DNA from: Cytophagia bacterium
GTDB taxonomy: Bacteria > Bacteroidota > Bacteroidia > UBA7662
Reading direction: 5' to 3'
DNA length: 34,950 nucleotides
NCBI GenBank assembly: GCA_009926405.1
Contig: RFOZ01000004.1
Span: forward strand, 1-34,950
The notes under the pieces were generated by a model. The model ran no database searches. It saw nothing but the letters and a program-made list of their open reading frames with translations, and was not told where the DNA came from. This document shows positions 1 to 34,950 of this stretch, in pieces (position 1 is the stretch's first letter; every line of letters starts with the position of its first letter). The translations under genes and the position numbers were made by a program.

Positions 1-2
1 AG

Positions 3-248
3 GGTCAAAACGTGGATTCCCGGGTCATCCGCATCAGCATTGATAGCTTGTCGGTTTATCATCTCGAACAAAAGCCTTTGTCAAAACTTGAATTGCAGGC
101 CGAAATCCGAACCTTGGCCGCGACAGACACGGGTCAAACCCTCTTGTTGCAGGCTCATCAACGGGTGCCTGTCCAGGAAGTGGTGGATGTGATGCAATGG
201 TCCCGGGAAGCCGGTCTCAAAATGGTGTTAGCAACCGACCCTCGATGA
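3..248 (+). CDS. exbD: ExbD/TolR-family biopolymer transport protein, C-terminal part
   Basis: The window opens inside this gene. The reading frame is open from base 3, so the GTG at 12 given in the ORF track is an internal valine and not a start. About 81 residues remain. They match the periplasmic C-terminal domain of ExbD/TolR proteins, with a beta-strand/linker pattern followed by the usual ending in which 'VVDVMQWSREAGLKMVLAT' forms the last helix and strand. ExbD works with ExbB in the inner membrane to pass proton-motive energy to TonB. The tonB-like gene follows directly, its ATG overlapping this gene's TGA (ATGA), which suggests translational coupling. The N-terminal membrane helix and its conserved Asp lie upstream of the window and cannot be checked. 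Confidence 0.85.
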   Translation, partial: GQNVDSRVIRISIDSLSVYHLEQKPLSKLELQAEIRTLAATDTGQTLLLQAHQRVPVQEVVDVMQWSREAGLKMVLATDPR

Positions 249-985
249 AGGCAACGATCGGACGTTCCGGTTCGGCTTGGCTGATTTCCCTGGTTCTTCA
301 TGGGTTCCTGCTGTTCTTGATGGCGTTGCTCCATCTTGGATTGCCTGTTGAACCACCCCGACCATCCCCCGGAGGGGGCTTGGCTTTGGCCTTGGGTGTC
401 GAAGATGGGCAGGAGGAGGTCGCGCCTGCCTTGCCGCCAAGTGGTAGCGACAATACCGGGTCGGATCAGCCTGAGCCGGTTCCTAACACCCCCACCCTGA
501 ACCAAAGCATTACCCAGGACCAAGAAGAAGCCCCCGTGGTCACCCCCAATCCTGTAAACAAACCGATGGATCCCCGCCTTCAGAGGCTTTTACAACGCCA
601 GGGTCAACCGAACCCCAACAGCGGAAAAACCGAGGCTTCCAAGGGCCAAAAAGACGGCACAGCGTCGTCCAACAACTCGGGGCAATCGGGCGGTGGAGGT
701 TTTTCGGCCCATGGGGAAGGTTTGGAGAACCGTGGGTTTTCAAAAAGTCCTGACCCCGAGGATTTTCGAATCCTGGATGCCCGGGTTGTAATTCCCATCG
801 AAGTGGACAGGGAGGGAAAGGTCCGAGTCACCGGTCCACCCCTCAGCACCAAGCCCCTTAATGCCCAACAAAAACGTGCTTTGGTAGAGGCCACCCAAAA
901 CGCTCGTTTTCGCCCCAACCCGGAATTGGCGTCCATGCAGCGTGGCAAATTGGTTTTTGAATTGCAAATCAAGAGCCGGTCTTGA
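245..985 (+). CDS. TonB-like energy transducer
   Basis: The protein has 246 residues if it starts at the ATG at 245, which overlaps the exbD stop as ATGA. The ORF-track start at 197 would add 16 residues inside exbD and is unlikely. A single membrane helix lies at about residues 11-33 and contains S15 and H19, spaced like the SxxxH motif of TonB that contacts ExbB/ExbD. A long low-complexity linker rich in Pro, Gly, Asn and Gln follows (about 35-165). The C-terminal region (about 170-246) resembles a short TonB C-terminal domain, ending in a strand pattern like 'KLVFELQIKSRS'. It should span the periplasm and energise TonB-dependent outer-membrane transporters. The fold assignment of the C-terminal domain is less certain than the context and helix. 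Confidence 0.8.
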   Translation: MKATIGRSGSAWLISLVLHGFLLFLMALLHLGLPVEPPRPSPGGGLALALGVEDGQEEVAPALPPSGSDNTGSDQPEPVPNTPTLNQSITQDQEEAPVVTPNPVNKPMDPRLQRLLQRQGQPNPNSGKTEASKGQKDGTASSNNSGQSGGGGFSAHGEGLENRGFSKSPDPEDFRILDARVVIPIEVDREGKVRVTGPPLSTKPLNAQQKRALVEATQNARFRPNPELASMQRGKLVFELQIKSRS

Positions 986-2322
986 TGGAAAAATTCCAGT
1001 CTTACGAAGAAACCTACCGATGGTTGTTGGAGCATTTGCCCATGTATCAACGGATTGGTCCGCCGGCCTACAAGGAGGGCTTGGATCGTATTAAGGCTTT
1101 GTGCCAGTTTCTTGAACAGCCCCAAGACCGGATGGGTTTTGTCATCCATGTCGCAGGAACCAACGGCAAAGGCTCTGTTTGCCATGCCATAGCCTCGGTC
1201 TTGCAGGCCTGCGGTTACAAAACCGGACTCTTTACGTCCCCCCACCTCCGGGATTTTAGAGAACGCATTCGGATCAACGGCCAATGCATCGGGCCGACCG
1301 AGGTCATGGCCGGAGTTGATCGGATGCGCCAGGCGCCTGGTTCTTTGGAAGCTTCCTTTTTTGAGTTTACCACCGCCCTTGCCTTTGAGCATTTTGCATC
1401 CCATCGTGTTGATTTTGCGGTCATTGAAACAGGTTTGGGGGGTCGTTTGGATTCCACCAATGTGGTGAAACCGGGTTTGACAGCCATCACCCACATTGAT
1501 TGGGACCATATGAATTTGTTGGGTAATGCTTTGCCGCTCATCGCTGCCGAAAAAGCGGGCATCATCAAGAAGGGGGTGCCTGTGGTCATCGGGCGAACCC
1601 AGGAAGAGGATGTCAACCGTGTTTTTGAGAACAAGGCCCATGAACTACGCTGCTTGTTAACCTACGCTGATCGGGTATATCGACTTGAATCCACGGGAGA
1701 GTCCCTGGCGATGGGGTTGGCAGAATGGAAGGTATTGCGCTTGGGACGGGCTCAAGAACAACCCCTGCAAACGGATCTGCTTGGACATACCCAAGGTGAA
1801 AACCTAGCCCAAGTTTTGACCATGGTGGAAGTACTGCGTAATGCAGGCGTAGAGCTGGAAGAACCCAAAGTTCGAGAGGGTTTGTTATCGGTTGTTCGTA
1901 ACACAGGAATGCAAGGGCGTTGGCAGGTATTGGGGCAAAACCCCTTGCGCATTGTTGACGTGGCTCACAACCCCGAAGGAATTCAACACGCCCTTGAACA
2001 AGCGGCCACCTACCGAAAACCAGAATCATGGTCGGTGGTCTTGGGTGTCTCGGCGGATAAAGACATCGATCCGATCCTTCACAGAATGCCCAGGTCGGCG
2101 CGGTATTATTTTGCAGCGCCCGATAACCCGCGGTCATTGCCGGCCGAAGTTTTGGCTCAAAAAGCCAACGCCGTCGGTTTGGAAGGGTTGGCCTACAAAT
2201 CCGTTGAAGAGGCTTGGAATCAAGCGGTTAATGAATCAAATCCCCATGGTTTGGTGCTGGCCCTGGGGAGTTTTTTTGTGGTGGCCGAAATCCCCCTCGT
2301 AGACTCTACATCCCATGGCTAG
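985..2322 (+). CDS. folC: Bifunctional dihydrofolate synthase / folylpolyglutamate synthase
   Basis: The 445-residue protein has the family's usual length and motifs. The P-loop is 'AGTNGKGS', followed by the folate-binding 'LFTSPHL' and 'ETGLGGRLDSTN', and by the C-terminal-domain signature 'DVAHNPEG'. FolC adds L-glutamate to dihydropteroate and then to folates, using ATP in the cytoplasm. The ATG at 985 overlaps the tonB TGA (TGATG); the ORF-track TTG at 982 is one codon upstream and less likely. Its 3' end overlaps rnhA by 8 bp. The exbD-tonB-folC order is common in Bacteroidota and probably reflects one transcript, although the functions are unrelated. A second folate gene, folD, lies near the other end of the window. 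Confidence 0.96.
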   Translation: MEKFQSYEETYRWLLEHLPMYQRIGPPAYKEGLDRIKALCQFLEQPQDRMGFVIHVAGTNGKGSVCHAIASVLQACGYKTGLFTSPHLRDFRERIRINGQCIGPTEVMAGVDRMRQAPGSLEASFFEFTTALAFEHFASHRVDFAVIETGLGGRLDSTNVVKPGLTAITHIDWDHMNLLGNALPLIAAEKAGIIKKGVPVVIGRTQEEDVNRVFENKAHELRCLLTYADRVYRLESTGESLAMGLAEWKVLRLGRAQEQPLQTDLLGHTQGENLAQVLTMVEVLRNAGVELEEPKVREGLLSVVRNTGMQGRWQVLGQNPLRIVDVAHNPEGIQHALEQAATYRKPESWSVVLGVSADKDIDPILHRMPRSARYYFAAPDNPRSLPAEVLAQKANAVGLEGLAYKSVEEAWNQAVNESNPHGLVLALGSFFVVAEIPLVDSTSHG

Positions 2323-2776
2323 CATCGACATTTATACCGATGGTTCTGCCCTTGGGAATCCGGGCCCGGGTGGTTATGCTGCCGTGCTTTTGAGTGGTGA
2401 TCGGCGTCTTGAAATCAGCGGCGGGTTTGCATGCACCACCAACAACCGCATGGAACTTATGGCCGTGCTTGAGGCTCTCCAAGCATTGAAGGGAAACGAC
2501 CACACCATTCGTTTGTACAGCGATTCCAAATACGTGGTGGATGCCTTTGTAAAGGAATGGATAAGGGGTTGGCAACGCAGGTCTTGGAAAAATGTCAAAA
2601 ACGTCGATTTGTGGGAGAGGCTTTTGCCGCTGACCCAAAAGCACCGAATAACCTGGTGCTGGATTAAGGGCCATGCCGAAATTCCCGAAAACGAACGCTG
2701 CGATGTACTGGCCAAAGCCGCGGCTGGTTTACCGGGCCTCCAACCGGATACCGGCTACCTTGCTTCCATTCTTTGA
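2315..2776 (+). CDS. rnhA: Ribonuclease HI
   Basis: The 153-residue protein matches bacterial RNase HI along its whole length. It begins with 'IYTDGSALGNPGPGG' and carries all four acidic catalytic residues, read here as D9, E47, D70 ('LYSDSKYV') and D130, with the helper histidine in 'IKGHAEIPENERCD' (H120). It also has the basic Trp-rich handle region ('GWQRRSWKN'). It cuts the RNA strand of RNA-DNA hybrids, for example Okazaki primers and R-loops. Its start overlaps the end of folC by 8 bp. Its last 22 bp overlap the end of the convergent rdgB gene, so the two transcripts must overlap as well. Confidence 0.97.
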   Translation: MASIDIYTDGSALGNPGPGGYAAVLLSGDRRLEISGGFACTTNNRMELMAVLEALQALKGNDHTIRLYSDSKYVVDAFVKEWIRGWQRRSWKNVKNVDLWERLLPLTQKHRITWCWIKGHAEIPENERCDVLAKAAAGLPGLQPDTGYLASIL

Positions 2777-3351
2777 AAAAGAGCGCGGAGGGCAAGGGCC
2801 CTGTGCGAATATTGATTTTTGATAGCGGGCTCCAACTGAGCTAAACTAAATCCTTGGAAATTATCAGGTTCGAAAATCGGATCGTAACCAAAACCGTTCT
2901 GACCAACTGCTTGCCGAAGGATACGACCATGCCATCGACCTTCGACCCAAAGAGGATCCCCTTGACCGTCCCACCAACACAAAACACAAACAAAATAAGC
3001 CTCTCTTTCTTCGAGGTCTTTCATATTGGCGAGCAAAAGCCGAAGGTTCTCGGAATCGGACGCGGTCGGTCCGGCATAACGGGCGCTGTGCAAGCCCGGT
3101 TCACCTCCGAGAGCCGGAACTATCAACCCTGAATCATCGGCCAAAGCCGGAAAACCACTGGCCCAATGAGCCGATTCGGCCTTTAAAAAAGCGTTCTGGG
3201 CAAAGGTTGTACCCGTTTCGGAAGGAACCTCGGTCAATCCGCAGTCGGCCAAGCTTAGGAGTTGAACCCTGTCCAGGGTCCATTGCGCCTTAAATTCTCT
3301 GGTTTTCCCTTGGTTATGGGTCGCAAGGACCCAAGTATCTTGCGTATTCAC
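2755..3351 (-). CDS. rdgB: XTP/dITP diphosphatase (HAM1/RdgB family)
   Basis: The protein has 198 residues, normal for the family. Motifs are 'ATHNQGKTREF' at the N-terminus, 'ADDSGL', 'GLHSARYAG', 'GFGYDPIF' and the closing 'SHRALAL'. It hydrolyses non-canonical purine nucleotides (ITP, dITP, XTP) to monophosphates plus pyrophosphate and so keeps them out of DNA and RNA. The start is GTG: it is the first possible start after the in-frame TAA of the upstream gene, 6 bp away, so the two minus-strand genes are probably co-transcribed. The 3' end overlaps convergent rnhA by 22 bp. Confidence 0.95.
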   Translation of the reverse strand: MNTQDTWVLATHNQGKTREFKAQWTLDRVQLLSLADCGLTEVPSETGTTFAQNAFLKAESAHWASGFPALADDSGLIVPALGGEPGLHSARYAGPTASDSENLRLLLANMKDLEEREAYFVCVLCWWDGQGDPLWVEGRWHGRILRQAVGQNGFGYDPIFEPDNFQGFSLAQLEPAIKNQYSHRALALRALFQRMEAR

Positions 3352-3357
3352 GTTTGC

Positions 3358-3810
3358 TTAGGCCGAAAAGTCTTTCCAGCTTTTGATTTGTTGCCAAAGT
3401 GTTTTTTTGGCATCGGGATCTTCGAGCATATGGCGCAAGGAAACGGAGCTCACCCATAAATCAGGTCGCTGGCCTCCCGAGCCAGTTACAGGTAGCTGAA
3501 TTCCAAAAGCAATTAAACGATTTTTGATCCAGGGTTCCCACGAAATTACCGGTCCGGTATGCAAAAAAACTGCATCCATGGATAGGTTCAGGGCTCCCAG
3601 AATTTTGGACAAGAGTTCCGTTTCAAGGGAGTTCGGGGTTTGGTCAACAACCACAATCAACAAAGTTGCAGAAAAAGGGTCGTTGGGGCTCTTTGGGGAG
3701 GCAGGCTGGGTCAGATATACCAGGGTATCCCGTCCCAGGACCCATTCTTCCCACAGGGCATCCCCGACCTGCTGGTTCCAAAGCGGGGAACTTAGGGTGT
3801 TAGAGTCCAT
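3358..3810 (-). CDS. Small protein, possibly a DNA polymerase III psi (HolD)-like subunit
   Basis: The protein has 150 residues with no signal peptide or membrane helix. The middle shows an alternating hydrophobic strand ('ATLLIVVV'), then a helix containing 'LLSKILGALNLSMDAVFL', then another strand/helix pair. The C-terminus has 'VSLRHMLEDPDAKKTLWQQIK'. This layout resembles the psi-like subunits annotated in other Bacteroidota, but the family is poorly conserved and I cannot confirm it. It lies just upstream of rdgB on the same strand, which would suit a replication-linked role. A TA-n-TTTG box (TAATTTG, minus strand, 3837-3831), one base shorter than the usual spacing, may serve as its promoter. 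I am sure it is a gene and unsure of its function. Confidence 0.6.
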   Translation of the reverse strand: MDSNTLSSPLWNQQVGDALWEEWVLGRDTLVYLTQPASPKSPNDPFSATLLIVVVDQTPNSLETELLSKILGALNLSMDAVFLHTGPVISWEPWIKNRLIAFGIQLPVTGSGGQRPDLWVSSVSLRHMLEDPDAKKTLWQQIKSWKDFSA

Positions 3811-3851
3811 GTCTTACCGAGTTAAGTATGCAAATTACGCGGTATTTGACC

Positions 3852-3859
3852 TATTTTTG
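3852..3859 (+). promoter_or_regulatory. Candidate -7 promoter box of ilvE
   Basis: TATTTTTG matches the Bacteroidota -7 consensus TAnnTTTG exactly. It lies 14 bp before the ilvE ATG in the 63-bp divergent gap. By analogy with the rnpB spacing, transcription would start near 3864, giving a leader of about 10 nt. No good -33 TTTG is visible at the usual distance. Confidence 0.5.
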
Positions 3860-3873
3860 GACAAAAACCTGCC

Positions 3874-4929
3874 ATGGACGCCATTCCAATTACCCGCCTT
3901 CCTGTTTCGCGTCTAACCTCTGTGGATTTTGAGGATTTACCTTTTGGAAAGGTCTTTGCCGATCACATGTTTGTGGCAGAATACGAAGGAGGACGTTGGC
4001 AAAACGCCCGCATTGTCCCCTACGGTGAAATCCCTACCAATCCAGCTATTTCAGCTCTGCATTACGGTCAGTCCATTTTTGAAGGCCTCAAAGCCTATCG
4101 CAATCAAAAGGATGAAGTTCAAATCTTTAGGCCTTACGATAACATGAGTCGTATGATTCGTTCAGCAGGACGACTCTGCATGCCGGCCGTTACCGAAGAT
4201 ATTTTTATAGGCGGCCTCAAGGCCTTGATTGAATTGGACCAAGAATGGGTACCCCGCCAACCAGGATACTCCCTTTATATCCGACCTTTTATGTATGCGA
4301 TCGATGAGTATGTTGGTATTCGCCCCTCGGATTCGTATCGCTTTATTATTTTCAATTGCCCGGTCGGGAATTACTACACAGCCCCGTTGCATGTCAAGGT
4401 CTCTGATCGTTATGTGAGGGCCTTTCCAATGGGCACTGGGTTTGCCAAGGTTGCCGGCAATTATGCCGCCGGAATGCTACCCCTCAAACATGCCCGGGAA
4501 GCCGGGTACGATCAACTCGTTTGGTTGGATGGCAAGGAAATGAAATACATCGAAGAATCAGGGACCATGAATTTGTTCTTTCAGATTGGAAACACCCTGG
4601 TGACCCCCATTGCGGACGGAACCATTCTGGAGGGTATTACCCGTGATAGTATTCTAGGACTTGCCATCGAAGCCGGTTTGCCGGTCGAGGTCCGCAAAAT
4701 CAGCATCGACGAAGTTGTCGCCGCCTACGATCGTGGTGAACTCAAGGATGCTTTTGGCACCGGAACAGCCGCCACGGTGGCGCCCATTTCCAGTATCACG
4801 GTTCAAGATCGACGCTTGGAACTTCCCGCGATGGAAAACCGTACCTATTCAACCCTCTTGGGTCGGATGCTGGATGATATCAAGACCGGCAAAACCCAAG
4901 ACACCCGCGGTTGGATTATGAAAATCTAA
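3874..4929 (+). CDS. ilvE: Branched-chain amino acid aminotransferase
   Basis: The 351-residue fold-type IV PLP enzyme has 'ALHYGQSIFEGLKAYR' near residue 60 and the PLP-binding lysine in 'FAKVAGNY' (K192). 'YIEESGTMNLFF' and 'GTGTAATVAPI' line the phosphate- and substrate-binding sites. The length and motifs fit the long BCAT form seen in Bacteroidota and eukaryotes rather than the shorter E. coli type. It transfers amino groups between Glu and the keto acids of Leu, Ile and Val. The two M16 peptidase genes follow on the same strand after 45 and 27 bp, so they may share its transcript, though there is no obvious functional link. Confidence 0.95.
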   Translation: MDAIPITRLPVSRLTSVDFEDLPFGKVFADHMFVAEYEGGRWQNARIVPYGEIPTNPAISALHYGQSIFEGLKAYRNQKDEVQIFRPYDNMSRMIRSAGRLCMPAVTEDIFIGGLKALIELDQEWVPRQPGYSLYIRPFMYAIDEYVGIRPSDSYRFIIFNCPVGNYYTAPLHVKVSDRYVRAFPMGTGFAKVAGNYAAGMLPLKHAREAGYDQLVWLDGKEMKYIEESGTMNLFFQIGNTLVTPIADGTILEGITRDSILGLAIEAGLPVEVRKISIDEVVAAYDRGELKDAFGTGTAATVAPISSITVQDRRLELPAMENRTYSTLLGRMLDDIKTGKTQDTRGWIMKI

Positions 4930-4974
4930 CCCGCCCAAGACTTCTCAATCCCTTTCTCTTTAACCCTATACCTT

Positions 4975-6318
4975 ATGTCCATTCCTCCCTTGAAACGATT
5001 GTTAGGAACCGTATGCGCTGGCCTACTCCTCATGAACGCGTTGGTTACCCAATCAACGGCCCAAGTGATTTCTTTTGAACGATATTCCTTGCCCAACGGC
5101 CTCAAAGTGCTTCTACACCAGGACACCACCACCCCTATTGTGGCCGTTACGGTTTCCTACAAAGTGGGTAGCAAAAACGAAGATCCCCAACGCACCGGTT
5201 TTGCCCATTTCTTTGAGCATTTGCTCTTTGAAGGTAGTGAAAACATTGGTCGAGGGGAATACATGAAATTGGTTAAAACTAATGGCGGTGTCCTCAATGC
5301 AAACACCTTTTATGACCGAACTTTTTATTTTGAAATCCTTCCTTCCAATCAATTGGAACTGGGTCTCTGGATGGAAAGTGAGCGGATGCTTCATGCCAAA
5401 ATCGAAGATCAGGGTATTGAAACCCAGCGCGAAGTAGTTAAAGAAGAAAGGCGTCAGCGCTATGATAACACCCCCTACGGTGGTCTGTTGGATCAGACCA
5501 TGCGCCGAACCTTTTTGGCACACCCTTACGGTCGCTCGGTCATTGGTTCGATGGACCATCTAAATTCAGCCCGCAAAGAAGAATTCATGGACTTCTACCG
5601 CACCTTCTATGTCCCTGATAATGCGGTGTTATCGATTGCCGGCGATTTTAACAATGCCCAAGTCAAAGCATGGATTGATCGGTATTTTGGAAATATTCCT
5701 GCTTCGACCCGCCCCATTCCCCGCCCAAATCCCGAAGAGCCTATCCAAACCACCGAGCGCAGGGACACCGTTTACGATAACATCCAATTACCAGCGGTGG
5801 TGCATTCCTTCAAAATGCCGGCCCAAGGCACCCCTGATTTTTATCCGATGAGCATGCTGACCAGTCTTCTTTCCCAGGGAGCCTCTTCGCGCTTTCAAAA
5901 ATCAATAGTTGACAAAGAACAAAAGGCCGTGGCTGTCGGAGCATTTCCTTTGGGTATGGTGGACCACAGCGTAGCAATTATGTATGGTATCGTGAATATG
6001 GGCGTTGGTCCGGATAGTTTGGATGCATCCATGCGTGCCCAGTACCAAAGGATTCGGGATGAATTGACGGACCCCAAGGAACTTGCCAAACTGGTGAACC
6101 AACTCGAAAACGATCGAATCGCTCAATTAGGCAGTGTTCAGGGCATCGCTGAACAATTGAGTGATTATGAATTGTTCTATGGAGATGCCAACTTGATTAA
6201 CACTGAATTTGAGCGTTTTCGCCAAGTAACACCTCAGGATTTGCAACGAGTAGCGCGCCGGTATTTGGTTCCGGAGAACCAAGTCACTTTGTACTACCTA
6301 GCTCATCCCAAACCGTAG
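4975..6318 (+). CDS. Secreted M16 (pitrilysin-family) zinc peptidase, catalytically intact
   Basis: The protein has 447 residues. An N-terminal signal peptide (about 1-30, ending 'STAQ') predicts export to the periplasm. The inverted zinc motif HxxEH is 'HFFEH' at residues 78-82, and the third ligand is supplied by a Glu in 'VVKEERRQR' (157/158), at the usual spacing. 'NANTFYDRTFYFE' and 'DNTPYGG' are also family features. The length is that of a two-domain half-clamshell, so a partner is expected. The next gene encodes an M16 protein without the zinc site, so the two probably form an alpha/beta-type heterodimer that degrades peptides in the envelope. The precise substrates cannot be inferred. 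Confidence 0.92.
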   Translation: MSIPPLKRLLGTVCAGLLLMNALVTQSTAQVISFERYSLPNGLKVLLHQDTTTPIVAVTVSYKVGSKNEDPQRTGFAHFFEHLLFEGSENIGRGEYMKLVKTNGGVLNANTFYDRTFYFEILPSNQLELGLWMESERMLHAKIEDQGIETQREVVKEERRQRYDNTPYGGLLDQTMRRTFLAHPYGRSVIGSMDHLNSARKEEFMDFYRTFYVPDNAVLSIAGDFNNAQVKAWIDRYFGNIPASTRPIPRPNPEEPIQTTERRDTVYDNIQLPAVVHSFKMPAQGTPDFYPMSMLTSLLSQGASSRFQKSIVDKEQKAVAVGAFPLGMVDHSVAIMYGIVNMGVGPDSLDASMRAQYQRIRDELTDPKELAKLVNQLENDRIAQLGSVQGIAEQLSDYELFYGDANLINTEFERFRQVTPQDLQRVARRYLVPENQVTLYYLAHPKP

Positions 6319-6345
6319 TTTCCCACCCCTTTACCCTCCTATTCC

Positions 6346-8547
6346 ATGGCTTCTTCCTCCAACTCATTTCGCATGTTACGATTTTTGATTCTTTTGATTG
6401 GTCTTTTAGGGTCCGGACTTCATAACGACCCAATCTTGGCCCAAGGCACCAAATCATTGCCCAAGGCCAAATCCTCCAAAGTCCTTAAAACTCCACCGCC
6501 GACCCAAGCACCGGTTCCTTTGGACCGCAGCGTTCGACCTTCAGCGGGTCCTGCCCCGGAAATTCGTTGGTCCGAAGCCGAGCGTTGGGAATTGCCCAAC
6601 GGGCTAAAAGTTTTTTTGGTTCGTAACACCAAATTACCCAGGGTCTCTGTTTCCCTCGTTTGGGACTACGATCCCGTGGCCGAAGGTTCCAAGGCAGGGG
6701 TCTCCGCTCTTACCGGCGAAATGATCCGCAGTGGAACCCGGGACAAAACCAAGGAGGCTTTGGATGAGGCCATCGACGGCTTAGGAGCGACCCTTACAAC
6801 ATCATCCAATGCGTTGTATGCTTCGTGTTTGAGTCGAAACACCGCACCTTTGATGGCTCTTATTGGTGAGATGCTGACCCAGCCTGCCTACAGAGCCCAG
6901 GAATTGGAGCGCTTGCGTAAGCAGTCTATTTCGGGCCTTGAAAGCGAGCAGACCAATGCTGAATCCATTGCGGGCCGCGTACTACCTCGCTTGCTTTACG
7001 GCTCAACGCATCCCTATGGAGAAATCCAAACCCAAAAAGGTCTTGAATCCATTACCCTGTCCGATTGTGAAAGCTTTAGGGATCGTTACCTCAGACCCAA
7101 TGTGGCTTATTTGGCTTTGGTTGGCGATATTGACAGGGCTACCGCCGAATCCTTGACCCGCCAAACCTTGGGGAATTGGGCTGCCGCCGAAGTTCCAACC
7201 CAAAAATACCCGGTTCCGACCAATGCAAACGGTGTTAGGGTGGTGATTGTTGATCGTCCCCAAGCGGTTCAAACGGTTATTCGAATCGCCAACACCGTGC
7301 AACTGGTTCCAGGTTCTCCAGATTACATTCCGTCGATGGTTATGAATACCATTTTAGGGGCCAGCGATGCCCGCCTCTTTGATAACCTGCGAGAAACCCA
7401 CGGGTATACGTACGGGGCCTATTCCTCGCTGACCCGGGATCCCTTGGTTGGGCAATTCAGGGCGTATGCCCAGGTGCGCAATGCCGTTACGGATAGTGCT
7501 ATTCGTGAATTTTTTTATGAATTGAACCGTATCAGGGATTCCCTGGTTCCGGCCGATGAACTACAAGGTGTCCAGAATTATCTCAACGGTACCTTTTCAA
7601 TCGCATTGCAGAATCCCCAAACTGTGGCAGGATTCTACATTGATCAGGAACGTTACCGCATGTCGCCCACCTATTTCCGCAACTATCTCCAAGATTTAGC
7701 CCAGGTAGATCGCGAAGCGGTGCAGACCATGGCGCGCAAAATGATACAGCCTGCGTCTTGTGTTGTGTTATGTGTGGGAAAAGGCAGTGAAATCGCCCCA
7801 AAGCTTCGTTCCATGGACAGCGACGGGGTGATTGAGTGGCTTGATTGGAATGGAGAATCGGCCCCGGATCCTACGGCCTTGAAACTACCAGAAGGTACCA
7901 CCTTGACCTCTGTTCTTGACAAGTACATTGTCAACACGGGGGGTGCCAAAAACTGGTCCAAAGTAAAGGGTCTGCGCATGACCATGTCGGCTACCCTCCA
8001 AGGGATGAACCTTGAAATGATCCAAACCAAGCAAACCAAACCCGCTGCTTCGCTCACCAAAGTCCGCCTCAACAATTCCATGGAGCTTACGTCGGATTTG
8101 TACATCAAAGGCAAGATGACCCGCAAATCCATGCAGGGAACCAAAGAAGTTGAAGGGGAAGAACTGGCCCACGAAGCCATGGAAGCCACCCCGTTACCTG
8201 AAATGTTATGGATGAACGGGCAACACCCAAAACTTAGTTTGGCAGGTGCTGTGATGGTTGATGGTCAACTTTGTGCCAAATTGGATTGGAAATTCGAGAA
8301 TGGGACCATCGAAAGCCATGTTTACAATCTACAAACCGGACTCAAAGTGCAATCCATGCGTGTTTCCAAAGGTCCTGACGGCAAAGACGCCTTGTCGACC
8401 ACCGGATACGATGATTACCGCGATCTGGGCAAGGGCCTCAAAGTACCCCACAAAGTCAAAATAAGCATGGGCCCCGAATCCATTGAATTCAACCTTACCG
8501 AGGGCGTATTGAACCCACGCTTTAGCGAAGCTGACTTTAAACACTAA
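6346..8547 (+). CDS. Secreted M16-family protein without zinc site, with extra C-terminal domain
   Basis: The protein has 733 residues and an N-terminal signal or anchor (about 10-33) followed by a Pro/Lys-rich linker. Two M16 domains cover about 80-510. At the position of HxxEH the sequence reads 'ALTGE' (121-125), so both His ligands and the catalytic Glu are gone. The substrate-binding segment 'THGYTYGAYSSL' in the second M16 domain is kept, as in non-catalytic partner subunits. The remaining about 200 residues (540-733) form an additional beta-rich region resembling LolA-like or lipoprotein-sorting folds; this is only a weak impression. It lies 27 bp after the active M16 gene and is probably its partner. 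Its TAA overlaps the stop of the convergent thioesterase gene. Confidence 0.88.
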   Translation: MASSSNSFRMLRFLILLIGLLGSGLHNDPILAQGTKSLPKAKSSKVLKTPPPTQAPVPLDRSVRPSAGPAPEIRWSEAERWELPNGLKVFLVRNTKLPRVSVSLVWDYDPVAEGSKAGVSALTGEMIRSGTRDKTKEALDEAIDGLGATLTTSSNALYASCLSRNTAPLMALIGEMLTQPAYRAQELERLRKQSISGLESEQTNAESIAGRVLPRLLYGSTHPYGEIQTQKGLESITLSDCESFRDRYLRPNVAYLALVGDIDRATAESLTRQTLGNWAAAEVPTQKYPVPTNANGVRVVIVDRPQAVQTVIRIANTVQLVPGSPDYIPSMVMNTILGASDARLFDNLRETHGYTYGAYSSLTRDPLVGQFRAYAQVRNAVTDSAIREFFYELNRIRDSLVPADELQGVQNYLNGTFSIALQNPQTVAGFYIDQERYRMSPTYFRNYLQDLAQVDREAVQTMARKMIQPASCVVLCVGKGSEIAPKLRSMDSDGVIEWLDWNGESAPDPTALKLPEGTTLTSVLDKYIVNTGGAKNWSKVKGLRMTMSATLQGMNLEMIQTKQTKPAASLTKVRLNNSMELTSDLYIKGKMTRKSMQGTKEVEGEELAHEAMEATPLPEMLWMNGQHPKLSLAGAVMVDGQLCAKLDWKFENGTIESHVYNLQTGLKVQSMRVSKGPDGKDALSTTGYDDYRDLGKGLKVPHKVKISMGPESIEFNLTEGVLNPRFSEADFKH

Positions 8548-9095
8548 GCCTTTGAATCCGGGTCATTTTCCCCTGGATTGACCTCCTGAAAAATTGAACG
8601 AAGTTCATGGGCTTCGCTCGGCTTCATACGTCCCCCCAAGACCAATCGCAATTGGCGTCGCCTTAGAGCACCCTGGAATTGTTTGATTTCGTCCGGGGTT
8701 TCTGGTTGCAAATCAGGGACGGCGGTTGGTTGACCGGCATCGTCCACAGCCACAAACGTGAAGTAAGCTTGGTTGCAAAGGTGTCGAATCCCCTGGGGGA
8801 TGTTTTCGCACCAAACTTCCAAACGTACCTCCATGGAGGTTTGGAAAGCGCGTGTAACGGTGGCGGTCATGTTCACAAGGTTGCCCAAGCGGATGGCTCG
8901 GTTAAAGCTCACATTATCGACGCTAGCCGTTACAACGATACGGTTGGCATGTTTTTGCGCAGCAATGGCGGCACAGATATCCATCCAATGCAAAAGCCTT
9001 CCCCCCATCAAGTTGTTTAGGGTATTGGTGTCGTTTGGCAAAACCAGTTCGTTCATAACGGTCTGGGAATGCGTTGGGGATTTGGTTGGGCGCAT
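8544..9095 (-). CDS. Acyl-CoA thioesterase, hotdog fold
   Basis: Starting at the ATG at 9095 the protein has 183 residues. The ORF-track start at 9239 would add 48 unconserved residues lying inside the upstream gene. The N-terminal part has the acyl-CoA hydrolase (YciA/BFIT-like) signature 'NTLNNLMGGRLLHWMD', which bears the usual catalytic Asn and Asp, and 'VDNVSFNRAIRLGNLV' is the second half of the hotdog core. It should hydrolyse acyl-CoA to free acid and CoA. It is the last gene of the ferredoxin-ddl-PASTA-T9SS run, 4 bp after the stop of the T9SS gene. The family is widespread, so the chain-length preference cannot be read from sequence. Confidence 0.9.
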   Translation of the reverse strand: MRPTKSPTHSQTVMNELVLPNDTNTLNNLMGGRLLHWMDICAAIAAQKHANRIVVTASVDNVSFNRAIRLGNLVNMTATVTRAFQTSMEVRLEVWCENIPQGIRHLCNQAYFTFVAVDDAGQPTAVPDLQPETPDEIKQFQGALRRRQLRLVLGGRMKPSEAHELRSIFQEVNPGENDPDSKA

Positions 9096-9099
9096 AGAA

Positions 9100-10959
9100 T
9101 TAGGATACAATGATTTTGAAACAACGGACCTTGCCGTCCTGCGTTCGCACTTCAAGGAAGTACAGACCCGCCGAGGGAATCCCCGTGGGACGAAAGGCCC
9201 AAGCGCGGAGACCCTCCGAAGGTTCCTCCCAAGGATCAAGGGATTCTATCTGACCACCCATCCTTCGCCCGTTTAAGTCGTACAAACTCATCTGCTGAGG
9301 AGGAGATAAACCTTTGTAAATCAAAGGTTCCTGGTTTGGATTCCATGGATTGGGATAACAAATTTTTGAAAGCGGAGGTTCTGTTGATGCGATCGATGCA
9401 GGGTATCGAAATGGGCCTCCCAGAACCGGTCGTATCATCCATGAACCCGCGATTGAGGACTCTTCCCAGATGCCTTGGGTATTATACCAGCGGTTGTAAC
9501 GGACAAGGGTATCGTTGCGGTCCAATCCGATGTTAAGAAGACCGGATGTTTCTTGTTGCCAACCTACATAAAACGAATCGGCAACCGGCAAGGGTGGATC
9601 AATTCCAAAAAACACAAAATGCCCCAGGCTATCGCCGTAAACCGGACGGTAAGGAATGCTTGAACGGTAGAGTTCCTGGGAACCACGCCCTCTTTCTTGG
9701 ACTTGGGACCAGACTTTGAGAACAAAGAGTTCGTTGGCTGCGTTGGCAGCTGCTTGGGTGAAGTACATCCAAACCCCTCGAAGCGAATCGGGTTGGGCAA
9801 GCCAAAATTTATAGGCGACCGAACCCGCCACCACGTTGATACCGTACCCCGTTTCGGCTGTACCATCGTCGTAGGCCAGGTAATTCCAACAACGAATGGA
9901 TTCGCGCATGGTATCGTTGGCTGGATTAACATCGCCTGGGGCCTGAGCCAAGTATTCCAAAACCAAATCCAAACTATCCCCCATCGCGTTGGGAACATCA
10001 AAACGGGGATAAACCATGCCGAAATTTTGGGCCGTTCCAAGGTTGGGTAGGTTGAGTACCGGACTGTTAAACCAAGGGGAACTCCGTCCGTTTTGCAAAA
10101 CCTTGTATTGATGGGATACCGATGTCGCAACGCCGTTGTTGGTTAAATCGTAACCATGCAGAGGGTTTAGAAATCGCAGCGTATCCCCCATCAATTGGTT
10201 GAGCGGCATGCTACGGTACGGCCGGAGGTACAGGGCATTGGTATGCACGGGTGAGACATCATTGCGCAAAGAGTCCCCTGCATTCCGGCCGCTGCCAAAG
10301 CGCACATAGTCCATATGCCAAACATCCACCAAACCCGTCAAAGAACCGTGGGTGGACCACCGCATAACAAACCCATCGTAAAGAAAACCGGTATCCCTAA
10401 CCGGGATCATGACCGTTTTAAAGGGCTGAATCGAACTTCCCAAGGCGTACCAAACCCTTTGCCAAACCCCGGTGCGCGTCCTGAATTCCAACAAAAACGA
10501 ATCCACCGGTTCGGGGGCCTCACACCACCCCGCTGGTTGATACGAAAAACTGAGGTACAAGGAATCTTGGACCAGGTACGAACCCAATCGTAAGGGAAGG
10601 GATTGCAGACGATCGGCGCGGCCTACTGCCAACAAGGAGGAGCCATCGTAGGGGTAACCGGCCGAGTCCAACCCGTCAAAGGTCACAAAACCCTGCGATG
10701 GGGGTCGCACGGCCATATCGTTGTTGCGGTAAACGGATGAATATTGCCAAAGCGCCACCCTGGGTCTGGCCCCGGTGTAGGAGAAATCATCCTCAAATGG
10801 CAAATCAAGGGTGTCCTGGAGTCTAAAAGCTCCATAGTTTGGAGCCACCCAGGCCCTTGGGTTTCTCGTCGGCGGCATCGTGACCTCCTGACCCCTGGCA
10901 CCCAGGAAACAAAACAGGCCGGCAATCCATACCGGTAGAAAAATTAGTCGGCTAGCCAT
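9100..10959 (-). CDS. Secreted protein with T9SS type A sorting domain
   Basis: The 619-residue protein has a signal peptide (about 1-23, 'FLGARG'). The body is beta-rich with no domain I recognise; it includes segments around 'DDFSYTGARP' and 'HMDYVRFG' often seen in Bacteroidota extracellular proteins. The last about 85 residues are a type A sorting domain, with 'CYPNPWNP', 'MSLYDLNGRRM' and 'GIPSAGLYFLEVRTQDGKV', ending 'CFKIIVS'. It should cross the outer membrane through the type IX system and be attached to the surface or released. It overlaps the upstream PASTA gene by 16 bp, so it is probably co-expressed with cell-wall genes. Its function is unknown. Confidence 0.88.
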   Translation of the reverse strand: MASRLIFLPVWIAGLFCFLGARGQEVTMPPTRNPRAWVAPNYGAFRLQDTLDLPFEDDFSYTGARPRVALWQYSSVYRNNDMAVRPPSQGFVTFDGLDSAGYPYDGSSLLAVGRADRLQSLPLRLGSYLVQDSLYLSFSYQPAGWCEAPEPVDSFLLEFRTRTGVWQRVWYALGSSIQPFKTVMIPVRDTGFLYDGFVMRWSTHGSLTGLVDVWHMDYVRFGSGRNAGDSLRNDVSPVHTNALYLRPYRSMPLNQLMGDTLRFLNPLHGYDLTNNGVATSVSHQYKVLQNGRSSPWFNSPVLNLPNLGTAQNFGMVYPRFDVPNAMGDSLDLVLEYLAQAPGDVNPANDTMRESIRCWNYLAYDDGTAETGYGINVVAGSVAYKFWLAQPDSLRGVWMYFTQAAANAANELFVLKVWSQVQERGRGSQELYRSSIPYRPVYGDSLGHFVFFGIDPPLPVADSFYVGWQQETSGLLNIGLDRNDTLVRYNRWYNTQGIWEESSIAGSWMIRPVLGGPFRYPASIASTEPPLSKICYPNPWNPNQEPLIYKGLSPPQQMSLYDLNGRRMGGQIESLDPWEEPSEGLRAWAFRPTGIPSAGLYFLEVRTQDGKVRCFKIIVS

Positions 10960-11687
10960 AGGTCCACAAAATCCAACGCACGAACCTGCGATCCATTGCC
11001 TCCTGCCATCGGACGCTGGCGAACGATGAGGGCCTGACTACTATCCCCCACCGTTCCCAAGTAATGCACGGAACCCAGAGACAACGAGGATTCGGCCAGG
11101 AAAATCCTGGCTTCGTCCAAGGTTAACCCCGTCAAATTGGGGACCTCCACCAGCGAATCCGAATTGTTAAACCCAACCAACAAATCAATAACACTTCCTT
11201 TGGGCAGCATTTGGCCTGTGCGTACTTCCCTGCCTTTGTGTTGACCTCCAAGCACGACCTGGTGAGCCAGGTCAGGCTTCATAATTAACTGCCCAACCAC
11301 AAAACCCTTGTTGGTCAAATCCATGGTGGCTTTGCGCAAGGACAAGTCGGTCAAGTCAGGTACGGGCATGGACGGTAAATCCGAGAGGTTCAAGGTCAAA
11401 TAAACCGTGCGACCGCTCTTGACTTGGAAACCAGAGTCGGGGTCACTCAGGACCACCGCCGAAGGATCCAGGCCTTCGGCATAAACAGAATCCACAACCA
11501 TGAACCGAAGACCCCGGTCTTCTAATTCCCTTTGGGCATCTTCGAGGGATAACCCGCGCAATGCCGGAACAGAAATCGCATCTCCATGCGATGTATACCA
11601 ACCCAAGGTACCCCAAACAACCAGGGCCAAGAGGGCATTAAAGCCAAGGAAAATCACCAAAAACCGACGAAAAGGATGCTGAGTCAT
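10944..11687 (-). CDS. Membrane-anchored protein with three PASTA domains
   Basis: The protein has 247 residues. A short cytoplasmic tail is followed by one membrane helix (about 9-30), then three PASTA repeats at about 37-100, 106-172 and 178-245. Each shows the 'VPxLxGLSLxxA' opening (for example 'VPALRGLSLEDAQ', 'VPNLTGLTLDEAR'). PASTA domains bind muropeptides or beta-lactams in penicillin-binding proteins and PknB-type kinases; here there is no kinase or transpeptidase domain. Its ATG overlaps the stop of the ligase gene (ATGA), so it is translationally coupled to it. An envelope role linked to peptidoglycan is a reasonable inference, but ligand binding is unproven. Confidence 0.9.
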   Translation of the reverse strand: MTQHPFRRFLVIFLGFNALLALVVWGTLGWYTSHGDAISVPALRGLSLEDAQRELEDRGLRFMVVDSVYAEGLDPSAVVLSDPDSGFQVKSGRTVYLTLNLSDLPSMPVPDLTDLSLRKATMDLTNKGFVVGQLIMKPDLAHQVVLGGQHKGREVRTGQMLPKGSVIDLLVGFNNSDSLVEVPNLTGLTLDEARIFLAESSLSLGSVHYLGTVGDSSQALIVRQRPMAGGNGSQVRALDFVDLWLAD

Positions 11688-14380
11688 GGCTTGGTTCCGG
11701 AGTTAAAAAGGTTGGCTCTTTGAAGGCCCCTTTCAATGAGTTGAGCAATGAATTGGTGAGGTGTGTACTGAGCCAGGGCAGCTTGGTGATAAATACAAGT
11801 GGCAGGGGTCATCCCCGGCAACGAATTAATTTCTATGATGTGAACCACCGGCGGGCCCATCGCTGGAATGCTTACAAAGGCGTCAATGCGGCAATAACCC
11901 TCCACCCCTGTCCATTCTGCGGCATGACGGAGTTCTTCCTGAACCCGTTCCATGATTTCGGCTTGGCGTCCCGAATCGCTCGAAAAGCGTGCCGGGGTGA
12001 TATTGGTTCCCTGTCCCGCCAAGAATTTTTCTTCAAGGCTCAAGATGCCCGATCCGGCTATGCTTTCGGAGGGCTCAAAAACCTCAAATTCACGTTGACC
12101 ATTGGGCAAGGAGCGAATCATCATAGCCCCGGTGATTTCAAGGAAATGATCACCATCCCGTGCCTGTATAAATTGTTCCAACAAAAAACGATGGGCCACT
12201 CCGAACAGTTCAGGATCATGGATACCCAAGCGATCAGCCGATTCTTTGGGCCACGTTCCTTCTTCGCGAAAACAAAGCTGGGCATAGGCTTCCAAGTCAA
12301 GGATGTTCTCCAGACGACATACCCCGGTTGAACAACCATCATCCACCGGTTTTGCGACGAGGGGCCAAGAACCTAAGCCCTGAACCCACGGACTTTTGGC
12401 CTCCGAAAACCAAAACGCTTTGTCCACCAACCATTGCTCTGCGACCGACATTCCATGAGCGGATAATAACCGACCTGTGGCGTATTTGTCAATGGTCAAG
12501 GCACTGCTCGCCGGCCCGGAACCGTTGTAGGGTATCCCCAATTCCTCGAGACGCTTTTGGATCGTTCCATCTTCCCCGGGTCGTCCGTGCAACGCAATAA
12601 AAACAAAATCGACCAGCTGGGGTAACCTTTCCCACGATACCGCGACGGCTTTTTCCAAAGAATGAGGGGCATAAACAGAAAGCACCTCCTCAAAATCCTT
12701 GCGGATTCTGTGAAGGATGGGGGGTCTCTCCTTGCCTTCCAAACCACGCACAATGTCATCGGCATGGTCTTTGAGATGCAAGTGCATGGGCAATTGATGA
12801 AGATTCCACTGAGAATCCGAACCACTTAGAAACAAACTAACCGGTTCCATTCCTTCCATGGAACTTAGTTTTTCGAAGATGTTTCGGCCTGATTCCACGG
12901 AGATATGACGTTCAGAGGAATAGCCACCCATCAATACACCGACTCGTAGTCGCTTTTGGGAATTTTCACGACGGATCTTACCAAAATGATCCAACCTTTG
13001 GGCTAACAAACGAGCTGCCGATAAGCCCGGTTGGGCCTTTATCCGCGCATCCAACGAAATGCGAATCAGATAAGTCAAAAAGGCAGAAGGACTCAGACCC
13101 AATTCAGCGGCTTGTTGAAAGAAAAAAGAAGAGGGCATCATGCCCGATGTGGTGTTGGGATCGTTGAGGACGATTCGTCCGTTGTTGCAATAAAACCCGT
13201 CGATACGGGCATAGACCTCCAAATCAAAAGATACAAAGAGCCGAACGCATTCTTTGCGTAGTTCTTCAATGGCTTCCTCGGGCAAATCAATCGGTGTTTT
13301 TTTGCGGGCAAAACCCGGTAAATATTTCGACCGATAATCGTAGAATTTTGCTGTGGGGACAATTTCAGTGGGTGGCAAAGCGGCCGCCGAACCGTCTGGT
13401 TTTTGGAGTACAATGCACGAAAACTCCTTGCCGATCAAAATTTCTTCGATGAGCACTTCGGTTTCGGCATCTTGTGCTTCCAGATAACACAAGGTTCCCG
13501 AAGGCTGGGCTTGTAGCCAAGCCATCCACTCGTTGGGGCTTTCCCAAAAAAGTTGATGCTCCAAGTCCCTGGCTGGAAATCCGGGGCCGCTTCGAAAATC
13601 AGCCAAGGTTTCCAAGGCGGATGGTCCACGACGTAGCCAGGCATCCCGCTCCAACCGAACACAAAAAAAGGCGCGATCCAAGGCTTCTTCCAGGGAGTCT
13701 TTGTTAACTGTTTCCAGGACGGATAAACCAACACTGCTCCCTTGGTTGGCGGATTTGACAACGCATCCGGATGGAAAGTCCTTGGCAATCGTGGTCAACA
13801 ATGCCTGACGATCTGTGGAATTGGCATAGACCCAAGCGCTCCGGTCCACTTTGGCAAAGCGAGGCACCTGCCAACCCGCGGCCTGCATTTGTTCCCGCTG
13901 CTTGACCTTGTTCATACCCCATGCGCCGGCAACGGGACCACAACCTGAATAGGGCAATCCCAAAAAATCCAGCATGGATTGCACGCGGCCATCTTCCCCG
14001 TTCCGACCATGCAGAGCCAGGAAAGCAAAATCGATGCGTTCAGGGAGTTTTTCCCATGCCAAGGGCTCTCCAATCGCTTTTAGCCAACCTTCGGCTTGGT
14101 CTGCGTTGTAAGGGATTTGTTCGGCGTAGGGCAACCAAACCAGTGAACCGGTGGGATTTTGTTGAGCTGGGTAAAAATCGCGCAGACTGCCTTTGTACAA
14201 ATACGACCAATCCAGCAAAACCAATTTCCCAAAAGAATCCACCAAAAAGGGGGAAACCTCAAAAATGGATTTATCGAGAGTATCGTAGACCGTGCGCCCT
14301 CCGGCAAAAGAAACTTCGCGCTCGCGGGAATTACCACCGAGCAAGACGCCTATTCGAATTTTTGGATGGGTTGGCTTCAA
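11684..14380 (-). CDS. Tandem fusion of two D-alanine-D-alanine ligase (ATP-grasp) modules
   Basis: Starting at TTG 14380 the protein has 898 residues, against about 300-360 for a usual Ddl. The start is chosen because TTG overlaps the ferredoxin TGA (TTGA) and lies just before the first conserved strand; the ORF-track start at 14524 lies inside the ferredoxin gene. Module 1 (about 8-450) has 'GGNSREREVSF', 'HGRNGEDG', 'GSSVG' and 'PTAKFYDYRSKY', but its metal-binding end reads 'NDPNTTSGMM', with Asp in place of the usual Glu. Module 2 (about 478-885) has 'GGYSSERHIS', 'HGRPGEDG', 'GCSTGV' and the classical 'EINSLPGMTP', but no clear Y-x-K-Y loop. Each module also has an insertion after the GSSVG loop. 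Both may be active, or they may have divided the work. The PASTA gene follows with a 4-bp overlap. Confidence 0.9.
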   Translation of the reverse strand: MKPTHPKIRIGVLLGGNSREREVSFAGGRTVYDTLDKSIFEVSPFLVDSFGKLVLLDWSYLYKGSLRDFYPAQQNPTGSLVWLPYAEQIPYNADQAEGWLKAIGEPLAWEKLPERIDFAFLALHGRNGEDGRVQSMLDFLGLPYSGCGPVAGAWGMNKVKQREQMQAAGWQVPRFAKVDRSAWVYANSTDRQALLTTIAKDFPSGCVVKSANQGSSVGLSVLETVNKDSLEEALDRAFFCVRLERDAWLRRGPSALETLADFRSGPGFPARDLEHQLFWESPNEWMAWLQAQPSGTLCYLEAQDAETEVLIEEILIGKEFSCIVLQKPDGSAAALPPTEIVPTAKFYDYRSKYLPGFARKKTPIDLPEEAIEELRKECVRLFVSFDLEVYARIDGFYCNNGRIVLNDPNTTSGMMPSSFFFQQAAELGLSPSAFLTYLIRISLDARIKAQPGLSAARLLAQRLDHFGKIRRENSQKRLRVGVLMGGYSSERHISVESGRNIFEKLSSMEGMEPVSLFLSGSDSQWNLHQLPMHLHLKDHADDIVRGLEGKERPPILHRIRKDFEEVLSVYAPHSLEKAVAVSWERLPQLVDFVFIALHGRPGEDGTIQKRLEELGIPYNGSGPASSALTIDKYATGRLLSAHGMSVAEQWLVDKAFWFSEAKSPWVQGLGSWPLVAKPVDDGCSTGVCRLENILDLEAYAQLCFREEGTWPKESADRLGIHDPELFGVAHRFLLEQFIQARDGDHFLEITGAMMIRSLPNGQREFEVFEPSESIAGSGILSLEEKFLAGQGTNITPARFSSDSGRQAEIMERVQEELRHAAEWTGVEGYCRIDAFVSIPAMGPPVVHIIEINSLPGMTPATCIYHQAALAQYTPHQFIAQLIERGLQRANLFNSGTKP

Positions 14381-14736
14381 GGTTGGGCCTGGTCGTGGAG
14401 GTATTGTTTGCGATTCAAGAGGGTTTCGGTTGATTCGCGGCGATCCGGGTCCGGTACACAGCAATCCACCGGACAGACCGCCGCGCATTGCGGCTCTTCG
14501 TGAAAGCCCTCGCATTCGGTGCACTTGTCCGGTACGATAAAATAAATATCGTCCGAGACCGGTGTTTGCTCATCGTTGGCATGGGTGGTGCTGCCGTCGG
14601 GTCGTAGGACCAATCCACGGAGGGCGGTCCCCTGAGCATAGTTCCAGGAAACACCGCCTTCGTAAATCGCATTGTTGGGGCATTCGGGTTCGCAGGCCCC
14701 GCAATTAATGCACTGGTCGGTGATGATAATGGCCAT
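14377..14736 (-). CDS. Ferredoxin with two 4Fe-4S clusters
   Basis: The 119-residue protein has two cluster motifs. The first is CxxCxxCxxxCP (C9, C12, C15, C19), and the second is CxxC-x8-CxxxCP (C72, C75, C84, C88). The long second spacer is typical of the Allochromatium-type (Alvin) ferredoxins. An insertion of about 40 residues separates the two halves and a charged tail follows. It should act as a low-potential electron carrier in the cytoplasm. It is divergent from the acyl-CoA reductase gene (35 bp apart), a pairing common in Bacteroidota. Its TGA overlaps the TTG start of the double ligase gene. Confidence 0.95.
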   Translation of the reverse strand: MAIIITDQCINCGACEPECPNNAIYEGGVSWNYAQGTALRGLVLRPDGSTTHANDEQTPVSDDIYFIVPDKCTECEGFHEEPQCAAVCPVDCCVPDPDRRESTETLLNRKQYLHDQAQP

Positions 14737-14754
14737 GGATTCCTATTTTCTTTG

Positions 14755-14762
14755 CAAATTTA
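14755..14762 (-). promoter_or_regulatory. Candidate -7 promoter box of the ferredoxin-ligase operon
   Basis: Read on the minus strand this is TAAATTTG, an exact match to TAnnTTTG, 18 bp before the ferredoxin ATG. It abuts a near-match on the plus strand (TTTCTTTG, 14747-14754) that could serve the divergent acyl-CoA reductase. The two boxes meet at the palindrome TTTGCAAA. Confidence 0.5.
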
Positions 14763-14771
14763 AGCTTTATC

Positions 14772-15887
14772 ATGCCCTCCCCCTCCTCATCTTTTGGCCA
14801 AGTTCGGGAACCTTTGTTAGCCTGGGCTGCCTGGCTAAGACAAAGCCCTCATCAATCGTCCTGGCAGGCTTTTACGGCCCAAACAGCGGCCCTTAACCCT
14901 TGGTTTGAGGAACCCATGGTCCGGCATGCGGTGGAGGCCTGGTCCGAGGCCCTGTCCCCAACCGACGTCGAGGCTTGGCTGACCAAGGCGGAAGACCAGG
15001 CTTGTGCATCCAGAACCTCTTTGGATATTGGCCTGGTCCTACCGGGAAACCTGCCCCTGGTAGGCTTGCACGATGTGTTATGCGTTCTTGTTGCCGGACA
15101 CCGGGCCCAAGTCAAACTTTCGTCAGACGATGCCGGACTGACCCTTTGGGCCTTGGAGGGGTTGTTCAAGGCATGGCCCCCTTATAAATCCGCGGTTCGG
15201 GTGGTGGACAGGGTGGTTCGCCCGGATGCGGTGATTGCCACCGGTTCAGCATCCACCCTGCCTTATTTTGAACAATACTTTGGCCACCTCCCCCGCCTGC
15301 TTCGAGGGCATCGAAATTCAACGGCCATTGTTTGGGGGGACGAAGATGTTACAGACTGGCACGGGTTGGCTTCGGATGTATTCTTGTATTACGGGAAAGG
15401 ATGCAGGAATGTAAGCCGCATCCTCCTTCCCGAAGGATACGATCCCATCCGCTTGTTGGATGGCTTGGGCCAATGGGAATGGCAAGGCCAAAACCATCGG
15501 TACCGCAACAACCTGGATTACCAAATGGCTTTGCAAATCATTGACAGACAGCCGTATTTGCAAAACGGATCCCTGGTCCTTCGCCAAAACCCGGACCCCC
15601 AGTCTCCTTTGGGTGTCCTGCATTGGGATGTCTTCAAAAATTCCTCCGAACTGATGTCGCTGATTCAGCCTTGGCTGCATCAGACCCAGTGTTTTGTTGG
15701 CAAGAACCTCCCCGAACGATTGGATCCTGACGGCGAAATTCAACGTTGGATGGGGCCTGAAAATTGGACGGTTTTTCGGAAGCAATGGACCGGGCTTGGT
15801 CAAACCCAAAAGCCAGGTCTGTTTGATTATGCGGATGGAATAGATACGATGGAATTCCTGCTAAAGCTACAAAATTCAGGTGTTTAG
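14772..15887 (+). CDS. Acyl-CoA reductase, LuxC-like
   Basis: The 371-residue aldehyde-dehydrogenase-fold protein resembles LuxC reductases. It has 'LPGNLPLVGLHDVL' (about 90-103), 'VIATGSASTLPYFEQYF' for nucleotide binding, and the probable catalytic cysteine C211 in 'YYGKGCRNVS'. It would reduce fatty acyl-CoA to aldehyde with NAD(P)H. LuxC proteins are usually about 480 residues, so this is the shorter form typical of Bacteroidota. There are no other lux genes nearby, so bioluminescence is not suggested. The divergent ferredoxin and the thioesterase further down that operon give a loose link to acyl-CoA metabolism. A hairpin separates its end from that of the convergent cysteine desulfurase. 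Confidence 0.85.
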   Translation: MPSPSSSFGQVREPLLAWAAWLRQSPHQSSWQAFTAQTAALNPWFEEPMVRHAVEAWSEALSPTDVEAWLTKAEDQACASRTSLDIGLVLPGNLPLVGLHDVLCVLVAGHRAQVKLSSDDAGLTLWALEGLFKAWPPYKSAVRVVDRVVRPDAVIATGSASTLPYFEQYFGHLPRLLRGHRNSTAIVWGDEDVTDWHGLASDVFLYYGKGCRNVSRILLPEGYDPIRLLDGLGQWEWQGQNHRYRNNLDYQMALQIIDRQPYLQNGSLVLRQNPDPQSPLGVLHWDVFKNSSELMSLIQPWLHQTQCFVGKNLPERLDPDGEIQRWMGPENWTVFRKQWTGLGQTQKPGLFDYADGIDTMEFLLKLQNSGV

Positions 15888-15888
15888 A

Positions 15889-15911
15889 CCTGGGCCCAAA
15901 AATGGCCTAGG
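15889..15911. terminator. Hairpin between convergent acyl-CoA reductase and cysteine desulfurase genes
   Basis: CCTGGGCC and GGCCTAGG can pair over 8 bp with one G-T pair and a 7-base A-rich loop. The hairpin lies directly after one stop codon and contains the other. It is placed like a two-way terminator, but no long T run follows, so factor-independent function is unsure. Confidence 0.4.
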
Positions 15912-17058
15912 CTTCGTGCCAAATTTTGCGGAGGATTTCCACGACACGGTCCATCTCTTCGGCGGTGTTTCGTGAGCCAAGCGAAAATCGAACCGTCGTA
16001 CGATCGGCGGGTACGCCCAATGCTTCCATTACATGGGAACGGGTTTGGGCACCGGAACTGCAAGCACTCCCACCGGATGCACAGACCCCTTCGATATCCA
16101 GGTTGAACAATAACATTTCGCCTTTGGGATGCGGTGGAAACGAAAGACTCAAAATATGGGGTAAACGCGGTCCCTTCCCATCACCATTGAATTCCAGTCC
16201 CGGAATAACCCCTTCAAGGCCTTGACGAAGGCGATCTCGTAGATTCGCCAATCGTTGACGCCGTTCATCCATGGTTTGGATCGCTTTTTCGAGAGCTCGG
16301 GCCATCCCGACAATGCCGGCCAAATTCTCGGTTCCACCTCGCATGTTGCGCTCTTGGGAACCCCCTTGAATCAAGGGACCCCAGGAATGACCCCCACGCA
16401 AATAAATGAACCCGACTCCTTTGGGTCCGTAGAATTTGTGGGCCGATCCACTTACAGAGTGAATTCCCAATTCCTGTAAATTCAAAGGCACGTGGCCCAC
16501 GGTTTGAACCGTGTCCGAATGAAAAAAGGCCTGATACTTATTGCAGAGACCGGCTACCACTTCCAAATCCAGTAAATTGCCCAATTCATTGTTGGCATGC
16601 ATCAAGGTGACCAAGGTCCGGTTGGACGTGCCAAGGTCCTGGGCCAAGAGCATTTCCAGGTTCTTCAAGTCCAAGACACCCTGTTCATTATGCTTTACCC
16701 AATCAACGCGGATACCCCTTAATTGGGCTAAATTTTCCAGGGTATGCGTGATGGCATGATGCTCCAATTTGGATGATATAATGCGTTGAACATCACCTTG
16801 TTCAACGAGATATCGGCAAATCATGTTATCCGATTCGGTCCCCCCGGAGGTAAAAAACAATTCCGATGGGGCACAACCCAAAAGGGCGGCCATGCTCTTG
16901 CGCGCTTTCTCAATTAGAATACGGGTTTCTCGACCCAAAAAATGAATAGAGGAAGGATTCCCGTAACATTGACGCATGGTCTCTGCCATCAGATCCACCA
17001 CCTCCTCATCCATGGGCGTTGTGGCTGCGTTGTCGAGGTAAATACGCTGGGTACTCAT
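15907..17058 (-). CDS. Cysteine desulfurase, IscS/NifS family
   Basis: The 383-residue PLP enzyme has 'YLDNAATTP' at its start, the PLP lysine in 'SAHKFYGPKG' (K208), and the persulfide-carrying cysteine in 'GGSACSSG' (C333). Also present are 'SGGTESDN' and 'HANNELG'. It takes sulfur from cysteine for Fe-S clusters, tRNA thiolation or other uses. It is the last gene of a dapF-glmM-desulfurase run, 4 bp after the mutase stop. No iscU, sufE or other assembly gene is adjacent, so which sulfur pathway it feeds is open. Confidence 0.93.
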   Translation of the reverse strand: MSTQRIYLDNAATTPMDEEVVDLMAETMRQCYGNPSSIHFLGRETRILIEKARKSMAALLGCAPSELFFTSGGTESDNMICRYLVEQGDVQRIISSKLEHHAITHTLENLAQLRGIRVDWVKHNEQGVLDLKNLEMLLAQDLGTSNRTLVTLMHANNELGNLLDLEVVAGLCNKYQAFFHSDTVQTVGHVPLNLQELGIHSVSGSAHKFYGPKGVGFIYLRGGHSWGPLIQGGSQERNMRGGTENLAGIVGMARALEKAIQTMDERRQRLANLRDRLRQGLEGVIPGLEFNGDGKGPRLPHILSLSFPPHPKGEMLLFNLDIEGVCASGGSACSSGAQTRSHVMEALGVPADRTTVRFSLGSRNTAEEMDRVVEILRKIWHEA

Positions 17059-17062
17059 AGGC

Positions 17063-18439
17063 TTAGGCTAGAAGAATTTGACGGGCCTTTTCGGCCAAGG
17101 CCTTGGCCTCTTCCTCACTTTTGGCTTCCGTATAAATTCGCAGGATGGGTTCAGTGTTCGACTTTCGAACATGCAGCCAGGCATGATCCAGGTCAATTTT
17201 GAGTCCATCTTCCCAATTTTGTTGACCCTCCGAAAAGGCTTCGGACAATCGCTGAAGCAGGGCTTCTGGTTTTTGGGTAGGATCAAAGGATACCTTTTCT
17301 TTGGCCATTTCGTAGGTAGGATAGGTATTTCGCAAGGTTTTGGCGGAACAAGCACGAAGGGCTAGATGGGAAAGGAACAAAGCAATGCCCACCAAGGCAT
17401 CCCGACCATAATGCAGTTCAGGGACGATGACACCGCCGTTTCCCTCACCACCAATGACAGCTTTCACTCGTCGCATGGTCCGTACCACGTTAACCTCCCC
17501 TACCGCAGAGGCATGGTATTCTTGGCCATGTCGCTCGCATACATCCCTCAAAGCCCTGCTGGAACTGAGGTTGGAGACGGCAGGACCGGGATGAATGCCC
17601 AGGATATAATCCGCGATGGCCACCAGGGTGTATTCTTCACCAAAGAGAGATCCGTCTTCGCAGACAAAGGCCAGGCGGTCCACATCCGGGTCCACCACAA
17701 TACCCAAATCAGCCGATTGATTCACAACGCCCGAACACAATTCTTCTAAATGTTCACGCAATGGTTCCGGATTGTGCGCGAAGCGACCGTTGGGTTCCGC
17801 GTTCAAAACATCGATTTTTTGGACTCCCAACCTGCGAAGCAAAGCGGGTACGGCCAAGGCACCGGTCGAATTGATTCCGTCCACCATGATTCGCCATCCC
17901 ATGCGGGCAATAGCCTCGGCATGAACCGTGGGCAAGGCCATGATTTCATCCAGATGTTCTTCCAGGGCTCGTTCATCGGTATGGTACTGGCCCAGTTCTT
18001 CCACCGATGAATAAGCTGCCACCTCCCCAGCCTGTACCCTGTTTAACAAGGCGGCTCCCTCCTCCGATCCAAGGAAACAACCTTGATGATCCAATAATTT
18101 GAGAGCGTTCCATTCACCGGGGTTGTGAGAGGCGGTGAGTACGATGCCACCGGCCGCATGAATTCGTGGAACTTTGGTTTCGAGGGTTGGGGTGGTGGTT
18201 AAACCCAGGTCCAGGACATCCAAACCGCAGGCCATCAGGGTTCCTGTAACCAAACGACTAACCATTTCACCCGATACCCGGGCATCTCTGCCCACTACGA
18301 TGCGTAATCCACGGTTATTACTCCGAATGTATTCGGCATACGCTGTGCAGAATTTGACTAAATCAACGGGGGTCAGGCCTTCTCCGGGTTGACCACCAAT
18401 GGTCCCGCGGATGCCAGAAATGGATGCTATGAGTGTCAT
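17063..18439 (-). CDS. glmM: Phosphoglucosamine mutase-like enzyme (alpha-D-phosphohexomutase)
   Basis: Starting at the ATG at 18439 the protein has 458 residues. The ORF-track start at 18550 runs 37 residues into the end of dapF and is rejected; 'MTLIASISGIRGTIGG' is the conserved beginning. The catalytic serine is S104 in 'LTASHNP', the metal loop is 'DPDVDR' (250-255), the sugar loop is 'GEGNGG', and the phosphate loop is 'KSNTEPILRIY'. GlmM makes glucosamine-1-phosphate for UDP-GlcNAc. Phosphomannomutase or phosphoglucomutase activity cannot be excluded, but the 'SGIRGT' start and the neighbour dapF favour a cell-wall role. It starts 4 bp after dapF. Confidence 0.88.
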   Translation of the reverse strand: MTLIASISGIRGTIGGQPGEGLTPVDLVKFCTAYAEYIRSNNRGLRIVVGRDARVSGEMVSRLVTGTLMACGLDVLDLGLTTTPTLETKVPRIHAAGGIVLTASHNPGEWNALKLLDHQGCFLGSEEGAALLNRVQAGEVAAYSSVEELGQYHTDERALEEHLDEIMALPTVHAEAIARMGWRIMVDGINSTGALAVPALLRRLGVQKIDVLNAEPNGRFAHNPEPLREHLEELCSGVVNQSADLGIVVDPDVDRLAFVCEDGSLFGEEYTLVAIADYILGIHPGPAVSNLSSSRALRDVCERHGQEYHASAVGEVNVVRTMRRVKAVIGGEGNGGVIVPELHYGRDALVGIALFLSHLALRACSAKTLRNTYPTYEMAKEKVSFDPTQKPEALLQRLSEAFSEGQQNWEDGLKIDLDHAWLHVRKSNTEPILRIYTEAKSEEEAKALAEKARQILLA

Positions 18440-18443
18440 ATTG

Positions 18444-19325
18444 TCAGACTGCTTTGGTTTCCACTGCCCAGGAATAGGAAGAGCGTGCAATGCCGGGCCA
18501 AAGGCCTTTGAAGGTGCCGTTGGCCGGTCCTGCGAGGTATAAATCTTCAAAAGTTGACCCGTTGTAGCGACCCCCGACCTTCATGAGGCCACCTCTAAAC
18601 TGAACGAGAACTTCGAAATTCTCTTGAAGTTCGGCGTTGTCTTTTTGTTGCATATACAACAAAACACAGGCAACCGCACCGGTACCGCAACTGAGGGTTT
18701 CGTTTTCAACGCCTCGCTCGTAGGTGCGCACTCTTAAACGGTTGGTATCCAAAATTTCCATGAAATTGACATTCGTTCCACCCACCCCAAAGAGGGCATG
18801 CTCTCTTAGAACCTTGCCTTCCCGCAGGACCGGGTAGTTCACCAAATCCCTAACCTGTACCACTAAATGAGGAGAACCGGTATCGATAAAAACCCCTATT
18901 TCCAGGACATTCCAAGCACCGGGTTCGTGCATGCTTAGGCGATATTCTAAATCATCGGTCCGCCAAACATGGTGCGGGCCGTCGCTTGCCTCAAAGGTTC
19001 CGGATTTTTCATTCCCAAAATACCCTTTCGAAAATCCATAAGCCGCGGCACACCGGGCACCGTTCCCGCAAAGGGAGCCCTCGGCACCATCGGCATTGAG
19101 GTAATGGAGGTAAAAGGCTCCCGTTGCGGTTTTGGGTGGCAATAGAATCAAAACACCATCGGCACCGACCCCAAATCGCCGATCGCATACCAAAGACATC
19201 GCATCGTGGGCCTTCCAAAATCCGCTCTCCAAGCGCTCCAAAACGGTCGGTTGCTCCGAACGGGTCAAATCAACTAGCACAAAATCATTCCCGCAGGCCT
19301 GGTATTTATAAAATTCAAAAGTCAC
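18444..19325 (-). CDS. dapF: Diaminopimelate epimerase
   Basis: The 293-residue protein has both catalytic cysteines, C86 in 'LCGNGARC' and C213 in 'SCGTGAVA'. 'GADGVLIL' and 'NADG' are family motifs. The N-terminus reads 'FYKYQACGNDF', with Ala-Cys where Gly and Thr/Ala/Leu are usual, a mild variation. It converts LL- to meso-diaminopimelate, the lysine and peptidoglycan precursor, so this organism should have DAP-type wall cross-links. It is the first gene of a three-gene operon with glmM and a cysteine desulfurase. Confidence 0.96.
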   Translation of the reverse strand: MTFEFYKYQACGNDFVLVDLTRSEQPTVLERLESGFWKAHDAMSLVCDRRFGVGADGVLILLPPKTATGAFYLHYLNADGAEGSLCGNGARCAAAYGFSKGYFGNEKSGTFEASDGPHHVWRTDDLEYRLSMHEPGAWNVLEIGVFIDTGSPHLVVQVRDLVNYPVLREGKVLREHALFGVGGTNVNFMEILDTNRLRVRTYERGVENETLSCGTGAVACVLLYMQQKDNAELQENFEVLVQFRGGLMKVGGRYNGSTFEDLYLAGPANGTFKGLWPGIARSSYSWAVETKAV

Positions 19326-19355
19326 GGAGGCTTGTTAGGTTAAATTTCGTCTTTG

Positions 19356-19363
19356 CAAACATA
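19356..19363 (-). promoter_or_regulatory. Candidate -7 promoter box of the dapF operon
   Basis: Read on the minus strand this is TATGTTTG, an exact match to TAnnTTTG, 30 bp before the dapF ATG. The nearest upstream TTTG is 26 bp away, longer than the usual spacer of about 19-21, so the -33 element is unclear. Confidence 0.5.
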
Positions 19364-19465
19364 CGATTCGGGTAGGTGTTTCGTTAAGGCAAAGGTCCGA
19401 GGCCTTGCCATGTTTGGCACGGTTTTTGGTGGCTTCAAACTGTAATTCATACAAAAACGATCGAT

Positions 19466-20932
19466 ATGACCAAACTTCGTCAATGGGGTGGAACCCTGCT
19501 TGTTGCTTTCCTCGGAAGCCTCTTGGGGGCTTGGATTGTGTACGGATGGTCCGGACAGTCACCCTTCCCCTCAACGGGCTGGAACACACCGCCCGCTAGC
19601 CTTACCCATTTTCCTGAACACATTGTTGAACATCCCAACTTTGTGACGACAGCATCCGTGGTTACGCCCTGTGTTGTGCACATCAAAACCAAGGGTCAAA
19701 GCGCAGGTTCCCTTCAAGGCACCTTGCCACCGGGCATGGACATGTTCCGCGATTTCTTTAATGGACCGGACATGATGCCCAAGGGGCCTTCCATGGGATC
19801 CGGTTCAGGCGTTATTATGTCCGAAGACGGTTACATCATTACCAACAACCATGTCATCAAAGACGCCGACGAAATCGAGGTTATCCTCAACGACAAGCGG
19901 AGCTTCAACGGCAAGGTCGTTGGACAAGACCCTAGTTCGGATCTTGCGCTTCTCAAAATAGAAGCCACCCTTTTGCCTTATGTCAAAATGGGCAACAGCG
20001 ATGCCTTGCAGGTCGGTGAGTGGGTCCTCGCTGTAGGCAATCCCTTTAATCTCAATTCAACCGTGACGGCGGGTATTGTCTCGGCCAAAGCACGCAACAT
20101 TAATATTTTGGGCGGTGGCACCAGCTTGGAGGCTTTTATTCAAACCGACGCCGCGGTGAATCCCGGGAACAGTGGAGGGGCCTTGGTAAATGTTCAGGGC
20201 GAATTGGTCGGAATTAATACCGCCATCGCATCCAGCACCGGTGCCTACCAGGGTTATTCCTTCGCAATCCCCTCCAATTTGGTGGCCAAAGTCATGGACG
20301 ATATCAAACAATACGGTACGGTTCAGCGTGGATTCCTTGGAATACAGATTCGTGATGTCGATGCAGCCCTGGTCGAAAGCGAAAACCTCAAAGTCAACAA
20401 CGGAACCTATGTAGCTGATTTTATGCCCAATTCGGCCGCCGAAGAAGCCGGTATCCAAAAAGGAGATGTTATCACCAAAGTCCAAGGTCAGGATATCAAA
20501 ACCACTCCTGAACTCATGGAAATTGTTGGACGCAGGCGTCCAGGCGAAAAAGTTCAGTTGGAAATCAACCGCAAAGGCAAAACCTTGGTCTTTGAGGTGA
20601 AGTTGCGAAATTCGGATGGGAAAGCAGAATTGGTCAAGGCAACCCCCAAAGAGGATGATACCGCTTGGTTGGGCGCTCAATTAGAAAAAGCCGGCCGAAA
20701 AGAGCTGGAAAGTCTTCGCCTGGAATTCGGAATCAAGGTCACCCAATTATCCAACGGCAAACTCAAAGAGAGCGGAATACGCGAAGGTTTCATCATTACC
20801 AAGGTGGATAAAGTCGAAGTCAATTCGCCCAAAGCCCTCAAAGAATTGATTCAAGGCAAAAAGGGAGGCTTGCTCATCGAAGGGGTTTACCCCAACGGAA
20901 CCAAGGGTTTTTATGGGATTGAAATCCCTTAA
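19466..20932 (+). CDS. HtrA/DegP-family periplasmic serine protease
   Basis: The protein has 488 residues. An N-terminal signal or anchor helix (about 8-27) is followed by a chymotrypsin-like domain with H129 ('NNHV'), D159 ('SSDLALLK') and S236 ('GNSGGAL'), the full catalytic triad. Two PDZ domains follow at about 305-400 and 408-488, the second less typical. HtrA proteases degrade or refold damaged envelope proteins. It is a single-gene unit between the divergent dapF operon and the convergent peroxidase operon. No exact TAnnTTTG box was found upstream; CATGTTTG at 19409-19416 is the nearest match. Confidence 0.95.
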   Translation: MTKLRQWGGTLLVAFLGSLLGAWIVYGWSGQSPFPSTGWNTPPASLTHFPEHIVEHPNFVTTASVVTPCVVHIKTKGQSAGSLQGTLPPGMDMFRDFFNGPDMMPKGPSMGSGSGVIMSEDGYIITNNHVIKDADEIEVILNDKRSFNGKVVGQDPSSDLALLKIEATLLPYVKMGNSDALQVGEWVLAVGNPFNLNSTVTAGIVSAKARNINILGGGTSLEAFIQTDAAVNPGNSGGALVNVQGELVGINTAIASSTGAYQGYSFAIPSNLVAKVMDDIKQYGTVQRGFLGIQIRDVDAALVESENLKVNNGTYVADFMPNSAAEEAGIQKGDVITKVQGQDIKTTPELMEIVGRRRPGEKVQLEINRKGKTLVFEVKLRNSDGKAELVKATPKEDDTAWLGAQLEKAGRKELESLRLEFGIKVTQLSNGKLKESGIREGFIITKVDKVEVNSPKALKELIQGKKGGLLIEGVYPNGTKGFYGIEIP

Positions 20933-20946
20933 GGCCCATTGGGCCT
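20932..20946. terminator. Perfect hairpin filling the gap between convergent htrA and peroxidase stops
   Basis: AGGCCC-ATT-GGGCCT forms a perfect 6-bp stem with a 3-base loop. It starts on the last base of the htrA TAA and ends one base before the stop of the opposite gene, so it fills the whole gap. No T run follows on either strand; two-way termination is an inference. Confidence 0.45.
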
Positions 20947-21825
20947 CTAAAGGGTTTGGAGGTAAGCCAAAACAGCCTCGACTTCCATCGAGTCACCTTG
21001 CCATCGACCGGCTTCTCCGGCCCCTTTTTGGTAGTGTTCTAACACATCTCGAAGTGTTGCAGCTTGTCCATCATGAAAATAGGGCGCTGTTTTCTGTAGA
21101 TTTCGCAATACCGGGGTTCGAAGCCGTCCCCGGTCCTCTTCCTTCAAGGTCACAGCGGCCCGACCCAATTCATTCATTCGGTTTGGGAGGTTGAGGTTGT
21201 AGTACCCCCCATCGCTTTTGGCCTCTCCGTTATGGCAACGAATGCATGCGGCTTCTCCCTCAAAGAGCGATCGGCCCCTAGCAATCAGGGTAGGGTTGTT
21301 GGGGGGTGCGGTGTTCAAATCCTGGCGACCTTGTTCGCTCAGTTCCAATAGATAACGCTGCAAGGTCAACAAATAGGCCGAGGCTGGATCGGTGGATGGG
21401 TAGAGTCGCGTCAAAAGTTCATGATAGCCAGGATAAGCCTTTAACTTTTGATTTAAGGACCTCGGATCAAAAGCCATATCACCGTGCGCAGTGATGGCAG
21501 CCAAAACAGCCAAGCTTCCTATTTGGAGGGGTGGTACTCCCCCATCCGCCATGAGAGGCAGGTTAGTGGGTAGTCCCCATAAGGTCGGTGTATTCCTTCG
21601 CGTTTGGCGAGCAAAAGCTCCTACGGACAAAGGCAGTGTATCGGCAAAGGCATGCTCAGGACGATGACAAGAAGCACAGGAAACACGACCATCCGCCGAA
21701 AAGCGCTCATCCTCGAACAAAACGCTGCCCAAGGCGAGTTTTTCTGCATCCGGATTGGTGTGGGGTCGGCAAGCCGCAAAGCCCCCCAACAAGGCCAACA
21801 GAATTACGAACCTAAGGGGCGACAA
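20947..21825 (-). CDS. Diheme cytochrome c peroxidase, MauG/MbnH-like (second copy)
   Basis: The 292-residue lipoprotein has a lipobox ending 'GFAAC' (C19). Two c-type heme sites are CASCH (50-54) and CIRCH (194-198). Family motifs '[19 protein letters not shown]' and 'LRDVLEHY' are present. The loop that reads 'FWDGR' in most relatives is 'LMADGG' here, so this copy is divergent. Family members reduce peroxide or, in MauG and MbnH, oxidise residues of a partner protein. It overlaps the upstream diheme gene by 14 bp and ends the MbnP operon, so modification of the MbnP-like protein is a plausible job. Simple peroxidase activity is the alternative. Confidence 0.88.
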
Positions 21826-22897
21826 AATGGGGATTCAAGGCCAAGGTTGTATCGGTCAGGGATTGCAAAAAGGCAACCAAATCTGCTTTGTCTTGGGGGC
21901 TTAAGCGCAGTCCCCCGTTTTGGACCCGGAGATTGGCGTTGAGTGTGGAACTGGATTGCACTCCGCTGTTGTAATGTTCCACAACTTCTTCGAGGGTCGC
22001 GAACCGACCATCGTGCATATAAGGCGCCGTTAATCCCACATTTCGCAAAGAGGGGGTCTTGAATTTGCCCCGGTCGGAGGCCAACCCGGTAACCACCTGA
22101 AATCCAGGTTTGAGAACCGAATCCAACCCGTTGTTTTCAAAAGAACGATTGGTAAAAAGGGCGGTTCCATGGCAATGAAAACAATCCGCCCCTACGGGTC
22201 TTCCGGAACCAGGTGCGGAATATTCCCGCATAAAAAGGTCAAAGCCACGCTGTTCGGAAGGTGTTAGGTTGGCGAGTCCCATACGGGATAAATCAAAGCG
22301 TGATCGGTACGAAGTAAGACTCAGAAGGTACTGCTCCAAAGCCCATTGAAGTCGCTGTATCGTGATACTTTCATCCCCAAAGGCCTTCCCAAACGCGACT
22401 CGATAGGCTTGGTCTCCGCTTAAACGCCCCAAAGCCTGCCCCAAGGACAAATGCATTTCCACCGGATCCTGAATCGGCTGCAAAACCTGATCCCTCAAGT
22501 TGGGCGAACGCCCATCCCAAAAAAATCGATTCGCCCATAACAAATTAAAAAGAGGCATCGCGTTAAATTTCCCCAAGGCCCCACCGATCCCCTTGCTATA
22601 AACCACGGTATCCGAAAAGGCCCGGTTGGGATGATGGCAGGAAGCGCAGGATACCGTGTAATCCAAGCTCAGTGTTTTGTCAAAAAATAAACGTTTTCCC
22701 AGCGCCACTCCTTCCACCGAGGGCGGATTGTCCTGAGGCCAAGGCAGGTTGGGAAATCCTAGACCGGGCGGGGGACTATCCGGAACAAAAGTCGTTGGTT
22801 TGGGATAGGAGGTCGGTTCATCGGGACCACATGATACCAGGAGTCCGCACAAGGCCCCAAGCCAAATTCCAAAAATTCTTGAGCGCAAGACCAACAC
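21812..22897 (-). CDS. Diheme cytochrome c peroxidase, MauG/MbnH-like (first copy)
   Basis: The 361-residue lipoprotein has a lipobox ending 'LLVSC' (C23), then a Pro-rich linker. Heme sites are CASCH (84-88) and CFHCH (239-243). It has the standard 'RFFWDGR' and '[20 protein letters not shown]' motifs. It lies 10 bp after the MbnP-like gene. In methanotrophs the diheme enzyme MbnH converts a Trp of MbnP to kynurenine and so makes a copper site; this gene is the better of the two candidates for that role. It would act in the periplasm, anchored by lipid. Confidence 0.9.
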
Positions 22898-22907
22898 GAT
22901 TGGTACC

Positions 22908-23693
22908 TTAGGGTGTTACAAGGCCTTTCCAAACATAGGCCGATGCCAAATTGTAAGCGAGTTTGGAAGCCACCCGATCTCCCAGCGAAGAATGCGAAAA
23001 GGAGGAAGAATCGGTGATGGAATGGGTGTGGGTTCCATCAAAAAATCGACGCATTTGCAATTGGACTGAGAGATCAGCCGAGGGACCTTCCAAAGCCACG
23101 GATGAAAACGGCAAAATCACGGTCCGTAACATTTCATCACCCCCCAGATGATACGAAAATCCTCCGTTCACCGGCAGGTTAGGACGCTGATACTGCCCTT
23201 CCATTTTGAAGAAAATATAACCACTGTTCCAATTCCAATGCATATGTGCACTGTTCAGCAAGGAAAGAGGATGGCTGGGTGGCCAAGAAGCTGGATCGCT
23301 GTGATTTAGAAGGGAATCCAAACCAACACGAAACCTTAGGGCCGTGTAGGTCCCGGCAGGAACCAAGGGAGCCAAACGCCAACGGGATTGGGTTTGTCGC
23401 TCCAAATCTGCATAAAAAACGGCATCCGGGAATTCCAGCCAAGAGCTGTCGGTACGCTGCAAGGCAAAACCGCTGAGATAATATTGACAATGATTAATTT
23501 CAATTTGATTCATGAGAGTGGGTAACCACGCACGATTTAGTTCCAACGATGACGAATCGTAACGGTGGTCCAACCGCAAATACAAACCGGCTTCGTTAAC
23601 AACCGGTGGATGCGGTGGGTGGGTATCGCACGATTGCATGGCAGCCGAGAGAAACAACCAAGCAAGTCCAAAAAATTTAGAGAACGTCTTCAT
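22908..23693 (-). CDS. MbnP-like copper-binding lipoprotein
   Basis: The 261-residue protein has a signal peptide with the lipobox 'AMQSC' (C22) and a His/Pro-rich segment after it. The core has 'FRVGLDSLLNHSD' and the signature 'HMHWNWNSGYIFFKMEG' (150-166), which matches the MbnP family. Two Trp (W153, W155) and His (H150, H152) cluster there, and one Trp may be the residue converted to kynurenine. MbnP proteins bind copper through kynurenine made by a MauG-like partner. Two such partners follow directly, supporting the call. The ATG overlaps the upstream gene by 17 bp. Which Trp is modified cannot be decided without alignment. Confidence 0.82.
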   Translation of the reverse strand: MKTFSKFFGLAWLFLSAAMQSCDTHPPHPPVVNEAGLYLRLDHRYDSSSLELNRAWLPTLMNQIEINHCQYYLSGFALQRTDSSWLEFPDAVFYADLERQTQSRWRLAPLVPAGTYTALRFRVGLDSLLNHSDPASWPPSHPLSLLNSAHMHWNWNSGYIFFKMEGQYQRPNLPVNGGFSYHLGGDEMLRTVILPFSSVALEGPSADLSVQLQMRRFFDGTHTHSITDSSSFSHSSLGDRVASKLAYNLASAYVWKGLVTP

Positions 23694-24144
23694 CGTTGTT
23701 GGCTAAAGGGGTGCGGTAAAGATCTGGTTCATCCATCGACCAGAGGCATTGAAGTCCTTCACCATCAAAAAGCATCCAACGAACGGGGGCTGGAACCAAA
23801 ACCAACTTGGCTTTGCGACTGCTTTGATTTTCAACGACCCAATCCACGATAACACCTTCGTCCATGGGGAGTTCATAGGCCCCTTCTTCCACCACCGAAT
23901 CCCGGTAAACAGCTGCCATATAGGCTGTTGGCAGCAGGACTTCCTGACCTGGAAAATGAACCTCGTGTAATTTCTGCAAAATGCTCTCCAAAAAGGCACC
24001 GTGTTCGCGATTAAAGGCATCCTCCGCATCCAGCAATTGGTCTTCGGCCTCGTCGTATTCAGGGTCGGCGTAGCCCAATTCGGCTAAGCGGTTCCTCAGG
24101 GTTACCAATTGCAACAAATCTTCATCAATAGGGTTGATTTCCAC
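23677..24144 (-). CDS. Conserved-looking hypothetical protein, first gene of the MbnP operon
   Basis: The 155-residue protein starts at GTG 24144. The ORF-track start (TTG, 24174) is doubted because a perfect -7 box, TATTTTTG, lies inside those first codons. The N-terminal half is acidic and helical ('YDEAEDQLLDAEDAF', with possible coiled coil). The C-terminal half is beta-rich ('LLPTAYMAAVY', 'KLVLVPAPVRWMLF'). No signal peptide, membrane helix or metal motif is seen, so it is probably cytoplasmic. It overlaps the MbnP-like gene by 17 bp and is divergent from the phosphohexomutase. I do not recognise the family and no function is proposed. Confidence 0.75.
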   Translation of the reverse strand: MEINPIDEDLLQLVTLRNRLAELGYADPEYDEAEDQLLDAEDAFNREHGAFLESILQKLHEVHFPGQEVLLPTAYMAAVYRDSVVEEGAYELPMDEGVIVDWVVENQSSRKAKLVLVPAPVRWMLFDGEGLQCLWSMDEPDLYRTPLANNDEDVL

Positions 24145-24163
24145 GGCATTTTGATTGAATACC

Positions 24164-24171
24164 CAAAAATA
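24164..24171 (-). promoter_or_regulatory. Candidate -7 promoter box of the MbnP operon
   Basis: Read on the minus strand this is TATTTTTG, an exact TAnnTTTG match. Transcription would start near 24159, about 15 nt before the GTG at 24144. This decides against the TTG start at 24174. Confidence 0.5.
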
Positions 24172-24200
24172 CAACGGCTTGGGCTGGCTGGGTCGGGTTT

Positions 24201-24208
24201 TATCTTTG
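24201..24208 (+). promoter_or_regulatory. Candidate -7 promoter box of the phosphohexomutase gene
   Basis: TATCTTTG is an exact TAnnTTTG match, 4 bp before the ATG. CTTG at 24178-24181, 19 bp upstream, is a three-of-four match to the -33 TTTG. The predicted start of transcription falls on or next to the ATG, so the message is probably leaderless. Confidence 0.55.
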
Positions 24209-24212
24209 GGTC

Positions 24213-25616
24213 ATGACAATCAAATTTGGAACCGACGGTTGGCGAGCCATTATTGCCAAAGACTATACCATCGAAAACGTTGCCCGGGTTGCCCAGGGTA
24301 CTGCAACATGGCTTTTGGAAATGGATCCCTCCCCTACCGTTGTTTTGGGTTCGGATTGCCGCTTTGGAGGGCGAATGTTTGCGGAAACCGTCGCGCTGGT
24401 CATGGCCCAAAACGGGGTTAAGGTCCTTTGGGATCAGAACGATTTTGTTTCAACCCCCATGGTTTCTTTGGGAACAGTTCAAAACAAAGCCCATGCCGGT
24501 GTTATCCTAACGGCCAGCCACAACCCCCCCTCTTACAACGGTTTCAAAATCAAAGCCTCGTACGGTGGGCCGGCCATTCCTTCGATGATTGCAGCAGTCG
24601 AAGCCATGATTCCCGATCAGCCCCCCCCTATTCAAAACACCATCGCCTATTGGAAAGAACGCGGAAGGATTGTTGATGTGGATTTATACACCGCTTATTT
24701 GGATGAAATCCGTCGAAATTTTGACCTGGAATCCATGCAGCCCTTATCAGCGCACCTGGCCTTTGATGCCATGTATGGGGCTGGCCAGAGGGTTATTCCG
24801 GATTTGTTTCCCAAGGCGTTGAACCTTCATGGCTCCTACAATCCCGGCTTTGCGGGACAGGCTCCCGAACCCATCGCTCGCAATTTGACCGAACTATCGC
24901 AGCTTCTGGCCAGCGACCCGTCCCTGGGGATGGGCTTGGCCGTTGATGGGGATGCGGATCGTATCGGGCTGCTGAATGCGTCGGGTGACTTTGTGGATTC
25001 GCATCATATTTTGATGCTCTTGGTGGCTTACCTAGCCGGGGTCCAGGGCAAAAAGGGGGATGTGGTCGTTTCTTTTTCGGTGAGTCCCCGTATGGAACGT
25101 TTATGCAGACATTTTGGGTTGAACCTGGTGGTGACGCCCATTGGTTTCAAATACATCTGTGAAATCATGACCCAAGGGGGTGTTTTGGTTGGAGGCGAAG
25201 AATCCGGAGGAATCGCCATTGACGGTTATATCCCCGAAAGAGATGGCCTATGGATCGGGCTTACCCTCATGGAATACATGGCCAAATCCGGTAAAACGCT
25301 CGAAAACCTCATTGAGGAAGTTTATGCCGTTTCCGGACCTTTTTATTACGATCGCTGGGATTTGCATATTGAAAACGACCACAAAGCCCGGGTTCTGGAC
25401 GGCTTGGCCTCCGGGGCTTACGCTGCCTTTGGTCCGTACACGGTCCAGCGTACCGAAACCATCGACGGTTACAAATGCTGGTTAACCGATGACGAATGGG
25501 TCATGTTTCGCGCTTCGGGCACGGAGCCGGTCCTTAGGATTTACGCTGAATCCAATTCCCGTTCCGAAACCGAAGCGATTCTCAAAGCTGCCCAAACCAC
25601 CCTCTACGGAGCGTAA
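24213..25616 (+). CDS. Phosphoglucomutase/phosphomannomutase family enzyme
   Basis: The 467-residue alpha-D-phosphohexomutase has the opening 'FGTDGWRAII', catalytic S102 in 'LTASHNP', the metal loop 'DGDADR' (245-250), the sugar loop 'GEESGG' (328-333) and the phosphate loop 'RASGTEPVLRIY'. 'GEESGG' is typical of glucose- or mannose-phosphate mutases, whereas the other mutase of this window has 'GEGNGG'. It interconverts hexose 1- and 6-phosphates for glycan or sugar-nucleotide synthesis. The conserved sequence begins five residues after the ATG, so there is no room for a later start. The stop codon is part of the rnpB promoter box. Confidence 0.92.
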   Translation: MTIKFGTDGWRAIIAKDYTIENVARVAQGTATWLLEMDPSPTVVLGSDCRFGGRMFAETVALVMAQNGVKVLWDQNDFVSTPMVSLGTVQNKAHAGVILTASHNPPSYNGFKIKASYGGPAIPSMIAAVEAMIPDQPPPIQNTIAYWKERGRIVDVDLYTAYLDEIRRNFDLESMQPLSAHLAFDAMYGAGQRVIPDLFPKALNLHGSYNPGFAGQAPEPIARNLTELSQLLASDPSLGMGLAVDGDADRIGLLNASGDFVDSHHILMLLVAYLAGVQGKKGDVVVSFSVSPRMERLCRHFGLNLVVTPIGFKYICEIMTQGGVLVGGEESGGIAIDGYIPERDGLWIGLTLMEYMAKSGKTLENLIEEVYAVSGPFYYDRWDLHIENDHKARVLDGLASGAYAAFGPYTVQRTETIDGYKCWLTDDEWVMFRASGTEPVLRIYAESNSRSETEAILKAAQTTLYGA

Positions 25617-25621
25617 CTTTG
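25614..25621 (+). promoter_or_regulatory. Candidate -7 promoter box of rnpB, overlapping the mutase stop codon
   Basis: TAACTTTG is an exact TAnnTTTG match whose first three bases are the TAA stop of the upstream gene. The first paired base of RNase P helix P1 is at 25626, 5 nt after the box, which is where transcription should begin. No clear -33 TTTG is present. Confidence 0.6.
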
Positions 25622-25625
25622 GAGT

Positions 25626-25940
25626 GGTTGCGCGTTCCGCCGCTGGCACCTTGGTGCTAGAGGAAAGTCCGGACAACGCAGAGCGCCAGGCTTTGGAAAC
25701 AAAGGCCGGGGGAACCCGGTAGAAAGTGCCACAGAAAAGAACCGGCCGTAAGGTCATGGGTGAAAACGTGAGGTAAAAGCTCACGCGCTCCGATGGTGAC
25801 ATCGGTTTGGGGTAAACCTCCTGGGTTGCAAGGCCGTGTATACCGGGGCAGCGTTGCTCGCGCGTTCCCGGGGGGTAGGCCGCTTAGATAAATGGTGGAA
25901 ATGCCGCAAGGCATACAGAATCTGGCTTACAGCGCAACCT
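25626..25940 (+). ncRNA. rnpB: RNase P RNA (bacterial class A)
   Basis: The catalytic RNA that removes 5' leaders from tRNA precursors. The conserved core is clear: GAGGAAAGTCCGGAC near 25660 (5' strand of P4 region), CACAGAAAA near 25729, GGTAAACCTCC near 25811, and AGATAAATGG followed by ACAGAATCTGGCTTAC near 25915 (3' strand of P4 region). The ends pair perfectly as helix P1: GGTTGCGC (25626-25633) with GCGCAACC (25932-25939). The length of about 315 nt is on the short side. A run of eight T follows. Only shadow ORFs cover this stretch in the ORF track. Confidence 0.96.
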
Positions 25941-25947
25941 TTTTTTT
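25932..25947 (+). terminator. rnpB end: P1 3' strand followed by T8
   Basis: GCGCAACC is followed by eight T (25940-25947). The P1 helix pairs with the far 5' end rather than a local strand, so this is not a classical local hairpin, but the T run marks the likely 3' end. Confidence 0.6.
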
Positions 25948-25973
25948 GTACGGGATGATTCCATCATTCGGAA

Positions 25974-26000
25974 TGTTCACAAAAGGTGCGGTTTGTTCAC
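25974..26000 (+). promoter_or_regulatory. Direct repeat TGTTCAC x2, candidate operator before the regulator gene
   Basis: TGTTCAC occurs at 25974-25980 and 25994-26000, exactly 20 bp apart (about two helical turns), each followed by a base and AA. The inverted pair ATTCC (25958) / GGAAT (25970) overlaps the first copy. The position, 17 bp before the regulator's ATG, suits a tandem binding site, possibly for autoregulation. No binding protein can be named. Confidence 0.3.
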
Positions 26001-26016
26001 TAAATTAGACATTCCA

Positions 26017-27399
26017 ATGCGCATACTGGTTGTTGATGACGAGGCCCCCATCCGGGATAGCCTACAAGAAATACTTGAAAGCGAAGGCTTTGAAGTTGGA
26101 TTGGCCGGGGATGGTCTACAGGCCCTGCAAATCTTGACCGATTCTGAATTTGATTTGGTCCTCAGCGATATCAAAATGCCAAGGATGGACGGCATGGAGT
26201 TGTTGACCCATTTGGCCAAGAATTTCCCTCGATTGCCTGTGGTTATGATTTCGGCCCATGGCACGGTCCAAACCGCGGTTGAAGCAACCAAATTGGGAGC
26301 ATTCGATTTTATTACCAAGCCCCTGGACCTGGACCGCTTGCTGATCACTTTGCGCAATGCCTTGCAGATAAGCACCCTCAAACAAGAGGCCCTTTCGTGG
26401 TCCAACGACGATACCGATCCGGTCGAATTGCAGGGTCGTTCCCCCGCTTTGATAAGCCTCAAGGAAACCCTCCAAAGGGTGGCCCCCACCGAAGTTCGAA
26501 TACTCATTGCCGGACAGGCAGGAACCGGAAAAGAATGGATTGCCCGTTTTATTCATCGACTGAGTCCACGCAAAAACGGACCCTTTGTTTCGCTTAACTG
26601 CGCAACCATTCCAGCAGATCGATTGGAATACAGGCTTTTTGGGCGAAGCGAAGAACAGGGAACGGAGGGAATTCATCGTGGATCCTTCAACCAGGCCATC
26701 GGTGGAACCCTCTTTTTGGATGAAATTGCGGATTTACCCGGACCAGCTCAGTTAACCTTGGTACGGGTTTTGGAATCCATGGGAAATACAGGAGGAAATA
26801 CCCGCAATGGGGTTCGCATCTTGGCCGGTAGCCAAAAGGACCTGATTCATCTCATTGATCAAGGTCTGTTTCGGTTGGACTTGTACCATTTGTTAAGTGT
26901 TATTCTAGTGCACCTTCCTGCTTTAAACCAAAGACGGGAAGACATCCCTATGCTAGCGGGAATTTACCTTAACCAAATCTGCCGTCAATACCAGCTTCCC
27001 CCCCGAACCTGGGATCCCGAGGCTTTGCGCGCTTTGCAGTCCATGCCATGGACGGGTAACTTACGAGAACTCAAGAACGCTGTTGAACGTTTGGCCTTGC
27101 TGGGCGGTTCTCCTATTACCACGTCCGACATCGACCTCTACCTGCGACCTTCGGGATCGGCAACGGAATCAATGGGTCCGGAAGGAACAAAAGTAGAAGG
27201 ACAAACCTTGGAGAAATTATTGCAAGAGGGTAATTTTCAGCGCTTTAAGGAGCAGGCCGAAAAGCTCTTCGTTGAACGAAAATTAGAGGAGCATGGCTGG
27301 AATATCGCTAAAACGGCCGAAAGTATGGGAATCCAACGTTCGCACCTGTACAACAAACTCGAACGCTTTGGCCTGACCAAGCCAAAAAGCCGTTCCTAG
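26017..27399 (+). CDS. NtrC-family response regulator with degenerate sigma-54 activation loop
   Basis: The protein has 460 residues from the ATG at 26017; the ORF-track TTG adds eight unconserved residues. The receiver domain (1-115) has D7/D8, the phosphate acceptor D51 and K101. The AAA+ domain (about 138-375) has Walker A 'GQAGTGKE' (166-173) and Walker B 'GGTLFLDEI'. The GAFTGA loop that contacts sigma-54 is replaced by 'EQGTEG' (213-218), and of the 'FRxDLYYRL' arginines only the first remains ('FRLDLYHLL'). A Fis-type helix-turn-helix closes the protein (427-451). It probably binds DNA and ATP but may not activate sigma-54 promoters. No histidine kinase gene is adjacent. Its TAG shares CTAG with the stop of the convergent gene. 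Confidence 0.88.
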   Translation: MRILVVDDEAPIRDSLQEILESEGFEVGLAGDGLQALQILTDSEFDLVLSDIKMPRMDGMELLTHLAKNFPRLPVVMISAHGTVQTAVEATKLGAFDFITKPLDLDRLLITLRNALQISTLKQEALSWSNDDTDPVELQGRSPALISLKETLQRVAPTEVRILIAGQAGTGKEWIARFIHRLSPRKNGPFVSLNCATIPADRLEYRLFGRSEEQGTEGIHRGSFNQAIGGTLFLDEIADLPGPAQLTLVRVLESMGNTGGNTRNGVRILAGSQKDLIHLIDQGLFRLDLYHLLSVILVHLPALNQRREDIPMLAGIYLNQICRQYQLPPRTWDPEALRALQSMPWTGNLRELKNAVERLALLGGSPITTSDIDLYLRPSGSATESMGPEGTKVEGQTLEKLLQEGNFQRFKEQAEKLFVERKLEEHGWNIAKTAESMGIQRSHLYNKLERFGLTKPKSRS

Positions 27400-29513
27400 C
27401 GAATCACTCGAATAGTGCCGGAATAGGACACGATGTTCTCGTCGTCCCGGACCTTGAGAAGATAATAATAATTACCGGCTTCTAGACCAGGGGCATCCCA
27501 ATCGTTTTGATAATCATCCGAATGATAGACAGATTGACCCCATCGATTAAAAATGGTGAATGCTGAACCGGGATAGAGGTACAAAAATTTGATACGAACC
27601 TTGTCGTTGATATCGTCTCCGTTAGGTGTTATGACATTGGGCACTACAACCTCCTTGAAGGGTACCCCAAATTCCAATACATTGGAATACGAACGATAGA
27701 CCGCATCGGGACGCTGGGTGTACAATCGTAGTTTATACGAACCTCTTTTGAGAGGCTTACGCAAATTCCAAACGGTATCGGCAATCATGGAATCCATCAA
27801 GACCCAACCAAATTGAGGCCGCTTAATATCCAAAACTTCCAGGTTATAACGTGCCGTGTCCCAGCCTACGTAGGTATTCCAACGGAGTTGCATGGTGGTA
27901 TCGTCATCGGTCGTTGGAGGATCATTCACAAGCCGAATGGTGCTCACAGTCTTGGAGCGAAGGTTTTGAAATCCGTTAATGAGATTCAGGTTCAAATTGT
28001 AACTCAACGACTCATCACGGGGTAGTACCGGGGCATAAACATCCCGGTGGGTTAAGGTATCTACGTTGGGTTCGATCCAAAAACGATTCGAAAAACGAAT
28101 CGGATTTTCACCGGGACGATATCTAAAAAGGTTGTACCCGTTGAACCAAGACCGCAGAAGGGTATCGTTGTCCGGGTCAATTTTCCAATTCAAGATAACC
28201 GCATTCTCGTTGAGGGTATCCAGGGTAACGTTTTCCAACAAAAGGGGAGCTCGATAATCAGGGCAACCACTCACCTTGATTTTGAGCGTATCAAATTCAT
28301 TCATGTAGAGATCGCATCGGTTACCAAAAGTGTTGTTGTCGGTTCCTTTACGACTAACCAAGAAATAAGTGCCATTTTTTTCAAAGCCCTTGGTGAGTCG
28401 AAGCCATATATTCCGGGTTCTTCCATCACTAATACAGGTATCGGGCCGGGCACTTTGAATTTGGACCAAGTCACCATCCGGATCATAAAGCCTGAATTCT
28501 GATCCATCACGGGCAATGGAATTGCAAGCCACCAGTGAATTTAGTTCGACTTTGTAGGTGGTATCCGTCGTACATAACAAAGAATCCACAGCTTTTTTGA
28601 AAGCCGGTCGGATATTGTCACAATAACGCCCAATCCCAAGAATAACCTGTACATCCACTTTGACATAACCGATCAAGGTACCCTGCCTGAACTCACTGAC
28701 CTGCAAAACGAAAATTGCCGTTTGTTGGACATTGGAAAGAAAGTTGAGATTACCGTTATTCGGGTTGATATTGATGGTATTGCCCACCACATTGGCCGGC
28801 ACTTGGGCTGTTCGAGGTGCCAAATAATTGGCGTTGGTATTCCAACCAGTCCTTGCAGGAACCAACGAATACACCACGGAATCCCCTTGAGGTTCAGAAA
28901 CATCAAAAACCACGGTCACAGGCTCTTGGATGCAATAGGCCGGCACCTGAAACGAATTGAAACGGGCCGAGGTATTACCTGCCGGTATATTGTTATTGAG
29001 GTAGGAATCAATAAAAAAGTTTTGCTGACCGGGTGCAGGTCCCAAGGTATTGTTGGTGTTACGACAACACCATCCTGTATTGACGTTGGTTCCCCAAACA
29101 AAGTACCATTCATTGCACGTAGGGGTCGTTGTGGAAAAAGGTAAGGTCACCGTTCCGGTCCATTTGTACTCCTGCAAGCCATAACGGGTTCCCCCATTGC
29201 AGGTGCTGGGATCAATCGTACAAGCCGTAACAACCTCAATGCCGGTACCTGGAACCCATGAAACAGGCAATGTATAGGTCTGACCACAACCGTTGCGGTA
29301 ATACATGCTCATGTTCGGGGTGGTAAAGGGCCCCTGCATAATTGAGTTACAATCTCGGTATACCGTTAAGGTAATTTGATACTCGTTCGGATTGGCCAGT
29401 TTGGTGTAGGTAATATTTCCACCCGCAAGGTGAGTTGCTTGGGAAACCCCAGGGGCTAAACAAAACATAGCCAATACAAAACATCCAACGATAAATTTCG
29501 GAATTCGTGTCAT
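27396..29513 (-). CDS. Secreted protein with T9SS type B (gliding-associated) sorting domain
   Basis: The 705-residue protein has a signal peptide (about 1-26, before 'THLAGGNITY'). The 'HLAGGxITY' opening is common at the start of Bacteroidota surface proteins of this kind. It is Cys-rich for a secreted protein, with beta domains in the middle and fibronectin-like repeats. The last about 88 residues are the type B sorting domain, with 'NVITPNGDDINDKV', 'FTIFNRWGQSVY' and 'LEAGNYYYLLKV'. It should be secreted by the type IX system and may be an adhesin or matrix protein. It lies 1 bp after its neighbour, with which it shares its middle region. Confidence 0.88.
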   Translation of the reverse strand: MTRIPKFIVGCFVLAMFCLAPGVSQATHLAGGNITYTKLANPNEYQITLTVYRDCNSIMQGPFTTPNMSMYYRNGCGQTYTLPVSWVPGTGIEVVTACTIDPSTCNGGTRYGLQEYKWTGTVTLPFSTTTPTCNEWYFVWGTNVNTGWCCRNTNNTLGPAPGQQNFFIDSYLNNNIPAGNTSARFNSFQVPAYCIQEPVTVVFDVSEPQGDSVVYSLVPARTGWNTNANYLAPRTAQVPANVVGNTININPNNGNLNFLSNVQQTAIFVLQVSEFRQGTLIGYVKVDVQVILGIGRYCDNIRPAFKKAVDSLLCTTDTTYKVELNSLVACNSIARDGSEFRLYDPDGDLVQIQSARPDTCISDGRTRNIWLRLTKGFEKNGTYFLVSRKGTDNNTFGNRCDLYMNEFDTLKIKVSGCPDYRAPLLLENVTLDTLNENAVILNWKIDPDNDTLLRSWFNGYNLFRYRPGENPIRFSNRFWIEPNVDTLTHRDVYAPVLPRDESLSYNLNLNLINGFQNLRSKTVSTIRLVNDPPTTDDDTTMQLRWNTYVGWDTARYNLEVLDIKRPQFGWVLMDSMIADTVWNLRKPLKRGSYKLRLYTQRPDAVYRSYSNVLEFGVPFKEVVVPNVITPNGDDINDKVRIKFLYLYPGSAFTIFNRWGQSVYHSDDYQNDWDAPGLEAGNYYYLLKVRDDENIVSYSGTIRVIR

Positions 29514-29514
29514 T

Positions 29515-31473
29515 TTATTTGATTATTTGAAGGGGGCCAAACAGCGGTTCTTTGTCGATGACCCGAACAACATAGAAATAATTGCCGGCAGGGATATCGG
29601 TTGGTGACCAATCGTTTTGGTAATCATCGGAATTGTAAACTACCTGGTTCCAACGGTCGTAAATAGTGACCTTGGTTCCAGGGAAATAAATCAAATCCTT
29701 GATCGTAAAAAAGTCGTTGGTGCCGTCACCGTTCGGAGTAATCACGTTGTAAACAACCACCGGCCGGTCAAGGATATCGAAAGCAATCCAGTTGGAATGG
29801 GCTGTCAGGCTGCTGTCATCGTTGACGGCCTGAACCCAAGTCCGGTATCGACCCAATTTGGTGCTTTTTTGGATTTCATAAAGGGTATCCGTTGTTGAAC
29901 CAACCCAAAAACCAACCGTATCGTTGACCAGGGTGGTGTAAATATTGTATCGCGGGTTCTCGAAGGCCTTGTAAGGGGTCCACCGGATACGACCCGGACC
30001 TCTGTTTCCATTGCGCAATGTGGTATCCGCTGGTTGGACAAAAATATTGTTGACGGAGTCGCCGTGATCGGTCAGGCCGTAATACTTCATCTCCAAGACT
30101 GCCAGGAAATCCCGGGGACCCTCCGTTGGGTCCTGAACCTTGGTCACCAAGGTTGTATCGCTTAGACGATTCACCGAAGCAAAACGAAACCATTGATCGG
30201 AATGCAGGCCATCGTTTTTGAACAAAACATAACGCTTGAAATAGGTGGTGTCAAAATCCACCGGGGTGGACCAGGTTAGTTTAACTTCTTGATTATCCGG
30301 TGAAACATCCACATTGAGCATGTTCACCGGTGTGTTGTATTCGTAACAATCGTCCAGGCGGACAACGATGGTATCAAATTCTTGGGCTCCTGAACCACAA
30401 TCTCCGAGGAGGGTATTGTTATCAAGGCCACGACGCACCACCAGATAATGATCCCCGTTCACCAAAAAATCAATGGCTGATTCCACCGTTACCGAATCGG
30501 TGCGGTTGTTAACGCAGGTATAAGACACTTTCCGTATCTGCATTAATTGGCCGGCAGGATTGTACAGTCGAAAATCGGTCCCGTTGGTATCGATGCTGTT
30601 GCAGGTAAGGGCTCCCGCTTTGACTTTGAGCCCTATTTGACGGGTATAACAAGCGGGTTTCACCACCGGCCAATACGAAGTGGTGTCTATAGATTTGAAG
30701 CCGCCAAAGTAAACCCCCTGGCATTGCCCTACCGGGGAGAACAACCAACCTTCGCTCTGCGATGCGTTGGGATAGACCAGACCGGGGGTTGTTGGAGCAA
30801 CGACCCATTGGGTCGAATTGCGGGACCAAACGGGGGGGGGCTGGCCAATAGAGGTGTTGTTCACAACGTATGCAACCGTTCCTGTTGCATTGTGAAGGCC
30901 CAAAACGGCGGTTCCGCCGGCCCAGGTAGTGCAATTGGGTTTGTTCTCAATAAATACCTCGATGGTGTTGTTGCACTCGTTCAAAACGATTTGGAAAGTC
31001 CCCAACAACGAGGTACACTGGTACATGGGTAATTGGAAGAAGGAAACCACCATTTTGCGGTTGGGATAGGTTCCAACCTGTTGGTACGAAATGTTGCCGT
31101 TCCCATTCAAGTTGGACCACCAGTCCTGCCAGGGCCCCATAACGCAATTGCGGGGAACCGACACATTGGTGCTGGGAATGGGCGCTGAGGTGTACGTGCT
31201 GGGTTGCCCCGGAGAAAAGCTCACCCAGCCATTGGTGCCGACCCAAAACTGGGTATAGGTGTTTCCAAAATAACAAAAACTAAAGCCCAGGGGAAAAGGA
31301 CCGGCGATGCCGTCGTCTGCCGAGGAGAACTGGCCGGTTAAGGACGAGCCTCCGTAGGGAGCCGGGGCAAAGGGAATCGGCGCTATGGTGTAGGTCTGGG
31401 CCCAGCCACGAAGGGCTGACCATCCCAAAAGAATGGTAAGTACCAGAAAACGTAGAAAGGTTGCTTGGGTCAT
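29515..31473 (-). CDS. Secreted protein with nidogen-like N-terminus and T9SS type B sorting domain
   Basis: The 652-residue protein has a signal peptide (about 1-25, 'RGWAQ'). The N-terminal about 230 residues follow a pattern like nidogen-type extracellular domains ('FSFCYFGNTYTQFWVGTNGW', 'VLNECNNTIEVFIENKPNC'). The middle is homologous to its downstream neighbour ('CNSIDTNGTDFRLYNPAG' against 'CNSIARDGSEFRLYDPDG'). The end is a type B sorting domain with 'NVITPNGDGTNDFF' and 'VTIYDRWNQVVY'. It is the first gene of a two-gene unit; TATTTTTC (minus, 31522-31515) is a seven-of-eight match to the -7 box. A run of nine C on the coding strand lies in a Pro stretch. Confidence 0.88.
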   Translation of the reverse strand: MTQATFLRFLVLTILLGWSALRGWAQTYTIAPIPFAPAPYGGSSLTGQFSSADDGIAGPFPLGFSFCYFGNTYTQFWVGTNGWVSFSPGQPSTYTSAPIPSTNVSVPRNCVMGPWQDWWSNLNGNGNISYQQVGTYPNRKMVVSFFQLPMYQCTSLLGTFQIVLNECNNTIEVFIENKPNCTTWAGGTAVLGLHNATGTVAYVVNNTSIGQPPPVWSRNSTQWVVAPTTPGLVYPNASQSEGWLFSPVGQCQGVYFGGFKSIDTTSYWPVVKPACYTRQIGLKVKAGALTCNSIDTNGTDFRLYNPAGQLMQIRKVSYTCVNNRTDSVTVESAIDFLVNGDHYLVVRRGLDNNTLLGDCGSGAQEFDTIVVRLDDCYEYNTPVNMLNVDVSPDNQEVKLTWSTPVDFDTTYFKRYVLFKNDGLHSDQWFRFASVNRLSDTTLVTKVQDPTEGPRDFLAVLEMKYYGLTDHGDSVNNIFVQPADTTLRNGNRGPGRIRWTPYKAFENPRYNIYTTLVNDTVGFWVGSTTDTLYEIQKSTKLGRYRTWVQAVNDDSSLTAHSNWIAFDILDRPVVVYNVITPNGDGTNDFFTIKDLIYFPGTKVTIYDRWNQVVYNSDDYQNDWSPTDIPAGNYFYVVRVIDKEPLFGPLQIIK

Positions 31474-31611
31474 GAATGGGCGCTGGTCCGTTGGATGTTG
31501 GAATTAGTCAGGACGAAAAATACCGCTGATTTGCCCAAAAACCTTGACCAAGACCGCAATTTTCAAGGTTTAATCCGCTTTTAAAGGTCCCAATACGGGG
31601 TCCAATTGGCT

Positions 31612-31619
31612 TACTTTTG
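31612..31619 (+). promoter_or_regulatory. Candidate -7 promoter box of the lepA operon
   Basis: TACTTTTG is an exact TAnnTTTG match, 7 bp before the lepA ATG. The predicted transcription start is about 31624, giving a leader of roughly 3 nt. No clear -33 TTTG is visible. Confidence 0.5.
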
Positions 31620-31626
31620 CGTACCC

Positions 31627-33414
31627 ATGAAACATATCCGGAATTTCTGCATCATCGCCCACATTGATCACGGTAAAAGCACCCTGGCGGATCGGCTCCT
31701 GCAGATTACCAGGACAGTGGATGACCGGGATTTGCAGGCCCAGACCCTGGATGATATGGATTTGGAACGGGAAAGAGGCATCACCATCAAGAGCCATGCC
31801 ATACAAATGAATTATCGTCTTGATAACCAAGACTATATACTCAACCTTATCGATACCCCGGGCCATGTGGACTTTTCGTACGAAGTGTCCAGGGCTATTG
31901 CATCCTGCGAGGGGGCTTTATTGATCGTTGATGCCTCTCAAGGCATTGAAGCTCAAACGATTTCGAATCTGTACCTGGCCCTGGAACATAATTTGGAAAT
32001 CATTCCCATTCTTAATAAAATGGACCTTCCTTCGGCATCCCCCGAAGAAGTTAAGGACCAGATCGTTGAATTAATCGGCTGCAAACGGGAGGATATTCTG
32101 CCCGCCAGTGGCAAAACCGGCCAGGGTGTTGACAAGGTGCTGGAGGCGATTGTTCATCGAATCCCTGCACCCCAGGGCGATCCCGAGGCCCCATTGCAGG
32201 CCTTGATTTTTGACTCGATGTACAACAATTACCGAGGCGTTGTGGCCTATTTCCGGGTTTTTAACGGAAGGATTCGTACCGGGGAAAAGGTCAAATTTGT
32301 CAATTCCGGCAAGGAATACCTGGCCGATGAAATCGGTATCCTCAAGCTCAAGCCCCAACCCAGGGAAACCGTTGAAACCGGGGATGTAGGGTATATCATT
32401 TCCGGCATCAAACAGGCCCGTGAAGTCCAGGTCGGCGATACCATCACCAGCATGGAGCGACCCTGTGCGGAAGGCATCAAGGGTTTTGAAGAGGTTAAGC
32501 CCATGGTTTTTGCAGGGATTTATCCTGTGGATACCGAAGATTACGAGGAACTTAGGGATTCCATGGAAAAGCTTCAGTTGAACGATGCGTCCTTGGTTTT
32601 TGAACCGGAATCCTCGGCAGCATTGGGATTTGGATTTCGTTGCGGTTTTCTGGGAATGTTGCACATGGAAATCATTCAGGAGCGCCTCGAAAGAGAATTC
32701 AACATGACGGTCATCACCACGGTTCCCAACGTTTCGTATTTCTGCCAAACCACCAAAGGCGAAATGCTAACCGTGAACAACCCTTCCGATCTCCCGGATC
32801 CCAGCCATATTGATTTTATCGAAGAGCCCTTTATCCACGCCCAGGTTATTACCAAGGCGGATTTTATCGGGCCCGTCATCGAATTGTGCATGAACAAGCG
32901 GGGCGTCATTACCAACCAAACCTACCTGAGCTCCAACCGGGTCGAGATTACCTTCGATATGCCTTTGGGGGAAATCGTTTTTGACTTCTACGACAAACTC
33001 AAAACCATTTCCAGAGGGTACGCATCTTTTGACTACCACCTGATTGGTTACCGTCAATCACGTTTGGTCCGCATGGATATTCGGCTTAACAGCGAACCGG
33101 TGGATGCCCTTTCGGCCCTAATCCATGCCGACAAGGCCTACGATTTGGGCAAAAAAATGTGTGAAAAGCTTCGAGAATTGTTGACCCGTCAACAATTTGA
33201 AGTCGCAATCCAGGCCTCCATCGGGGCCAAAATCATTGCACGCGAGACCCTCAAAGCCCTGCGCAAGGACGTTACAGCTAAATGTTACGGTGGGGACATC
33301 TCCCGTAAACGCAAATTGCTCGAAAAACAGAAAAAAGGCAAAAAGCGAATGCGCCAGGTGGGCAATGTAGAGATTCCACAAAGCGCCTTTTTGGCGGTTC
33401 TCAAACTGGACTAA
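31627..33414 (+). CDS. lepA: Elongation factor 4 (LepA)
   Basis: The protein has 595 residues from the ATG at 31627; '[18 protein letters not shown]' is the conserved start, so the seven extra residues of the ORF track are rejected. GTPase motifs are 'AHIDHGKS' (G1), 'RGIT' (G2), 'DTPGH' (G3) and 'NKMD' (G4). The LepA-specific C-terminal domain is present ('[20 protein letters not shown]'). LepA is a ribosome-binding translational GTPase that affects initiation and back-translocation. folD follows with a TAATG overlap. Confidence 0.97.
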
Positions 33415-34307
33415 TGCCTTTAGGTCACGGCGCACCTCTCATCCTGGACGGCCAGGCTACCGCTGAACAAATCCGCGAGGAATTGCGGGAACTGAACCGC
33501 GGGCGGTTGTTATCAGGACTCCGTCCCCCCCACCTTACCGCGGTTTTGGTTGGCAACGATGGCGGAAGCGAAACCTACGTGGCCCACAAAATCAAAGCCT
33601 GTGCTTCGGTCGGCTTTGGTTCCGAGATTATTCGACTCGAGGCCACTATAACACAACATGAACTGATGGCTGTGGTCCATCGCCTCAACCAAGACAGCGG
33701 CGTTGACGGATACATCGTGCAATTGCCTTTGCCCTCCCATTTGGATGCTACGGAAGTAAACCTAGCTATGGCCCCCACCAAGGATGTGGATGGTTTTCAT
33801 CCGGTGAACCTGGGACGCCTGGCTTTGGGTTTGCCTTGTTATAAACCGGCAACCCCATCGGGGATCCTGGAATTGATTCATCGCAACCACATCGATATCA
33901 GCGGAATGCACGCCGTGGTCTTGGGAAGGAGTTCCATTGTGGGTTCCCCCCTGGCCCAAATGCTCTCCCGGAATTCCAACCCCGGGAATTGTACGGTCAC
34001 CCTTTGCCATTCCAGAACGGTTGACTTGAAGGAACATTGCCGCCGAGCGGATCTTTTGGTCGCCGCTTTGGGACAACCAGGCTTTGTGACAGCGGACATG
34101 GTTCGTCCCGGCGCTGTGGTCATTGATGTTGGAACAACGCGGGTGGTGGACTCCACCAAGCGCAGCGGCTATGCATTGCGTGGAGATGTATGCTTTGACG
34201 AAGTCGCCCCACTCTGCAGGGCCATCACACCGGTCCCCGGTGGTGTGGGACCTATGACCATCGCCTCCCTCTTGCAGAATACCTGGTTGGCCGCCAACCG
34301 AACCTAA
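33414..34307 (+). CDS. folD: Methylenetetrahydrofolate dehydrogenase / cyclohydrolase
   Basis: The 297-residue bifunctional enzyme has 'ETYVAHKIKAC' with the catalytic Tyr and Lys, 'VQLPLP', 'KDVDGFHPVN', the Rossmann motif 'VLGRSSIVGSPLA', 'CHSRT' and 'PVPGGVGPMT'. The usual 'PCTPxG' reads 'PATPSG', with Ala for Cys. It interconverts methylene-, methenyl- and formyl-tetrahydrofolate for purine and methionine synthesis. Its ATG overlaps the lepA TAA, and queE starts 3 bp after it, so lepA-folD-queE form a tight unit. Confidence 0.97.
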   Translation: MPLGHGAPLILDGQATAEQIREELRELNRGRLLSGLRPPHLTAVLVGNDGGSETYVAHKIKACASVGFGSEIIRLEATITQHELMAVVHRLNQDSGVDGYIVQLPLPSHLDATEVNLAMAPTKDVDGFHPVNLGRLALGLPCYKPATPSGILELIHRNHIDISGMHAVVLGRSSIVGSPLAQMLSRNSNPGNCTVTLCHSRTVDLKEHCRRADLLVAALGQPGFVTADMVRPGAVVIDVGTTRVVDSTKRSGYALRGDVCFDEVAPLCRAITPVPGGVGPMTIASLLQNTWLAANRT

Positions 34308-34310
34308 GCC

Positions 34311-34910
34311 ATGGACAAGCTTCCGGTCATGGAGCAGTTCCTGAGCCTGCAAGGCGAAGGATACCACAGCGGCCGCCCGGCCTATTTTATTCGTTTGGGC
34401 GGATGCACCGTGGGCTGTGTTTGGTGCGATGTCAAAGACTCATGGGATGCCCAAGAACATCCTTCCCAATCCGTCGAAGAATTGGCCGAAGCCGCTGGCT
34501 CCTCCGGTGCCCGGTCGGTGGTCATCACCGGTGGAGAACCCTGCACCTATGATTTAGGAGCGCTCTGCACGGCCTTAAAAAATCGGGGATTGGAAATTTG
34601 GCTCGAAACGTCCGGGGTCTATCTGCTTCGAGGCGAATTTGATTGGGTGTGCTTGTCACCCAAAAAATTCCGTGAACCCTTGACTGAATCGCTCGGCCAA
34701 GCCAACGAATTCAAAGTCGTTGTATTTCATCCCTCGGATTTGGATTGGATGCAAGAATTTGTTGGGAAGTTGCGATCCGACTGTCGACTTTTTGTTCAAC
34801 CGGAATGGAGCAAAAGAGAAAGCATCGCCCCTCTCCTGGTTCGTTTTGTGCAGGAAAATCCAAGATGGACCTTGTCCCTTCAAACCCACAAATACCTTGA
34901 GATTCCATAA
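34311..34910 (+). CDS. queE: 7-carboxy-7-deazaguanine synthase
   Basis: The 199-residue radical SAM enzyme has the cluster motif CxxxCxxC as 'CTVGCVWC', preceded by 'LQGEG' and followed by 'VITGGEP'. 'LSPKKF' is also typical. It converts carboxy-tetrahydropterin to CDG in the synthesis of queuosine. The size matches the Bacteroidota form. The other queuosine genes (queC, queD, queF) are not in the window. Its last 14 bp probably overlap the start of the next gene. Confidence 0.94.
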   Translation: MDKLPVMEQFLSLQGEGYHSGRPAYFIRLGGCTVGCVWCDVKDSWDAQEHPSQSVEELAEAAGSSGARSVVITGGEPCTYDLGALCTALKNRGLEIWLETSGVYLLRGEFDWVCLSPKKFREPLTESLGQANEFKVVVFHPSDLDWMQEFVGKLRSDCRLFVQPEWSKRESIAPLLVRFVQENPRWTLSLQTHKYLEIP

Positions 34911-34950
34911 AATTCTTGGACTGTTAGGGGTCTTGGTTTTCGGGTGGGCC
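34897..34950 (+). CDS. Start of a probable secreted or membrane protein, cut by the window end
   Basis: A TTG at 34897 opens a frame that stays open to the end of the window and reads 'MRFHKILGLLGVLVFGWA', a basic start followed by a hydrophobic core as in a signal peptide. It overlaps the end of queE, as is common here. Only 18 codons are visible and the ORF track could not show it. Nothing more can be said of its product. Confidence 0.45.
   Translation, partial: MRFHKILGLLGVLVFGWA

Follow-up and report, generated by a model that had tools for sequence, protein, structure and literature searches.

A Bacteroidia NtrC/NtrX-type regulator that has lost its sigma-54 contact loop and arginine finger and probably acts independently of sigma-54

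The window analysed here, a stretch of 34,950 nucleotides from a Cytophagia bacterium, encodes a response regulator of 460 residues (26017-27399, plus strand, as are all regulator features below). We suggest, with a probability of roughly 78%, that this protein is a phosphorylation-controlled, sigma-54-independent DNA-binding switch that diverged from a GAFTSA-type ortholog of the NtrC/NtrX type in Bacteroidia. Conversions of this kind are known; the present one was reached independently, in Bacteroidota, and with the arginine finger lost too. Here an enhancer-binding protein would have dismantled its sigma-54 motor and kept signal input and DNA output, an independent case of such a change. 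Because close relatives are still intact, the steps are testable by residue swaps between orthologs.

The reading frame runs from an ATG at 26017 to a stop at 27399, and its translation has the architecture of an NtrC-type response regulator, i.e., a receiver (REC), a Sigma54_activat AAA+ domain and a Fis-type helix-turn-helix (HTH). All Pfam matches are above their cut-offs. They comprise Response_reg (PF00072, 116 bits, 26023-26349), with the phospho-acceptor Asp51 in LSDIKMP (26167-26169), Sigma54_activat (132 bits, 26431-26910), AAA_lid_14 (65.5 bits) and HTH_8 (PF02954, 30.6 bits, 27253-27369), the last with the conserved segment GIQRSHLYNKLERFGL. The Sigma54_activat score is lowered, since two intact orthologs of the class reach 237 and 245 bits. 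The top NCBIfam model is the NtrX equivalog NF051870, at 383 bits against a curated cut-off of 600. Walker A (GQAGTGKE, 26512-26535) and Walker B (DE, 26719-26724) are kept. In particular, an alignment of 51 sequences shows no variation at the Gly, Lys and Glu of Walker A, the DE of Walker B, the switch Asn, the sensor II Arg, the phospho-acceptor Asp or the receiver Lys, nor at D50, K52 and K100 of the receiver (Arg2 counted as residue 1). No histidine kinase was recognised by eye among the open reading frames of the window, in a genome that is 78% complete. In a PF02518 search the HATPase_c genes of this incomplete genome sit on other contigs. Each genus genome yields between four and eight HATPase_c matches, and probably not all of these are kinases.

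The losses fall on the parts of the AAA+ domain that contact sigma-54 and complete the ATPase site. Where GAFTGA is expected the regulator reads LFGRSEEQGTEGIHRGSF; EQGTEG (26653-26670) aligns with the GAFTSA or GAFTGA of orthologs, and loop 1 is two residues shorter. The loop 2 region, SMGNTGGNTRNG (26776-26811), is shorter than in orthologs by four residues. At sensor I, GSQ replaces ATN (26827-26835), so that AATN has become AGSQ (RILAGSQKD versus RVVAATNKD). The arginine-finger segment RLDLYHL (26872-26892) keeps its first Arg (R286) and has Leu at 26890-26892 instead of the second, as is seen from FRLDLYHLLSV in the regulator and FREDLYYRLGV in NtrC1. This Leu aligns with NtrC1 R299 and PspF R168, the arginine finger that acts in trans (PMC7175178). 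Compared with a canonical enhancer-binding protein, the GAFTGA of loop 1 is replaced by EQGTEG or unrelated filler across the genus, and the ATPase site retains Walker A, Walker B and sensor II and lacks the sensor I Asn and the second finger Arg. An earlier, sequence-only reading of this DNA had placed EQGTEG at the GAFTGA position, seen the second arginine missing from FRLDLYHLL, and described the Walker motifs, phosphorylation site and DNA-binding domain as kept. The alignments bear out each of these points and add two departures, at sensor I and in loop 2. That reading had named an intact GAFTGA elsewhere in the loop as something that would speak against it; an alignment search found none in the regulator, and the motif is absent from all eight genus sequences. 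In an AlphaFold2 model (mean pLDDT 80.6, pTM 0.50), confidence falls below 50 over residues 210-219 (loop 1) and 256-261 (loop 2). The model says only that an ordered loop 1 is not predicted.

These changes are shared by the genus. The gene is present in eight of its nine genomes (the ninth is 87% complete), the loop losses are common to all eight sequences, and the sensor I Asn and finger Arg are lost in the seven that are long enough to reach them. The loop filler varies, with EQGTEG, EQGTDA, EQGADA, PSGDTL, PVGNNL, PPGDKL and SSGDAL. Since all eight sequences are without GAFTGA and their fillers differ, sequencing error does not account for the loss. A second activator, a paralog with intact GSFTGA, AATN and FREDLYYRM, is found in 8/8 genus genomes examined and is an internal control against systematic error. 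Among within-genus pairs with unsaturated dS, dN/dS (Nei-Gojobori) is mostly 0.02-0.07 in the REC, AAA+ and HTH domains; it is higher in loop 1, at most 0.15, where the two halves of the genus are about 51% identical. By these substitution rates and the intact frames in relatives, the gene is functional and held by strong purifying selection.

The regulator can be placed by its neighbours. In the family the gene order is cytochrome c peroxidases, an MbnP-like protein, a short protein, the regulator, two CHU_C-type proteins, LepA, FolD and QueE. Other genera of the family show the same order around the regulator, which lies directly behind rnpB in the aligned family members. Because this order is shared, the gene is taken as the positional ortholog of the Bacteroidia regulator. 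In a tree whose sequences do not include alphaproteobacterial NtrX, the genus falls within its own order with support of 100/98. The genus stem measures 2.26 changes per site versus inner branches near 0.2, about tenfold. AAA+ identity to the rest of the order is 74% for the other family genera and 48% for the genus, and the corresponding values are 94% and 34% in loop 1 and 72% and 30% in loop 2, compared with 64% and 57% in REC and 59% and 55% in the HTH. Identity of the regulator is 76.7% within the rest of the family and 49.6% between genus and family, whereas LepA, FolD and QueE give 88.4, 68.0 and 61.0% within the rest of the family and 86.8, 64.9 and 57.0% between genus and family. Thus, the change is gene-specific and concentrated on the ATPase and sigma-54 face. 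Genome-wide acceleration is unsupported, as LepA, FolD and QueE show little of it.

The Bacteroidia relatives indicate what was lost. The sequence-only reading had proposed an alignment with Bacteroidota NtrC paralogs, and among 47 class orthologs, positional in the family, the arginine finger is intact in every one. The loop motif is GAFTSA or GSFTSA in 44, GSFTGA in two and GAFTHA in one. These NtrX-like regulators have the same REC, and the same HTH where it is present, but unlike the genus they retain loop 1, loop 2, sensor I and the finger, and 29 of the 47 are without the HTH. On this distribution the motif ancestral to the gene is of the GAFTSA type, and not GAFTGA as the sequence-only reading had assumed. 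The Gly-to-Ser difference of GAFTSA falls at the position of NorR G266, the second glycine of the motif, where NorR with Ser retains activity and is partly constitutive (PMC2941729). By this analogy the GAFTSA loop is probably functional. With such a loop and an intact finger, the ancestor was plausibly a working sigma-54 activator. A literature search for 'GAFTSA' gave no match. Surveys that are restricted to GAFTGA, such as that of PMC12316311, which retains solely GAFTGA-containing proteins, would overlook this class-wide family (loci L032-L036 and L050-L072). Many of the HTH-less orthologs follow grpE, dnaJ, ABC transporter ATPase, permease and Ppx-like genes, as named by eye from translations. 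Two genomes that are 97-99% complete have no rpoN match (PF04963) and an intact G[AS]FTSA loop in the regulator (L048 in G058 and L050 in G050).

Sigma-54 itself is still found in the genus. A check for rpoN, also suggested by the sequence-only reading, found the gene in five of the nine genus genomes, the window's own included; the other four are draft assemblies. The four copies that could be read completely all conserve region I and the RpoN box; the copy of the window genome is truncated by the end of its contig ahead of region I. The genus therefore still uses sigma-54, and lineage-wide loss of this factor was rejected as the cause of the changes in the regulator. Sigma-54 is presumably served by the GSFTGA activator, which has no receiver, a different HTH and 34-36% identity to the regulator. 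Since rpoN and this activator are both kept, another protein can carry out sigma-54 activation. In the genus RpoN (L088-L091), the acidic linker that follows region I is long and variable, and identity to the RpoN of other families is about 45%. A scan of the window for the -24/-12 pattern gave five one-mismatch matches where 4.0 are expected, which is chance level.

Comparable proteins are known. The top PDB match of the regulator, both by sequence (320 bits) and by fold, is Brucella abortus NtrX (PDB codes: 5m7n, 5m7o, 5m7p), which is likewise a REC-AAA+-Fis HTH protein without GAFTGA and with a shortened loop 1. Its sensor I, STAQ, also has Gln in place of Asn. However, the Brucella protein keeps the finger (FREDLFHRL), has a longer loop 2 and is alphaproteobacterial, whereas the regulator derives from a Bacteroidia gene of the GAFTSA type. 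GAFTGA is also missing from NtrC of Rhodobacter capsulatus, NtrC of Caulobacter and VpsR of Vibrio, which act on sigma-70 promoters (PMC10274813). The two NtrC proteins are phosphorylation-dependent and have loop 1 deleted, with the loss restricted to a genus or order as it is here, though their deletions are larger than that of the regulator (eight residues in Caulobacter) (PMC10274813). Rhodobacter capsulatus NtrC needs ATP binding and not hydrolysis, and Caulobacter NtrC requires the Walker B Asp in vivo (PMC10274813). The comparison with these two covers loop 1 alone; the loss of finger and sensor I is a feature of the regulator. Vibrio cholerae VpsR (PDB code: 7v2b), an AAA+ enhancer-binding-like protein, is a structural match at 28% identity, but it binds c-di-GMP.

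On the genus stem, the regulator lost the elements that push against sigma-54 (loop 1 and loop 2) and those that couple ATP hydrolysis between subunits (the sensor I Asn and the finger Arg that acts in trans), and it retained its receiver, its ATP-binding residues and the helix that reads DNA. For the mechanism we infer the following. Phosphorylation may change how the AAA+ domain oligomerises, perhaps with ATP held in place and hydrolysed only poorly, so that ATPase activity would be low. The HTH would bind the ancestral sites, and the regulator would repress or activate promoters that depend on the housekeeping sigma factor, instead of remodelling the sigma-54 holoenzyme. The sequence-only reading had suggested a sigma-54-independent regulator or repressor. 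This proposal is supported by the loop and finger of the orthologs, by a genus-wide loss under purifying selection and by a REC and HTH that are near normal. Across the genus the regulator keeps its Walker B Glu and its switch Asn. Such conservation would be strange in a protein that had given up hydrolysis altogether, and the Walker B Glu is the main caution against a dead ATPase. A contact with sigma-54 is also conceivable for certain loops that depart from the consensus. We are more tentative, at somewhat under even odds, about the narrower view that the regulator was independently converted into an oligomerisation switch that acts on housekeeping promoters and binds ATP without hydrolysing it, in a class with a natural GAFTSA activator.

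Two alternatives keep the regulator in contact with sigma-54 output. It could be a repressor or anti-activator that blocks this output by binding at ancestral sigma-54 enhancers or by joining an active activator in mixed rings. Its HTH recognition region is nearly identical to that of its relatives, and rpoN coexists in the genus with an activator that looks active. But the divergent architecture of that activator makes mixed rings unlikely, and the -24/-12 scan of the window lends the idea nothing above chance; we consider it unlikely, at about one chance in eight. Less probable still is an atypical but working activator with a new loop contact, perhaps co-evolved with the genus RpoN. Walker A and B are kept, and the divergence and longer acidic linker of the genus RpoN would suit such a partner. 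Against this, a conserved contact is not expected to differ in about half of its loop 1 positions between the two halves of the genus, the finger and sensor I have gone as well, and the conserved region I can be served by the GSFTGA activator.

The remaining alternatives concern the origin and reality of the gene, and we give both very little credence. The window genome is reduced and fragmented (1.24 Mb in 106 contigs), as could be expected if assembly had gone wrong or if the gene were a pseudogene decaying in a small genome. Both ideas are rejected by the same losses in separate, concordant genomes, by a frame that is open in eight of them, by low dN/dS and by conserved synteny. Horizontal transfer of a loop-less alphaproteobacterial NtrX would explain why the best named-family match is NtrX and why the best PDB match is the Brucella protein, with its similar short loop and sensor I Gln. 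It is disfavoured by the syntenic position, by a match of 471 bits and 52% identity to a Bacteroidia ortholog (G010) as compared with 320 bits to Brucella NtrX in a different search, and by the tree, which puts the gene in its own order from sequences that exclude alphaproteobacterial NtrX. Brucella NtrX moreover retains the arginine finger. A sigma-54-independent switch of Bacteroidia descent is the reading that we prefer.

Several other features of the window were recorded. RNase P RNA (RF00010, 198.7 bits, 25624-25945, plus strand) lies directly upstream of the regulator gene, an order of rnpB and regulator that the genus shares with two other genera of the family. The reading frame at 25657-25914 on the minus strand is merely the antisense of this RNA. 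Immediately 5' of the start codon is a short element, TTGTnnnnTAAATTAGAC (about 25990-26016, plus strand), that is largely kept in the genus, though the rest of the spacer is not conserved there. It is a candidate promoter or autoregulatory site. On the minus strand, 20947-23693 holds two di-haem cytochrome c peroxidase/MauG-like genes that adjoin an MbnP family protein, and 11684-14524 encodes a protein of 946 residues with two tandem D-Ala-D-Ala ligase modules, i.e., a fused duplicate Ddl.
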